Source: an uncultured Rhodospirillaceae bacterium (GTDB lineage Bacteria; Pseudomonadota; Alphaproteobacteria; Rhodospirillales; Magnetospirillaceae). From it: a stretch of DNA of 64,000 nt. The stretch spans positions 1 through 64,000 of the forward strand of contig CAIULK010000206.1 of NCBI GenBank assembly GCA_903899885.1, in the 5' to 3' direction. Of this stretch, positions 1 through 64,000 are shown piece by piece (the stretch's first letter is position 1; every line of letters starts with the position of its first letter). The position numbers and the translations under genes were made by a program. The notes below the pieces were generated by a model. It ran no database searches. It was not told where the DNA came from and saw nothing but the letters and a program-made list of their open reading frames with translations.

Positions 1-1182
<1,182 letters not shown>

Positions 1183-2049
1183 TCAGCGCCGACGCGAGGC
1201 TTTCGACCCGCCGACGATTTCGGCCAGTTCGCGGGTAATCCGCGCCTGACGGCTTTTGTTGTAGTCGAGCCGCAGCTCGTCGATGATGTCGCCCGCGTTC
1301 GACGACGCGGCCTGCATCGCCACCATCCGGGCGGCCTGCTCGCAGGCGACGTTTTCGACCACCGCCTGATACAGTTGCGATTCGACGAAGCGTTCCAGCA
1401 CCCGGGTCACCACCGGCCTTGCCTCGGGTTCGTACAGGTAATCCCAATGGGCGACGGGTTGGTCGGTGACCTCGGGAACCAGCGGCAGAAGCTGCGTGAT
1501 CACCGGCTGTTGCACGGCGACATTGACGAATTTGTTGAACGACAAATCCAAACGGTCGATGGTCCCGGCGGCGAAGTCATCCAGCATCACCCGGACCGCG
1601 CCGATCAGGGTTTCAATTTTGGGTTCATCGTCAGGACAGACCGCGTGGGCCAACAGATTGCATCCCAATCGGGCGAAAAACGCCTGCGCCTTGGCGCCGA
1701 TCGTGCACAGATCGACCGCGACATTGGCGGCCTCGAACTCCTGCAAGCGGGTCAGCGCCGCGCGGAACAGGGCGGCGTTCAGCCCGCCGCACAGGCCCCG
1801 GTCGCTGGATACCACGATCATCCCCACCCGGCGGACCGGCCGTTCACGCATCCAGGGATGGCGGTATTCCGGCTTGCCGCGCGCCAAACGGCCCACGATC
1901 GCCGCCATCTGCTTGGCATAGGGGCGCGACGCCGCCATCCGTTGCTCGGCGCGGCGCATCTTGCTGGCGGCGACCATCTCCATCGCCCGGGTGATTTGGC
2001 GGATGTTGTCGACGCTGTCGATCTTGCCCCGGATTTCGTGAAGCGACAT
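1183..2049 (-). CDS. atpG: F-type ATP synthase subunit gamma
   Basis: Central rotor shaft linking the c-ring to the alpha3beta3 head. 288 residues, almost the E. coli length (287). The N-terminus has the family pattern of an IRGKI-x-S helix followed by [16 protein letters not shown], and a [11 protein letters not shown] motif near residue 82; the C-terminal helix has [15 protein letters not shown] and the [12 protein letters not shown] block. It lies 7 bp downstream of atpA and 15 bp upstream of atpD, clearly co-transcribed. The size and sequence look beta/gammaproteobacterial, in line with the rest of this operon. Confidence 0.96.
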
Positions 2050-2056
2050 CGCCCCC

Positions 2057-3598
<1,542 letters not shown>

Positions 3599-3611
3599 GA
3601 CGTTTCCCTTT

Positions 3612-4136
3612 TTATATGAGGCGGTGAGCCAATTCGTTCAGCCGGCCGGACAGCGACCCATCGGCGACCAAGTCGCCCACCCGGATCACCAATCCGCCCA
3701 ACAAGGCGGGATCAACCGTTACGGCCAGTTCGATGTTGGCCTCGAACGTGGCCGCCAATTTTTCCGAAATCCGGGTGCGTTGTTCGTCGGACAGCGGCGC
3801 GGCGCCGGTCACCCGCACGGCCAAACGGTGTTCCGCCTCGGCCCGCAGCGCTTCGAACAGGGTTTCGATTTTGGGCAGCAGCGCCAATTTGCGTTCGGCG
3901 GCCAGCAGGCGCAGCAGATTGCGCCCCTCCCCGCTCCATCCCTCGCCCAGTTCGAACAGCACCGACAGCAGGGCTTGGCGATCCGCCGCCGGGGTGCGGA
4001 TGACCCGCGCCATCTCGGGCAGGGTGACCAGCCGGGTCATCTCGGCCAGCATCGCCGCCCACGCCGCCACGCCATCCACGTCGCGGGCGACGGCGAATGC
4101 GGCGCGGGCATAGGGGCGGGCGTGAACGGCCGCCAT
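3612..4136 (-). CDS. atpH: F-type ATP synthase subunit delta
   Basis: Delta subunit, which joins the peripheral stalk (b2) to the top of F1. 174 residues (E. coli 177), starting [17 protein letters not shown], the usual N-terminal helix of the family, and ending with a [16 protein letters not shown] block characteristic of the C-terminal domain. The ATG at 4136 overlaps the atpF stop as TGATG; a GTG one codon upstream (4139) is also possible. Presence of delta argues against this being an N-ATPase, which lacks this gene. Confidence 0.93.
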
Positions 4137-4606
4137 CACAAGGCTCCGGTCATCGTGTCGATCAACGCGCCGTGGCGGGCGCCGTCGATCTCGGCCCCCA
4201 GCACGCGCCGGGCTCCCTCGATCACCAGCCCGCCCAGTTCGGCGCGCAACCGCTCGCGCGCTTGGGCGGTTTTGTGGTCGATCTCGGCGGTGGCGGCGGC
4301 CAGCACGCGGGCGCGTTCCTGCACGGCCTCGCGCCGGGCCTCCTCGGCGATCTCGGCGCGGCGTTCCTCGGCCTGGGCCAGGATCTCGGCGGCCTTGCTC
4401 TTGGCCTCGCGGATCAGTTTGGTTGCCTGGGCGCGGGCCAGCTCCTCTTGATGACGGCCGCGTTCAGCCGCCGTCAGCCCATCCTCGATCCGCCGCGAAC
4501 GATCGGCCATCAAGGCGGTCAAGGGCTCCCACAGCACGCGGCGGACGAACCAGACAAGCACCGCGAAGGTGATCATCTGGCCGAACAGGGTGACCGTGAG
4601 GTTCAT
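4136..4606 (-). CDS. atpF: F-type ATP synthase subunit b
   Basis: Peripheral-stalk subunit. 156 residues, the same as E. coli b. It has one N-terminal membrane helix (MNLTVTLFGQMITFAVLVWF) and then a long charged, Ala/Glu/Arg-rich coiled coil. The start at 4606 overlaps the atpE stop as ATGA. A longer reading frame continues upstream through atpE in another frame and is not real. Only one b gene is present, unlike the b/b' pair of most alphaproteobacteria, so this subunit would work as a homodimer as in enterobacteria. Confidence 0.94.
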   Translation of the reverse strand: MNLTVTLFGQMITFAVLVWFVRRVLWEPLTALMADRSRRIEDGLTAAERGRHQEELARAQATKLIREAKSKAAEILAQAEERRAEIAEEARREAVQERARVLAAATAEIDHKTAQARERLRAELGGLVIEGARRVLGAEIDGARHGALIDTMTGAL

Positions 4607-4884
4607 GGGACCAACGCGCGGGCCGCATCGACGAACGGATTGGCGAAAACGAACCACATCGCCATGCCCAGCACGATCATCGGAAAGGCTTCCATCAGGC
4701 CGCCGGTGAACAGCATCTGGCCCATCAATTGCGGCCGCAGTTCCGGCTGACGCGCGATGCCGTCCAGATATTTCGAGCAAATCAGGCCCCAGCCGAGCGC
4801 CGAGCCCAAGCCCGCCGCCGCCAGGATGATGGCGACGCCGATCGCCGTATTGGCGTAGATGATGCCAAGTGTGTCCGGGTTCAT
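4603..4884 (-). CDS. atpE: F-type ATP synthase subunit c
   Basis: Proteolipid of the rotor ring, 93 residues with two membrane helices joined by the polar loop ARQPEL. The ion-binding carboxylate is Glu in GLMEAFPMI (Asp61 in E. coli GLVDAIPMI). The Gln and the Ser/Thr after Glu that mark sodium-binding rings are absent (Trp and Ala instead), so proton coupling is expected. The ATG at 4884 is preceded by a GGGAGA site; an upstream in-frame start at 4914 would add ten polar residues without a ribosome-binding site. The stop overlaps atpF by ATGA. Confidence 0.94.
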   Translation of the reverse strand: MNPDTLGIIYANTAIGVAIILAAAGLGSALGWGLICSKYLDGIARQPELRPQLMGQMLFTGGLMEAFPMIVLGMAMWFVFANPFVDAARALVP

Positions 4885-4950
4885 GGTACGATTCTCCCAA
4901 GATTTATTGTTCAAGGCCGGGCGTTTTCGCCTCGGTTTTATTCTCGTCCG

Positions 4951-5958
<1,008 letters not shown>

Positions 5959-7119
5959 TTAGTAGCCCGGCAGGTGGGGGTGATCGGCGGGGGCGACGGC
6001 GACGCCCTCGATCTCGACCAACCATTCGGGGCGGCACACCGCGCCTTGGACCAAAACCACCGGCTGACCGGGCAAACGCTTCGCCAAATGGGCGGCGACC
6101 CGATCGCGGTCGGCGATGTCGCGCAAATAGACGATCCAATGCATCATGTCGTCCAGCCCGGCATCGGCCGAGACCAGCAACGCCTCGACATTCTCAAGCG
6201 CGCGGTCGGTTTGGGCGATAACGTCGCCCAGATGCAGCACCTTCCCCTCGTGATCGATGCTGGCGGTGCCCGACACGAAGATATGGGCGCGGTCGGCATA
6301 GGCCAGACGGGTGGCCCGCTCGAAGGTCACCTCGTAATCCTTGGTCGCGCACATGTGCTCGAAGGCGTTGAGGAACGACACCTGATCGGGATGGCCGCCC
6401 AACAGGCTATAGGCATCCAGGCTGACGACATCGTATTGATGCGAACACGCCCCCTCGATGCCTGTGCTGGCAATGTAGTGGCTGTCGGCGGTCAAGCCAT
6501 GCTGGGTGAACAGGTCGGTCCGCGCGCGCACCATGTCGCGGTAGAACAGATCGACGTTCTTCAGATAAATCCAGGTGCGGTGGCAATTGTCCCTAAGGTT
6601 GCCGCCGTGGCGGCCCAACTCGTCGATCACCGAATTCAGCACGGTCTTGGTCTGGGCTGTCGCCGACATGTCCTCGGGGCGCGAGGTTTTGGCGCACAGC
6701 CGCGTGCTCCACAAATGGGCCAGCCCGTTCTTGTCGATGATGATGTGGTTGGGCGACAGCCGGGTCTTGGCCATCGGCGCGCCACCCTCGACGTGATAGG
6801 CCATCAGGGCCAGCTTGGCCCCCGACAGCGGCGGCTGGCGAACCACCGACACGGCCACCGGACCCTCGTCGTCGTCGAGCAGGCGGCTGTTCGCCATCCG
6901 GCTGACCTGATTAGCGGTATCGCTGAGGAACAGGCGGCGGAACACCGCGCTGCCGGGCGGCAAATTCAGTTTCCGGCGCGCGGTGTCGTAATGCGCCTCG
7001 ACCAGGGCGACCTGATCCTCGAAACCAAGGTCGCTGGGACAATCGACCGTGATGAAATGCTCGGCGCCGCCGGAGCGGCCGTGAAAACTGCGGGCATGAA
7101 TGCCATCGGCGATCTGCAT
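5959..7119 (-). CDS. Rid-superfamily / chorismatase-like protein
   Basis: 386 residues with a C-terminal RidA/YjgF-type half. The run FERAT followed by a LFVSGTASI-like block (here IFVSGTASIDHEG), LGDVIAQTDRALENVEALL and CRPEWLVEIEGV resembles FkbO/Hyg5/XanB2 chorismatases, which cleave chorismate to hydroxybenzoate or dihydroxycyclohexadiene products. The Cys362-x6-Glu369 spacing matches the active-site Cys/Glu pair I recall for Hyg5. This would make it a hydroxybenzoate-forming type, but that is inference. The start ATG 7119 has a GAGGAG site that overlaps the stop of the oxygenase gene; the longer frame to 7188 overlaps that gene and is rejected. It sits between two oxygenases and the ATP synthase operon. 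Confidence 0.65.
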   Translation of the reverse strand: MQIADGIHARSFHGRSGGAEHFITVDCPSDLGFEDQVALVEAHYDTARRKLNLPPGSAVFRRLFLSDTANQVSRMANSRLLDDDEGPVAVSVVRQPPLSGAKLALMAYHVEGGAPMAKTRLSPNHIIIDKNGLAHLWSTRLCAKTSRPEDMSATAQTKTVLNSVIDELGRHGGNLRDNCHRTWIYLKNVDLFYRDMVRARTDLFTQHGLTADSHYIASTGIEGACSHQYDVVSLDAYSLLGGHPDQVSFLNAFEHMCATKDYEVTFERATRLAYADRAHIFVSGTASIDHEGKVLHLGDVIAQTDRALENVEALLVSADAGLDDMMHWIVYLRDIADRDRVAAHLAKRLPGQPVVLVQGAVCRPEWLVEIEGVAVAPADHPHLPGY

Positions 7120-7133
7120 TGGGGGTTGGCTCC

Positions 7134-7814
7134 TCAAAGGGCCGGGATCGGGCGGTCGGGGAAGCAGAGCTGCCCCTTGTCGCGCCAACTGGGATGGACG
7201 TAGTTGATTTCCAGCAGGCGGCGGATGCCGTTGATCCGGCGCTTTTCAAATCCGTGCCACGTGTTGGCGCCTGGAATGAAGATGGTGGCGCTGTTGAAGG
7301 CGGCCGAGGACCGGCCCACCCATTTCAGGTCGTTGTCATAGATGTCGGTACCCCAGTCAGCGGCGTCCGGACCGGTGCACAGATAGATGACCATCGAACA
7401 CAGCTTTTCCGGCACGTCGTGGTGGGGTTCCAACCACGCGCCGTCGATGTCTTGAATATATTCGATACGCAAATGACTGCCTTCGGCGGTAAAGCCGCAG
7501 GTCTGCCCGGCGCGATGGGCGATTTCGGTGTTTTGCAGGGCATCGGCCAAGCGTTGGAACACCGGGTGGCGGGCTTGTTCGGCGGGGGTGACGAAGGTGC
7601 GCTTGTTGTTGTCGACATCGCGCACGCCCCGGCAATCCTCGATCAACAGCGGCATGATCGGCAGGCTGATAAGGCCCAGACACACCGCCTCGGGCAGCAC
7701 ATCAACCAGCTTCCAGTGACGATAGGGCGTTTCCTGGCGGTCGCAATCGAGCAGGGCGCGGCGGAAGTGCCGGGTGATGGCGTCGGGTTCGGGGAGGACG
7801 AACAGAGACATCAT
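7134..7814 (-). CDS. 2-oxoglutarate/Fe(II)-dependent oxygenase family protein (B)
   Basis: 226 residues. The double-stranded beta-helix iron site is visible as His131-x-Asp133 (EPHHDVPEK) and His187 (NTWHGFE), followed by Arg198/199 (GIRRLLEINYV) suited to 2-oxoglutarate binding. No signal peptide. The start ATG 7814 overlaps the stop of oxygenase A (ATGATG), and its stop lies inside the ribosome-binding site of the chorismatase-like gene, so the three are coupled. Substrate unknown; the chorismatase-like neighbour suggests modification of a small molecule rather than a protein. Confidence 0.72.
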   Translation of the reverse strand: MMSLFVLPEPDAITRHFRRALLDCDRQETPYRHWKLVDVLPEAVCLGLISLPIMPLLIEDCRGVRDVDNNKRTFVTPAEQARHPVFQRLADALQNTEIAHRAGQTCGFTAEGSHLRIEYIQDIDGAWLEPHHDVPEKLCSMVIYLCTGPDAADWGTDIYDNDLKWVGRSSAAFNSATIFIPGANTWHGFEKRRINGIRRLLEINYVHPSWRDKGQLCFPDRPIPAL

Positions 7815-8494
7815 TCACCACCCTTGCGGAATTTGCGCGGCATCACCCCGACCAGTTGGCGCAGGCCGGGAACGGCCTTGGCGAAGGCGCTAAGCGCATG
7901 GCGGGCATAGGTCTTCCAAGCGTAGACGCGCGAATCGACCCAGCAGAATTGCAGGCTCATCCGTTGGCCCTTTTGCGGCAAAAAGCCGTGCCAGGAATGA
8001 TCGCAAACCCTGAACATCAGCATCTTGCCGAACAAGGGCGGGAATTCGAACGCCATGTCGTCGCGGCTGTTGCTGCGCAGAACCCGCAAGCGCCCGCGCT
8101 CATGCGGCCATTCGGGACTGAGACCCAAAATCACCGTGAACAGCTTGTGCTTGGAATCGGGATGGGCATAGCCCTCGTTATAATGGCCGCTGGTGTTGCC
8201 CATCATGACGATGGTCGGATAAGCATGGGACAGGTCGATCCCGAATTTCGCCTCGACCAAACGGCGAAAGCGCGGATTGAGCAGGTCGCCGAGCAGCCGA
8301 TCGAAGGCCGGGCCATACCGCAGATTGGGAATGCCATAGGTGCCGCGATGCGGAATCCTCGGCGCGTCGTCGATGACCGCCGCTTGGTGAACCGGGGCGA
8401 TCGCCTGTTCGACAAAGGCGTAATCATAGGGATCGGTCCGGGGGACGGCGGCGGCGATCGCCGCTTCATCCAGATAAATGAAGTCCTTATCCAT
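7811..8494 (-). CDS. 2-oxoglutarate/Fe(II)-dependent oxygenase family protein (A)
   Basis: 227 residues. Probable iron ligands are His111-x-Asp113 (YAHPDSKHKLF) and His169 (DHSWHGFLP), with Arg178 (QRMSLQF) as the 2-oxoglutarate contact. The order and spacing match those of oxygenase B, but overall similarity is low, so a recent duplication is unlikely. ATG 8494 has a GGGAAG site. It is the first gene of the oxygenase-oxygenase-chorismatase set; 90 bp separate it from the lipoprotein gene upstream on the same strand. Confidence 0.68.
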   Translation of the reverse strand: MDKDFIYLDEAAIAAAVPRTDPYDYAFVEQAIAPVHQAAVIDDAPRIPHRGTYGIPNLRYGPAFDRLLGDLLNPRFRRLVEAKFGIDLSHAYPTIVMMGNTSGHYNEGYAHPDSKHKLFTVILGLSPEWPHERGRLRVLRSNSRDDMAFEFPPLFGKMLMFRVCDHSWHGFLPQKGQRMSLQFCWVDSRVYAWKTYARHALSAFAKAVPGLRQLVGVMPRKFRKGGE

Positions 8495-8584
8495 AATCCG
8501 CTTCCCTTGCTCGCGGACCGGAGTGTGGAGGATTTCCCACCCGGTGCTGTGACAATGGTCAAATGGGGCGGATCGGAGCCGCCG

Positions 8585-9181
8585 TTATTTCGGCTTGCGG
8601 GGACCGCCCGTGGGGGTACGCATATCCTTGAGAATCGAGATTGACAGAGGCGCCGTGATCGCCGGTTGGCGCAGCGCCAGTTCGTCGCGGGTGTCGGCGG
8701 TATCATCGCCGACCGTCAGCGCCGCCGGTTCTTGATGTCCGTCCAAGGTCAGATCCCCGACATAGACCACGCCGCCGGGCGGGATCTCGGCGGCCAGGGC
8801 GTGTCCGCCCAGCGAAATCGACGCCCCCGCCGCCTTCTTTTGCGACCATGACACAAGCCGCAGCGACCAGGTTCCGGCGGGCACCCGCCATAAAACCAGC
8901 CTGCGTTGGCCGGGAACCAGATCCTCGGGAAAGGCGATCCGCCGCAAATCGGTGAAACTTTGGCCATTTTCAGCCAGCCACTGGACCTCGCCCTTCAGCG
9001 GGGCATCGGCGGCGCCAGGGGGCTGCACGGTCAGCCCGAAGGCCAAAAGACCGCCCTCCTGGTCGGGCGAAAACCCCGCGTCCTCGTCCAAGGCGCAGAA
9101 CTCGCAGGGCGGAAGTACCTCCAAACCGCATCCACCAAGAGCCAGCATTACCGCGACCAGTGGGATAAGAGTGACTTTCAT
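8585..9181 (-). CDS. Putative lipoprotein of unknown function
   Basis: 198 residues with a clear lipoprotein signal: MKVTLIPLVAVMLALGGC, lipobox LGGC, cleavage before Cys18. The mature part begins with a second Cys pair (PPCEFCAL) and is mostly beta-strand-like with a WRVPAGTWSLRL stretch that resembles folds carrying surface or PEGA-like modules. I do not recognise the family. It is divergent from the diguanylate cyclase gene (180 bp between starts region) and may be read together with the oxygenases downstream. Confidence 0.7.
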   Translation of the reverse strand: MKVTLIPLVAVMLALGGCGLEVLPPCEFCALDEDAGFSPDQEGGLLAFGLTVQPPGAADAPLKGEVQWLAENGQSFTDLRRIAFPEDLVPGQRRLVLWRVPAGTWSLRLVSWSQKKAAGASISLGGHALAAEIPPGGVVYVGDLTLDGHQEPAALTVGDDTADTRDELALRQPAITAPLSISILKDMRTPTGGPRKPK

Positions 9182-9361
9182 GGCTGGACCATACCCTGTT
9201 CGCCTGACGGAAACCTGATAGACTAACCTATCGTGAGAAAGACTAATCAGGGTTTACCCGGAGTGCCTTTTTCGCGGCCAACCCCATTTTTTCACCATGA
9301 AGCGGTGGAAGATTGGGAGAGAGCAGACCACTCTAAACGATGCGTCCTAGGGGGAGGATTC

Positions 9362-10993
9362 ATGGTCCAACAGCGCGGTGGCACGGTGGCATTCGAGACG
9401 ATCGGTCTCGATCCCTCGGCGTTGTCGTCTTGGCCGGGTCCCGCCTTGCTGCTCAGCCGAGACGGCGGCGTCATCGCGGCCAATGATTTGGCCGATCCCT
9501 TGCGCCGCGCCGTGGTCGAGGGGCGGTTGAACAATCTCGCCACGGTGGCCGAACGGGCATTGATCATGCCCGGCGCCAATGGCGGCAATTTGATTCTGGA
9601 GCTGGCGGTCCTGCCCGCCCGCAGTGGCCGAACGCTGATCTTGGCCCGCGACGTCACCTTGGAACGCAATCTGCGCTCGGCGCTGGTCGAATCACGGCAG
9701 CGCTATAAGGATCTGGTGGAGATCTCCAGCGACTTCGCGTGGGAGGTCGGCGCCGATGGCCGTTTCGTCTTCGTCAGCCCAAAGGGGGCGTTGGGCTATG
9801 GCGCCGACGAACTGGTCGGCCGTCATCCCGATGAATTGTTGTTGGGCCGCGAGCCCGGGGTTGCCTCGGCGGTATTCGGTACGCAGACCTCGACGGTCGA
9901 TGTCGAGGTGTGGGTCCGTTCGGCCGGTGGCGGCGAGGCCTGTTTACTGTCGGCCGCCACCCCGATCCGCGCCGAGGACGGGCACTGGGTGGGTGCCCGC
10001 GGCGTCTGCCGCGACGTAACACAAGAACGCCTGCGCGAAGCGGCGCTGACCCGGGCCAACAACCGCGAGCGGCTGCTGTCCTATATCGTGCGGACCATCC
10101 GCGACGAGGTCGAACCGCAAGACATGCTGCGGGTCGCCGCCGAGGCGACGGCACGCGCGATCAACGCCACCGGATGCCGGATCTGGCGGTCCGGGGCCGA
10201 GGACGGAACCTTTGTCGAGGCGGCGCATTACGGCGAAGCCGGTCCGGGCGAAACCGTGGTCGCGGAATTGACCGCCGGCCGGCCGGTCGATGGAATGATC
10301 GGCGGCTGGTCGGTGCTATCGGCGGTCAGCCGCTATCGTCATGCCATCAACGGCGGGATCGCCTTGTGGCGCACGGCGGGCAAGGCGGGCTGGAGCGACG
10401 ACGACCGCCTGTTGATCGACGATGTCGGCAATCAGATCGGTCTGGCGATCGAGCAGATCGCCAATCACGAACGCATCTTGAAGCTATCGCGCACGGATTC
10501 CTTGACCGGCCTGTTCAATCGCCGCGCCTTCTTCGAGGAGGTGAACTGGCGCTTCCAGCGCTTGCAGCGCGAGGACCGCCCGGCCGCGCTGATCTATGCC
10601 GATCTCGACAATTTCAAAAGCGTCAACGACGCCCACGGCCATCAGGCGGGCGACCGGGCCTTGCAGGCGGCACGCGACGTGTTGCTGCATCATACCCGTC
10701 CCGGCGATCTGGTGGCGCGCTTGGGGGGCGACGAATTCGCGATGTGGCTGGACGGCGCCGACGAGGCGGTGGTGGTCCGGCGCGCCCAGGCGATCCTGAC
10801 GGCGGCGCGGACCTTGCGGCAATATTCGGGCTGCGACGACAAGCCGTTGCATGTGTCGCTGGGGGCGGCGGTGTATAATCCCGGCGGCGGCGAAACGCTC
10901 GACGACCTGCTGGCTCGGGCCGACCGCGCGATGTACGACGCCAAGCACGACGGCAAGGGCGACTGGCGCTTGGCCGCGAAGGCGGGGGAATGA
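9362..10993 (+). CDS. Diguanylate cyclase with PAS and GAF sensor domains
   Basis: 543 residues, no membrane segment: a short N-terminal PAS-like region, a PAS domain around residues 110-220 (DFAWEVGADGRFVFVSP), a GAF domain around 230-375 and a GGDEF domain from about 385. The active motif is intact (RLGGDEFAM, near residue 455) with DSLTGLFNRRAF at its start, so it should make c-di-GMP. The start at 9362 has a perfect GGGGGAGGATTC leader; a GTG at 9233 in frame would add 43 unconserved-looking residues. Its stop overlaps the start of the DUF2336 gene (ATGA), so the two are co-translated. Confidence 0.9.
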   Translation: MVQQRGGTVAFETIGLDPSALSSWPGPALLLSRDGGVIAANDLADPLRRAVVEGRLNNLATVAERALIMPGANGGNLILELAVLPARSGRTLILARDVTLERNLRSALVESRQRYKDLVEISSDFAWEVGADGRFVFVSPKGALGYGADELVGRHPDELLLGREPGVASAVFGTQTSTVDVEVWVRSAGGGEACLLSAATPIRAEDGHWVGARGVCRDVTQERLREAALTRANNRERLLSYIVRTIRDEVEPQDMLRVAAEATARAINATGCRIWRSGAEDGTFVEAAHYGEAGPGETVVAELTAGRPVDGMIGGWSVLSAVSRYRHAINGGIALWRTAGKAGWSDDDRLLIDDVGNQIGLAIEQIANHERILKLSRTDSLTGLFNRRAFFEEVNWRFQRLQREDRPAALIYADLDNFKSVNDAHGHQAGDRALQAARDVLLHHTRPGDLVARLGGDEFAMWLDGADEAVVVRRAQAILTAARTLRQYSGCDDKPLHVSLGAAVYNPGGGETLDDLLARADRAMYDAKHDGKGDWRLAAKAGE

Positions 10994-12270
10994 CGGGGAT
11001 GCTGGCTGGACTGATCAAACGCCTGTTCGGCAGCGGCCGCCCGCTGGCCTATGAGGAACAGCGCGAGCTGGCCCGCAACGGCGACGAGAAAATCCGCGCC
11101 GAGATGGCGTCGCGCGACGATATGCGCCCGGAAATCCTGTATTATCTGGCGGGCGACCTGAAGCCCGAGATCCGGCGGCGCGTCGCCGCCAACAAGGCGA
11201 CCCCGGTGGCCGCCGATCTGGTTCTCACCAAGGACAAGGACGATCAGGTCCGCGCCGATCTGGTCACCAAGATCGCCCGGGTTGCCCCCGGCCTGACCGA
11301 CAATGAACAAGACCGCGTGCGCCGCGTCACCTACGAGGTTCTGGAAACCCTGGCGCGCGATCAAGTTCCCAAAATCCGCCAGATTCTGGCCGAGGCGCTG
11401 AAAGACGTCGCCAACGCCCCGCCCGCCGTGATGCGCCGCTTGGCCCGCGACGCCGAAATCGCGGTGGCGGCGCCGGTGTTGCAATATTCGCCGGTCCTGA
11501 CCGACGACGATCTGCTCGACATCATCGCCACCTCGCCGGTGGCGGGTGCGCTGGCGGCGATCTCGCGGCGACAAGGGGTTCCGGTGGCGGTGGCCGATGC
11601 CATCGCCGCGACCGACGACACCGCCGCCATCGCCGAGCTGCTGGCCAATAAATCGGCGCAGATCCGCGAGGAAACCCTCGACCGCTTGGCCGATCGCGCC
11701 GCCGATTTCGAATCCTGGCACCGTCCGCTGGTCGAACGCCCGCATTTGTCGGCCAAGGCGGCGCAACGCTTGGCCCGTTTCGTCGCCAGTTCGCTGTTGG
11801 AATCCCTGGCGTCGCGCCACGATCTCGACGCCGAAACCGCCAAGGCGGTGGCCCTGGTGGTGCGCCGGCGTCTGGATGAAATGGCGGCGGTCGGCCCCGC
11901 CAAGGCGGAAGCCAAGCGCGAGGTCGATGCGGCGGTGGCGATGGTGCGGGCCCGCCAATTGCTGGCGGCGGGAACCTTGGATGAAAGCACGGTCGATACC
12001 GCGCTATCCGGCGGCGATTCGGCGTTTGTCGAAGCGGCGCTGTCGCTGTTGTCCGGGCTGCCGCTAACGGTGGTTCACAAAACCGTGTCGCTGCAAAGCG
12101 CCAAGGGCATCGTCGCGGTCACCTGGAAGGCGAAACTGTCACCCGCCTTGGCGGTGCAGCTGCAAGGCAAGCTGTTGCGCCTGCCCTCGACCCGCGTGCT
12201 GCGCCCGGTGGGCGGCGACTTCCCGCTGTCGGCCAAGGAAATGGACTGGCAGATCGAGTTTTTGGGTTAA
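10990..12270 (+). CDS. DUF2336 domain-containing protein
   Basis: 426 residues of helical, HEAT-like repeats (for example EIRRRVAANKATPVAADLVL, DEKIRAEMASRDDMRPEILY) typical of DUF2336, a family common in Rhodospirillales and often next to sensory genes. No catalytic residues are apparent; a scaffold role is plausible but unproven. It is coupled to the diguanylate cyclase by ATGA, suggesting the two proteins act together. Converges with the hemerythrin gene, leaving 41 bp between stops. Confidence 0.82.
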   Translation: MTGMLAGLIKRLFGSGRPLAYEEQRELARNGDEKIRAEMASRDDMRPEILYYLAGDLKPEIRRRVAANKATPVAADLVLTKDKDDQVRADLVTKIARVAPGLTDNEQDRVRRVTYEVLETLARDQVPKIRQILAEALKDVANAPPAVMRRLARDAEIAVAAPVLQYSPVLTDDDLLDIIATSPVAGALAAISRRQGVPVAVADAIAATDDTAAIAELLANKSAQIREETLDRLADRAADFESWHRPLVERPHLSAKAAQRLARFVASSLLESLASRHDLDAETAKAVALVVRRRLDEMAAVGPAKAEAKREVDAAVAMVRARQLLAAGTLDESTVDTALSGGDSAFVEAALSLLSGLPLTVVHKTVSLQSAKGIVAVTWKAKLSPALAVQLQGKLLRLPSTRVLRPVGGDFPLSAKEMDWQIEFLG

Positions 12271-12311
12271 ATTTTTATATTCCCTCGCCGGGCGCGCGCT
12301 TGGCCGCAGCC

Positions 12312-12737
12312 TCAATGGCCGCTGGATCCCAGCGTCACATAGCGCGAGAATTTGGTGTCTTCGTTGACCGTGTGGCTGCAAAACCAGTTGAACAAAAAGG
12401 TCACCAGCTCGTCGATGCGGTCGATGCCCAGGCGGATATCGGTAATGTAGTCGTTCATCTCGCGCAGGATGATTTTGTGCCCGTCGCGGTGGGCGCGGAA
12501 ATGCGGGTAGCCGACATCCTCCATCAAGTTCTCTTCGCTGGTGAAATGAAACTCGGTGTAGAATTTCAATTCATTCAGCGTCCGCAGAATCCGCATCATG
12601 CTGGCGCCGTTCCGCACGTCGTTGTCGATCGACTTGATGATGTCGAAAAAGGTTTTGTGTTCGGCATCGATGCGCGGGTGGCCGACCTCGAACCAATCCT
12701 GCCAGACGATTTTGATCGTCGTATCCTCGTTATGCAT
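12312..12737 (-). CDS. Bacteriohemerythrin
   Basis: 141 residues, a single-domain di-iron oxygen-binding four-helix bundle. All seven expected ligands can be placed: His27 (DAEHKTF), His64 and Glu68 (EFHFTSEEN), His83 and His87 (AHRDGHKI), His122 and Asp127 (SHTVNEDTKF), with family spacing. Start ATG 12737 overlaps the end of the upstream histidine kinase gene by 8 bp, so the protein is probably made with the kinase and may supply or sense oxygen for it. Longer in-frame extension lies within the kinase gene and is not real. Confidence 0.93.
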   Translation of the reverse strand: MHNEDTTIKIVWQDWFEVGHPRIDAEHKTFFDIIKSIDNDVRNGASMMRILRTLNELKFYTEFHFTSEENLMEDVGYPHFRAHRDGHKIILREMNDYITDIRLGIDRIDELVTFLFNWFCSHTVNEDTKFSRYVTLGSSGH

Positions 12738-15168
12738 GGTCGGCGGGGCTCCGGGCGTCGCGATCGGTGAGTGTGAAGAAAACGGTAGTACCGCTTCCAT
12801 GGTCTGAATCCACCCAAATCGTTCCGCCGAAACGGTGAACAATGCGGCGACACAGCGATAGGCCGATGCCGGTGCCCTGGGTATCCGAACTTGGGTCCAA
12901 GCGCTGGAAGATGCCGAAAATCCGTTCGAAATAAGCCGGTTCGATGCCGATGCCGTTGTCGGCGACGGCGAAGCGCCAATGCTCGGCATCGATCCGTTCC
13001 GCCGTCACCGAAATCCGGGGCGAGCGGCTGGGGGCGCGGTATTTCAGGCCGTTGCCCACCAAATTTTGGAACAGACTGACCAGAAGCGAGTGTTCGGCCT
13101 TGACCCTTGGCAGCGGGCCGACCGCGATGACGGCGCCGGTTTCCACGATTATTGACTGAAGATTCCCCAACGCCTCGGCGGCCGCTTGGTCGGCGGCGAT
13201 CATCGACAGCGGTTTGGTGTTTCCTGTGACCCGGGAATATTCCAATAGATCGGCGATCAACCGGGTCATCCGGCGGCCGTTATCGGTGATGAAGGCGATG
13301 AACTCGTCGGCATCGGCATCAAGCTGGCCCTGGTAACGCCGTTTCAGAAGTTGCGCGTAGCTGACCATGTTGCGCAGCGGCGTTTGCAGATCGTGCGACG
13401 CGACATAGGCGAACTGTTCCAGATCCTCGTTCGATTGGGTCAACAGTTTGGTGTTTTCGCGCATCGCGGTTTCGGCGGCGGTCCGCTCGGCGATATCGTG
13501 GAAATAGCCGGCGAGGTATTCCTGGCCATCAAGAACCAGATAGTTCGCCGAGACCTCGACCGGGATCATCTCGCCCGAGGCAATGCGGTGCGTGGTTTCG
13601 AAGACCACGTTCCTGTCGCGTTTGATCCCTTCGAAAACCGGTTCCAAGCTCGCCGCGTCCGGGAAATGCGGGTCCCAATCGGGGACACGCCATTCCAGCA
13701 AGCGTTCCCGGGGAAGGCCGAAATGCCGGCAGGTCGCCTCGTTGACGAAGACCAGTTTGAATCCTTGTTTCGGACTGACCACGTAAACGCAATCGGCGGT
13801 GTATTCGATCAGATTGCGATAGAACATCAACTCGTTGGTGCGCTGACGGCGCTGGGTGATGTCTTCCACCAGCGACCAGATGAAGGGCAACCCGTCATGC
13901 CCGGTGACCAGAACACCGCGCAACTGCAAGGGCACCAACGAGCCATCCTTGCGGATGTAGTCCTTCTCATACGGGCCATAGCGGCCGGTGGTGCGCAAGC
14001 TCTCCAGCTGGCGTTGCTCGTCGTCTTGATATTTCGGGGGCGTCAGGCCCCAATAGTCCAGGGCCTTCAGCTCATCCTCGTCATAGCCGGTGATGTCGCG
14101 GAAGGCGGTGTTGAATTCGAGGAAGCGGCCGTCCACGGCGTTGCGGGCGATGCCAATCGGCGACAGATCGAACAGCCCGCGCAGCTTGATCTCGCTTTCG
14201 GCCAAGGCGGCGGTCGCCCGCTCCCAGTCGCCGATGCGCCGATGCAGCAGACTCATTCCCGCCAGCACCACCCCCACCATCAGGAGTCCGAACGCCAAAA
14301 AGCGGACGCTGTTGCGCCGCCAGTCGGCGAGATAGTCGCTCTCGGCCAATCCGACCAAAATGTAATAGGGCTGGCCCACGACTTTCCGCACCGTGGCGGT
14401 TCGCCGAGCCCCATCGACACGAGACACGTAATCGAAGGAATCGGCGGCCATGCCCGATGCGACCGCGGTCCGGAACCGATCCGACGCGATCGGGCTGCCA
14501 ACCGGATCGGGTGTACTTAAATCCTCGGGAAACCGCGCCGCGATTTGGAAATTGGTATGAACCAGCGCAATGGCGCCGTTCAAACCCAGATCGACGGTCG
14601 CGAAAAGCTTGGTCAGGGCGGCGACCGGGATCGGGCCATAGACCGCGCCGCCGAAGGAACCGTCGGGATTGGTGATCCGCCGCGCCAGCCCGATCATCCA
14701 TTGCCGCCCGGTTTGCCCCAGGACGGGCGGGGTGACCTCAAGGCCGCTGCCGGGATAGTCGCGCAGAAAGACGAAATCGTCGCGCTGGGAAAGATCGGCG
14801 GCGCGGCTGGCGATATTGCGGATGCCGTAGCGCAATTTGCCGTCCGGGCCGAAAATCCGGAAACCCAGAATCTCGGGAAGCCGCGCCTCGTGCCGCGCGA
14901 TGGTGGCGTCGATCTCCGCCTCGTCCCATCGGGGCTTTTTCTGCTGCCGCGCAACCTCGTCAAGGATGTCTTGGATGCCCAGATCGGCTTGGTGGATCGC
15001 GCCGGCGATGCTGTCGGCCAGAGTCACGGAAATATTGGCGGTGGCGATTTCAGCCGCGCGATGGGCATCGTTCTTGCCCTGCAAAATCGCCCAGCCGGTC
15101 AAAAAGACAATCACCGCGATAATGAAAATCCCGGTGCCGATCAAAGGGATAATGTGGCGCTGACGCAT
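12730..15168 (-). CDS. Membrane sensor histidine kinase with Cache and two PAS domains
   Basis: 812 residues: membrane helix 7-29, a large periplasmic Cache-like region about 35-285, second membrane helix near 290-310, PAS about 325-445, PAS/PAC about 455-570, then a HisKA domain (SHDLQTPLRNMVSY, phosphoacceptor His) and an HATPase_c domain (NGLKYRAPS, DNGIGIEPAYFERIFGIF, GTGIGLSLCRRIV). No receiver domain and no cognate regulator next to it. It is 6 bp downstream of the phosphoesterase gene and overlaps the hemerythrin gene, giving a three-gene operon. Confidence 0.93.
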   Translation of the reverse strand: MRQRHIIPLIGTGIFIIAVIVFLTGWAILQGKNDAHRAAEIATANISVTLADSIAGAIHQADLGIQDILDEVARQQKKPRWDEAEIDATIARHEARLPEILGFRIFGPDGKLRYGIRNIASRAADLSQRDDFVFLRDYPGSGLEVTPPVLGQTGRQWMIGLARRITNPDGSFGGAVYGPIPVAALTKLFATVDLGLNGAIALVHTNFQIAARFPEDLSTPDPVGSPIASDRFRTAVASGMAADSFDYVSRVDGARRTATVRKVVGQPYYILVGLAESDYLADWRRNSVRFLAFGLLMVGVVLAGMSLLHRRIGDWERATAALAESEIKLRGLFDLSPIGIARNAVDGRFLEFNTAFRDITGYDEDELKALDYWGLTPPKYQDDEQRQLESLRTTGRYGPYEKDYIRKDGSLVPLQLRGVLVTGHDGLPFIWSLVEDITQRRQRTNELMFYRNLIEYTADCVYVVSPKQGFKLVFVNEATCRHFGLPRERLLEWRVPDWDPHFPDAASLEPVFEGIKRDRNVVFETTHRIASGEMIPVEVSANYLVLDGQEYLAGYFHDIAERTAAETAMRENTKLLTQSNEDLEQFAYVASHDLQTPLRNMVSYAQLLKRRYQGQLDADADEFIAFITDNGRRMTRLIADLLEYSRVTGNTKPLSMIAADQAAAEALGNLQSIIVETGAVIAVGPLPRVKAEHSLLVSLFQNLVGNGLKYRAPSRSPRISVTAERIDAEHWRFAVADNGIGIEPAYFERIFGIFQRLDPSSDTQGTGIGLSLCRRIVHRFGGTIWVDSDHGSGTTVFFTLTDRDARSPADHA

Positions 15169-15174
15169 CGGCGT

Positions 15175-16494
15175 CTAACGGAACGCGTTCAGCATCGGCG
15201 CTGCGGCCCCGTCGCGCGGGCCCAAGGGCGCCAAGCCGAACCGCACCTCGATGGTCTTCAAGATCGAGGTGGTATCGTATTGGGTATGATCGACGACACC
15301 GCGTTTGGCCCAGGGCGAGACGATGATCGCCGGAATGCGGGTGCCCGGCCCCCAGCGGTCGCCCTTGGGGGGGGCTACGTGGTCCCACAGGCCGCCGAAT
15401 TCGTCGTAGGTGATGATCACCGCCGTCGTATCCCACAACGGACTAGCCTTCAGCCGGTCGATCAAGCGCACGATATAGCCGTCGGCCTCGGCCAAATTCG
15501 AATAGCCCGGATGCATGTTTTCCGCGCCATAGGGCTTGATGAACACCACCCGCGGCAAATGTCCGTTTGCGATGTCGCCGGGCAGCTCGCTGTCGTCCTT
15601 CAGATGCTGGGCGCGGTCCGGAGTGCCCGGCGCGTAGCGGGCGAAAAAGGCGTAGGGTTGGTGATGGAACTGAAATTCACCGCCGGGCCGCCCGGCCTCG
15701 GCATCCGCCCAACCACCCGAATACCACGCCCACGACACGCCCGCCGCGCTTAGCCGGTCGCCCAGCGTGGCTTGGGTTTGCGGCGGCAACAGCAATGCGG
15801 GGTTGGTGGTATCGGGATCGTGCGGCCCCAGGCGGGGCTCCATGGTGTTGACAACGAAACCGTCCGGGGTCACCGCGCCGTCCTTGATCATCCGCCCATC
15901 GGCGTCCAGCACCGCCCGCACTTGCGGCGGGGCGTCGGGGTAAGTCGGAGTACAGGCGCAGGCCAGCCAGCTATGGTTCAGGAACGAGCCGCCGAACGCG
16001 CCCTGGAAATAATTGTCGGCCAGCACGTAATCGGTGGCGAGGGTCCACAACGCGCTGCCGCGGAAGTCGTGATGACCCATGGTCAGCGCGCCCGCGTCCG
16101 ACACCACGGCGAAGCGGTCATTGCGTCCGCCGTCGATCTGATCTTGATGCTGATAGAAGCGATGCACCAAATCGGGCATCACCTCGTTGGCGGGAACGTA
16201 ATCGTCGATCAGCCACGGCCGGTTCGGCAAAGCCCTGGGAAACCGGGAATCGGAGACCGGCGGCAAGACCGCGTAGGGGGCGCCCGAACGATCAACCTGC
16301 GGCGGCGCGTTCACCGCTTGGCCCAAGCCGTTGGCGCCGGGGAACAGCCCGAACATGTTGTCGAAACTGCGGTTTTCCAGATACAGCACGACGATATGGT
16401 CGATTTTACCCAGGCTGGATGGCGGTTCGGCGGCCCGCACACCCTCGGCAAGACCCAACAGCACCAATCCAGCCAACACAATGCCGCGCGTCAT
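15175..16494 (-). CDS. Secreted phosphoesterase (phospholipase C / acid phosphatase AcpA type)
   Basis: 439 residues with a signal peptide (MTRGIVLAGLVLLGLAEGVRA). The mature part opens with IDHIVVLYLENRSFDNMFG, the N-terminal metal-site motif of the PF04185 phosphoesterase family, and ends with ITYDEFGGLWDHVAPP, the second metal-binding block. It should hydrolyse phosphodiesters or phosphomonoesters in the periplasm. The start at 16494 follows a GGGGGAA site and directly begins a signal sequence; the longer upstream frame is dominated by Ser/Pro and rejected. It precedes the histidine kinase gene by 6 bp. Confidence 0.88.
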   Translation of the reverse strand: MTRGIVLAGLVLLGLAEGVRAAEPPSSLGKIDHIVVLYLENRSFDNMFGLFPGANGLGQAVNAPPQVDRSGAPYAVLPPVSDSRFPRALPNRPWLIDDYVPANEVMPDLVHRFYQHQDQIDGGRNDRFAVVSDAGALTMGHHDFRGSALWTLATDYVLADNYFQGAFGGSFLNHSWLACACTPTYPDAPPQVRAVLDADGRMIKDGAVTPDGFVVNTMEPRLGPHDPDTTNPALLLPPQTQATLGDRLSAAGVSWAWYSGGWADAEAGRPGGEFQFHHQPYAFFARYAPGTPDRAQHLKDDSELPGDIANGHLPRVVFIKPYGAENMHPGYSNLAEADGYIVRLIDRLKASPLWDTTAVIITYDEFGGLWDHVAPPKGDRWGPGTRIPAIIVSPWAKRGVVDHTQYDTTSILKTIEVRFGLAPLGPRDGAAAPMLNAFR

Positions 16495-16564
16495 CGCCGT
16501 TCCCCCTACTCGGTAGCAGGTTGAAACTATACAAGTCCGCGCGGTTCGCCAATTATCCGTTGGT

Positions 16565-17587
16565 CTATTTCCTTGCGGCGGCAAGAAAATCGGCGAGCAG
16601 CCGGCTGCCCTCGTCGCCCAGCGACTTGGCGATGGCGTCGGCGACGGCGGGCTGGGCGGCGATGCGGAAGGCCTCGCGCTCGGCCGGGCTGGGCTGGACG
16701 ACATCCATGCGGCGGCGCAGCGCCGACAGTCCGCGGTCCGAGCGTTCGATGGCCCGCGCGACCGACCGGCCGGCGGTTATCGCCACCGCCGCCGCTTGGC
16801 GCACCGCCCCTTGATCGGCGACGGACAGCCCGTTAAAGGCGTCGTGATTGAAGATCCATAAAAGCGGGACATAGAGGTGGTCGCTCAGGGTGATGTATTT
16901 CTGCACATCGTCATAGCGGTTGGTCAGCACGGTGATCGCCGGGTTCATCTGGCCATCGACGACGCCCGAGGCCAACGCGGTGAACTCGTCGCGCGACGAC
17001 ACCTCGACCGGAACGGCGCCCATTCCCCGGATCATCGCCTCCAACGGCTTGAATCCCGGAATCGAGCGGATCTTCAGGCCGCGCATGTCGCTGGGCGAAT
17101 GAATTGGGCGGCGCGAATTGGTGATGGTGAAGAAGCCGCCGCTTTCGCCGAATCCCAGCACGACCAGACCGGTGCGTTTCTCGATGTCGGCGGCGAGGCG
17201 CTGTCCGAACGGACCGTCGAACACCCGGTAGGCCGCCTCGGGCGAGGCCAGCACGAACGGCATTTCAAGCACCGCGATCGGCGGATACTTGGGCGCGATG
17301 CCGCCGATGGTGATGAACGAGGTTTGCACGATATTGCGGGCGACCAAGCGCTCCATGTCGCGGTTTCCGCCCAACTGACCGCCGGGAAAGATGCCGATTT
17401 TCACCCGGCCCTCGGTCCGCCGCTCGACTTGGTGCTTGAACTCGATCGCCATCGCGGCCATCGGAACACTGTCGGCGTCCTGGCGCTGGGTGTGGGCGAG
17501 AAAGATTTCCGTGACCGGGGGCTTGCCTTCGTCGGCAAACGCGGGCGCGGCCAAAAGCAGGATCGATAGGACCAAGCGGCGGATCAT
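16565..17587 (-). CDS. TRAP-type C4-dicarboxylate-like substrate-binding protein (DctP family), orphan
   Basis: 340 residues with a signal peptide (MIRRLVLSILLLAAPAFA). The DctP fold shows in the MAAMAIEFKHQVE segment, the FPGGQLGGNRDMERL block and the conserved Arg-rich GLKIRSIPGFKPLEAM stretch that binds substrate carboxylate. No dctQ or dctM membrane genes are nearby. The gene starts 4 bp after the adenylate cyclase stop (TAA-GCCG-ATG), so it is probably a sensory accessory of that cyclase, not a transport component; this is inference from context. Confidence 0.88.
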   Translation of the reverse strand: MIRRLVLSILLLAAPAFADEGKPPVTEIFLAHTQRQDADSVPMAAMAIEFKHQVERRTEGRVKIGIFPGGQLGGNRDMERLVARNIVQTSFITIGGIAPKYPPIAVLEMPFVLASPEAAYRVFDGPFGQRLAADIEKRTGLVVLGFGESGGFFTITNSRRPIHSPSDMRGLKIRSIPGFKPLEAMIRGMGAVPVEVSSRDEFTALASGVVDGQMNPAITVLTNRYDDVQKYITLSDHLYVPLLWIFNHDAFNGLSVADQGAVRQAAAVAITAGRSVARAIERSDRGLSALRRRMDVVQPSPAEREAFRIAAQPAVADAIAKSLGDEGSRLLADFLAAARK

Positions 17588-17591
17588 CGGC

Positions 17592-19745
17592 TTATTTCCC
17601 CAGGAAACGAAGGGCGCCGTCCGAAGTCTCCGGCGGGGGCGACGCGCCGTGGGTGGCGCAGGTGGACAGCAACAGCCGGGCGGCGGCATCAACGGGATAG
17701 TGCGTCAGAAAGTCCTGAAAGGCATCGGCGGCACCGGTCCAATCGCGGGCGGCGTACCGCTCGAACGCGACACCCCACTGGCGGCAGCGCAGGATGTCGT
17801 CGGCGTGGACGGCGAAGGCGGATGCCGGGTCCCGCGCGCCGACCAGTTCGAACAACGGGACCGATTGACTAAGCCCCGACGGCACCACCAGCCCCAACGG
17901 GCGGAACAAGAACCGATCGCGCACCACTTCCTCGACCGCGCCGGTCACCAGCGCCTGGGTGCCAAAGGCCTTGTTCAGGCTTTCAATGCGCGACGCCAGA
18001 TTAACCGTGGTGCCCAGCGCGGTGTATTGCATGCGGTCGCTGCTGCCGACATTGCCGACCACGGCGCCGCCGGTATGCAGGCCGAAACGGGTCGGCATCG
18101 GCGATGTTCCGTCGCCCGTCAGTTCGCCCCCCAATTCCCGCGCAAGCGCGCGGCAAGCCAGCACGGCATCGCAGGCGTGAGCGACATGATCGTCGTCGCG
18201 GGCCGGAGCGTTCCACAGAGCCATGATGGCGTCGCCGATGAATTTGTCGATGGTGCCGCCGTGCCGGGCGATGGCGCCCGACATCGCCTCGAAATACACC
18301 GACAATCGGGTCGCGACCTCCTCGGGATCGAGAAACTCGCACGCCTGGGTGAAGCCTTGCAGGTCGGTGAACAAGATGGTCAGCGGACGCCGCTCGCCGC
18401 CGATGCCGGTGGCGGCGCCCGAGGTGACGATGCTGTGCACCAAATCCTTGGGAACATAGGCCGCGAAGCTGCGCAGCGCCGTCTTCATCGCGCCCAGCGC
18501 GGTGGCCAGGGTGTGGATCTCGATCAGGTTGGAGTGCACATCGGTATCGTGCGACAGATCCAGTTCCCGGATCTTGCGGGTTTCCTCGGTCAAGGCCTTG
18601 ATCGGCCGGGTCAGCAACCGCGAAGCCCAGACCATGCCCAGACTGGCCATCCCCAGGAACACCGCGCCGATCATCAAGATGATCATGCTGGCCCGGCGCA
18701 GCGGGCCGACGAACTCGCTTTCCGCGGCCACCACCCCGACCGTCCAATGTTTGCCGAAATCCTCGGGAAAGGGGGTGAACGACACCAGATAGTTTCGGCG
18801 ATCGTCGCCCAACGAGGCCGTGAAACGCTCGCCCGCCCCGCCGTCGCGCAATCGGACCGCATCGGCGACCACTCGGTCATCGATTTCGCTGGCCTTGGCG
18901 ATGTCCACCGTGCCGCCGTGGTGAACCAGCGCCCGTTCGGCGTCGGGATAACCCAAAAGGCGGTTTTCCTCGTCAAGGATGAAAACCTTGCCGTCCGCCC
19001 CGATTGCCCGCTCGGCCAAGAATTGCGACAACGTCACGGTCAGAAGATCGGCGCCGAACACCGCGAAGACCTCGCCGTCCTCGGTGGCCAATTGCTGTGA
19101 AAGCGTTACCCCCGGCCGCCCGATGCTGGAGAACACGTGCACGCCCGAGGTGGCGACCCCCTTGGTTTTCAAGGCCGCAAGGTACCAGGGGCGAGGACGC
19201 GGATCATAAGCGACCTTGGACGCGCGCTCGATCCCCACCACATCGCCCCATTTGGTGATGTAGATAGTGCTATCGACCGGTTCGTCGGCGACGCTGTCGA
19301 TGATGCGCAAGGCGAAACGCGCCGACGGCGGCGGATGGCGCCCGACCAAGCCCGGCGCACCGGGCGGCGGCAACCGGATCACCTCGTAGAAGGCGCCGTC
19401 CTTGGCGAAGCCGAAATACAGGGCGTAGATGTCGGGAAACGCCTCCAGCGTGTCGATCAAGGGGCGCAGCGAATCGACCCGGCGCAGATTCTCGCGCTCG
19501 ACCCTGCCGAAGGCCGCCGACAGATCGACCACCCGGGCCATCGGACCCAACAGATTGCGGACGCCAACCACGACGTCGCGAGTGGCGTTCTCCATCGCCG
19601 ACTGGGCCAGATTGTGGGCGAGAACGGAATTCTGCCGGTAAAGCACCGCGGTCATCAGCGCGGTCAGCGGCAGCATGATGCACAGGAAAATAACCGCGAT
19701 CCCGATCCGCAGCCGTATCCGCAAAAGTCCTTTCCCGATCCGCAC
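17592..19745 (-). CDS. Membrane class III adenylate/guanylate cyclase with periplasmic Cache sensor
   Basis: About 717 residues: membrane helix near the N-terminus (IGIAVIFLCIMLPLTALM), a double-Cache-like periplasmic domain, second membrane helix (ASMIILMIGAVFLGMASLGM), HAMP, then a class III cyclase domain. Catalytic features are present: metal-binding Asp in LFTDLQGFT and in FIGDAIMALW, the purine-recognising Lys in GTIDKFIGD, and transition-state Asn/Arg in TTVNLASRIE. A GTG at 19745 with an AAGGGGA site is taken as the start; the frame extends to 19865 but would run over the divergent SulP start. It is co-transcribed with the orphan DctP. Confidence 0.9.
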   Translation of the reverse strand: MRIGKGLLRIRLRIGIAVIFLCIMLPLTALMTAVLYRQNSVLAHNLAQSAMENATRDVVVGVRNLLGPMARVVDLSAAFGRVERENLRRVDSLRPLIDTLEAFPDIYALYFGFAKDGAFYEVIRLPPPGAPGLVGRHPPPSARFALRIIDSVADEPVDSTIYITKWGDVVGIERASKVAYDPRPRPWYLAALKTKGVATSGVHVFSSIGRPGVTLSQQLATEDGEVFAVFGADLLTVTLSQFLAERAIGADGKVFILDEENRLLGYPDAERALVHHGGTVDIAKASEIDDRVVADAVRLRDGGAGERFTASLGDDRRNYLVSFTPFPEDFGKHWTVGVVAAESEFVGPLRRASMIILMIGAVFLGMASLGMVWASRLLTRPIKALTEETRKIRELDLSHDTDVHSNLIEIHTLATALGAMKTALRSFAAYVPKDLVHSIVTSGAATGIGGERRPLTILFTDLQGFTQACEFLDPEEVATRLSVYFEAMSGAIARHGGTIDKFIGDAIMALWNAPARDDDHVAHACDAVLACRALARELGGELTGDGTSPMPTRFGLHTGGAVVGNVGSSDRMQYTALGTTVNLASRIESLNKAFGTQALVTGAVEEVVRDRFLFRPLGLVVPSGLSQSVPLFELVGARDPASAFAVHADDILRCRQWGVAFERYAARDWTGAADAFQDFLTHYPVDAAARLLLSTCATHGASPPPETSDGALRFLGK

Positions 19746-19858
19746 GCCCGTCCCCTTCTCGATCGAAAGCCGTTCCAAGGTATACAACGGAAGGGCTTCC
19801 GCCAATCGTCCGATTGCCGCACTCTGTTCACCCCCTTTTGCTGGTGGAGAGGTTGTTG
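19746..19858. promoter_or_regulatory. Divergent intergenic region between adenylate cyclase and SulP genes
   Basis: 113 bp between the GTG of the cyclase (minus) and the ATG of the SulP gene (plus). It must hold the promoters for both. A GGTGGAGAGG ribosome-binding site precedes SulP. I see no convincing -35/-10 pair or CRP-like dyad by eye. Confidence 0.4.
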
Positions 19859-22063
19859 ATGACACGCGGTTCGGTGAAGAGCGATGTGATGGCGGGAGCG
19901 GTCGGCGCTGTCATCGTCTTTCCGATCATCTTGAATTGCGGGTCGGTGGTGTCGCAGCCGCTGGGCGCCGATTACGTGGTGACCGGAATCGGCGCGGCGT
20001 TCGCCGCATCGGTGATGGTGTCGTTGCTGCGCGGGCTGGCCGGTGGCGCGCCGCTGCATCTGGTGTCACCCAAGGCGACCTATGCCGCGATGGTGGCGGC
20101 GCTGCTGGTGACGACGATGAAAATGGCGGCGTTCCAAGACGCCTTTCCCGATCCCGGCCAGCGGGCCGGGGTGTTGGTAACCCTGTCGTTCCTGTGCGCG
20201 GCGCTGGCCGGGGTTTTTCAGTTGCTGCTGGGTCTGGGCCGGGCCGGGACCTTCGTCAAATTCATTCCGTATCCGGTGATCGCGGGCTTCATCAACGGCT
20301 TCGCCGTGACGCTTTTGCTGGGGCAAGCGCCGGGCGTGCTGGGCGAGGCGGATTGGGCGGCGTTGGGCCGCGCGCTGAACGGCGCGCAGCGGTTTCCCTT
20401 CGGCGCGGCGGCGCTGGGGATTTCGACCTGCCTTATCACCTTGGCTATTCCCCGGGTGATCAAACGGGGGCCGTCGGCGCTGTGGGGGCTGGCGATCGGC
20501 ACGGGCTTGTATTGGGCGATGGGCTGGGTCCGCCCGGATATTGCCTTGGGCGGGCGGATCGGCGTGCTGCCACCGGCACTGCCGGTGCATCCGCAATTCG
20601 GCGCCTTGCTGGATTTGGCGGTCAATCCGGTTTTCGGGCAATTGCTGTCCAGCGTGGTGGCGACGGCGGTGATGCTGGCCTTGATCGCCTCGCTGCAATC
20701 GCTGCTCAGCATTTCGGCGGCCGACGCGCTGCTGGGGACCCGCCACGACAGCAACCGCGAACTGATTTTGCAAGGGGCGGGCAATATTCTGTCCGGTCTG
20801 TCGGGCGGAATGCCGACCGGCGGCTCGCCCTCGGTGACCAGGATGGTGTTGGACAGCGGCGGGCGCGGCCGCGCCGCCAATCTGTCGCACGCTGTGGTTT
20901 TGGCCTTACTGGCGATGGGATTGGGCCATGTGATCGGGCTAATTCCAACGGCGGTGATGGCCGCCGTGGTGGTCGCCTCGACCTTCAATCAGATGGACGA
21001 CTGGAGCCGACGGCTCTTGAAGCGCTTCGACCGCAAGAATTTCGGTCTGATGGGCAATTTGGGCCTGGTGCTGGCGGTGACCGTGCTGGTGGTGGCGTTC
21101 GGCGTGCTGCCCGCCTTGGCCGCCGGGATGACCCTGTCTTTCGCGGTGTTTGTCCGCCACGCATCGCACACCATCGTGCGGCGGACCATCTGGGGCGAGC
21201 ATTTGCGCTCGCGCACGGCGCGCCCGGCCACGATACAAGCGGCGTTAAGGGAACTTAGCTCCGCCCTCGTGCTGGTCGAGGTGCAGGGGCCGATCTTTTT
21301 CGGTTCGGCCGATCAATTGACCCGCCATCTCGAGGACATCACCACTTCGGAGCGTTTCTTGATCCTGGATCTGAAACGGGTGGTCGATATCGACGGCAGC
21401 GGCGTGGTCGCCTTGAACCGCCTTGACGAGGTGTTGGACCGCCGGGGATGCCGTTTGCTGTTGGCTTATGTCGCCCCGGACGGGCCGACCGCCCGTGCGC
21501 TGGCCGACATGGGCTGCGCCCGCCTGGTGCGCGACCAGCGCCTGTTCATCGACAGCGACGCCGCCCTAACCTGGGCCGAGGACGAACTGCTGCGCCAAGC
21601 CGACCGGGTGCCGGACGATTCGGACGCCCTCGCACTGGCCGATTTCGACATCGTCAAGGGAATCGGCGCCGACGGTTTGGCCAAACTGGAAGCGCTGCTG
21701 GAACCGGTGGCGTTTCCGGCTTTCGCCGCGATCGTCGTCGAGGGCGAAAGCGGCGATTCCTTTTATCTGCTGGTGTCGGGCCGGGTGGTGGTGTCGCGCC
21801 GCATCGAGGGCCGCATCTTGCGCTTCGCCAGTTCGCAAGCCGGGATCAGCTTCGGCGAAATGGGCATGCTGACCGGCCACCTTCGCGCCGCCGACATCAC
21901 CGCCGAAACCGATGTCCGCTGCTGGAAGATGGAGGGCGCGCGCTTCCGCGCCCTGTGCCAAGCCGACCCGGCCTTGGGACTGGCGATGGTCACCAATATC
22001 GCGATCGGACTATCGGATCTGGCGGCGTCGCTATCGGATCTGGCCCGCGAGCTGGAGCGGTAA
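19859..22063 (+). CDS. SulP-family anion transporter with STAS and cyclic-nucleotide-binding domains
   Basis: 734 residues: a SulP/SLC26 membrane domain of 10-14 helices (about 1-430, with PKATYAAMVAAL, KFIPYPVIAGFINGF and GNILSGLSGGMPTGGSPSVT), a STAS domain about 455-565 (FLILDLKRVVDIDGSGVVAL) and a C-terminal cNMP-binding domain about 600-720. The last has the phosphate-binding cassette FGEMGMLTGHLRAADI, with Glu and the phosphate-binding Arg in place. Substrate could be sulfate, bicarbonate or a dicarboxylate. It is divergent from an adenylate cyclase 113 bp away, so direct cAMP control of transport is likely but untested. Confidence 0.92.
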   Translation: MTRGSVKSDVMAGAVGAVIVFPIILNCGSVVSQPLGADYVVTGIGAAFAASVMVSLLRGLAGGAPLHLVSPKATYAAMVAALLVTTMKMAAFQDAFPDPGQRAGVLVTLSFLCAALAGVFQLLLGLGRAGTFVKFIPYPVIAGFINGFAVTLLLGQAPGVLGEADWAALGRALNGAQRFPFGAAALGISTCLITLAIPRVIKRGPSALWGLAIGTGLYWAMGWVRPDIALGGRIGVLPPALPVHPQFGALLDLAVNPVFGQLLSSVVATAVMLALIASLQSLLSISAADALLGTRHDSNRELILQGAGNILSGLSGGMPTGGSPSVTRMVLDSGGRGRAANLSHAVVLALLAMGLGHVIGLIPTAVMAAVVVASTFNQMDDWSRRLLKRFDRKNFGLMGNLGLVLAVTVLVVAFGVLPALAAGMTLSFAVFVRHASHTIVRRTIWGEHLRSRTARPATIQAALRELSSALVLVEVQGPIFFGSADQLTRHLEDITTSERFLILDLKRVVDIDGSGVVALNRLDEVLDRRGCRLLLAYVAPDGPTARALADMGCARLVRDQRLFIDSDAALTWAEDELLRQADRVPDDSDALALADFDIVKGIGADGLAKLEALLEPVAFPAFAAIVVEGESGDSFYLLVSGRVVVSRRIEGRILRFASSQAGISFGEMGMLTGHLRAADITAETDVRCWKMEGARFRALCQADPALGLAMVTNIAIGLSDLAASLSDLARELER

Positions 22064-22073
22064 TCCAGTCCCC

Positions 22074-22781
22074 TCAGCCAACATCCGAGGTGGTGGTGTC
22101 GTTTTTCGGGCGGTCGCGGCCCAGCCTTTGGCCGGTGACCAAGTAATAGGTCATTTCCGCGATGTTGGTGGCATGGTCGCCGATCCGCTCGATATTCTTG
22201 GCGATGAACATCAGGTGCGAACAGACCGTGATGGTCCGCGAATCCTCCATCATATAGGTCAGGATTTCCCGGAACAGGCTGGAATACAAATCATCCACCT
22301 CGCGGTCGCGGTCGCGGATGGTCAGCGCGCGGTTGGCGTCACGGGCCAGATACGCGTCGAGCGATTCGCGCAGCATCCCCTCGACCAGCAAACCGAGGCG
22401 CACCAGCGAACGGGTCGGCCCGACCGCCGGCGCCTGATTGAGGATCAACGTCCGTTTCGCGGTGTTGGCGATGTGGTCGGCAACCCGCTCGATATCGGCG
22501 GCCACCTTGACGCTGGAAATCACCCGGCGCAAATCGTCGGCCACGGGGGCGCGCAGCGCCAGCAGGCGCACCGTTTGCTCGCCGACGAATTCCTCGCCCT
22601 CATCGACCAGAACGTCGTCGGCGATCACCTTGGAGGCAAGGTCGGAATCGCGCTCGGACATTGCCTTCAGGGCTTGAGCCAATTGATTTTCCGCCAATCC
22701 CGCCATGCGCGCCAGGGCTTGGTCGAGCTTCCGCAATTCCTCGTCATAGGAGCGGACGATATGGTTTTCACTCAACAGCAT
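22074..22781 (-). CDS. phoU: Phosphate signalling complex protein PhoU
   Basis: 235 residues with the duplicated three-helix PhoU repeat; metal-binding stretches are ADDLRRVISSVKVAADIERV (near residue 90) and CSHLMFIAKNIERIGDHATN (near residue 190). It links the Pst transporter to PhoR and represses the Pho regulon when phosphate is plentiful. ATG 22781 has a GAGGAAG site; the gene follows phoR after 15 bp. The pstSCAB and phoB genes are not in the window, so phoR-phoU are split from them here. Confidence 0.96.
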   Translation of the reverse strand: MLLSENHIVRSYDEELRKLDQALARMAGLAENQLAQALKAMSERDSDLASKVIADDVLVDEGEEFVGEQTVRLLALRAPVADDLRRVISSVKVAADIERVADHIANTAKRTLILNQAPAVGPTRSLVRLGLLVEGMLRESLDAYLARDANRALTIRDRDREVDDLYSSLFREILTYMMEDSRTITVCSHLMFIAKNIERIGDHATNIAEMTYYLVTGQRLGRDRPKNDTTTSDVG

Positions 22782-22796
22782 GGCTTCCTCACGGGA

Positions 22797-24152
22797 TCAA
22801 GGATTGGCCTTTGGTAGGCGGACGGTGAAGGTCGAACCCCGGCCAGGGACCGAATCGATGGCCAGTGTGCCACGATGACGGTTAACAATATGCTTGACGA
22901 TGGCGAGACCCAAGCCGGTGCCGCCCAATTTGCGCGACCGCGCATTGTCAACCCGATAGAAGCGTTCCGTCAATCGCGGCAAATGCTGACGTTCGATGCC
23001 CTCGCCCTGATCGGTGACGCTGAACAGAACCGGGCCGTCGTTTTTTGAGCGCAACACCACCTCGACCGGGGTGCCCTCGTGCCCGTATTTGACAGCATTG
23101 TCCAAAAGGTTTTGCGCCAATTGCGCCAATTCATCGGATTGGCCCCGCACGTCGGGAAGATCGGGGTCGAATTTGGTGACCAGCGTCATCCGCTTGGCCG
23201 CCGCCAGCGGGCCGATCGCCGCCACGACGGTGCCGACGATCCGGCGCAGATCGACCGGATCGGAGGGCGGCGAATGCTCGTTCAGCTCGATCCGCGACAG
23301 CGACAGCAAATCGTTGACCAGCCGGGTCATGCGGGTGGCCTGTTCTTGCATGATGTCGAGGAAACGTTCCCGCGCCTCGGCATCGTCGGCGGCTGGACCC
23401 TTCAGGGTTTCGATGAAGCCCAGCACGGCGGCCAGCGGCGTGCGCAATTCGTGGCTGGCGTTGGCGACGAAATCGGCCCGCATTTTTTCCATCCGCCGGG
23501 TCGCGGTGACGTCGTACAGCGACAAGATCGCGTTCTTCTGATCGCCGGCCAGGCGTTCGACCTGAACCAGGAAGATCCGCTCGACCGGAATCGGCAGGGT
23601 AACCTCGGTCTCGCGCCCGTCGGCACCGGCCAGCACGGCATCGACCGCCTCCAGCACCGCCGGATCGCGCAAGGTCACCGCCAAATCGCGGCCTTGCAGG
23701 TCGCGGCCGAACACCGCGCGCCCGGCGCGGTTCATCCGCACCACCCGGCGCCCCTCGGTCAGCAAAACCAATGGGCTGGGCAGACTGTCGAACAGAGTTT
23801 CGTGCCACTTCGCCGAGGCCGCCAGATCCGCCCGGCTTTGCAGCCATAACCGGCGAATCGAACCCAGCACGGGCGGCAGGTTGCCCAGCAGCACGCGGCG
23901 GCGGAATTTCGGCGGATCGCTTTCCTGCCCTTGGGCCAAGGCCCGCAGCCACGCGGTCAGCGCCGCCAGATCGGCCAGATGCGGACGCACCAGCGCCAGC
24001 GACACCAGCAGCACCCCCACCCAGGCGATCAAGGCCCAACGGGGATCGAGGACACCGCCCGAAGCCAACGCCCCCAGCACCACCGCCGCCGGAATCGAGA
24101 ATTCCAAGGCGGCATCGACCGTCACGCGGGAAATCAAGGGCGGTCTTTTCAC
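22797..24152 (-). CDS. phoR: Phosphate regulon sensor histidine kinase PhoR
   Basis: 451 residues: two N-terminal membrane helices with almost no periplasmic loop, a PAS domain (FDSLPSPLVLLTEGRRVV) around 120-225, HisKA with the strong PhoR-type motif FVANASHELRTPLAAVLGF, and HATPase_c (NLLDNAVKYG, GTGLGLAIVKHIVNRH). Identification as PhoR comes from this architecture and from phoU directly downstream. The start is a GTG, 6 bp after the maeB stop, so the gene is in the maeB operon. Confidence 0.93.
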   Translation of the reverse strand: MKRPPLISRVTVDAALEFSIPAAVVLGALASGGVLDPRWALIAWVGVLLVSLALVRPHLADLAALTAWLRALAQGQESDPPKFRRRVLLGNLPPVLGSIRRLWLQSRADLAASAKWHETLFDSLPSPLVLLTEGRRVVRMNRAGRAVFGRDLQGRDLAVTLRDPAVLEAVDAVLAGADGRETEVTLPIPVERIFLVQVERLAGDQKNAILSLYDVTATRRMEKMRADFVANASHELRTPLAAVLGFIETLKGPAADDAEARERFLDIMQEQATRMTRLVNDLLSLSRIELNEHSPPSDPVDLRRIVGTVVAAIGPLAAAKRMTLVTKFDPDLPDVRGQSDELAQLAQNLLDNAVKYGHEGTPVEVVLRSKNDGPVLFSVTDQGEGIERQHLPRLTERFYRVDNARSRKLGGTGLGLAIVKHIVNRHRGTLAIDSVPGRGSTFTVRLPKANP

Positions 24153-24158
24153 GGCCCG

Positions 24159-26423
24159 CTATGTCCGCAGCGCATCGTGGCAGGCCAACACCGCCATGTT
24201 CACGACATCGTTGACCGTGGCATCCATCGAAACGATCTGGATCGGCTTGGACAGGCCCATCAACAGCGGCCCGATCACCGTGCCGCCGCCCAGTTTTTCC
24301 AAAAGCTTCCAGCCAATATGCGAGGAGTACAATCCCGGCATCACCAGCACGTTGGCCGGTCCCGACAAACGGCAGAAGGGATAATGCTTCATCAAGCCGG
24401 GATCGAGCGCCACATCGGCGGCCATTTCGCCGTCATATTCGAAATCGACGCGGCGCGCGTCCAAAATGGCGGCGGCTTCGCGCACCCGCTCGGCACGGTC
24501 CGAGGCCGGATTGCCGAAGGTCGAATAAGACAGCAGCGCCACCCGGGGTTCATGGCCCAACTGACGCGCCTTGCGCGCCGAAAGCTGGGCGATATCGGCC
24601 AGTTGTTCCGGGGTTGGGGTTTCGTGAACCGAGGTATCGGACAAGAACACCGTGCGGCCGCGCGCCAGCAGCATCGCCAGCCCGAACGGCAATTCGCCGG
24701 GCGCCGGATCGATCACCCGGACCACCTCTTGAAAGGCTTGGGTGTAGGTGCGGGTCAGGCCGGTGATCATGGCGTCGGCGTCGCCCTCGGCGACCATCAG
24801 CGCGCCCCAGATATTGCGCTCCTGATTGACCAGACGCAGCACGTCGCGCTGCAAGAATCCCTTGCGCTGAAGGCGGCGGTACAGAGCCGCGACATAGGCG
24901 TCGCGCCGGCTGGAGATCCGGGCGTTGACGATCTCGATGGTATCGGCGCCGGGCAGGTTCAGCGCCGCGAAAACCGCGTGGATTTTGTCCTCGCGGCCCA
25001 GCAGGATCGGCGTGCCGTAACCGGCGGCCCGGAAGGCCAAGGCGGCGCGGATCGATTTTTCCTCCTCGCCCTCGGCGAAGACCACGCGGCGCGGATTGCG
25101 GCTGACGGTTTCGAAGATCGCTTGCAGGCTCGACGCCGTGGGGTCCAAACGGGCCGCGAGATCACGGCGATACGCGTCGAAATCGGTGATCGGGCGGCGC
25201 GCGACGCCGCTGTCCATCGCCGCCTTGGCCACCGCCGGGGGAATGGCGGCGATCAGGCGCGGATCGAACGGCACCGGGATGATGTAATCGGGGCCATAGC
25301 GCAAACGGCGGCCGGAATAGGCGCGGTCGACCTCGTCGGGGACATCCTCGCGGGCCAAGGCGGCCAAGGCCTCGGCCGCCGCGATCTTCATCGCCTCGTT
25401 GATGGTGCGCGCCCGCACGTCCAGAGCGCCCCGGAAGATATAGGGAAAGCCCAGGACATTGTTGACCTGATTGGGATAATCCGAGCGCCCGGTGGCGACG
25501 ATGGCGTCGTCGCGCACGCTCGCCACCTCCTCCGGGGTGATTTCGGGATCGGGATTGGCCATCGCGAAAATAATCGGGCGGGGCGCCATCGCCGCCACCA
25601 TCTGGGGCGTTACCGCGCCCTTGACCGACAGGCCCAGGAAAACATCGGCGCCTTCCAGCGCCTCGGCCAGGGTGCGGCGTTCGGTGGGAACCGCGTGGGC
25701 CGATTTCCACTGATTCATTCCCGCCGTGCGGCCCTGATAAATCACGCCCTTGGTGTCGCACATGATGACGTTGGCGTGCCGCACACCCATCTGCTTGATC
25801 AATTCGACGCACGCCACCGCCGCCGCCCCGGCGCCGTTGGCCACCACCTTGATATCGGCCAGCGACCGCCCGGTCAGGGCACAAGCGTTGATCAGACCGG
25901 CCGCCGTGATGATCGCGGTGCCGTGCTGGTCGTCGTGGAAGACCGGAATGTCCATCAGTTCGCGCAGGCGCTGCTCGATGATGAAGCATTCGGGGGCCTT
26001 GATGTCCTCAAGATTGATGCCGCCGAAGGTCGGCCCCAGATAGCGGACGCAATTGACGAAGGCATCGACGTCGTCGGTATCGACCTCCAAATCGATCGCA
26101 TCGACATCGGCGAAGCGCTTGAACAGCACCGCCTTGCCTTCCATCACCGGCTTGCCCGCCAAGGCACCCAGATCGCCCAGCCCCAGAACGGCGGTGCCGT
26201 TCGAGATCACCGCGACCAAATTGCCCTTGGCGGTATAGTCATAGGCGGCATCCGGATCCTTGGCGATCCGCAGGCACGGAAAGGCGACGCCCGGCGAATA
26301 GGCCAGCGCCAAATCGCGCGCCGTGGTCAGCGGTTTGGTCGGACAAATCTCGATCTTTCCCGGCCGGCCCGACGCGTGCAGCAGCAGCGTTTCGCGTTCG
26401 AGGTCGGCCTCGCCCGCCGTCAT
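24159..26423 (-). CDS. maeB: NADP-dependent malic enzyme, MaeB type
   Basis: 754 residues, the usual size of two-domain MaeB: an N-terminal malic enzyme (oxidative decarboxylation of malate to pyruvate; ALAYSPGVAFPCL, VFHDDQHGTAI, NAD(P)-binding around VVANGAGAAAVACVEL) and a C-terminal phosphotransacetylase-like domain from about residue 430 that is regulatory, not catalytic, in known members. The ATG at 26423 overlaps the stop of the upstream small gene by ATGA; an in-frame extension to 26522 lies in that gene. It is followed by phoR after 6 bp. Confidence 0.95.
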   Translation of the reverse strand: MTAGEADLERETLLLHASGRPGKIEICPTKPLTTARDLALAYSPGVAFPCLRIAKDPDAAYDYTAKGNLVAVISNGTAVLGLGDLGALAGKPVMEGKAVLFKRFADVDAIDLEVDTDDVDAFVNCVRYLGPTFGGINLEDIKAPECFIIEQRLRELMDIPVFHDDQHGTAIITAAGLINACALTGRSLADIKVVANGAGAAAVACVELIKQMGVRHANVIMCDTKGVIYQGRTAGMNQWKSAHAVPTERRTLAEALEGADVFLGLSVKGAVTPQMVAAMAPRPIIFAMANPDPEITPEEVASVRDDAIVATGRSDYPNQVNNVLGFPYIFRGALDVRARTINEAMKIAAAEALAALAREDVPDEVDRAYSGRRLRYGPDYIIPVPFDPRLIAAIPPAVAKAAMDSGVARRPITDFDAYRRDLAARLDPTASSLQAIFETVSRNPRRVVFAEGEEEKSIRAALAFRAAGYGTPILLGREDKIHAVFAALNLPGADTIEIVNARISSRRDAYVAALYRRLQRKGFLQRDVLRLVNQERNIWGALMVAEGDADAMITGLTRTYTQAFQEVVRVIDPAPGELPFGLAMLLARGRTVFLSDTSVHETPTPEQLADIAQLSARKARQLGHEPRVALLSYSTFGNPASDRAERVREAAAILDARRVDFEYDGEMAADVALDPGLMKHYPFCRLSGPANVLVMPGLYSSHIGWKLLEKLGGGTVIGPLLMGLSKPIQIVSMDATVNDVVNMAVLACHDALRT

Positions 26424-26911
26424 CGCGGGGTTCTTTCGAAGGGATGAACGTCGTCGGCGCCGTTCTCGGCCAGAATGCGATTGGCCTTGGCTTCTTGCTC
26501 GCCGTCGGCGACCGCGACCCACAGGATGACGCTGCCCGCCGCAAGCGCGCGGGCGAAGGCGTCGGGATCGCGGACGGCGGCGATTTCGGACAACAATTCG
26601 CGGGCCGCGGCGGTCCCAACCCCGGCGGCAACCAAGGCGGCGATCGCCGCGCCCACCGGTCCGGCGGCCAAGGCGATCAAACCGGCGGCGATCAGCGGCC
26701 CCTCGTACTTCAGCTCGCCGACCAAACCGACCAAGCGTTCGCGCCAGCCGGGGGTGCCCTGAGCGGTATCCAGGGCGGCATGCGAGGACAGAACACTGAG
26801 CGCGCCGCGGTCGAAACCGGCGGCGGTCAAGGCATCGACGGCGGCCTGGAACCGGCCGCGGTCCCCGAAGGTGCCAACGATTTCACGGGGAGACGAAGAA
26901 GAACTGCTCAC
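26420..26911 (-). CDS. Hypothetical protein with glycine-zipper segment
   Basis: About 163 residues. The first part (REIVGTFGDRGRFQAAVDAL) resembles the start of short stress-type proteins of the YflT/17M kind; the middle has a Gly/Ala-rich stretch (LIAAGLIALAAGPVGAAIAA) able to insert in a membrane as a zipper. No catalytic motif. GTG 26911 has a GGAG site with 8-bp spacing; TTG at 26917 is an alternative. The stop overlaps maeB (ATGA), so it is the first gene of a four-gene maeB-phoR-phoU transcript and divergent from mutS. Confidence 0.72.
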   Translation of the reverse strand: MSSSSSSPREIVGTFGDRGRFQAAVDALTAAGFDRGALSVLSSHAALDTAQGTPGWRERLVGLVGELKYEGPLIAAGLIALAAGPVGAAIAALVAAGVGTAAARELLSEIAAVRDPDAFARALAAGSVILWVAVADGEQEAKANRILAENGADDVHPFERTPR

Positions 26912-27047
26912 GGGCAAGGCTCCAGGCGACGGGATCGGGGCAACATTGTGCGCCAGTTCGTTTCCGATTCCTAGAGTCCGGGACGTTACAGACCACCGTA
27001 CCCCGTGTTAATTTCCAGGGCACCGCGCTTTTTCACAAGGGTTCCCG

Positions 27048-29660
27048 ATGTCCGCCATCCCCGACGACGCCACGCCGATGATGGCCCAGTATCTGACGGT
27101 CAAACAGGCGCATCCCGATTGCCTGCTGTTCTACCGGATGGGCGATTTCTACGAGATGTTCTTCGACGACGCGGTGGCCGCCGCCGCGCTCGACATCGCC
27201 TTGACCAAACGGGGCAAGCATCAGGGCCAAGACATCCCGATGTGTGGAATTCCGGTCCGCGCCTACGAAACCTATCTGCCGCGGCTGGTCAAGGCGGGCT
27301 TCAAGATCGCCATCTGCGAGCAGATCGAGGACCCGGCCGAGGCCAAGAAACGCGGCGGCAAATCGGTGGTGGCGCGCGACGTGGTGCGGATCGTCACCGC
27401 CGGAACCTTGACCGAGGATACCCTGCTCGATGCCCGCAGCCACAATTTCCTGGTCGCGGTGGCCGAGGCGCAAGGGTCGCTGGGGCTGGCGCGGGTCGAT
27501 GTCTCGACCGGCGATCTGGTTTTGGAGGATATCGGCGCCAAGGGGCTGGCCGCCGCCTTGGCCCGGCTTTCCCCCGGCGAAATTCTGGTGCCCGACCGGC
27601 TGAGCGAACTGGACAGTCTGGACGCCGACTGGCGGGCGGTGCTGACCGTGCTGCCCACGGCCCGCTTCGATTCGGAAAACGCCCGGCGGCGGTTGGAAAC
27701 CCTGTACGCGGTCGGCTCGCTCGACGGGTTCGGCGCCTTTTCGCGCGCCGAACTGGCCGCCGCCGGGGCCTTGATCGATTATATCGAACTGACCCAAAAG
27801 GGCCGCCTGCCCCGCTTGTCGCAGCCCCGGCGGCTGGCGCGCGGCGCGGTGATGGAGATCGACGGCGCCACCCGGCGCAATCTGGAACTGACCGCCTCGC
27901 TGTCGGGCGGACGGGCGGGGTCGCTGCTGGCGGCGATCGACCGCACGGTGACCGGACCGGGCGCGCGCGCCCTGGGCCTGATGCTGGCCGAACCCCTGAC
28001 CGCCATCGCCGCGATCACCGAACGCCAAGGCGGCGTCGCCTTTTTCGTCGAGCATGAAAATGTGCGCGGCGCCCTGCGCCAAGCCTTGCGCGCTTGCCCG
28101 GACATGGAGCGCGCCTTGTCGCGGCTGTCCTTGGGGCGCGGCGGCCCACGCGATCTGGGGGCGATTCGCGACGGGCTGGGCCAGATCCCCCGCCTGCGCA
28201 ATTTGCTCGCCGAACCCGGGCTCGACCGCGTGCCGACCGCCTTGGCCCGCTTGGCGCACGATCTGGGCGAGCATTCGGCGCTGTACGACCGCCTCGCCCA
28301 TTTGCTGGTCGAGGATCCGCCGCTGTTGGCCCGCGACGGCGATTTCATTCGCGACGGCGCCGACGCCGCGCTGGACGATATCCGCGTTCTGGAACGCGAA
28401 GGCAAGGGCATCCTGGCCCGGATGGAGGCACGCTACGCCACCGAGACCGGCATCAACGCCCTGAAAATCCGCCACAACAACATCATCGGCTATCACATCG
28501 ACGTTCCGGCGAAACAGGCCGAGAAACTGGGGCCGGACTTCATTCATCGCCAAACCATGGCCACCTCGGCGCGCTTCACCACGACGGAGTTGATCGAAAC
28601 CGCCGGGCGGATTCTGGGCGCCTCGGCGCGCGCCTTGGAAACCGAGCAGCGTTTGTTCGACGCCCTAGTCGCCGAGATCGTGGCCGAGGGTGGCGGCGTC
28701 GCGCGGGCGGCGGCGGGCGTGGCGGGGCTGGACGTCGCCGCCGGATTGGCCGAAATCGCCGCCGAGCGCGGCTGGTCGCGCCCGCATGTGGAGGAAGGCA
28801 CCGCCTTCACCATCGAAGGCGGCCGTCATCCGGTGGTCGAGGCGGCGTTGGGATCGGCCTTCGTCGCCAACGATTGCGATTTGGGGGAGCGGCAACGGCT
28901 GTGGCTGATCACCGGCCCCAACATGGCGGGCAAATCGACCTTCTTGCGCCAGAACGCGCTGATCGCCGTCTTGGCCCAGATGGGCAGCTTCGTGCCCGCC
29001 GCCCGGGCGCGGTTGGGTGTGGTCGACCGGTTGTTCAGCCGGGTAGGCGCCGCCGACGATCTGGCGCGCGGACGCTCCACCTTCATGGTCGAGATGGTCG
29101 AAACGGCGGCGATCTTGAACCAAGCCGGTCCCGGCGCCCTGGTCATTCTCGACGAGATCGGGCGCGGCACCGCCACCTTCGACGGCTTGTCGATCGCCTG
29201 GGCGGTGGTCGAACATCTGGCCGAGGTCAACCGCTGCCGGGCTTTGTTCGCCACGCATTATCACGAACTGACCCGGCTGGCAGGACGCATCGAGAAAATG
29301 GCCTGCCACCAAATGCGGACCCGCGAATGGCAGGGCGACGTGGTGTTCCTGCACGAAGTGGCGCCCGGCGCCGCCGACCGCAGCTATGGCATCCATGTCG
29401 CCCGGCTGGCCGGACTGCCCCAAGCGGTGATCGGCCGGGCCGAACAGGTGCTGGGCGAGTTGGAACGATCCGACCAAGCCGGGGCGGTCGCCAAGCTGGC
29501 CGAGGATCTGCCGCTGTTCGCCGCCCCCGTCCGGGCCAAACCCCCGGCACCGTCGGCTGTCGAGGTGCGTCTGCGTGAAATCAGCGCCGATGACCTGTCG
29601 CCGAGACAGGCGTTGGATTTGGTGTACGAATTGCGCGGCTTGTTGCCTAACCCTCGATAA
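27048..29660 (+). CDS. mutS: DNA mismatch repair protein MutS
   Basis: 870 residues, full length. The mismatch-wedging Phe-x-Glu is Phe34-Tyr35-Glu36 (GDFYEMF), connector and core domains follow, and the ATPase has P-loop GPNMAGKST near residue 622, [20 protein letters not shown] and the ATHYHEL switch. It recognises base mismatches with MutL. It is divergent from the maeB operon (about 135 bp between starts) and overlaps the convergent small gene downstream by 14 bp at the 3' end. Confidence 0.97.
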
Positions 29661-30027
29661 CCCCCCGCTCGCGCAGATAGGCCAGCGCGTCGGCGGCCTG
29701 GGCCGGGGTACCGTCTTTTTCGAAATCCTCCATCGCCGCCGCGATGGCGAAATACTTCGCCGCCTTGGTAAAAAATTGGTAGGCGGTGACGAGGCGTTCT
29801 TCTTCCTCGATCTCGTGACTGCGCAGGGTCTGCGTCGCCATGAAATGGGCGAGCATGCCGACGCCATAGGCCGCGCGGGGCACCCGGTGCTCGGGCGACG
29901 ATAGGGGTTTGAGCACGGACAAGGCCAACGCCATGGCGTCTTGCAGGATCTCGGGATCATCGGTCGAGGTGGCGAGATCGGCATAGCCGAACCCACGCAT
30001 CAAGAGGGCGTCTTTCTCTTGCGTCAT
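29647..30027 (-). CDS. Hypothetical helical protein
   Basis: 126 residues, acidic and predicted mostly helical ([37 protein letters not shown]); no membrane segment and no family I recognise. ATG 30027 follows a GGGAGGA site at good spacing and is preferred to the in-frame start at 30147, which would overlap the glnD leader. It lies between mutS and glnD on the opposite strand, overlapping the mutS end by 14 bp. Confidence 0.68.
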
Positions 30028-30149
30028 AATTCCTCCCGTATCCGACCCTTGCGCGAAGGGTATCATCATCTGGCCTTTCCCGTTTTCAAAGATTATAACG
30101 GAAACGATGCGGCGCGACTTGGGCCGTAATGATAAGGCAATAAACAACG

Positions 30150-32990
30150 ATGCCCAAGATTGTCGATCCGCGCGCCATTCTCGACGCCCGCGCGCTGAAA
30201 GCCGAACTCGCCGCCGCCGCCTTGGAAGATCTGCCCAAGCATAAACGGCGCGGCCGCATCCTCGACATCTTCAAGACCACCTTGGCCGCCGGGCGGGCCG
30301 AGGTGCGCCGCCGCTTCGATACCGGCAAGAACGGCGCGCAGACCGTGCGCGAGAATTGCTATCTTTTCGACGCGCTGATCCGCGCCGCCTATGATTACGC
30401 GCTGGAATACGAGATGCCGCAAGGCATCCGCACGGCGGGCGAGGCGATGAGCCTGGTGGCCGTCGGCGGTTACGGGCGCGGCGAATTGTCGCCGCATTCC
30501 GATATCGACCTGTTGTTCCTGACACCCTACAAACGCACGCCCTGGCACGAACAGATGGTCGAATATCTGTTGTACCTGTTGTGGGATCTGGGCCTGAAGG
30601 TGGGGCAAGCCACCCGCTCGGCCGACGAATGCGTCCGCCAAGCCAAGGCCGATTTGACCATTCGCACCGCGCTGTTGGAAACCCGTTGGCTGTGGGGCGA
30701 CGAGCCCTTGTTCAAGGACCTTGAACGCCGTTTCAACACCGACGTGATCGCCAGCACCGCCGAGGAATTCGTCGAGGCCAAGCTGGCCGAACGCAACGCC
30801 CGGCACGAACAGATGGGCGACGTCCGCTATGTTCTCGAGCCCAACGTCAAGGAGGGCAAGGGCGGCCTGCGCGACCTCCACACGCTGTTTTGGATCGCCA
30901 AATACCTGTACCGGATCGGCGATATCGGCGAGCTGGTCGACAAGGGCGTGATCTCGCGCGAGGCGGCCGACCGTTTCGCCAAGGCGCAGCGGTTTTTTTG
31001 GACCGTGCGCTGCCACCTGCACTATCTGACCGACCGGCCCGAGGAACGGCTGACCTTCGACATCCAACCGGAAATCGCCACCCGCATGGGCTATCTCGAC
31101 CGCCCCGGTTCGCGCGGGGTCGAGCGGTTCATGAAACACTTCTTCCTGTTCGCCAAGGATGTCGGGGATCTGACCCGGCTGTTCTGCGCGCTGTCGGAAG
31201 AGCGCCTGAAACGCAAGCCCCGGCTGCGCCTGGGTCATCTGCTGTCTCTGGCCAAGCGATCCAGCCTGACCGGCTTCGCGCTGGAGGGCGACCGGCTGAC
31301 CGTCGCCGCCCTCGACCAGTTCGAAAAAGATCCGGTGGCGATGATCCGGCTGTTTCACACCGCCTTGGCGCACGGCCTCGACATTCACCCCACCGCCCTG
31401 GATCAGGTGCACCGCAATCTGAAGCGGATCGATGCCGGGGTGCGCGAGAACCCGGAAGCCATCCGCCTGCTGACCGAAATTCTGACCAGCCGGAAAAACC
31501 CCGAAACCGCGCTGCGCCATATGAACGAGGCCGGGGTGCTGGGCCGCTTGGTGCCGGAATTCGGCCGCGTCGTCGCGCAAATGCAGTACGACATGTATCA
31601 TGTCTACACGGTGGACGAGCATACCATCCAGGCGATCGGCATCGTTCATTCCATCGAGCGCGGCGATCTGGTGGAAGAAGCACCGGTCGCCAGCGAGGTG
31701 ATCCACAAGATTGACGGCCGCAAGGCGTTGTATGCCGGGGTCTTCCTGCACGATATCGCCAAGGGGCGCGGCGGCGACCACTCGGTGCTGGGCGCCGAGA
31801 TCGCGATGAAGCTGGGTCCGCGCCTGGGGCTGACCGACGCCGAAACCGAGACCGCCGCATGGCTGGTCCGCCATCATTTGGTGATGTCGCAGGTCGCCTT
31901 CAAGCGCGACATCGACGACGCCAAAACCTTGCACGATTTTGCCGCCTTGGTGCAAAGCCCGGAACGCCTGCGGCAATTGCTGGTGTTGACGGTGGCCGAC
32001 ATCCGCGCGGTCGGCCCAACGGTTTGGAACGCCTGGAAGGCGGGTTTGCTGCGCGAATTGTACCTGCGGGCCGAGGAAGTGATGACCGGCGGGCTGTCGG
32101 TGGCGCGCGCTTCGCGCGTGCAGGCGGCGCGCGAGGCCTTGGCGGCGGATTTGAAGGGCGAGGGCTGGGAGCCGGAGGTGATCGAGGCGCATCTGGCGCG
32201 CGGCTATCCCGGGTATTGGACCTCGTTCGACACGCCCACCCATTTGCGCCATGCCCGGATGATCCGCGACGCCGAGGCCTCGGGGACCTTGCTGGTCGTC
32301 GATTCAAGGGTCGATATCAAGCGCGCGGTAACCGAAATCACCGTTTACACCGGCGACCATGCCGGTCTGTTTGCCCAGATCGCCGGGGCGATGGCGTTGT
32401 CGGGCGCCAATATCGTCGATGCCAAGATCATCACCCTGGCCAACGGCATGGCGTTGGACACCTTCTGGATTCAGGATTCCGAGGGCGGCGCCTTCGATTC
32501 CCAGGCCAAGCTGGCCAAGCTGGCGGCGAACACCGAACAGGCGTTGATGGGCAAGATCCGGCTGGACCGGGAACTGGCCGGGCGGCGCTCGAAACTGCCC
32601 AGCCGCGCCGCCGTCTTCAAGGTCCCGCCCCGTGTTATCGTCGATAACTCAGCCTCGGCGACCCAAACGCTGCTGGAAATCAACGGCCGCGACCGGCCCG
32701 GTCTGCTGTTCGATCTGACCTCGGCGATGACCAAGCTGGGTTTGCAGATTTCCTCGGCCCACATCTCGACCTATGGCGAGCGGGTGGTCGATGTGTTCTA
32801 TGTCAAGGACACCATCGGCCTGAAAATCGAGCACGAGCGCAAGCTGGAACGGATTCGCGACACGCTGTTGAAGGCGCTGGAAGCCGGCGATGGCGATCAG
32901 TCCGCTTCCCAGGGAAACACCAGCCACAGCGACGACGGAACCTCGCGCACGAAGGTATCGGCCAGCGCCCGGCCAGCGGGTTTGGCGTAA
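30150..32990 (+). CDS. glnD: Bifunctional PII uridylyltransferase / uridylyl-removing enzyme
   Basis: 946 residues: nucleotidyltransferase domain with GGYGRGELSPHSDIDLL near residue 108, PII-uridylyl domain, HD domain (LHDIAKGRGGDHSVLG, removes UMP) about 480-600, and two ACT domains (EITVYTGDHAGLFAQI and LLEINGRDRPGLLFDLT) that sense glutamine. It controls nitrogen assimilation by modifying PII. The last 30 residues are Ser/Ala-rich and low-complexity and are encoded opposite the end of the gpt-like gene (94-bp 3' overlap). Confidence 0.96.
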   Translation: MPKIVDPRAILDARALKAELAAAALEDLPKHKRRGRILDIFKTTLAAGRAEVRRRFDTGKNGAQTVRENCYLFDALIRAAYDYALEYEMPQGIRTAGEAMSLVAVGGYGRGELSPHSDIDLLFLTPYKRTPWHEQMVEYLLYLLWDLGLKVGQATRSADECVRQAKADLTIRTALLETRWLWGDEPLFKDLERRFNTDVIASTAEEFVEAKLAERNARHEQMGDVRYVLEPNVKEGKGGLRDLHTLFWIAKYLYRIGDIGELVDKGVISREAADRFAKAQRFFWTVRCHLHYLTDRPEERLTFDIQPEIATRMGYLDRPGSRGVERFMKHFFLFAKDVGDLTRLFCALSEERLKRKPRLRLGHLLSLAKRSSLTGFALEGDRLTVAALDQFEKDPVAMIRLFHTALAHGLDIHPTALDQVHRNLKRIDAGVRENPEAIRLLTEILTSRKNPETALRHMNEAGVLGRLVPEFGRVVAQMQYDMYHVYTVDEHTIQAIGIVHSIERGDLVEEAPVASEVIHKIDGRKALYAGVFLHDIAKGRGGDHSVLGAEIAMKLGPRLGLTDAETETAAWLVRHHLVMSQVAFKRDIDDAKTLHDFAALVQSPERLRQLLVLTVADIRAVGPTVWNAWKAGLLRELYLRAEEVMTGGLSVARASRVQAAREALAADLKGEGWEPEVIEAHLARGYPGYWTSFDTPTHLRHARMIRDAEASGTLLVVDSRVDIKRAVTEITVYTGDHAGLFAQIAGAMALSGANIVDAKIITLANGMALDTFWIQDSEGGAFDSQAKLAKLAANTEQALMGKIRLDRELAGRRSKLPSRAAVFKVPPRVIVDNSASATQTLLEINGRDRPGLLFDLTSAMTKLGLQISSAHISTYGERVVDVFYVKDTIGLKIEHERKLERIRDTLLKALEAGDGDQSASQGNTSHSDDGTSRTKVSASARPAGLA

Positions 32991-33331
32991 AGCACCGCCA
33001 TGTGCAGACCGGGGATCATCCGGCGCAGCAGGCGCGCCGTCGCCCCGCTATCGACCAGATCGTCCACGCCCAGCCAACGGCCGCCGCGCGGGATCACCGG
33101 GGGCTTGATCACCTCGACCGCGCCCGCCTCCCGCCCCTCGTAGGCGCGGACACAGAGGGTTTCGATCCGCCGGATATTCAGCCGTCCGGCCAGAATCGCG
33201 GCGGGCACCAATCCACCCCGGCTGACCGCGACGATGCCGTCGAACGGCCCTTGCCCGGCCAACAGCCCGGCCAGCGCCGCCGAATCATGATCAACCTCGT
33301 CCCAGCTGACGATTTGCGTGGTGTTTACCAT
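32897..33331 (-). CDS. gpt: Xanthine/guanine phosphoribosyltransferase-like enzyme
   Basis: 144 residues, type I PRTase fold. The PRPP-binding loop is WLGVDDLVDSGATARLL and the N-terminal part has GIVAVSRGGLVPAAILAGRL, as in enterobacterial Gpt (purine salvage from xanthine and guanine with PRPP). The start ATG 33331 fits family length; longer frames upstream are shadows. Its last 94 bp lie antisense to the 3' end of glnD. Confidence 0.87.
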   Translation of the reverse strand: MVNTTQIVSWDEVDHDSAALAGLLAGQGPFDGIVAVSRGGLVPAAILAGRLNIRRIETLCVRAYEGREAGAVEVIKPPVIPRGGRWLGVDDLVDSGATARLLRRMIPGLHMAVLYAKPAGRALADTFVREVPSSLWLVFPWEAD

Positions 33332-33388
33332 TTGTTGGCGGCCCTTGCGGCAATCTATCTTGAGGTTCCACAGTCTCGGAGTGACGCC

Positions 33389-33610
33389 ATGGCCCGCATC
33401 CAATTGACCGCGCTGACACCGGAAGAGGCCGAGAACCGGCCAGTGATCCATACCGGCGTATCGATGATGGGCTTGCAGGGCGACGATTGCGTGTGCGGCC
33501 ATTGCGGCCGCGTGATGATGACGAATTTCGACATCGGCCCGATTCGCCCGGACATGGTCTATATTTGCGGCAATTGCGACGGCGCCAGCGCCGCCCCGCC
33601 CCGGCAATAG
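33389..33610 (+). CDS. Small zinc-ribbon protein
   Basis: 73 residues ending in a treble CxxC pair: CVCGHCG and YICGNCD, which would bind one zinc. The rest has no recognisable domain. ATG 33389 is preceded by GGAGTGACGCC. The gene lies on the plus strand in the gap between two minus-strand genes, and its last 52 bp overlap the receiver gene antisense. A role in nucleic acid or protein binding is possible but not shown. Confidence 0.6.
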   Translation: MARIQLTALTPEEAENRPVIHTGVSMMGLQGDDCVCGHCGRVMMTNFDIGPIRPDMVYICGNCDGASAAPPRQ

Positions 33611-33963
33611 CTGGCGACCACCTTCAAGAGGTGCCGGACCGATATCGGTTTGGTCACCACTTGATCGAATCCCGCCTCGTGAAAGTCCGAGGTGGCTTCG
33701 GGGTCGGCGAAGGCGGTCACCGCCAGCACCGGCACCCCGGCGGTGCGGGGATCGGCCCGAAGATCGCGCAGCAAATCGACGCCCGAGCGGTTGGTCAACT
33801 GAATGTCCATCAACACCAGATCGACCGGCTGGGCGGCGACCTGTTCGACCAGTCCATCGCCGTTTTCCGAGGTCAACACGGTATAGCCATCGACGCCCAA
33901 CGCCTGAACCATCAGCTTCATGTTGGTGGGGTTGTCCTCGACGACGAGAATCATGCCCTTCAC
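33559..33963 (-). CDS. Single-domain response regulator (DivK/CheY-like)
   Basis: 134 residues consisting of one receiver domain: acidic pair in VVEDNPTNMKLM, phosphoacceptor Asp in LVLMDIQLTNRSG, Thr in AVTAFA and Lys in VVTKPIS. The DNPTN and IQL-type motifs are those of DivK/hybrid-kinase receivers. The GTG start at 33963 has a GGAGG site and overlaps the stop of the GGDEF-EAL gene (GTGA), so it probably forms a relay with that protein, which carries its own receiver and HisKA segment. Confidence 0.87.
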   Translation of the reverse strand: MKGMILVVEDNPTNMKLMVQALGVDGYTVLTSENGDGLVEQVAAQPVDLVLMDIQLTNRSGVDLLRDLRADPRTAGVPVLAVTAFADPEATSDFHEAGFDQVVTKPISVRHLLKVVASYCRGGAALAPSQLPQI

Positions 33964-36900
33964 GGCACGCCTCCGAACGGATTCGTCCGGCCGCCGACAT
34001 GGTTTTGGACGAACCGTTCGAATTCGGCGACCGGCAATGGTTTCGAGACCAGATAGCCCTGAATCTCGTCGCAGCCCTGGCGGGCCAGGGACACCGCTTG
34101 CGCTTCGGTTTCCACCCCCTCGGCGATCGTCTTCAACGACAAGGATCGGGCCAGCGAGATGATCGCCCCGGCGATCGCCCGGTCGTCGTCGTCGTGTTCC
34201 TGGTCCATCACGAAGGTGCGGTCGATCTTGATGGTATCGACCGGGAACCGCTTGAGATAGGCCAGCGAGGAATAGCCGGTGCCGAAATCATCGATCGACA
34301 AACGCATGCCCAGGCGATCCAGCCCGCGCAATGTTTCCAGCGTTCCCAATCCTTCGACCATCAGCACGCTTTCGGTCAGCTCGAGATCCAAACGCGCCGG
34401 GTCGATTCCCGCTTCGGCGACCGCCGCGGCGATTTGATCGACCAGGGCGGGGTCGCGGAACTGGCGGCCCGAGATGTTAACGCCGACCCGGAAACTGGGC
34501 AGTCCCGCCTTGTCCCAGGCCGCCATCTGGGCGCAGGCGGTGCGCAAAACCCAAGCGCCCATCGGCACGATCAGCCCGTTTTCCTCGGCCACCGGAATGA
34601 AACGGTCGGGCAGGATTAGCCCCAATTCGGGATGGCGCCAGCGGATCAGCGCCTCGGCGCCGATCAGGGAGTAATCCGACAGCCGGACTTGCGGCTGATA
34701 GTACAGTTCGAACTGCCCGCGCCGCAGCGCCTCGCCCAGCGAACGGTCCAGCGTCAAGCGTTCGGTGGCGGCTTGCGACATTCCGGCGTTGAAGAAACCG
34801 ACCCGGTCGCCGCCCTTGCGGCGCACCGCGTGCAGCGCGGTTTCGGCGTTGCGCAGCAAATCGAAGCTGTCGCCGCCATCGCGGGGGAATGCCGCCACCC
34901 CGATATCGGCCGGCACGGTCATCTCGGTGCCCTCGACCTGATAGGGCTGCTCCAGGCATTGGTGCAATTCGTCGGCCAAGCCGATCAGCGCCGGATCATC
35001 CTTGATGCCGGTCAGCACCAGCGCGAATTCGTCGCCGCCCAAGCGGGCCGCCGTCCCGTTTACCCCGGCGATCTGACCGACACGGCGCGCGGTGTCGCAC
35101 AGCAACTCGTTGCCCGCCTCGTGCCCCATCGAATCGTTGATGGTGGTAAAACCGGCCAAATCGATGGTGAACAGGGCGACCCACGACCCGTCGATCCGCG
35201 CCTGGGCCAGGGCGTTTTCCAAATGATCGGTCAGCAGTGTGCGGTTGGGCAGATCGGTCAGCGGATCATGGTTGGCAAGATACGCCACCCGCTTGGCCAA
35301 GGCCTTGTTTTCCGACAGATCGCGAATGGTGCCGGTGAACAGGCGGCGGCGGTCGATCTGCAACTCGGCCACCGACAGATGGGCCGGAAACAGCGTGCCG
35401 TCGCGCCGTTTGCCGGTGATCTCGCGCCCACGGCCGATAATGGTTCCCCCGCCCCCGGCGAGATAGCGCTTCAAGTAGCCGTCGTGGCGGCTAGCGTCGG
35501 GATCGGGCATCAGCATCGTGACGTTGTTGCCCACCAGCTCGGTCGGCTGATAGCCGAAAATCCGTTCGACCGACAGATTGGCGGTTTGCATGATGCCATG
35601 CTCGTCGATGGTGATCACCGCATCGAGGACGGTATCCATGATGGCGCGGATCCGGTGTTCGCGCGCCGTCACCGCCCGCATGGCGGCGGTGATCTCCGTG
35701 GTATCGCGTCCCACCACCAAGGCGGCGGGATTGCCGGTTTCGCGGCGGATCGGCACCGCCGACACCTCGATATCGCGTTCGCGGCCGGAATAGGCGACGA
35801 TCTTGATGGGAACCGGATGTTCCTCGGCATACAGGGCTTCCAGCCCGCCCGCGAAGCGGCCCCGGTCGTCGGCATGGACGAAATCGGTGAAGACCCGGCC
35901 CTCGCACGCCGCCGACGATGGGGCGCGCAGCATGCCGACCCCGGCCGCGTTGATCCGTTCGATGACGCCATCGACGCAAACGCAAATCAGATCCGGCGAC
36001 AACTCGACAAGATCGCGGTACGAGGCGTGATCGCGCACCAGCGCCGATTCCAGCATCGAGATATCGGTGATGTGATCCATCAGGCGCAGAATCTGGCGCC
36101 CCGATTCGGTGATCGAGCGGGCATAGTCGCGATAGGCGGCGGGCTGCAAGGCGCCCAACGACTCGCCGTGAATCATTTCGGCATAGCCGATGACGTCGTT
36201 GAGCGGGGTGCGGATATCGTGGCTCATCCGCGCCATGAAATCGGTTTTGGCCCGGTTGGCCAGATCGGCGGATTCCTTGGCCTCGGCCAATTTGACGCTG
36301 GCGGCGCGCTCGGAACTGATATCGCGCACGAAGACCGCGCAGCGGTGATCGTCGGGTCCGGATCCGGCCACCCCCAGCAGGCGGTTGGCGAACCAGCGCA
36401 GCCCGTCGCTGTCCTCGAACTCCACGGTCCGCTGACCGCTTAGGGCATGGTGAAAGCGCTCGCGGCGCCCGGGCGCCAAGGCGGGCGGCAACAGCGCGAA
36501 AAAATCGTGGCCGATCAGCCGGTCGGCTGGTTTTTCGAGGTAATCGCAGGCATGGGCGTTCAAGGTCAGGATCCTTCCCGCCGCATCCAGCAGCAGGGCC
36601 GAATCGTGGCTGGCATCCAGCAGGGCTTGGCGGGTGCGGCGCGCGCTGTCCAACGCGGCCTGGGTCTGCTGACGCTCGATCGCGTGGCGGATGACGCGGG
36701 GCAACAGATCCAAACCGGCGCCGGACTTGGCGACGTAATCCTGGGCACCGGCCCGGATGGCGTCCTGAGCAACACGCTCGTCGTCCAGACTGGTCAAAAC
36801 CACCAGGGCGGTGGCCGGATGGGCCGCCTTCAGGCGGTGAACCGCCTCCAGCCCGGAGGCGTCGGGCAGGCCCAGATCGACCAGCAAGCAATCGGGGGTA

Positions 36901-37055
36901 TTCTTGGCGACCGCGGCCAAACCGTCTTTCAGGCACGAGCAATAGACCGCCGTCCAGGGAAGCAGCGACTCCCTCAGCTTTATTTGTATCAACCTCTGGT
37001 CACCGGGGTTGTCCTCGATGACGACCAGGGTCTTGGCTGTATCCATGGCGGTCAT
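33960..37055 (-). CDS. Receiver-PAS-HisKA-PAS-PAS(haem)-GGDEF-EAL c-di-GMP enzyme
   Basis: 1031 residues. Receiver 10-125 (Asp60, Lys110), PAS about 135-250, HisKA-like segment 265-335 (MSHDIRTPLNDVIGY, His279) with no HATPase domain after it, PAS about 340-455, FixL-type PAS about 465-580, GGDEF 590-755 (RLGGDEFAL, 672-679, intact) and EAL 770-1015 (EAL at 801-803, ISGRQF, ELTES, IDDFGTGYSSLAYL). The third PAS has His524 in SRHDGYLKRY and Arg544 in GRGREITGKRRDG at the exact spacing of the haem ligand His200 and oxygen-binding Arg220 of FixL. Both enzymatic domains look active. Coupled to the receiver protein downstream; divergent from uvrB (84 bp). Confidence 0.93.
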   Translation of the reverse strand: MTAMDTAKTLVVIEDNPGDQRLIQIKLRESLLPWTAVYCSCLKDGLAAVAKNTPDCLLVDLGLPDASGLEAVHRLKAAHPATALVVLTSLDDERVAQDAIRAGAQDYVAKSGAGLDLLPRVIRHAIERQQTQAALDSARRTRQALLDASHDSALLLDAAGRILTLNAHACDYLEKPADRLIGHDFFALLPPALAPGRRERFHHALSGQRTVEFEDSDGLRWFANRLLGVAGSGPDDHRCAVFVRDISSERAASVKLAEAKESADLANRAKTDFMARMSHDIRTPLNDVIGYAEMIHGESLGALQPAAYRDYARSITESGRQILRLMDHITDISMLESALVRDHASYRDLVELSPDLICVCVDGVIERINAAGVGMLRAPSSAACEGRVFTDFVHADDRGRFAGGLEALYAEEHPVPIKIVAYSGRERDIEVSAVPIRRETGNPAALVVGRDTTEITAAMRAVTAREHRIRAIMDTVLDAVITIDEHGIMQTANLSVERIFGYQPTELVGNNVTMLMPDPDASRHDGYLKRYLAGGGGTIIGRGREITGKRRDGTLFPAHLSVAELQIDRRRLFTGTIRDLSENKALAKRVAYLANHDPLTDLPNRTLLTDHLENALAQARIDGSWVALFTIDLAGFTTINDSMGHEAGNELLCDTARRVGQIAGVNGTAARLGGDEFALVLTGIKDDPALIGLADELHQCLEQPYQVEGTEMTVPADIGVAAFPRDGGDSFDLLRNAETALHAVRRKGGDRVGFFNAGMSQAATERLTLDRSLGEALRRGQFELYYQPQVRLSDYSLIGAEALIRWRHPELGLILPDRFIPVAEENGLIVPMGAWVLRTACAQMAAWDKAGLPSFRVGVNISGRQFRDPALVDQIAAAVAEAGIDPARLDLELTESVLMVEGLGTLETLRGLDRLGMRLSIDDFGTGYSSLAYLKRFPVDTIKIDRTFVMDQEHDDDDRAIAGAIISLARSLSLKTIAEGVETEAQAVSLARQGCDEIQGYLVSKPLPVAEFERFVQNHVGGRTNPFGGVP

Positions 37056-37139
37056 CGTTCAAACATGACCGATCATATCGGCGTTGTAAATGTGAAGTGC
37101 CAAGCGTCTGGTCAGGGCGGTTCGGGCTGGGCATAATCC

Positions 37140-39248
37140 ATGGTCATGGGTTCGACCTCCGCCTTCGCTTTCATGGAACGTCCGCCGCTGCCCTCGGGGC
37201 CGGCCGAGTTTCGTTTGGTCTCGGATTACCAGCCGGCCGGCGATCAACCCGCCGCCATCGCCGACCTGTTGAACGGTTTGGCCCAAGGCGAACGCGATCA
37301 GGTTTTGCTGGGGGTAACCGGGTCGGGCAAGACCTTCACGATGGCGCATGTCATCGCGGCGTCGAAGCGCCCGGCCTTGATCATGGCCCCGAACAAGACC
37401 CTGGCCGCCCAGCTCTATGGCGAGATGAAAAGCTTCTTCCCCGGCAACGCGGTGGAATATTTCGTCTCGTACTACGACTATTACCAGCCGGAAGCCTATA
37501 TCCCGCGCACCGACACCTATATCGAGAAGGACTCGGCGATCAACGAAGAGATCGACCGGATGCGCCATTCCGCCACCCGCGCGTTGCTGGAGCGGCGCGA
37601 CGTGATCATCGTCGCCTCGGTGTCGTGCATTTACGGCATCGGGTCGGTGGAAAGTTATGCGCGGATGACCATCCGGCTGCAAACCGGCCTTCGCATCGAC
37701 CGCGCCGATTTGGCCAAAAGCCTTGTGGATCTGCAATATCACCGCAACGACGCGGCGTTTGAACGCGGCACCTTCCGCCTGCGCGGCGACGCGGTCGAGA
37801 TTTTCCCCGTCCACTATGAAGACCGCGCCTGGCGCCTGTCGCTGTTCGGCGACGAGATCGAAAGCATCGTCGAGTTCGATCCCTTGACCGGCGAGAAGAC
37901 CTGCGCGCTGTCCGAGATCACGGTTTATCCCTCCAGCCACTATGTCACGCCGCGCCCGACCATCACCCAGGCGGTCAAGGGCATCAAGGCCGAGCTGGCC
38001 CAGCGCTTGGACGAATTCCGCCGGGACGGCAAATTGCTGGAGGAGCAGCGGCTGCGCGAGCGCACCACCTTCGATCTGGAGATGATGGAAACCACCGGCC
38101 ACTGCAAATCGATCGAGAATTATTCCCGCTATCTCACCGGCCGCAACCCCGGCGAGCCGCCGCCGACCTTGTTCGAATACCTACCGGAAGACGCGCTGCT
38201 GATCGTCGATGAAAGCCACGTCACCGTGCCGCAGATCGGCGGCATGTTCAAAGGCGACTGGAACCGCAAGTCGGTGCTGGCCGAATTCGGCTTCCGCCTG
38301 CCGTCCTGTGTCGATAACCGGCCCTTGAAATTCGACGAATGGGAGCGGATGCGCCCGACCAGCCTGTTCGTGTCGGCCACCCCCGGCCCGTGGGAGATCG
38401 AGCGAACCGGCGGCGTCTTCGCCGAACAGGTGATTCGTCCGACCGGCTTGGTCGATCCGGTCTGCATCGTGCGTCCGGTCGAAGGCCAAGTCGATGATCT
38501 GCTGGCCGAGGTAAGGGTGATGGCGGCCCAGGGCCACCGCACGCTGGTCACCACCCTGACCAAACGGATGGCCGAGGATTTGACCGACTATCTCCACGAG
38601 AACGGCGTGCGGGTGCGCTATCTGCATTCCGACATCGATACCTTGGAGCGCATCGAGATCATCCGTGACCTGCGCCTGGGCGCCTTCGACGTGTTGATCG
38701 GCATCAATCTGCTGCGAGAAGGCCTGGATATTCCCGAATGCGCGCTGGTGGCGATTCTGGACGCGGATAAGGAGGGGTTCCTGCGCTCGAAAACCTCGCT
38801 GGTGCAGACCATCGGGCGGGCGGCGCGCAATATCGAGGGCCGGGTGTTGCTGTATGCCGACAAGATGACCGCCAGCCTGGACTATGCGATCAGCGAAACC
38901 AACCGGCGGCGCGAAAAGCAGCAAGCCTATAACGAGGCGCACGGAATCACCCCGCAAAGCATCCGCAGGGCGGTTGCCGACGTTCTCGATAGTGTTTTTG
39001 AACACGATTACGTCACCGTGCCGACCGATGATGCGGGCGGCGGCGAATTCGTGGGCAAGGACCGCGCCACCGTCAAGGCCGAGCTGGAAAAACGCATGCG
39101 CGCCGCCGCCGCCGATCTGGAATTCGAGGAAGCCGCCCGCCTGCGCGATCAATTGCGGCGCTTGGACGCGCTGGATTTGGGGCTCGCGGCGCCGCCCAGC
39201 CCGAAATACACCCCGAAACCGAAACGGGGAGGCGGACGGAAGCGATGA
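37140..39248 (+). CDS. uvrB: Excinuclease ABC subunit B
   Basis: 702 residues. Walker [13 protein letters not shown], beta-hairpin [16 protein letters not shown]-like DESHVT, helicase motif [11 protein letters not shown], and the C-terminal UVR motif ([19 protein letters not shown]) that contacts UvrC. It verifies DNA damage and loads UvrC in nucleotide excision repair. Start ATG 37140; ATGs a few codons downstream (37146, 37173) are alternatives because the first dozen residues are not conserved in the family. I saw no clear alphaproteobacterial SOS box (GTTC-N7-GTTC) upstream. Its stop overlaps the SDR start (ATGA). Confidence 0.97.
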
Positions 39249-40003
39249 GCGCTATCGCCGACACCATCCCCCGGGTCGCCCTGGTCACCGGCGCCGCCCG
39301 GCGTATCGGCCGCGTGGTGGCCGAGGATCTGGCCGCCGCCGGATTTCGGGTGGCCGTGCATTACTCCACCTCCGAAATCGATGCCCAAGGCGTGGCCACG
39401 CGAATCGGCGGCTTGGCGTTTCGTGCGGATCTCGGCTGCGAAAACCAGACCGCCGGATTGATCGAGCGGGTCGAGGCGGAATTCGGGCCGGTCGGCGTGT
39501 TGATCAACAATGCTTCGCTCTTCGAGCGCGATGAGGTGCTGGACGCTACCCGGCAAAGCTGGGACCGCCATATCGAAACCAACCTGCGCGCTCCCTTCGT
39601 ACTGACGCAGGACCTAGCACGCCGCCTGCCCGCCGGGGCCGAGGGGGTGGTGATCAATTTGTTGGACCAGCGGGTGTGGAATCTGACGCCGCATTTCATC
39701 AGCTATACGCTCAGCAAGGCCGGATTGTGGACGCTGACCCAAACCTTGGCGCTGGCCTTGGCGCCGCGCGTCCGGGTGGCCGGCATCGGTCCCGGTCCCA
39801 CCCTGGCCAGTTCGCGGCAAGACCCCGCCCATTTTACCGCCCAATGCGCCGCCACGCCGCTGGGGCGCGGCGCCGACCCGGCGGAGATCGCGCGCGCGGT
39901 CCATTTCATCCTGTCGGCGCCGTCCTTTACCGGTCAAATGATTGCCTTGGACGGGGGCCAGCACTTGGATTGGGCACCCGGAAGTGGAACAGCCGAGGAA
40001 TAA
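39245..40003 (+). CDS. SDR oxidoreductase of the pteridine-reductase/FolM type
   Basis: 252 residues: Rossmann motif TGAARRIGR (the Ala-Ala-Arg-Arg form is typical of FolM/PTR1 pteridine reductases), NNAS, Asp in the place of the usual catalytic Ser (INLLDQRVW), and YTLSK. Likely reduces a dihydropteridine with NADPH. The ATG overlaps the uvrB stop, so it is translated with uvrB. The pairing with DNA repair is positional only; folate synthesis genes are not adjacent. Confidence 0.8.
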
Positions 40004-40261
40004 TTGGCGGAAGTTTTGCACAACCCAGCGCAACAGGCGGAAAAGCCAGTGATTCCGGGGCTTAGCGGCGAAACCGTCACAATTCCTATACTTTGGTTTA
40101 AGCTTGACATCCGCTAATACATTGAAAACACACGATTTCATCAATCTGCATAAGTTTTGCGCAAGCCGCACGCCCCCCAGGGGAATCAAGGCTTCCAGAC
40201 GTTTGGCGATTGGTTGCTCACAGAGTTTTCCACAGGTTTCGTGGATTGTTCGGACAAGGCG
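40004..40261 (+). promoter_or_regulatory. Intergenic region with AT-rich promoter-like stretch ahead of uvrC
   Basis: 258 bp without a gene. The first half is GC-rich; from about 40076 it turns AT-rich and contains TATACT at 40087-40092 and TTGACA at 40104-40109. Neither has an equally good partner at 16-18 bp spacing, so the promoter of uvrC is likely here but cannot be pinned down. A frame open from 40157 to the uvrC start is considered non-coding. Confidence 0.4.
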
Positions 40262-42145
40262 ATGAGTGATTTCGAACAAAATCCGAAAGACGGCGGCGAA
40301 CCGGCGCGCGGAGTGTTGGTGATCCAGGCCAATCTGCGGACGATGCCCGCCGGGCCGGGGGTTTACCGCATGCTGTCGGCGTCGGGCGACGTGCTGTATG
40401 TCGGCAAGGCGAAAAGCCTGAAGAAACGGGTGGCGTCCTACACCCATCTCGACCGTCTGTCCTTGCGCATCCGGCGCATGGTGTCGGAGACCGCCGGGAT
40501 GGAGGTGGTGACCACCCACACCGAGGCCGAGGCGCTGTTGCTGGAAAGCAACCTGATCAAGCGGATGATGCCCCGCTACAACATTTTGCTGAAGGACGAC
40601 AAATCCTTTCCCTATCTGCTGATCACCGGGGATCACGACTGGCCCAGGGTTCTGAAACACCGGGGGGCGCGCGGCCGGGCCGGGGAATATTTCGGACCCT
40701 TCGCCTCGGCGGGCGCGGTCAATCAGACCTTGGGGGCCTTGGAACGCGCGTTTTTACTGCGGTCATGTTCCGATTCGGTGTTCGCGCACCGCACCCGGCC
40801 CTGCCTGATGTACCAGATCAAGCGCTGTTCCGGCCCCTGCGCCGGGCGGATCGAGCGGGACGAATATTTGACGCTGGTTTCGGAGGCGCGCGATTTCCTG
40901 TCGGGTCACAGCCGGCGCATTCAAAAGGACTGGGTGGACAAGATGGAAGCGGCCAGCGCCGCCCTCGATTACGAACTGGCCGCCGTTTACCGCGACCGCA
41001 TCCGGGCGCTGGCCCGCATTCAGGCGCATCAAGACATCAATCCGCACAATGTCGAGGAGGCCGACGTCATCGCCCTGCATCAGGCGGGCGGGGCGACCTC
41101 CGTGCAGGTGTTCTTTTTCCGGGCGGGCTGCAATTTCGGCAACCGCGCCTATTTCCCGGTTCATGCCGGGGACGACGAGCCGGGCGCCGTGCTGGGCGCC
41201 TTTATCGGCCAATTCTATGCCGACCGTCCGCCACCGGCCGAGATTTTGACCAACATCGCACCCACCGAGAGCGATTTGATCGCGCTGGCGCTGTCGGAAA
41301 AGGCCGGGCACAAGGTTCGCCTGCACGTGCCGCAGCGCGGCGACCGGGTTCGTCTGATCGAACACGCGCTGGACAACGCCCGCGAGGCCTTGGGGCGCCG
41401 CCTGGCCGAAACCGGCGCGCATGCCAAATTGCTGCAAGGGGTGGCGGACCTGTTCGGGCTGGACCAAGCCCCCAGCCGGATCGAGGTGTACGACAACAGC
41501 CATATCCAAGGGTCCCACCCGGTCGGCGCGATGATCGTCGCCGGACCCGAGGGCTTCGCCAAGAACGCCTATCGCAAATTCAACATCCGGTCCGAGGATC
41601 TGTCCCCCGGCGACGATTTCGCGATGATGCGCGAAGTGCTGGAACGCCGCTTCCGCCGCGCGATCGCCGAGGACCCGGCGCGCGAACGCGGCGTCTGGCC
41701 CGATCTGGTGCTGATCGACGGCGGGCGCGGTCAGCTCGACGCGGTTTTGAGGGTGTTGGCCGATCTGGGCATCGAGGATCTGGCGGTGGTCGGCATCGCC
41801 AAGGGCGAAGACCGCGACGCCGGGCGCGAACGCTTCTTCCTGCCCGGCCGCGAGCCGTTCGCGCTGCCGCTGAAGGATCCGGTGCTGTATTTCCTGCAAC
41901 GCCTGCGCGACGAGGCGCACCGCTTCGCGATCGGCACCCATCGGGCGCGGCGGTCGGCGGCGATCGGCACCAACCGGCTGGACGAGGTGCCGGGGATCGG
42001 CGCCGCCCGGCGCAAGGCGTTGCTGCATCATTTCGGCTCGGCCCGCGGGGTGGCCGACGCGGGTTTGGCGGATTTGGAGGCGGTCGAGGGGATCTCGACC
42101 GCGATGGCCAAGAAAATCCATGACCACTTCCATTCCGGCGGTTAA
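40262..42145 (+). CDS. uvrC: Excinuclease ABC subunit C
   Basis: 627 residues: GIY-YIG nuclease domain ([24 protein letters not shown], makes the 3' cut), UVR-type segment around residue 205, RNase H-like nuclease ([18 protein letters not shown] and [15 protein letters not shown], 5' cut) and tandem helix-hairpin-helix motifs at the end ([32 protein letters not shown]). Start ATG 40262 is chosen because conserved sequence begins at about residue 18; the upstream frame to 40157 adds no family sequence. Its end overlaps the possible upstream start of pgsA. Confidence 0.96.
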
Positions 42146-42158
42146 TATCCGGCTTATC

Positions 42159-42719
42159 ATGATGACCAGCTTGCCCAATCTGTTGACACTGTCGCGCATC
42201 GCGGTCATTCCGCTGGTGGTGGCCTGTTTCTTGTTCGACGAGCCGCTGGCTCGCTGGATCGCCTGTTGGCTGTTCGTCGCGGCGGCGGTCACCGACTGGT
42301 TCGACGGCTATCTGGCCCGCAGCCGCAACCAAGTCTCGACCTTCGGGCGCCTGCTCGATCCGATCGCCGACAAGCTGCTGGTCGGCGCGGTGTTGTTCAT
42401 GCTGGCGGCCTATGGGCGGCTTAGCCCACCCAGTTTGCTGCCCGCCTTGATCATCTTGCTGCGCGAGATTCTGGTGTCGGGCCTGCGCGAATTCCTGGCG
42501 GAATTGCGGGTCGGCATGCCGGTGACCCGTTTGGCGAAATGGAAGACCGGATTGCAGATGGTCGCCCTGCCGGTGCTGCTGGTCGGCGATGCCGGACCGG
42601 CGATTCTACACCCCAAATTGCTGGGCGAAGTCTGCTTGTGGACCGCGGCGCTGCTGACCCTGATCACCGGCTGGGATTATCTGCGCGCCAGTTTGGACCA
42701 TATTCGAGGCGCGGAATGA
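42159..42719 (+). CDS. pgsA: CDP-diacylglycerol-glycerol-3-phosphate 3-phosphatidyltransferase
   Basis: 186 residues with five or six membrane helices. The CDP-alcohol phosphotransferase signature is intact (D-x2-DG-x2-AR-x8-G-x3-D-x3-D: TDWFDGYLARS then GRLLDPIADK). It makes phosphatidylglycerophosphate, the first step to PG and cardiolipin. The start is ATG 42159 or the next codon 42162 (MTSLPNLLTLSRI is the usual beginning); an ATG at 42120 would overlap uvrC. Its stop overlaps mobB (ATGA). Confidence 0.94.
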   Translation: MMTSLPNLLTLSRIAVIPLVVACFLFDEPLARWIACWLFVAAAVTDWFDGYLARSRNQVSTFGRLLDPIADKLLVGAVLFMLAAYGRLSPPSLLPALIILLREILVSGLREFLAELRVGMPVTRLAKWKTGLQMVALPVLLVGDAGPAILHPKLLGEVCLWTAALLTLITGWDYLRASLDHIRGAE

Positions 42720-43222
42720 AGGTCTTCGGGCTGACCGGCCATTCCGGCAGCGGCAAGACCACCCTTTTGGTCGCCCTCGTGCCCTGGCTGACCGCCCGGG
42801 GACTGACGGTCTCGACCATCAAACAGGCCAATGCCGGGTTCGACATCGACATGCCGGGCAAGGATTCCTTTCAACACCGCGCCTCTGGCGCCGCCGAGGT
42901 CCTGGTCGCCTCGCCCAAGCGCTGGGCCTTGATGCATGAATACCGGGGCCGGCCGGAATTCGAGATGGACGCGCTGCTCGCCCGCATGACCCCGGTTGAT
43001 CTGGTGTTGGTTGAAGGCTTTCGCCGCTGGCCCCATCCCCGGATCGAGGTTTGGCGCGCCGAAGTGGGCCGCCCGCCGATTTTCCCCGATGATCCGCTGG
43101 TCGCCGCCGTCGCCTCGCCCGGCCATCCCATGGGCTTGGACCGGCCGCTGCTGCCGCTGGATGATGTCGCTGCGATCGGTGCCTTTCTTTTGGCCCACAC
43201 CGGGTTGGGAACGCCGTTATGA
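42716..43222 (+). CDS. mobB: Molybdopterin-guanine dinucleotide biosynthesis adaptor MobB
   Basis: 168 residues, P-loop GTPase: GHSGSGKTTLLVAL at residue 7, the STIKQANAGFDIDMPGKDS block containing the MobB His/Asp-rich region (here KQ in place of KH) and VDLVLVEGFRRWPHPRIEVWR. It assists attachment of GMP to molybdopterin. Start ATG 42716 overlaps the pgsA stop; a longer frame from 42539 is pgsA sequence read out of frame. The stop overlaps moeA by ATGA. Confidence 0.93.
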   Translation: MKVFGLTGHSGSGKTTLLVALVPWLTARGLTVSTIKQANAGFDIDMPGKDSFQHRASGAAEVLVASPKRWALMHEYRGRPEFEMDALLARMTPVDLVLVEGFRRWPHPRIEVWRAEVGRPPIFPDDPLVAAVASPGHPMGLDRPLLPLDDVAAIGAFLLAHTGLGTPL

Positions 43223-44424
43223 CGCTGCTGTACGGCGACGCCCTTGAAATCATTGAAAGCCGCATCGCCGGGATCGCCGAGATCGAACGGATCCGCCTGT
43301 CCGAGGCGGCGGGCCGGGTGTTGGCCGCCGATCTGATCGCCAAAACCGCCTTGCCGCCCGCCGACGCATCGGCGATGGACGGTTTCGCCTTTGCCTTCAC
43401 CCCCGGGGTGACACGGTACCGCCGCATGGCCGGCCGCTCGGCCGCCGGTCACCCCTTTGACGGCGTGGTGCCACCCGGCCATGCCCTGCGCATTTTGACC
43501 GGCGCGATGATGCCGCCGGGAACCGACACCGTGGCGACCCAGGAATCCTGCACGGTCACCGAGGATGGGATCGAGGTTCCGGCTAGCCTGTCGCTAGGGG
43601 CCAACCGCCGCCTGTGCGGCGAGGACGTGCGCGCCGGATCGGTGGTTTTGACCAAGGGCACCCGCTTGACGGCACCCGCCTTGGGTTTGGCGGCGGCGGC
43701 GGGGTTCGGCGAGGTGACGGTGGCGCGCCGCCTGCGCGTGGCGGTTTTCTCGACCGGCGACGAACTGGTCGAGCCGGGACATCCCTTGCCGCCCGGGGCC
43801 TTGAACGACGCCAACCGGCCATGGCTGATGGCGATGCTGTCGGGTTGGGGGGCCGAGGTCACGGATCTGGGCATCCTGCCCGACCGCGCGGTTTCGGTGC
43901 GCGATTCGCTGGCCTGGGCGGGCGAACGCTTCGATCTGATCGTCACCTCGGGCGGGGTTTCGATGGGCGACGAGGACCATGTCCGCCATGCCGTCGCCAC
44001 CTTGGGCGGATTTCATTTCGAGGGACTGGCGATCAAGCCCGGCAAACCGGTCAGCCTGGGTTGGGTTGGAGGGGCGGCGTTCCTGGGCCTGCCCGGCAAT
44101 CCGGTGGCGGGAATGATCACCTTCTTGATGATTGGCCGCGTTCTGGCGGATCGGTTGAGCGGCGCGGTGCCGTCGCGCGAAGCCCGGATTCCCGCGATTG
44201 CCGGATTCTCGCACCCCCGCAAGCCTGGGCGGCGGGAATGGTTGCGGGCCCGCTTGAGGACCGATGGTGATCACTTGGTTGTCGAATGTCACCCTCAACA
44301 GGGCTCGGCCATGCTGTCCTCGATGGTCTGGGCCGACGGGCTGGTCGAAATCGGCGAAGCCGCCGGACCGGTCGCCCCCGGCGACCCTGTGACCTTCCTC
44401 AGCTTGGCGGAGATGCTGCGATGA
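43219..44424 (+). CDS. moeA: Molybdopterin molybdenumtransferase MoeA
   Basis: 401 residues. The family blocks are present: PPADASAMDGFAFA near residue 50, ILTGAMMPPGTDTVATQE, GEDVRAGSVVLTKGTRL, the FSTGDELVEPG region, SGGVSMGDEDHVR and FLGLPGNPVAGMITF. It inserts molybdate into adenylylated molybdopterin. Overlaps mobB upstream and moaD downstream by 4 bp each, so mobB-moeA-moaD are tightly coupled. Confidence 0.96.
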   Translation: MTLLYGDALEIIESRIAGIAEIERIRLSEAAGRVLAADLIAKTALPPADASAMDGFAFAFTPGVTRYRRMAGRSAAGHPFDGVVPPGHALRILTGAMMPPGTDTVATQESCTVTEDGIEVPASLSLGANRRLCGEDVRAGSVVLTKGTRLTAPALGLAAAAGFGEVTVARRLRVAVFSTGDELVEPGHPLPPGALNDANRPWLMAMLSGWGAEVTDLGILPDRAVSVRDSLAWAGERFDLIVTSGGVSMGDEDHVRHAVATLGGFHFEGLAIKPGKPVSLGWVGGAAFLGLPGNPVAGMITFLMIGRVLADRLSGAVPSREARIPAIAGFSHPRKPGRREWLRARLRTDGDHLVVECHPQQGSAMLSSMVWADGLVEIGEAAGPVAPGDPVTFLSLAEMLR

Positions 44425-44672
44425 CCGTTCTGTATTTCGCCTGGGTCAAGGACAAGATCGGGAAAAGCAGTGAAACCTTTGCCTTGCCCGGCGATGTGAC
44501 GACGGTGGGTGAGCTGGCGGGCTGGCTGGCCCAACAATCGGCGGCTCATGCGAGCGCCTTCGCCGAACCCCGGTTGGTGCGCGCGGCGGTCAATCAAGAC
44601 CATGCGGACAGTGATCACCCGGTGGCGGACGGCGACGAGGTGGCGTTTTTCCCGCCGGTAACCGGGGGCTGA
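44421..44672 (+). CDS. moaD: Molybdopterin synthase small subunit
   Basis: 83 residues, ubiquitin-like fold ending in the required Gly-Gly (FFPPVTGG), which becomes the thiocarboxylate sulfur donor for molybdopterin synthesis. ADGDEVAFFPPV is the family C-terminus. ATG 44421 overlaps the moeA stop; moaE follows after 3 bp. Confidence 0.95.
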   Translation: MTVLYFAWVKDKIGKSSETFALPGDVTTVGELAGWLAQQSAAHASAFAEPRLVRAAVNQDHADSDHPVADGDEVAFFPPVTGG

Positions 44673-44675
44673 CGG

Positions 44676-45107
44676 ATGATCCGAATTCAGCGCGAGGATT
44701 TCGACGTCGGAACCGAGACCGCCGCCTTGGCCGAGGGCGACACCGGTGTTGGCGGTCTGTGCGTGTTCGTCGGCACGGTGCGCGGCGAGGTTCCGGCGAT
44801 GACGCTGGAACACTATCCCGGCATGACCGAACGGCAGTTGGAAGCCATCGAGGCCGAGGCCCGGCGCCGCTGGCCCCTGAGCGACGTGCGCATCATTCAC
44901 CGGATCGGGCGGCTGGAGGCGGGCGAACGGATCGTGCTGGTCGCCGCCGCCTCGGCCCACCGCGAAGCCGCCTTTCGCGCCACCGAATTCCTGATCGACT
45001 GGCTGAAGACCAAGGCACCCTTTTGGAAATGCGAGCATAAAGCGGGCGGCGATGTTTGGGTCGATGCCCGCGACAGCGATGAACAGGCGACCCTAAAATG
45101 GCGATGA
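44676..45107 (+). CDS. moaE: Molybdopterin synthase large subunit
   Basis: 143 residues. Conserved segments CVFVGTVRGE, LEHYPGM, RIIHRIGRLEAGE, AAASAHREAAFRA and the catalytic Lys region LKTKAPFWKCEHKAGGDVWV are all present. With MoaD it converts precursor Z to molybdopterin. Its last ten bases overlap the SGNH esterase gene. Confidence 0.96.
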   Translation: MIRIQREDFDVGTETAALAEGDTGVGGLCVFVGTVRGEVPAMTLEHYPGMTERQLEAIEAEARRRWPLSDVRIIHRIGRLEAGERIVLVAAASAHREAAFRATEFLIDWLKTKAPFWKCEHKAGGDVWVDARDSDEQATLKWR

Positions 45108-45973
45108 AATTATTGAAGCCCTTGGTGGCGATTGGGCTGGCGGCAACCACCATCACCGCCCTGTCGCTGTGGCGGAGCGCGCCACGCCCCCCCGCGACGA
45201 CCACCGCCCAGGGCATCCGGCCCGACACCTACGACAATTTTGGACGGCTGATCGGCTTTACCGGGCGATTGGACCAGGATTGCCCCGCGCAAGGGCCGCG
45301 CACCGCCGTGCTGGTGCTGGCCGGTCAATCGAATTGGGGCAATCTGGGCGGCCAACGGGTGGCCAGCCATCATCCCGATCAAGTGGTGTCCTATTTCAAT
45401 GGCCGCTGCGGCCCGGCGCAATCGCCCTTGCTGGGAACCAGCGAGGGACGCGGCAATTCCGGCCCGCTGCTGGCCGACCGGTTGATCGACAGCGGCCAGT
45501 TCGACAGCGTGGTGTTGGTCCCCGCCGCGATTTCGGCTTCGACCATCGACCGCTGGCGGCAAGGCGGGGATCTCAATCCGCTGCTGGTCCAAGCGGTTCG
45601 CGATGTCAAAAGCCGGTACAAGATCACCCATGTGCTGTGGCATCAGGGCGAAAGCGATTACCGCCGCACCAAGCAGGAGGATTACGCCCGCGGCTTCGCC
45701 AGCGTGGTCACCAGCCTGCGCGCCGAGGGGGTGGAGGCGCCGATCCTGGCCGCGGTGACCACCAAATGCCTGTACACGGTGGATTTCGACCCCAACGATC
45801 CGGTCGCCCTGGCCCAACGCGCCCTGCCCGACCCGTCGCAAAAGATTTTCGCGGGCCCGGATACCGATGCGTTGGTCTTGGACGAGGACCGCTATGACGG
45901 CTGCCATTTCGGCGCCAGCGGCATGGAGAAATTCGCGAACGCCTGGGCGGAAGCGATCGCGGCCGTGAAGTAG
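45098..45973 (+). CDS. SGNH-type esterase, sialate O-acetylesterase-like
   Basis: 291 residues with one N-terminal membrane anchor or uncleaved signal (LLKPLVAIGLAATTITALSL). The SGNH blocks are VLAGQSNWGN (nucleophile Ser), LWHQGESD and DGCHFGASG (catalytic Asp/His). The family (PF03629-like) deacetylates sugars or cell-wall components. The start (ATG 45098, or 45104) lies within the moaE end, so it is co-transcribed with the molybdenum genes, although no functional link is evident. It converges with higA, 6 bp apart. Confidence 0.82.
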   Translation: MAMKLLKPLVAIGLAATTITALSLWRSAPRPPATTTAQGIRPDTYDNFGRLIGFTGRLDQDCPAQGPRTAVLVLAGQSNWGNLGGQRVASHHPDQVVSYFNGRCGPAQSPLLGTSEGRGNSGPLLADRLIDSGQFDSVVLVPAAISASTIDRWRQGGDLNPLLVQAVRDVKSRYKITHVLWHQGESDYRRTKQEDYARGFASVVTSLRAEGVEAPILAAVTTKCLYTVDFDPNDPVALAQRALPDPSQKIFAGPDTDALVLDEDRYDGCHFGASGMEKFANAWAEAIAAVK

Positions 45974-45979
45974 CGGTTC

Positions 45980-46363
45980 TTATGCCGCCTTGGGGCGGCG
46001 ATCCCCGGCCGGGATCAACAGATCGGCCGGGATGCCGAAGCGATCCCGCAAACGGCGAATCATCGACAGGCTAAGGGTGATCTTGCCGTTCAGCACTTCG
46101 CTGACCCGGCCGGCGCCACCGAGCAGCGGCGCCAAATCCGCCCGGGTCATGCCGTTTTGGTCCATCAGATAGATCAACAGCTGGGGCACCGATGGCGCCT
46201 TGCCCGGCCAACGCCGCCGCTCATAATCCTCGACCAGCCGGGCTTGCGCCCGCAGCCGGGCGAGGCTGGAATCGCCGGACGCCTCGGCCATCAGCGTTTC
46301 CACCAAGGCGGTGGCCTCCGCCAAATCAGCGTCGGTCTCGATGATGATCAGTTCCGCCTTCAT
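45980..46363 (-). CDS. higA: HigA-type antitoxin, XRE helix-turn-helix
   Basis: 127 residues: an acidic N-terminal helical arm, then an XRE helix-turn-helix (NGMTRADLAPLLGGAGRVSEVLNGKITLS) of the COG5499 kind found with HigB. It should neutralise HigB and repress the operon. The start ATG shares one base with the higB stop (TGATG), the toxin-first order that is usual for higBA. Confidence 0.87.
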   Translation of the reverse strand: MKAELIIIETDADLAEATALVETLMAEASGDSSLARLRAQARLVEDYERRRWPGKAPSVPQLLIYLMDQNGMTRADLAPLLGGAGRVSEVLNGKITLSLSMIRRLRDRFGIPADLLIPAGDRRPKAA

Positions 46364-46674
46364 CAGATGGTCTCCGCATTGATCCGGTCGTACTCGTCGT
46401 GGGTCCCGAAGAACCGGATGGTCAGCACTCCGGCCCGATATTCCACCACGGCAACCAGCCGGAAATCGTTGCCCTTGATATTAAACACCACCCGGCCCGC
46501 CTTCAGGATGCTGGCTTTCGGGTGGGATCGTTTCACATCCTCCGGCGTCCGCCAATCGGCGGCGCTAGCGATCGCAAGCCATGCCTCGTACCCGGACCGG
46601 GCCGCCGCCATGCCCTTGTGCCCCTTGCGCGCGGCGAAGAACGCCTCGGCCCGTTTTCGGCCAACGATGATCAT
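46363..46674 (-). CDS. higB: HigB-type toxin, RelE-fold mRNA interferase
   Basis: 103 residues. The fold markers are WRTPEDVKRSHPKASILKAG, RVVFNIKGNDFRLVAVVEY and FFGTHDEYDRI, as in the HigB_toxin family (PF09907), which cleaves mRNA on the ribosome. Basic and catalytic-type residues (Lys, Arg, His, Tyr) are present and nothing suggests inactivation. Gene order is toxin then antitoxin, with an inverted-repeat operator upstream at 46703-46732. Accessory position between moa and chemoreceptor genes suggests acquisition. Confidence 0.88.
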   Translation of the reverse strand: MIIVGRKRAEAFFAARKGHKGMAAARSGYEAWLAIASAADWRTPEDVKRSHPKASILKAGRVVFNIKGNDFRLVAVVEYRAGVLTIRFFGTHDEYDRINAETI

Positions 46675-46702
46675 GGTGTTATGATATCAGCGAATTCGAG
46701 GG

Positions 46703-46732
46703 TTCCGAAGTTCCGTTTTTCGGAATTTGGAA
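46703..46732. promoter_or_regulatory. Probable operator of higBA
   Basis: Upstream of higB there is a dyad TTCCG-TTTTT-CGGAA at 46711-46725, flanked by an outer TTCC (46703-46706) and GGAA (46729-46732). On the minus strand a TATCAT -10-like hexamer follows at about 46683-46688, ten bases before the higB ATG. The arrangement fits autorepression by HigA; binding is inferred. Confidence 0.5.
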
Positions 46733-46822
46733 GCTTTACCGGGGTGACTGCGGCTGGGAGGTACGGGATGCGGACCTTAATGGCGGCTATTCATGCACGA
46801 CAATCCCATCCGGCCGTGCCGC

Positions 46823-47002
46823 CTATTTCCGCACGAGATAGCCGACCAAGCCACCCGTCGCGGCCGATAGGATCGACATCGCCCATTTCTTCTCTTCCGG
46901 GCCTGCCGTGCCGCTGATCACCGTTGAAACGGCGAGATTGGCGACCACCACGACGCAACCGACGGCGAGCAGAAAGACCACGAGGTCCTTGGCAAGCCGC
47001 AC
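46823..47002 (-). CDS. Small membrane protein (59 residues)
   Basis: A short frame with one clear membrane helix (VVFLLAVGCVVVVANLAVS) and a second weaker hydrophobic segment (MSILSAATGGLVGYLV) before a basic end (RK). The GTG at 47002 has a GAGGG site with 8-bp spacing. It begins 49 bp after the ribbon-helix-helix gene on the same strand. No known family recognised; it could be a membrane-acting toxin or a small structural protein. Confidence 0.5.
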   Translation of the reverse strand: MRLAKDLVVFLLAVGCVVVVANLAVSTVISGTAGPEEKKWAMSILSAATGGLVGYLVRK

Positions 47003-47051
47003 GAACCGTTCCCTCGGTGGTTCGGCGGCGGACTGTCCAGATCAATGGTAT

Positions 47052-47255
47052 TCACAGGCCGACGATTCTCGTCTTCACGTGGTTGTCCGCATCCACCAAA
47101 GCCAACGAGCTGCCCTTTTCCACACCCTCGCACGCGACCTCGAACAGGGTCAAAGCCTTGCGCAACACCTCGCTCTTGGTGGCCTGGCTTTCGGTCGCCA
47201 TGTGGTCCAGCGCCTTCGCCAGATCGTCCGAAATCGTCAAATTAAGGCGTACCAT
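47052..47255 (-). CDS. Ribbon-helix-helix (CopG-like) protein
   Basis: 67 residues. MVRLNLTISDDLAKALDHMA followed by ATKSEVLRKALTLFE is the ribbon-helix-helix DNA-binding pattern; the C-terminal part (VDADNHVKTRIVGL) would be the dimer or partner-binding tail. Such proteins act as antitoxins or small repressors. No classical toxin is next to it; the gene downstream encodes a 59-residue membrane protein. Confidence 0.72.
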   Translation of the reverse strand: MVRLNLTISDDLAKALDHMATESQATKSEVLRKALTLFEVACEGVEKGSSLALVDADNHVKTRIVGL

Positions 47256-47353
47256 GCCCGCCTCCTCCCGTTACGTCGGCCATGCGAAATAACCGCGCAT
47301 TTTTCGCGCATCGGCAAACGCGATAACGGCAGAGGTCCCCTGATGGAGGCTTA

Positions 47354-49057
47354 TTAGGTCTCCCGAATCCCCTGCAAGAACCGGTCGATCTCGGTGCGCA
47401 GCGTCGCGGCCTCGTTCTGCAAGCGCTCGACCGAGGACAGAACCTCTTTCGCCGAGTGGTCGGTCGCCTGGATCGAGGCGGTCACTTCGGCGATGTTTTG
47501 ATACACCTCGTGTGTGCCGGTGGCGGCGTGGTCGATGTTGCGGGCGATTTCCTGGGTGGCCGCGCCCTGTTCCTCGATGGCGGCGGCGATCGCGGTGGTC
47601 ACACCGTCCATCGAGGCGATGGTGGTGCTGATCCCCTTGATCGCGAACACCGTCTGATTGGTTTCCTTCTGGATCGTCGAGACCTGGGTGGAAATATCCT
47701 CCAGCGCCTTGACGGTCTGGCGGGCGAGGTTCTTGACCTCGGAGGCGACGACGTTGAAGCCCTTGCCCGCTTCCCCGGCCCGCGCCGCCTCGACGGTGGC
47801 GTTCAAGGCCAGCAGGTTGGTCTGCTCGGCGATGCCGGTGATCAATTCGATGATTTCGCCGATGGTGATGGCGGCCCCGGCCAAGCTTTGCACCCGGTGG
47901 TTGACGCCCTCGGCCTCTTGACTGGCCGAGGCCGACACGCGGTTCGAGGCGCCCACTTGCTGGGCGATTTCGTTGACCGACGAGGTCAGTTCCTCGGCCG
48001 CCTGCGAGACCATGCGGACATTTTCGTTGGCTTCGCGGGCATGCTGGGCGGCATCCCCGGCGCGTTCGGTGGCGCTGTCGGCCAAGACGACCATGTCGCG
48101 GGCGGTCGCCGTCATTTTTTCCGAATCGGCGGCAACGGCATCAAGCACGCTGGCCACCGCCGCCTCGAACGAGCGGATCAATTGTTCCAGTTTGGCCATC
48201 CGGCGTTCGCGCCGTTCGTTGGCGCGCTGCGCTTCTTCCTCCATCGCGTGCTTGGCGATGGTGTTTTCCTTGAAAACCTGAACGGCGCGGGCAATGTCGC
48301 CCATCTCGTCCTTGCGTTCGAGCGACGGCACCTCGACGCTGGTGTCGCCCCCGGCCAATTGGCCCATCCGTTGGGTCATGTTGCCGATCGGACGGGTGAT
48401 CACCCGGCTAAGCAACACCCGCACGCCGAGAACGGCGAAAATCGTGGCGATGACGCCGCCGATGGCCAGCGTCGAGATGATGCGGTGCAGGCGGGCGTCG
48501 GATTCGGCGGTCGAGAGCGACGAGGACAGCACGGCGATCACGTCGCCCTTTTGCAAGCCCATGCCGCCGTGACAGGTAAAGCAAACCTCGCGGTCGGCGC
48601 CCTCGGTCACCCCCAAAACGATGGGGAGCGAGTAGCGGTAAAACCCGTCGATCAAACGCCCGACCGGCTGTTTGGTGTCGAACGCCTCGGCGTCGATCTC
48701 GTCCTTGGGGAGTTTCGGTTTGCGGTCGGGCTCGGCGTCGGCCATGTAGGCCTTGACCTTCGGGCTCCACGCACTCCACACCTTGCCGGGATAGTCGGCG
48801 TTGCGGCTGTCGAACCAGTTGTTGAAGACCTGGATGCCGATATTGTCACCGTCTTCCGGCCGCTTGGCCATGACGTTGACGATCAAGGCATGCAGCGAGG
48901 CCATCTCGTTGACCGAGAAGGCGTTCAGCTCCGCCTCGGTCTGCGTTCGTTCGAATTGGGCGATGGCGACAACAACCACGGCGACCAAGGCGATCACGCC
49001 CAGTCCCGCAATGATCATGAACCGGCTGCTCAGCCGAAGATCGCTCCAACCACGCAC
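47354..49057 (-). CDS. Methyl-accepting chemotaxis protein with CxxCH haem-c sensor domain
   Basis: 567 residues: membrane helix near 12-35, a periplasmic domain to about 195 with [12 protein letters not shown] (a CxxCH cytochrome-c attachment motif, as in DUF3365/Tll0287-like sensors), second membrane helix, HAMP, and an MCP signalling domain with the hairpin tip [22 protein letters not shown] split across residues near 430-450. GTG 49057 with a GGAAGGGGG site is preferred to a TTG at 49099. Likely senses redox state or a gas such as NO or O2 and feeds the chemotaxis pathway; ligand is inferred. Confidence 0.92.
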
Positions 49058-49159
49058 GATACCCCCTTCCGTCCCCTGACGCTTGGAGGTTAGACCCAAA
49101 ACCTTAACGAAGAAACACTAGGTTATCGCCACTATACCAAAAAACACTGGAAGTTCTGC

Positions 49160-50032
49160 TCAGGCGCGCACCAATGCCTCGTAATCGGCGATCAATCCGC
49201 GGCTAATATCACCAGGGGTAAAGCTGTACGGCCCGATTTCACGAACGGGCGTGACCTCGGCGGCGGTGCCGGTCAGGAAACATTCGGTCGCCTGGGCCAT
49301 TTCCTCGGGCATGATCGGGCGTTCCTTGACCGCCAAGCCCCGCTTGCGGGCCAAATCAATCACCGTTTGGCGGGTGATGCCGTTCAAGAAGCAATCGGGC
49401 AGCGGGGTATGAATCTCGCCCTTCATCACAAAGAAGATGTTGGCGCCGGTCGCCTCGGCCACTTGGCCGCGCCAGTCCAGCATCAGGCTGTCCTCGAACC
49501 CATCGGCTTCGGCCTTGTGCTTGGCCATCGTGCAGATCATGTACAACCCGGCCGCCTTCGACGCGGTCGGCGCGCTTTTCGGATGCGGGCGGCACCAATC
49601 GGCGATGTTGAGACGGATGCCGCGCATCCGCGCTTCCGGCGCCCAATAGCTGGGCCACTGCCACACCGCGACCGCCAGATGAATGCGGCCCGACTGGGCG
49701 GCGACGCCCATCATCTCGCTGCCCCGCCACGCCACCGGGCGGACATAGCCATCGACGATGCCGTTGGCGGCCACCACCTTGCGGGTGGCTTCGTCGATCT
49801 CGGCGGTGGAATAGGGGATCTTCATCCCCAGAATTTCGCCCGAGGTGACCAGACGCGCCGAATGTTCGGTCAGCTTGAACACCTTGCCGCCGTAAACCCG
49901 TTCGCCCTCGAACACGCAACTGCCGTAATGCAGGCCATGGGTCAGCACATGGATTTTCGCGTCGCGCCACGCGACCAGCTCGCCATTGTGCCAAATAACG
50001 CCATCGCGATCATCGAAGGGAAGGACAGCCAT
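49160..50032 (-). CDS. ilvE: Branched-chain amino acid aminotransferase
   Basis: 290 residues, fold-type IV PLP enzyme. Motifs: HGLHYGSCVFEGERVY, the PLP-binding Lys in APTASKAAGLYM, LDWRGQVAEATGANIFFV and GITRQTVIDLAR. It transfers amino groups between Leu, Ile, Val and glutamate. It is divergent from petP, an arrangement conserved in several alphaproteobacteria as far as I recall. Confidence 0.94.
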   Translation of the reverse strand: MAVLPFDDRDGVIWHNGELVAWRDAKIHVLTHGLHYGSCVFEGERVYGGKVFKLTEHSARLVTSGEILGMKIPYSTAEIDEATRKVVAANGIVDGYVRPVAWRGSEMMGVAAQSGRIHLAVAVWQWPSYWAPEARMRGIRLNIADWCRPHPKSAPTASKAAGLYMICTMAKHKAEADGFEDSLMLDWRGQVAEATGANIFFVMKGEIHTPLPDCFLNGITRQTVIDLARKRGLAVKERPIMPEEMAQATECFLTGTAAEVTPVREIGPYSFTPGDISRGLIADYEALVRA

Positions 50033-50089
50033 GGAAGGTCACCGCGTTAGAAAGTTGCCGACAAATCTTGCCAAACGTAACTTTTTTAG

Positions 50090-50109
50090 GGCATATATGT
50101 CAATATGCC
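50090..50109. promoter_or_regulatory. Inverted repeat at the petP start, likely MarR-type operator
   Basis: GGCATAT (50090-50096) and ATATGCC (50103-50109) form a 7-bp dyad with a 6-bp spacer, in the 72-bp region between ilvE and petP; the right arm contains the petP ATG (50105). Size and symmetry suit a MarR dimer, so autoregulation by PetP and co-control of ilvE are plausible. Confidence 0.5.
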
Positions 50110-50587
50110 TGACGTAGTTGGCACACACGATCCCGATTCCCCGGCCGACGCCGATTGGCGCCGCCGCCTGGAGATGTTTTTCTTCGCCTACCGCGACGTC
50201 ACGCTGGAACCCGACGCCATCTTGGCCGAATACGGCTTTGGCCGCGCGCACCACCGGGTGATCTATTTCGTCGGGCGGCGGCCGGGCATGACGGTGTCCG
50301 ATCTGCTGGGCGTTCTAAAAATCACAAAACAAAGCTTGGCCCGGGTGCTTGGCCAATTGGTCCGCGACGGCTTCATTCATCAGCGGCCGGGACCGCGCGA
50401 CCGCCGTCAGCGTCTGCTGGATCTGACACCCCTGGGAATCGATCTGGACCGCCGCCTGACCGCCCGCCAAGGCGAGCGGTTCGCGCGCGCCTTGGCCGAA
50501 GCCGGGTTTGAGGCCACCGCCGGCTTCGACCGCGTGTTGCTGGCGCTGATGGACGAAGCCGGCCGCGCGCGTTTCAAGGCGGATTAG
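50105..50587 (+). CDS. petP: MarR-family regulator, PetP-like
   Basis: 160 residues: winged helix with the recognition region GMTVSDLLGVLKITKQSLAR and the wing FIHQRPGPRDRRQRLLDLT typical of MarR. With the OmpR-type regulator 3 bp downstream it matches the petP-petR pair known in Rhodobacter, where the pair affects cytochrome bc1 (pet) gene expression; that role need not hold here. Weak ribosome-binding site; the start overlaps an inverted repeat. Confidence 0.78.
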   Translation: MPDVVGTHDPDSPADADWRRRLEMFFFAYRDVTLEPDAILAEYGFGRAHHRVIYFVGRRPGMTVSDLLGVLKITKQSLARVLGQLVRDGFIHQRPGPRDRRQRLLDLTPLGIDLDRRLTARQGERFARALAEAGFEATAGFDRVLLALMDEAGRARFKAD

Positions 50588-50590
50588 GAC

Positions 50591-51277
50591 ATGGAAAACG
50601 CGCCCCACGTCCTGGTGGTCGATGACGATACCCGCCTGCTGGGCCTGTTGCGGCGCTATTTGACCGACAACGGCTTCGTCGTGGCGACCGCCGCCGATGC
50701 CGCCGACGCACGGGCGAAACTGGCGGTGTTGTCGATCGATCTGGTGGTGCTCGACGTCATGATGCCGGGCGAGGACGGGATGAGCCTGACCCGCTTCATC
50801 CGAGGCGAGCAAGGCCCGCCGGTTCTGCTGCTGACCGCGATGTCCGAGGTCGAATCCCGGATCAAGGGCCTTGAGTGCGGCGCCGACGATTATCTGACCA
50901 AGCCGTTCGAGCCGCGTGAGTTGCTGCTGCGGATCGGCGCCGTGTTGCGCCGCCATCCGGTGGCCGAACCGCAAACCGACGGCACCGAGCTGATCTTCGG
51001 CGATTTCGTGTGGAACAAAACCCGCCTTGAGCTGACCCGAAACGGCGAGCCGGTTCATCTGACCTCGGCGGAAACCCAGGCGCTGACCCTGCTGGCCGAA
51101 GCGGCGGGCGAGGTGGTCGGACGCGAGGAACTGGCGCGGCACACCGGCGGCTCGCCCGACGGCCGGGCGACCGATGTTCTGATCACCCGTCTGCGCCGCA
51201 AGATCGAGGGCGATTCGCGCCAGCCGCGCCACCTGCAAACCCTGCGCGGCCAAGGTTACCGGCTGCGGGCCGGCTAG
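50591..51277 (+). CDS. petR: OmpR-family response regulator, PetR-like
   Basis: 228 residues: receiver domain (VVDDDTRLLGLL, phosphoacceptor Asp in LVVLDVMMPGEDG, Lys in DYLTKPFEPRELLLRIG) and a winged-helix DNA-binding domain (LTSAETQALTLLAE, ITRLRRKIEGDSRQPRHLQT, GQGYRL). Located between petP and its histidine kinase, with one untranslated base before the kinase start, so the three genes form one operon. Confidence 0.88.
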   Translation: MENAPHVLVVDDDTRLLGLLRRYLTDNGFVVATAADAADARAKLAVLSIDLVVLDVMMPGEDGMSLTRFIRGEQGPPVLLLTAMSEVESRIKGLECGADDYLTKPFEPRELLLRIGAVLRRHPVAEPQTDGTELIFGDFVWNKTRLELTRNGEPVHLTSAETQALTLLAEAAGEVVGREELARHTGGSPDGRATDVLITRLRRKIEGDSRQPRHLQTLRGQGYRLRAG

Positions 51278-51278
51278 G

Positions 51279-52619
51279 ATGGACGCCCCGATCCATCTGC
51301 TCAAACGCTTGTTGCCGCGCGGCCTGATGGGCCGCTCGCTGATGATCATCGTCACCCCGCTGGTGGTCGTGCAGCTGGTGACGATCTATGTCTTCTTCAC
51401 CAGCCACTGGGAAACCGTGGCACGCCGCCTTGCCAACGGCGTGGCCGGCGACATCGCGATGGCGGTCGAGGATTTGCGGACCGTTCCCGATCCCTCGATC
51501 CGCGCCGCCCGCCTGATGGCCATCCAGGGCCTGCAAGAGATGGAAATCCGCTATTTCGACGGCGGCATCTTGCTGGGATCCCGCTTTCACCGCCCGGCGA
51601 CGACGATGGAACGCGCCCTGCTGGCGGCACTGAACGAACGGGTCAAACGCCCCTGCCAGATCGAGCCCGAGCCCGAACGCCGCCGCATCCTGATCCGCGT
51701 GCAGTTAACCGAAGGGGTGCTGGAAGCCAGCGTTTCGAAAAAACGCCTGGTCAGTTACACCACGACGGTGTTCTTGCTGTGGACGGCGGGCACCGCGCTG
51801 TTGCTGCTGGGGGTGGCGACGTTGTTCATGCGCAATCAGGTGCGTTCGGTTCGCCGCCTTGCCAAGGCGGCCGATCGCTTCGGGCGCGGCCTCGACGTGT
51901 CGAACTTCAAGCCCGAGGGGGCAAGCGAGGTGCGGCAAGCCGCGATGGCCTTTGATTTGATGCGCGGGCGCATTCAGCGCCAAATTCAGCAGCGCACCGA
52001 AATGCTGGCCGGGGTGTCGCACGACCTGCGCACGCCACTCACCCGGATGACCCTGCAACTGGCCCTGATGGAGGGGATCGAGGGCACGGCGGAACTGTCG
52101 GAGGATGTCGCCGAGATGGGCCGGATGGTCGAAGGCTATTTGGCCTTCGCGCGCGGCGAGGGCACCGAAAAACCGCAGCCCGGCGATTTGTCGGCCTTGC
52201 TCGAAGAGGTCGCGGCCCGCAGCCTGCGCGAGGGCAAATTGGTCGATGTTCACTCGGAAGGGCCGGTTCCGATGATTTTCCGCCCCGACGCGCTGTCGCG
52301 CGCGCTGGCCAATCTAATCGGCAACGCCACCCGCTTCGGCAAAACCGTGCGCGTCCGGGTCGGCAACCGCTTCGGCGCCGCCGACGTGCCGGGCGCCGAG
52401 GTGGTGATCGACGACGACGGTCCCGGCATTCCGCCGGAACGGCGCGACGACGTGTTCAAGCCCTTCACCCGCCTGGAATCCTCGCGCAACCCCCGCACCG
52501 GCGGGGTCGGCCTGGGCCTGACCATCGCCCGCGACATCGTGCGCGGCCACGGCGGCGACGTCACGCTGGAAGACTCGCCCCTGGGCGGGCTGCGGGTCCG
52601 GTTGTGGTTACCGTTTTAA
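51279..52619 (+). CDS. Sensor histidine kinase, EnvZ-like partner of PetR
   Basis: 446 residues: membrane helix about 20-40, periplasmic domain to about 155, second membrane helix (VFLLWTAGTALLLLGVATLF), HAMP, HisKA with GVSHDLRTPLTRMTLQ, and HATPase_c (NLIGNATRFG, DDDGPGIPPERRDDVFKPF, GVGLGLTIARDIVRGHGG). Complete and probably active. Its stop codon is the first three bases of a perfect 38-nt palindrome. Confidence 0.92.
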   Translation: MDAPIHLLKRLLPRGLMGRSLMIIVTPLVVVQLVTIYVFFTSHWETVARRLANGVAGDIAMAVEDLRTVPDPSIRAARLMAIQGLQEMEIRYFDGGILLGSRFHRPATTMERALLAALNERVKRPCQIEPEPERRRILIRVQLTEGVLEASVSKKRLVSYTTTVFLLWTAGTALLLLGVATLFMRNQVRSVRRLAKAADRFGRGLDVSNFKPEGASEVRQAAMAFDLMRGRIQRQIQQRTEMLAGVSHDLRTPLTRMTLQLALMEGIEGTAELSEDVAEMGRMVEGYLAFARGEGTEKPQPGDLSALLEEVAARSLREGKLVDVHSEGPVPMIFRPDALSRALANLIGNATRFGKTVRVRVGNRFGAADVPGAEVVIDDDGPGIPPERRDDVFKPFTRLESSRNPRTGGVGLGLTIARDIVRGHGGDVTLEDSPLGGLRVRLWLPF

Positions 52620-52654
52620 AGCAATTTGCGTCCGATCGGACGCAAATTGCTTTA
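52617..52654. repeat. Perfect 38-nt palindrome at the kinase stop codon
   Basis: Symmetric about 52635/52636: arms TAAAGCAATTTGCGTCCGA and its exact complement. It includes the TAA stop of the kinase gene. It could work as a bidirectional transcription terminator (a very stable hairpin ending TTTA but with no long T run), as a REP-like dispersed element, or as a protein-binding site. Confidence 0.85.
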
Positions 52655-52760
52655 TATCGGCGCCTTTAACCCTGCCGCCGCAGGGCGCATGTCCGCCCGG
52701 CTTCTGGCCGTGGCCGAGGATTTGGCGGCCCACCCGCTGATAGGCCGGGCGACGGCTCTT
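52653..52760 (+). pseudogene. ParE/RelE-type toxin remnant
   Basis: A frame directly after the palindrome reads YIGAFNPAAAGRMSARLL then AVAEDLAAHPLIGR, which matches the central helices of ParE toxins (xYIxxxNPxAAxRxxxRLLxAxExLAxxPxxGR). The beginning and the beta-sheet C-terminal half are missing and the frame then runs into the opposite gene, so it is a decayed fragment. No matching antitoxin is visible nearby. Confidence 0.5.
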
Positions 52761-52785
52761 GACCAGCTCAATCCGCGACCGATCC

Positions 52786-54807
52786 CTACCCTTTTAACCG
52801 CGCCTTGCGCGCCTCGATCACCGCGTCGGCGGCGCGGCCGCCGATTTCCTGGAGATGGTCGAAGACCTGGGCGAAGTGGCCGACTCCCATCGTCGCCGAG
52901 CGCAGCTCGATGATCAGATCGCTCATTTCAGCTTGCGGCAGATAGGCCGACACCTCGTCCCAGCCCGGCCAGCCGGGTTTGGCGTCGAAGCCGAGGATCT
53001 GGCCGCGCCGTCCGCTGACGATGCGCTGCGCCTTGGGCGTGGCATCGGCGGGAACCGACAGCGTCACCTTTAATATGGGTTCGAGCAAAATCGGCCCGCC
53101 CTCGGCGAAGGCCTCGGACATCGCCAGCCGCGCCGCCGTTTTAAAGGCCATGTCGGAACTATCGACCGAATGAAAGCCGCCGTCGGTCAGGCTGACCGTG
53201 ACATCCACCACCGGGAAACCCAACGGTCCGCGCGCCAGGAAATCGCGCACCCCTTCCTCGACCGCCCAAATATATTGCTTGGGGATCGCGCCGCCGACGA
53301 TCCTGTCGACAAAGGTGAAGCCTTCGCCGCGCCCCAAGGGGGCGATCTCTAGCGTGACATCGCCAAATTGACCGTGGCCGCCCGATTGCTTCTTGTGCCG
53401 TCCATGCGCCGACACCGCCTTGGTGATGGTTTCGAGGTGCGGCACGCTGGGCTCGGCGGTGGTGACGGCCAGGCCGAAACGGCTTTTCAACCGCTCCAGC
53501 GCGACCAGAAGATGGATTTCGCCCTGCCCCCACAGCACCATCTCGCCGGGATCGGCGACATGCTCCAGCCGATACGACGGATCCTCCTCGATCAGTTTGG
53601 CCAGGGCGGCGGTCAGCTTCACGTCGTCGCCGGTCCGCTCGACACCAAGCGCCATGCCGAACAGGGGTTCCAGCGGCGCACCCGCCGTGCCGCCGCCATT
53701 GGCGCCGATCCACTGCCCGGTGCCCGCCCCCTCGACCTTGGCGAAGGCCGCGACCTCGCCCACCCCCGCCTTCGCGGTTTTGACCGGGCCACCCGCGCCC
53801 GGCGTCAGCAATCCCGACAAACGCCCGCCGTTCAGATCCTGGCCCTCGGTGAAATCGCCCGCGAAAATCCGGGCAAACGCCAGGCGGCCGGTGTGCTGGG
53901 CGTGTTGGACCTTGAAGACCAGGGCGGCGGGCGTGCCATTGACGTCCAGCCCCAGGCGGCTTGCGGTTTCGGCCGGACCGGGCGCCTCGTGGCGCAAGGC
54001 CTTCAGCAACCGCGTGATGCCCGCCCCGCTTTCCGCCGATCCAAAGAACACCGGCACGATCAAATCCCCGGCCAGATCGCGGGTCAGATCGTCGTAAATC
54101 TCGTCGGCGGGCGGAGTGACGTCTTCTAGAATCTCTTCGAGCAAATGGTCGTCGAAATCGGCCAGATGCTCCAGCATGCCCTGACGGGCGCGCCGTTCCT
54201 CGTCGATCAGTTCCTCGGGAATCACCACCATTTCCGAAGGTTGGCCCGCCCGGTAGCGCCATGCCCGCTCGCTGGCCAGATCGACGAAGCCGATCACCGC
54301 CTTGTCTTCCCGGATCGGCACCTCGCGCAGCACCAGCGGGCGGTCCGACACCGCTTGCAACGCCTCCAAGGTTTCACGCAGCCGGACATCGGCTTGATCG
54401 ATCTTGTTGATGAAAACAAGGTGCGGGATCGCCTGGGCGTCGAGATATTTGAGGAAGGGCGCCACCATCACGGCACGCGCCGGATCGGGCTCGACCACCA
54501 CCACCGCGACATCGACGATGCGCAACGCATCCAAGGCGGTTTGCCGGAACTCGACCGAACCGGGGGTGTCGATGATGGTCCAGGTTTCGTCGAGATAACG
54601 CGTGGCGGCCACCGTGCCTTCGACGCTCATCCGCCGCGCGCGGGCCTCGGGCGAGGCGTCGCCCACCGTCGTGCCGTCGGCGACCCGGCCCGCCCGGGCG
54701 AGGACGCCGCTCCGCGCCAGCAACGCATCGAGCAACGTGGTCTTGCCCGAGGCAAGCGGGCCGATCAACGCGGCGGCGCGGGGAAGCGAGGGGGTTTTTC
54801 CGGTCAT
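52786..54807 (-). CDS. EF-G-like translational GTPase
   Basis: 673 residues with all EF-G-like domains. P-loop GPLASGKT (16-23), switch II DTPGSVEF (80-87), NKID in LVFINKIDQAD, and the C-terminal domains IV/V (FVDRIVGGAIPKQYIWAVEEG, LLEPILKVTLSVP). The His that is catalytic in EF-G (DTPGHVDF) is Ser84 here. It is a paralogue group found in alphaproteobacteria, not the main FusA, which normally sits with rpsL/rpsG/tufA. Function unknown. Start ATG 54807 is taken since the family sequence starts there; the frame to 54927 covers the promoter of the next gene. Confidence 0.88.
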   Translation of the reverse strand: MTGKTPSLPRAAALIGPLASGKTTLLDALLARSGVLARAGRVADGTTVGDASPEARARRMSVEGTVAATRYLDETWTIIDTPGSVEFRQTALDALRIVDVAVVVVEPDPARAVMVAPFLKYLDAQAIPHLVFINKIDQADVRLRETLEALQAVSDRPLVLREVPIREDKAVIGFVDLASERAWRYRAGQPSEMVVIPEELIDEERRARQGMLEHLADFDDHLLEEILEDVTPPADEIYDDLTRDLAGDLIVPVFFGSAESGAGITRLLKALRHEAPGPAETASRLGLDVNGTPAALVFKVQHAQHTGRLAFARIFAGDFTEGQDLNGGRLSGLLTPGAGGPVKTAKAGVGEVAAFAKVEGAGTGQWIGANGGGTAGAPLEPLFGMALGVERTGDDVKLTAALAKLIEEDPSYRLEHVADPGEMVLWGQGEIHLLVALERLKSRFGLAVTTAEPSVPHLETITKAVSAHGRHKKQSGGHGQFGDVTLEIAPLGRGEGFTFVDRIVGGAIPKQYIWAVEEGVRDFLARGPLGFPVVDVTVSLTDGGFHSVDSSDMAFKTAARLAMSEAFAEGGPILLEPILKVTLSVPADATPKAQRIVSGRRGQILGFDAKPGWPGWDEVSAYLPQAEMSDLIIELRSATMGVGHFAQVFDHLQEIGGRAADAVIEARKARLKG

Positions 54808-54913
54808 GGCGGGGGCCTTTCGTTCGATTCTTTCGCCCATGGTTTCAGGTCCGCGCAGGTCGGGCAATCCCCGATTTTTTCGGCTCAGACACGCGCTGTG
54901 AAACATTGTGCCG

Positions 54914-54941
54914 TTGACCCATGGCACGAAAATTGTAATCT
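54914..54941 (+). promoter_or_regulatory. Promoter-like element directly before the HD gene
   Basis: TTGACC (54914-54919) and TAATCT (54936-54941) with a 16-bp spacer, close to sigma-70 consensus. The -10 ends 6 bp before the ATG of the HD gene (54948), so transcription would begin at or next to the start codon and the mRNA would be leaderless; no ribosome-binding site is seen. Confidence 0.5.
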
Positions 54942-54947
54942 AACGCC

Positions 54948-56303
54948 ATGCAACAACCAAACCGCATCCGCGATCCCATTCATGGCCTCATTGTCTTCGA
55001 AGAAAATAATGATACGGATCGGCTTGCCTGGCGGCTTATCCAGACTCCTGAATTTCAACGACTGAGGCGTATCAAGCAGCTTGGCGTTTCTGAACTCGTC
55101 TTCCCTGGGGCAACACACTCAAGGTTTGCCCACAGTGTCGGCGTGTACTGCAACGCGCGGCGACTTATGAAGATTATTGAGCGAGCCGAAGGCGACAGAC
55201 TATTCGATAAAAATCGTGCACAGATTTTGCTGATAGCCGCCCTGCTGCACGATCTCGGTCACGGCCCGTTCAGTCACGCCTTCGAGAATGCCCGTAAGGC
55301 TCTTGCCAAATCGCGCGGAGCGGCTCCTCCGGTCAAACACGAAATCCTGACGGCGGACCTCATTCTTGCGAAAGACGGGCATGTGCGGGGAATCCTCGGC
55401 GAACTGGCAGAGCCCGTTGCGGCCGTTTTTCGTGCCGAGGATCCCGTAGACATCTATCATGCGGTGGTTTCCAGTTCCTTCGACGCCGACCGCCTCGATT
55501 ATCTCGTCCGTGATCGCTATATGACGGGATCCCAGGCTGGTACCATCGACATCGACTGGCTAATGGATAATCTGGATACTGCCCACATCGATATTCCCCA
55601 AGATGACGATGAGCCAGCCCGAATGGCAACGTTCGTCTTCAAGGAAAAAGCCCGTCAAGCCGCCGAAGATTTCCTGCTTGCCCGCTATCGGCTGTACACT
55701 CAGGTATATTTGCATAAAACGACTCGCGGGTTCGAACAGTTGATCACCGCTTTGATTCAGGGCGTTGGCGAACGTTGGGACGCGCCAGAATCTCTTGGTC
55801 TTGACGCGATGCATCCGCTTATTCGCTTTCTCCGGCCCGGAGAACCAGAGCTATGCGATTATCGCGACCTTGACGATACGGTGGTCTGGGGCGCGATAGA
55901 GCGTTTCCGGCGATGCGGCGACCGGCGACTTCAGCAATTGGCCGAGCGACTTTGGTGCCGCCAACCATTAAAAGTCTTGGACGTTACAGCTGCAATGGGG
56001 CTTGACCGCGCAGCCCTTGCGGATGCATGTGCCCGCCTTAATCGCTACACCAATGGCCAATTGGGCCTTACAATTTTTCGGGACGACATATCCTACGATC
56101 TTTATTCCGTGGCGAAGGCAGACGCCGCAAAGGAGCATAAGAAAGTTCGCGTGCGGACTCATAGCGGCGGGAACCGGGAGATCAGCGAATTCCCCGATAC
56201 GGTGATCAGCGACGCCCTGAAACAAAAAAGGGCTCTGACCCGATTTTACTTTCTGTCTGGTGATGATAAAGATTCAGCTGAAAAGGCGATGATCGGGAGA
56301 TGA
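54948..56303 (+). CDS. HD-domain dNTP triphosphohydrolase, YwfO/EF1143-like
   Basis: 451 residues, close to the length of Enterococcus EF1143 and Bacillus YwfO (allosteric dNTPases of the SAMHD1/dGTPase superfamily). The order of motifs is the same: RDPIHGLI, QRLRRIKQLGVSELVF, THSRFAHSVGVY (His62), ALLHDLGHGPFSHAFE (His101-Asp102), SSSFDADRLDYLVRD (Asp179/181) and RYRLYTQVYLHKTTRGFE. It should remove triphosphate from dNTPs. Base composition drops sharply here (33 of 60 bases G+C in 55021-55080 against 43 of 60 in 53761-53820), a sign of transfer. The stop overlaps the next gene (ATGA-like, 4 bp). Confidence 0.88.
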   Translation: MQQPNRIRDPIHGLIVFEENNDTDRLAWRLIQTPEFQRLRRIKQLGVSELVFPGATHSRFAHSVGVYCNARRLMKIIERAEGDRLFDKNRAQILLIAALLHDLGHGPFSHAFENARKALAKSRGAAPPVKHEILTADLILAKDGHVRGILGELAEPVAAVFRAEDPVDIYHAVVSSSFDADRLDYLVRDRYMTGSQAGTIDIDWLMDNLDTAHIDIPQDDDEPARMATFVFKEKARQAAEDFLLARYRLYTQVYLHKTTRGFEQLITALIQGVGERWDAPESLGLDAMHPLIRFLRPGEPELCDYRDLDDTVVWGAIERFRRCGDRRLQQLAERLWCRQPLKVLDVTAAMGLDRAALADACARLNRYTNGQLGLTIFRDDISYDLYSVAKADAAKEHKKVRVRTHSGGNREISEFPDTVISDALKQKRALTRFYFLSGDDKDSAEKAMIGR

Positions 56304-56842
56304 CGATGGACTCCAACAAGCAGGATCTGCTCTACGCCGTCCTACAGGCGGCGGGCGGCGAAATTGTCGGTCGCATTCGGCTCCAAAAGATCGTGTACCT
56401 TCTCGAACAGCTTGGCATGAATGGTAGCTTGAATTTCGCGTACTACCATTTCGGCCCATATTCCGAGGACGTTTCCCGGGCGCTCGACCTGGAGACTCTG
56501 ACTAGCCGACGCCTCAGCGAAACCGAAGCGCAAACCCAGGCCGGGTACACCTTCAGCATTTTTAGAACGAAAACCACAGAGGCTCGCCCCGAGAAGGTTG
56601 GTGATCTGCCTATGGCGCGAGCGTCCGCCCTCATCCAAATTATGAAGGCGCCGACTTCTACTGAAATCGAGCTGGCTGCCACGATTCATTGGCTGCGCCA
56701 CCATGAAAAAATCGCGGATTGGCGAAAGGAATTAGGCATCCGTAAAGGTGCCAAAGGCACCCCGGACCGGGTGAAAAGAGCTATCGATCTGCTTTGTAAG
56801 GTGGGTCTTGAGCATGATCAATTGCCTGAGCAGCTTAAGTGA
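56300..56842 (+). CDS. YwgA-like protein, partner of the HD dNTPase
   Basis: 180 residues. The start AAGGEIVGRIRLQKIVYLLE followed by FAYYHFGPYSEDVSRALDLE matches YwgA proteins and resembles the SocA/Panacea (DUF4065) antitoxin fold (LQK..YL..., GP+s). In Bacillus, as I recall, ywgA lies beside ywfO, so the pairing with the HD dNTPase is conserved across phyla. Start 56300 overlaps the dNTPase stop; GC is low (28 of 60 in 56401-56460). A role as regulator or inhibitor of the dNTPase is inference. Confidence 0.75.
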   Translation: MTMDSNKQDLLYAVLQAAGGEIVGRIRLQKIVYLLEQLGMNGSLNFAYYHFGPYSEDVSRALDLETLTSRRLSETEAQTQAGYTFSIFRTKTTEARPEKVGDLPMARASALIQIMKAPTSTEIELAATIHWLRHHEKIADWRKELGIRKGAKGTPDRVKRAIDLLCKVGLEHDQLPEQLK

Positions 56843-56950
56843 TCGCTTCTTGGTCTTCTTCGCATCCGCGGCACCGCTGCTTTTCCATCTTGCGCCGTCC
56901 CCCCCCGCTGGGGTAGCACACCCAGTCAGAGAGTCACGGGGCGACGGCAG

Positions 56951-58417
56951 ATGATCGAGATTTCCAGGCTGGCCGAACGGGTCGAACGGATGAAGGCGAC
57001 GCGGATCTTGTGCGTCGGCGATGCCATGCTGGACCGTTTCGTCCACGGCACGGTTGATCGCATCTCGCCCGAGGCGCCGATTCCGGTGGTTCGAATCGAA
57101 CGCGAAACGGCGATGTTGGGCGGCGCCGGCAATGTCGTGCGCAATCTGGTGGCGCTGGCCGCCGTGCCGACCTTCGTTTCCGTGGTCGGCGACGACGGGG
57201 CGGGCCGCGACGTCACCCGCTTGATCGGCGAGGCCGGGGAAATCGATCCCTGCATCGTGGTCGAGCCCCACCGTCAAACCACCATCAAGACCCGCTTCTT
57301 CGCCTCGTCGCAGCAATTGCTGCGCGCCGACAGCGAAACGACCGCGCCGTTGGGCGATGCCGCCCGCACCCAAGTGCTGGCGCGGGCGGGTCGGCTGCTG
57401 CCGGGCATGGCGGCGCTGGTGTTGTCGGATTACGGCAAGGGGGTGTTGTCGCCCACCGTCACCGCCGAGCTGATCGGCCAAGCGCGGGCGCTGGGCAAGC
57501 CGGTGATCGTCGATCCCAAGGGCAGCGATTACAGCCTGTACCGGGGCGCCACCGTGCTGACCCCCAACCGCAAGGAACTGCATGAAGCCACCAAGATGCC
57601 GGTGGACAGCGACGAGGCGGTGATCACGGCCGCCCAATCCTTGATCGACCGGTTCGATCTGACCGCCGTGCTGGTCACCCGCAGTCAAGACGGCATGACC
57701 CTGGTCGAGCGCGACGGCACCATCAATCATCTTCCCGCCGAGGCGCGCGAGGTGTTCGACGTGTCTGGGGCGGGCGACACCGTGGTCGCCACCCTGGCCG
57801 CCGCGATGGGATCGGGCGCCGGGTTGCTGGAAGGGGCCCGGCTGGCCAATGTCGCGGCCGGAATCGTGGTCGGCAAGGTGGGCACCGCCGTGTGCTATTC
57901 CGCCGAACTGGTCACCGCGCTGCACCACGAGGATCTGAAAACCGGCGAAACCAAGATCGTCGCGCTGGAAGCCGCCGCCGAAACAATCGGCCGCTGGCGG
58001 CGGCGCGGGCTGACCGTCGGCTTCACCAACGGCTGTTTCGATCTGCTGCATCCCGGTCACGTGACCTTGCTGGCGCAGGCCCGCGCGGCTTGCGACCGGT
58101 TGGTGGTGGGCTTGAATTCCGACGCCTCGGTTGCCCGCTTGAAGGGGCCGACCCGTCCGGTGCAGTCGGAGGCGGCGCGCGCCACGGTGCTGGCGGCCCT
58201 GTCCAGCGTCGATCTGGTGGTGATTTTCGGCGAGGATACGCCCGCGGAAACCATTCACGCCCTGCTGCCCGACGTTCTGATCAAGGGCGGCGATTACACC
58301 GTTGAAACCGTGGTTGGCGCCGATGTCGTGCAGGCGCGCGGCGGGCGCGTTCTGCTGATCGATCTGGTCGAGGGATGCAGCACCACCGGAACCATTCGCC
58401 GGATCACCGCGTCGTGA
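56951..58417 (+). CDS. hldE: Bifunctional heptose 7-phosphate kinase / heptose 1-phosphate adenylyltransferase
   Basis: 488 residues: PfkB-type kinase domain ([26 protein letters not shown], catalytic Asp in [17 protein letters not shown]) and nucleotidyltransferase domain from about residue 345 ([25 protein letters not shown]). It makes ADP-heptose for the lipopolysaccharide inner core. ATG 56951 has only a weak site; the GC content returns to the genome level here, marking the end of the low-GC island. The stop overlaps the queF start (GTGA). Confidence 0.96.
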
Positions 58418-58860
58418 GCCTAAGCCAGCTGGGGCAATCGGTCACCGCCGCCGCCTCGCCAGAGCAAGCGGTGCTGGAATGCGTGCCCAATCCCCATCCG
58501 GGCGATGTTTACCTTGTTCGCTTCACGGCGCCGGAATTCACCTCGCTGTGCCCGGTGACCGGGCAGCCCGATTTCGCCCATTTGGTCATCGATTACGTGC
58601 CGGATCAAAGCTTGGTCGAAAGCAAGTCGTTGAAGCTGTTCTTGACCAGTTTCCGCAATCACGGCGCGTTTCACGAGGACTGCACCTTGGCCATCGCCAA
58701 GCGCTGCGTGGCCGCCGCCAGGCCGGCATGGCTGCGCATCGCGGCCTTTTGGTATCCGCGCGGCGGCATTCCGATCGACGTGTTTTGGCAGACCGGAACC
58801 CCGCCCATTGGGCTGTGGCTTCCCGATCCGGGGGTGCCGGGCTATCGTGGCCGGGGCTGA
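58414..58860 (+). CDS. queF: NADPH-dependent 7-cyano-7-deazaguanine reductase (unimodular)
   Basis: 148 residues, type I QueF. Active-site Cys46 in [13 protein letters not shown], Asp53, and the NADPH-binding VESKSLKLF motif (Glu69). Reduces preQ0 to preQ1 in queuosine synthesis. The GTG start at 58414 overlaps the hldE stop; a more upstream frame start lies in hldE. Its end overlaps the queG start by 14 bp. No preQ1 riboswitch is possible upstream because the gene is fused to hldE translation. Confidence 0.93.
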
Positions 58861-59881
58861 GGTTAAAGCACGGATTCGCGGCCAGGCCCTGAGCCTGGGG
58901 TTTTCCGATATCGGATTTACCGGAACCGAAGGCGCCTCCCGCTGGGGCGCCGATCTGGATCAATGGCTGGCCGAGGGCCGCCACGGCGACATGGGCTGGA
59001 TGGAAACCACGCGCGACCGCCGCGCCCGGCCGGTTGATCTGTGGTCCGAGGCGCGCGGCGTGATCGTGCTGGCGCTGTCCTTCGCGCCGCCCGGCGATCC
59101 CCCGCCGCCCGACCGGGGGGCGATTTGCGCCTATGCCCGCGCCCGCGACTACCACGATACCGTCAAGCCCCGGCTGAAGGCATTGGCCCGCTGGATTATC
59201 CAGGAATTCGGCGGCGACGTGAAAGTGTTCGTCGATACCGCGCCGGTGATGGAGAAACCGCTGGCCGAGGCCGCCGGTCTGGGCTGGCAGGGCCGTCACA
59301 CGAATTTGGTATCGCGCCGCCTGGGCGGATGGTTCGTGCTGGGGGAAATCTTCACGACGCTGGAGCTCGCCCCCGACCCGCCCGCCATCAACCGCTGCGG
59401 CGGCTGCCGCGCCTGCGTCGATGCCTGCCCGACCAACGCCTTGGACGGCACCGGTCGGCTGGAGCCGCGCCGTTGCCTCGGTTATCTCGGCATCGAGTTC
59501 AAGGGCGGCATCCCCGAGGATCTCCGGGAACTTTGGGGGAACCGGGTTTATGGTTGCGATGCCTGCGTCGCGGCATGTCCGTGGAACAAATTCGCCCGTC
59601 CGCCGCGCTTGACCGACGTTTTGCCCCGGATCGAGTGGATGATGCCCCGCTTGGCCGATCTGGCCGCCTTGGACGAGGCGGAATTTCGCCTTTTTTTTGC
59701 CGGCTCTCCGGTCAAAAGGCTGGGGTGGGGGCGATTTTTGCGCAATGTCTTGATCGCGATCGGCAATTCCGGGTGTCCCGATTTGGCCGATGCGGCCGGG
59801 CGCCATCAAACCGATCCCGACCCCGGGATCGCCGAAGCGGCCGCCTGGGCGGTCAAACGGCTTCGGCCACCGGAAGGCTAA
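58847..59881 (+). CDS. queG: Epoxyqueuosine reductase
   Basis: 344 residues. Two ferredoxin-like 4Fe-4S motifs ([16 protein letters not shown], and [11 protein letters not shown]) after an N-terminal cobalamin-binding part ([49 protein letters not shown]). Catalyses the last step of queuosine synthesis in tRNA using cobalamin. The GTG at 58847 is chosen because conserved sequence ([17 protein letters not shown]) starts there; an ATG at 58808 would overlap queF more. The end overlaps the antisense kinase gene by 29 bp. Confidence 0.92.
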
Positions 59882-61727
59882 AGAAAAACGCGCTGCCTTG
59901 CCCCAGGACCGAGGTCACGCCGATCTGGCCCCCGTGATGCTCGACGATTTTCTTGCAGCTGGCCAAGCCGATACCGGTTCCCTCGAACTCACCTGGTCCG
60001 TGCAGACGCTGGAAGATCCCGAAAATCTTGTCGAAATAGCCGGGGTCAATGCCGATGCCGTTGTCGGCGACCGTCACCGTCCAGGTCGGGGCGGTGTTTT
60101 CGGCGGTGATGGTGATCACCGGGGACCGGTCGGCGGCGCGGTATTTGAGCGCGTTCTCGATCAAATTGCGAAACAGCCGCTCGATCTCGGCGCGATCGCC
60201 CAGGACCGTCGGCAAGGGGCCGATCTCGACCCGGCCCTTGGCGTCGGCGATGCCAAACCGCAGGTCGGCGGCGGCTTGGTTTGCCGCCTCGGTCAGGTCG
60301 ATCCGTTCCAGATCGGTCCCCACGCGGCCGATGCGGGAATAATCAAGCAAGTCGATGATCAGCCGGTCCATCCGGGTGGCACCGCCGCGGGCGAATCCGA
60401 TGTAATCGCGGCAGTCGGCATCGATCCCGCCCTCGAACAGCGCGTTTAACCGGCGTTCCAGCAGCGTCATATAGGATGAGACCATGCGCAGCGGTTGGCG
60501 CAAATCGTGCGAAACGACATAGGCGAATTGCTCTAGGTCCTGGTTGGCGCGTTTCAATTCGCTGGTTTGGGCATCCAGAAGACGGGTGGCCTCGGCGATT
60601 CGGGCATCCGCGCGCTTGCGTTCGGTGATGTCTTGCACCAGCAGCATCCGGGCGCGCTTGCCGTCGTAGACCAGCGGCGTCGATTGCACCTCGACATCGA
60701 TGATTGTGCCATTCTTTTTGCGATGCCGCCGCTCGCCCCGGGTTTGCGTGTTGGCGTTCATCGGGAGGTCTTGCACCGGACAGATGTCGCCCAGCGTCAT
60801 CGTGGCGAAGTCGTCGCGGCCATGGCCGTAAAGTTCAAGGGCACGGTCGTTGACGGCTAAGATCGCCAAATTATTTTCGTCATACACCAGGATCGGCTGC
60901 GGGCTGCGTTCGAACAACAGCAGGTACCGCTCCTCGCTGGCTTGTAACGCCTGATGGTCGCGCCCGATTTGGGCCGACATGGCATTCATGGTTTGGGCGA
61001 GGCTGGAAAATTCATCGTTGCCGCCCAGTTCGATCGGAGCTCCCGCCTCGCGGGTGCCGAACCGGCCCGATCCCGCTTGAAACGCGGCCAGCGCGACCAG
61101 AATACGGCGGTTGACCAAAAGGATGGACAGCCCGGCCAAGGCCGAGACCAGCACCGACAGCCCCAGCATCCCGACGAAGATCCGCCGTTCCCGGGCGATC
61201 TTCGCATTGCCGCTCGCCGCCAGTTTATACGCGTCGGCGATCATGATGTTGGCCCGCATCGTCAGGCCTTGTTCCAGCAAGGCTTCCGACTCGTCGCCAG
61301 ACGGTCCCGGTGATTGCCGCCCCGACGCCAGCCGCTCGAAAAGATGGCCGAGAATTTGGTAATTTTCTTGCAGGCGGCGAATGATCAGCCGGTCACCTTC
61401 GTCGGCGGCGGGATAGGCGGCGATCTCGTCCAGCCCCTCGCCCAATCGCCGGTGCGCCTCCCGCCATTGCCGCGCCGCCCGGTCGCTGTTCGACAACATA
61501 TAGTCGCGCAGAAAGATGCCCGCTTCGAAGATATTGCCGACCGATTTCTCGGTCAGGCGGATTTGCGCGAAGGCATGGGTGGTCTGCACGTGGGAGCGGA
61601 CCAAAACCACGGCGTTGCCGATCAGCGACAGCACCAGCAAAATCACCGAAAGGTGCAGCTTCCAGCGAACCCGCATTGCAAACGGCTTGAAGAACCCGCG
61701 TATCATGATGAAATTCAGCCAGCCCAT
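59853..61727 (-). CDS. Membrane sensor histidine kinase with PAS domain
   Basis: 624 residues: membrane helix about 22-45, a periplasmic helical region to about 185 (4HB-type, ending KIARERR), second membrane helix (LGLSVLVSALAGLSILLV), HAMP, PAS/PAC about 265-390, HisKA with VVSHDLRQPLRMVSSYM and HATPase_c (NLIENALKYR, DNGIGIDPGYFDKIFGIF, GTGIGLASCKKIVEHHGG). No receiver domain or regulator next to it. It starts one base after the stop of the substrate-binding protein, so the two are translated together. Confidence 0.92.
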   Translation of the reverse strand: MGWLNFIMIRGFFKPFAMRVRWKLHLSVILLVLSLIGNAVVLVRSHVQTTHAFAQIRLTEKSVGNIFEAGIFLRDYMLSNSDRAARQWREAHRRLGEGLDEIAAYPAADEGDRLIIRRLQENYQILGHLFERLASGRQSPGPSGDESEALLEQGLTMRANIMIADAYKLAASGNAKIARERRIFVGMLGLSVLVSALAGLSILLVNRRILVALAAFQAGSGRFGTREAGAPIELGGNDEFSSLAQTMNAMSAQIGRDHQALQASEERYLLLFERSPQPILVYDENNLAILAVNDRALELYGHGRDDFATMTLGDICPVQDLPMNANTQTRGERRHRKKNGTIIDVEVQSTPLVYDGKRARMLLVQDITERKRADARIAEATRLLDAQTSELKRANQDLEQFAYVVSHDLRQPLRMVSSYMTLLERRLNALFEGGIDADCRDYIGFARGGATRMDRLIIDLLDYSRIGRVGTDLERIDLTEAANQAAADLRFGIADAKGRVEIGPLPTVLGDRAEIERLFRNLIENALKYRAADRSPVITITAENTAPTWTVTVADNGIGIDPGYFDKIFGIFQRLHGPGEFEGTGIGLASCKKIVEHHGGQIGVTSVLGQGSAFFFSLPVAEAV

Positions 61728-61728
61728 T

Positions 61729-62718
61729 TCACGGAAGGATGATCGTTACCCGGCCGGGATCCACCGCCGTCAACGCGTCGGCGGAAATGTTCTTGAAGAA
61801 GTCCGGTCCGGCGGCGCCCGGCCTATTTTTGATTTCATGCCGCGCCTCGCCCTCTAGGTTCGCCACCACCGACTGGTCGAGACTGACGTTGAACCCGAAA
61901 TCGTCCCAAATCCGTTCGACCGCCGCCGTGTCCAAACCGATATGCGGGGCGACGATGGCAATCGCGTCGGCACGATGGGCGGCGGTGTAGCGTTCGGCGG
62001 CGATCAAGGCGCGCAGCAAGCGGCGCGCGGTCTCGGGCCGGGCTTTCAGGAATTCCGGCCGGGCCGTAAGGGTCCACAGCTCCAAATAAATGCCGTCGTT
62101 CGGGAAGATGACGATCTGGTCGGGAATCGCCGCGCGCAGCCGGGCACGCGCCGTCACCCAAGACGACAGCGCATCGATGCGCCCACTGGCCAGGGCATCG
62201 GCGCCATCGGCCATGGTCACCGGAACGATGGTGACGCTGGCGGGGGCGATCTTGTTGACGCCCAAGAAAAGGTCGAGGAAATATTCATGATTGGTGCCGG
62301 GAACCATCCCGATCCGCTTGCCGGCCAAATCGGCGGGCATCCGCACCCCGGCGTCGGTGCGGGCGACGACGCTGACATCGCGGTCACTGGCCTCGATGGC
62401 CGCGAAGATGGTGGGATGCGCGCCCTTGAGCACCGACCACATCACCGGCGTTTCGGCGACGGTGGCGACATCATCCTCGCCGTTCAGCACCTTGGCCAGC
62501 GCATCCTTGCCGAACGGATAGGTGTCCAGGGTCACGTCCAGGCCCTCGTCCTGGAAGAAACCCTTTTCCGCCGCGACATAGACCAAGGCGGACATGATTT
62601 GCGGGCTGACCGCCAAACGTAGCGGATCGCGGGCCGGAGTCCGGGTGATCTCGCGCACCCCAACCGCCCCCATCGCCACGGCGGCAAGAAGCACGACAAC
62701 AATAAGGACGCGTTTCAT
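61729..62718 (-). CDS. Periplasmic substrate-binding protein, NMT1/ThiY (SsuA) type, orphan
   Basis: 329 residues with an N-terminal hydrophobic segment (RVLIVVVLLAAVAMGAVGV), then the SBP fold: LRLAVSPQIMSALVYVAAEKG, GKDALAKVLNGEDDVATVAETP, KRIGMVPGTNHEYFLDLFLG. Related proteins bind aromatic or sulfonate compounds or pyrimidine precursors for ABC importers. No permease or ATPase gene is nearby; it is followed after 1 bp by a membrane histidine kinase, so a sensory binding-protein role is more likely than transport. Confidence 0.85.
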   Translation of the reverse strand: MKRVLIVVVLLAAVAMGAVGVREITRTPARDPLRLAVSPQIMSALVYVAAEKGFFQDEGLDVTLDTYPFGKDALAKVLNGEDDVATVAETPVMWSVLKGAHPTIFAAIEASDRDVSVVARTDAGVRMPADLAGKRIGMVPGTNHEYFLDLFLGVNKIAPASVTIVPVTMADGADALASGRIDALSSWVTARARLRAAIPDQIVIFPNDGIYLELWTLTARPEFLKARPETARRLLRALIAAERYTAAHRADAIAIVAPHIGLDTAAVERIWDDFGFNVSLDQSVVANLEGEARHEIKNRPGAAGPDFFKNISADALTAVDPGRVTIILP

Positions 62719-62747
62719 GAATCACCCACCGCGAATCGCCACCCGGT

Positions 62748-62765
62748 CTTATCCCCTAGGATAAG
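62748..62765. promoter_or_regulatory. Inverted repeat upstream of the binding-protein gene
   Basis: CTTATCC (62748-62754), 4-bp loop, GGATAAG (62759-62765): a perfect 7-bp dyad in the 82-bp gap between the XRE regulator gene and the binding-protein gene. It lacks a following T run for a terminator, so an operator of the adjacent XRE regulator is the more likely reading. Confidence 0.45.
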
Positions 62766-62800
62766 GGAATGGGCGGGAACGGGAAAGCGGTTCTTCCGGC

Positions 62801-63205
62801 TCAAATCTCGGCGGCAAGAACCCGGGCGAGGTGGGACAGCGCTTCTTGGTGACGCTCGTTGCCGATGCTGGTGAAATTGCGGGCCAGTTCCAGGCACATC
62901 CGCTGGCGGGCCGACAGTTCGGGCGAGCGCTGGTTTTCCAGCCCCTCGAAGAAATAGCCGATCGGCACACCCAGAACCTGGGAGATTTCAAACAACCGGC
63001 CGGCCGAGATCCGGTTGATGCCCCGTTCGTACTTGTGCGCCTGCTGATAGGTCACCCCGATCAGGTCGGCCATTTGTTGCTGCGACAGACCCAGCATGAT
63101 CCGCCGTTCGCGGATACGCACGCCGACATGGCGATCGGTGTCGGTGGCCCGATTGGTCGGACGCTTCGTGTCTTTTAAGGTTTCCAAAGTCATCGCATCT
63201 AACAT
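62801..63205 (-). CDS. XRE-family helix-turn-helix regulator
   Basis: 134 residues with a central HTH: GVRIRERRIMLGLSQQQMAD then LIGVTYQQAHKYERGINRIS and FEISQVLGVPIGYFFEG. The family is common in Rhodospirillales. Start at 63205 or the second Met codon at 63193; neither has a strong ribosome-binding site. It is upstream and on the same strand as the binding protein and kinase genes, 82 bp before them, and may control them or itself through the dyad at 62748-62765. Confidence 0.87.
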   Translation of the reverse strand: MLDAMTLETLKDTKRPTNRATDTDRHVGVRIRERRIMLGLSQQQMADLIGVTYQQAHKYERGINRISAGRLFEISQVLGVPIGYFFEGLENQRSPELSARQRMCLELARNFTSIGNERHQEALSHLARVLAAEI

Positions 63206-63477
63206 TTCATTCTGGGACAGTAAAATGACGGCGGCGGCCGATCATCACCGAAGGACTGTCGGGCCATCCGTGCATAATCGGAATTGGCTTGGCTCGCAAC
63301 CCGTTTTACGCCGGATTACCGGATTGGACGCTGATACTTGGCCCAACGGCCCGGTCTATAATGATGTGTGTATATTCGACCTTCCGCCACGCAACCAGGG
63401 GGCAAAAGCCGAAGCCCTCGCGACTGGTCCTACCACCCACACTATAGGGGAGGTTAACGCAAGAATCGAGTAGGGAA
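63206..63477. other. 272-bp stretch without a confident gene
   Basis: Between the XRE gene and the Ala/Ser/Pro-rich gene. A plus-strand frame from 63225 to 63473 (82 residues) has no recognisable motif, and I do not call it. The region must contain the promoter of the XRE gene. Confidence 0.4.
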
Positions 63478-63840
63478 TTATACCATTAGGTCTAGGGAGG
63501 GTCCCGCTGGCGTCATGGCGCCCGCTTCCGCGGAAGACAGGGGCATCAGCACGTCGATGCCGTCGCTTGCCGCCGGCCGCGGTATCGCGGCATAAGCCGA
63601 AGCGGCCGTGGACGGCGGCGAGGGTGATGGGCCGCCATCCCCTTGCTGACCCAGAATCTGGGCCAAAAAGGTGGTCAGGGTTCCACCGAACCCGGCTGTT
63701 GAAACCGACGCGTCCGGCGATGAGGCGGCAACGGAGGGCGCGGACGCCACCACGGCGGAGGCCGGGGCGCGCCCCACCGGCACGGCCGCCGATGCGCCGT
63801 TGAGAACCGTCGAAACCCGGGAAAGCGCCGCCGTCTTCAT
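63478..63840 (-). CDS. Hypothetical Ala/Ser/Pro-rich protein
   Basis: 120 residues of low complexity, starting MKTAALSRVSTVLNGASAAV, without a cleavable signal peptide or membrane helix that I trust. The composition (runs of Ala, Ser, Pro) suggests an unstructured or exported protein, but random open frame in GC-rich DNA is not excluded. It lies between the XRE gene and the HPP-family gene, on the same strand as both. Confidence 0.45.
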   Translation of the reverse strand: MKTAALSRVSTVLNGASAAVPVGRAPASAVVASAPSVAASSPDASVSTAGFGGTLTTFLAQILGQQGDGGPSPSPPSTAASAYAAIPRPAASDGIDVLMPLSSAEAGAMTPAGPSLDLMV

Positions 63841-63886
63841 TAACGAAGTATTAATCGCGACGGATTAGCGGCGCAATCCTTGAAAT

Positions 63887-64000
63887 TCAGGTTTTCGGAT
63901 GAACCGGCAGTGGATACACCCGTCGGCGCGGAATCCGGTGAACGACCATCGCCACCAAAACCAGCGTGACGGTGCCCGACAAGACCGGCGTCAGCAAAAA
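63887..64000 (-). CDS. HPP-family membrane protein, C-terminal end only
   Basis: The last 37 codons run in from the window edge: FLLTPVLSGTVTLVLVAMVV then HRIPRRRVYPLPVHPKT and stop. The final membrane helix followed by a basic R-x-YP end matches the C-terminus of HPP proteins (PF04982), proposed in some cases to move nitrite. The rest lies beyond base 64000. Confidence 0.6.
   Translation of the reverse strand, partial: FLLTPVLSGTVTLVLVAMVVHRIPRRRVYPLPVHPKT

Follow-up and report, generated by a model that had tools for sequence, protein, structure and literature searches.

Control of c-di-GMP enzymes by haem-binding PAS domains is already known. In AxPDEA1 of Acetobacter xylinum and DosP/PdeO of E. 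coli, a haem-type PAS domain precedes a GGDEF-EAL phosphodiesterase, which is inhibited by O2 in the former and activated by O2 in the latter (PMC8846402 Table 3; PMC4263535). RmcA of P. aeruginosa is a multi-PAS GGDEF-EAL protein that acts mainly as a phosphodiesterase and has one PAS domain predicted to bind haem (PMC8846402). FixL of Bradyrhizobium and Sinorhizobium is a histidine kinase, and the roles of the haem-PAS residues matched below have been described (PMC10765370). Finally, the Caulobacter pseudokinase DivL, in which Tyr replaces the phospho-acceptor His, senses DivK~P and can dispense with its ATPase domain; DivL of M. magneticum has Ala at the same position (PMC4211667).

The enzyme considered here is encoded in a 64,000-nucleotide stretch of DNA from an uncultured Rhodospirillaceae bacterium (the window). 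Its open reading frame runs from an ATG at 37055 to 33960 on the minus strand and specifies 1031 amino acids. The sequence-only reading had placed a gene at these positions, and the frame proved to be real; the assembled genome carries the stretch without change. Pfam assigns Response_reg (residues 11–114), three PAS stretches, HisKA (269–337), GGDEF (594–750), and EAL (771–1006), giving the domain order REC-PAS1-HisKA(DHp only)-PAS2-PAS3-GGDEF-EAL. The receiver-GGDEF-EAL layout with a third PAS domain that had been proposed is thus borne out by Pfam, but it had left out the HisKA part.

The haem-PAS and GGDEF-EAL part alone adds one more example to a familiar class: PAS domains of FixL/DosP type are common in c-di-GMP enzymes. 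Its mode of action is likely similar to that of AxPDEA1 and DosP/PdeO (PMC8846402, PMC4263535), although reviews describe no receiver, DHp, or partner receiver for these two enzymes, and no REC or DHp modules for RmcA (PMC8846402). The unusual parts are the receiver-plus-DHp arrangement and an always-linked gene for a DivK-like single-domain receiver (SDRR). No published study of this protein was found in the open-access literature.

We consider it moderately probable that the protein is a haem-PAS-controlled, dimeric c-di-GMP phosphodiesterase whose DHp module docks the partner receiver. The enzyme would be cytoplasmic, presumably dimeric, and subject to several inputs. PAS3 would bind haem through His524 and O2 through Arg544 in the manner of FixL, and the helix between PAS3 and GGDEF-EAL would relay the O2 state to this output. 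The GGDEF domain would be a degenerate module, probably GTP-binding or structural, leaving EAL as the working output. The DHp module would stem from a kinase of the PdhS/PleC/DivJ/DivL type; it lacks an ATPase domain, and nearly all orthologues have also lost the phospho-acceptor His. It would mediate dimerization and dock the DivK-like receiver encoded next to the enzyme. The N-terminal receiver would contribute a phosphorylation input. If this is true, one phosphodiesterase with an obligate receiver partner unites oxygen sensing, a receiver, and a receiver-docking module of the DivL kind.

Orthologues of the enzyme (62–68% identity) occur in 22 of the 41 sampled family genomes, with the window's own genome counted. 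Orthologue counts below refer to 24 sequences, the query among them, and distant comparisons to ten more remote homologues. Mean pairwise identity among the orthologues is 80% for DHp, 79% for EAL, 68% for GGDEF, and 62% for PAS1, the least conserved domain. The phosphorylation residues of the N-terminal receiver (residues 8–120; 36696–37034, on the minus strand like all features of this gene), E14/D15, D60, T88, and K110, are retained in 24/24. A predicted model of the full-length protein has a mean pLDDT of 82.7 and a pTM of 0.37, and its domain packing is therefore unreliable. On the 5' side of the gene, no FNR/anaerobox was seen in 36901–37300; promoter and terminator scans returned consensus-level matches only, all on the opposite strand.

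Activity of the GGDEF and EAL domains

The GGDEF and EAL motifs had both been read as intact. For EAL (residues 771–1006; 34038–34745) this holds: the ten residues of the phosphodiesterase set (E801, N860, E892, E895, D922, D923, K943, E979, E982, and Q999) are all present in the query and invariant among the 24 orthologues, three of whose rows end short on the C-terminal side. For the GGDEF domain (residues 594–750; 34806–35276) it holds only for the letters, which the query carries at residues 673–677, and the cyclase site is degenerate. The residue set of an active diguanylate cyclase (GG[DE]EF plus PleD K332, N335, D344, K442, and R446) is incomplete in the query, where N335 is matched but K332 is replaced by Thr, D344 by Asn, K442 by Arg, and R446 by Gly. 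At the positions that we take to be equivalent to PleD K332, D344, and R446, the orthologue lineage has Thr, Asn, and Asp/Gly, respectively, and 10/10 distant homologues still carry Lys, Asp, and Arg. No RxxD inhibitory site (I-site) was seen in the GGDEF domain.

The motif itself reads AGDEF in 20/24 orthologues. VCA0965 is a reported case of a cyclase that is active with AGDEF (PMC3974145), so the case against a cyclase rests on the other positions. Given that the EAL residues are all kept, that the GGDEF site is replaced, and that GGDEF is drifting faster than EAL (68 versus 79% identity), the output is likely to be phosphodiesterase activity rather than both activities. It is reasonable to infer oxygen control of c-di-GMP by analogy with AxPDEA1 and DosP (PMC8846402); the enzymatic response to O2 could go in either direction.

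The most probable alternative, in line with the sequence-only reading, is that cyclase and phosphodiesterase are both active, that oxygen and the phosphorylation state of the N-terminal receiver tip the balance between them, and that DHp is a passive spacer. The literal GGDEF, D632, N640, and complete receiver site of the query would suit such an enzyme, and both activities occur in other GGDEF-EAL hybrids of alphaproteobacteria, for instance in CdgB, which has SGDEF (PMC9683572). We nevertheless think it unlikely: the substitutions at the K332, D344, and R446 equivalents, the missing I-site, the prevalence of AGDEF among the orthologues, and the lower conservation of GGDEF all speak against an active cyclase, and conservation of DHp equal to that of EAL speaks against a passive spacer. 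Since the query retains both GGDEF and His279 of the DHp module, some cyclase activity or phosphotransfer may exist in this species.

PAS3 and the FixL haem domain

Searched against the sequences of solved structures, PAS3 (residues 466–582; 35310–35660) matched BjFixL best (E 2.4e-36, gapless over 118 residues), followed by SmFixL (6.8e-27) and DosP (about 1e-10). These matches indicate that the resemblance to FixL is homology rather than chance, and PAS3 is closer to FixL than to DosP. The identity to the BjFixL haem domain is about 50%, again with no gaps. In the alignment, His524 pairs with His200, Arg530 with Arg206, Thr538 with His214, and Arg544 with Arg220, and the TGKRRDG block is also shared. 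His524 and Arg544 (codons 35484–35486 and 35424–35426) had been noted at the 20-residue spacing of FixL, together with Arg530 and a Thr at the His214 position, and all of these lie where they were claimed to be. A chance origin of the His-Arg spacing was ruled out, as the entire domain is homologous to FixL. Arg530 had been offered as further support; although it is present in the query, this position is Arg in only 7/24 orthologues, which makes it weak evidence. PAS1 and PAS2 (residues 345–455; 35691–36023) lack the FixL-type His/Arg motif.

An AlphaFold model of PAS3, built from an input alignment of 30 homologues and containing no haem, has a pLDDT of 81.6. It superposes on oxy-FixL (1dp6) at 1.2 Å over 116/116 residues (Z 20), with model residues 24–139 lying on residues 154–269 of the 1dp6 chain. 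These ranges give the same pairings in space, with His524 on His200 and Arg544 on Arg220. In a structure search with the model, FixL-family proteins scored Z 18.6–21.0 and all other PAS domains at most 15.4. The FG-loop block up to Arg544 has a pLDDT of about 64 only, which makes the Arg side of the pocket less certain. PAS3 thus has the FixL-nearest fold, the F-alpha His, and the G-beta Arg of the FixL/DosP-type haem PAS domains (cluster 3 of PMC10468136).

His524, Tyr527, and Arg544 are all retained in 20/24 orthologues and all missing in the other four (L020, L022, L023, and L123), which carry short FG-loop deletions. When PAS3 is left out of the tree, these four occupy about three branches, which amounts to about three losses. 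His and Arg are both present in 10/10 distant homologues. Among 96 other FixL-like PAS domains from the same genomes, which were fetched as query matches and are hence biased towards the query, His is found in 88 and Arg in 79. Sequence, predicted fold, and the correlated loss of His, Tyr, and Arg together make a FixL-type haem PAS well supported. Binding of haem and O2 by PAS3 is what we infer from the alignment and the model, and the domain is likely to be a haem oxygen sensor.

PAS3 could also have the FixL fold yet be haem-free in vivo, as an apo or other-ligand PAS domain that only relays N-terminal signals. In the FixL/DosP PAS cluster, the His is missing from about 40% of the domains (PMC10468136), so members may have switched ligand, and about three lineages of the present enzyme family lost His and Arg while retaining the protein. 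Such a state is quite improbable, as the joint keeping or loss of His, Tyr, and Arg fits a shared cofactor and about half of the residues are identical to those of a proven haem domain.

Several related domains were observed alongside. The four orthologues without the motif keep the EAL residues, where their sequence is complete, and the adjoining receiver gene, and are natural haem-motif-less variants. In seven FixL-like PAS domains (L186, L189, L191, L193, L197, L198, and L209), the F-alpha His is kept and Val replaces the O2-binding Arg (GRxVE). They lie mostly in frames of about 440–510 amino acids, L209 in one of 785, and are possibly haem PAS domains with a different ligand preference. 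The window's genome also holds a PAS-PAS-GGDEF frame (G000:C198:12490-13755, L036) whose FixL-like PAS lacks His and Arg; its match to P0001 crosses a flagged TAG, and the gene may stop early or be broken. The other His/Arg-keeping FixL-like domain found in this genome lies in a 983-residue, PAS-rich open frame with kinase-like C-terminal motifs (L221, G000:C121).

The DHp module and its partner receiver

PAS3 is FixL-like within a protein that is not a FixL kinase. FixL sensor kinase identity was ruled out (NCBIfam FixL_Rhizob, 157 bits against a cut-off of 850): the output is GGDEF-EAL rather than a histidine kinase, and HisKA lies upstream of PAS3 without a HATPase domain. The HisKA/DHp helix pair spans residues 262–338 (36042–36272), with no ATPase domain after it. 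In the full-length model, whose numbering is that of the protein minus 3, it consists of a long helix (244–294) and a second helix (304–325). Together with PAS1 (residues 146–250; 36306–36620), it resembles PdhS, although the match of region 127–338 to the PdhS model (1.4e-35) falls far short of the cut-off set for that model. The best DHp relative in the same genome is a full PAS histidine kinase (L220, 49% identity). A profile search of the genome contigs with the HisKA-PAS2-PAS3 alignment returned generic HisKA/PAS proteins, with no close named orthologue among the matches listed.

The phospho-acceptor position of the H-box, His279 (codon 36219–36221), is Arg in 22/24 orthologues (SRDIRTP); His is found only in the query and L005. 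The distant homologues have His here in 9/10. Despite this loss, DHp is conserved on a par with EAL. SDRR, the gene immediately downstream, encodes 134 amino acids at 33559–33963 on the minus strand, from a GTG at 33963, which overlaps the TGA of the enzyme gene upstream, to a stop at 33559. It is present in exactly the 22/41 family genomes that have the enzyme and adjoins the enzyme gene every time. Its identity outside the query is 55–62%, and its nearest solved structures in the PDB are PleD and DivK. The phosphorylation residues are conserved in the aligned orthologues, among which the L015 row is shortened by a frame break.

From this linkage and the family resemblance, we propose that SDRR docks on DHp, by analogy with DivL, a pseudokinase that senses DivK~P. 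As in the DivL-DivK pair, a PAS domain is combined with a DHp lacking the phospho-acceptor His in nearly all orthologues, and the partner is a DivK-like receiver; here, in contrast, there is no ATPase domain, the module sits inside a c-di-GMP enzyme, and receiver binding is putative. It is possible, though we put this forward tentatively, that a phosphodiesterase took over a kinase DHp, lost the kinase chemistry, and is regulated allosterically through it by a dedicated DivK-like receiver; oxygen and two phosphorylation signals, one from its own receiver and one from the docked receiver, would then converge on one enzyme. In that case, helices of a kinase DHp would have been redeployed to receive a signal in a protein that is no kinase. 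An improbable alternative is that DHp acts as an HPt-like relay in which another kinase phosphorylates His279 and the phosphate passes to SDRR or the N-terminal receiver: His in the query, L005, and most distant homologues would allow it, but with Arg in 22/24 orthologues and SDRR in every enzyme-bearing genome, the function that is conserved cannot be phosphotransfer. The family supplies natural controls, both in the orthologues that have shed the haem motif and in the Arg and His versions of the H-box.

Two further observations concern the surroundings of the gene pair. UvrB was considered as a functional neighbour and rejected, as no examined orthologue had it within 1.5 kb. On the plus strand of the window, the open frame at 33290–33610 runs towards the receiver gene and overlaps it; it contains two CxxC pairs (DDCVCGHCGRV...YICGNCDG), and the ORF around it (33002–33610) has no Pfam match.
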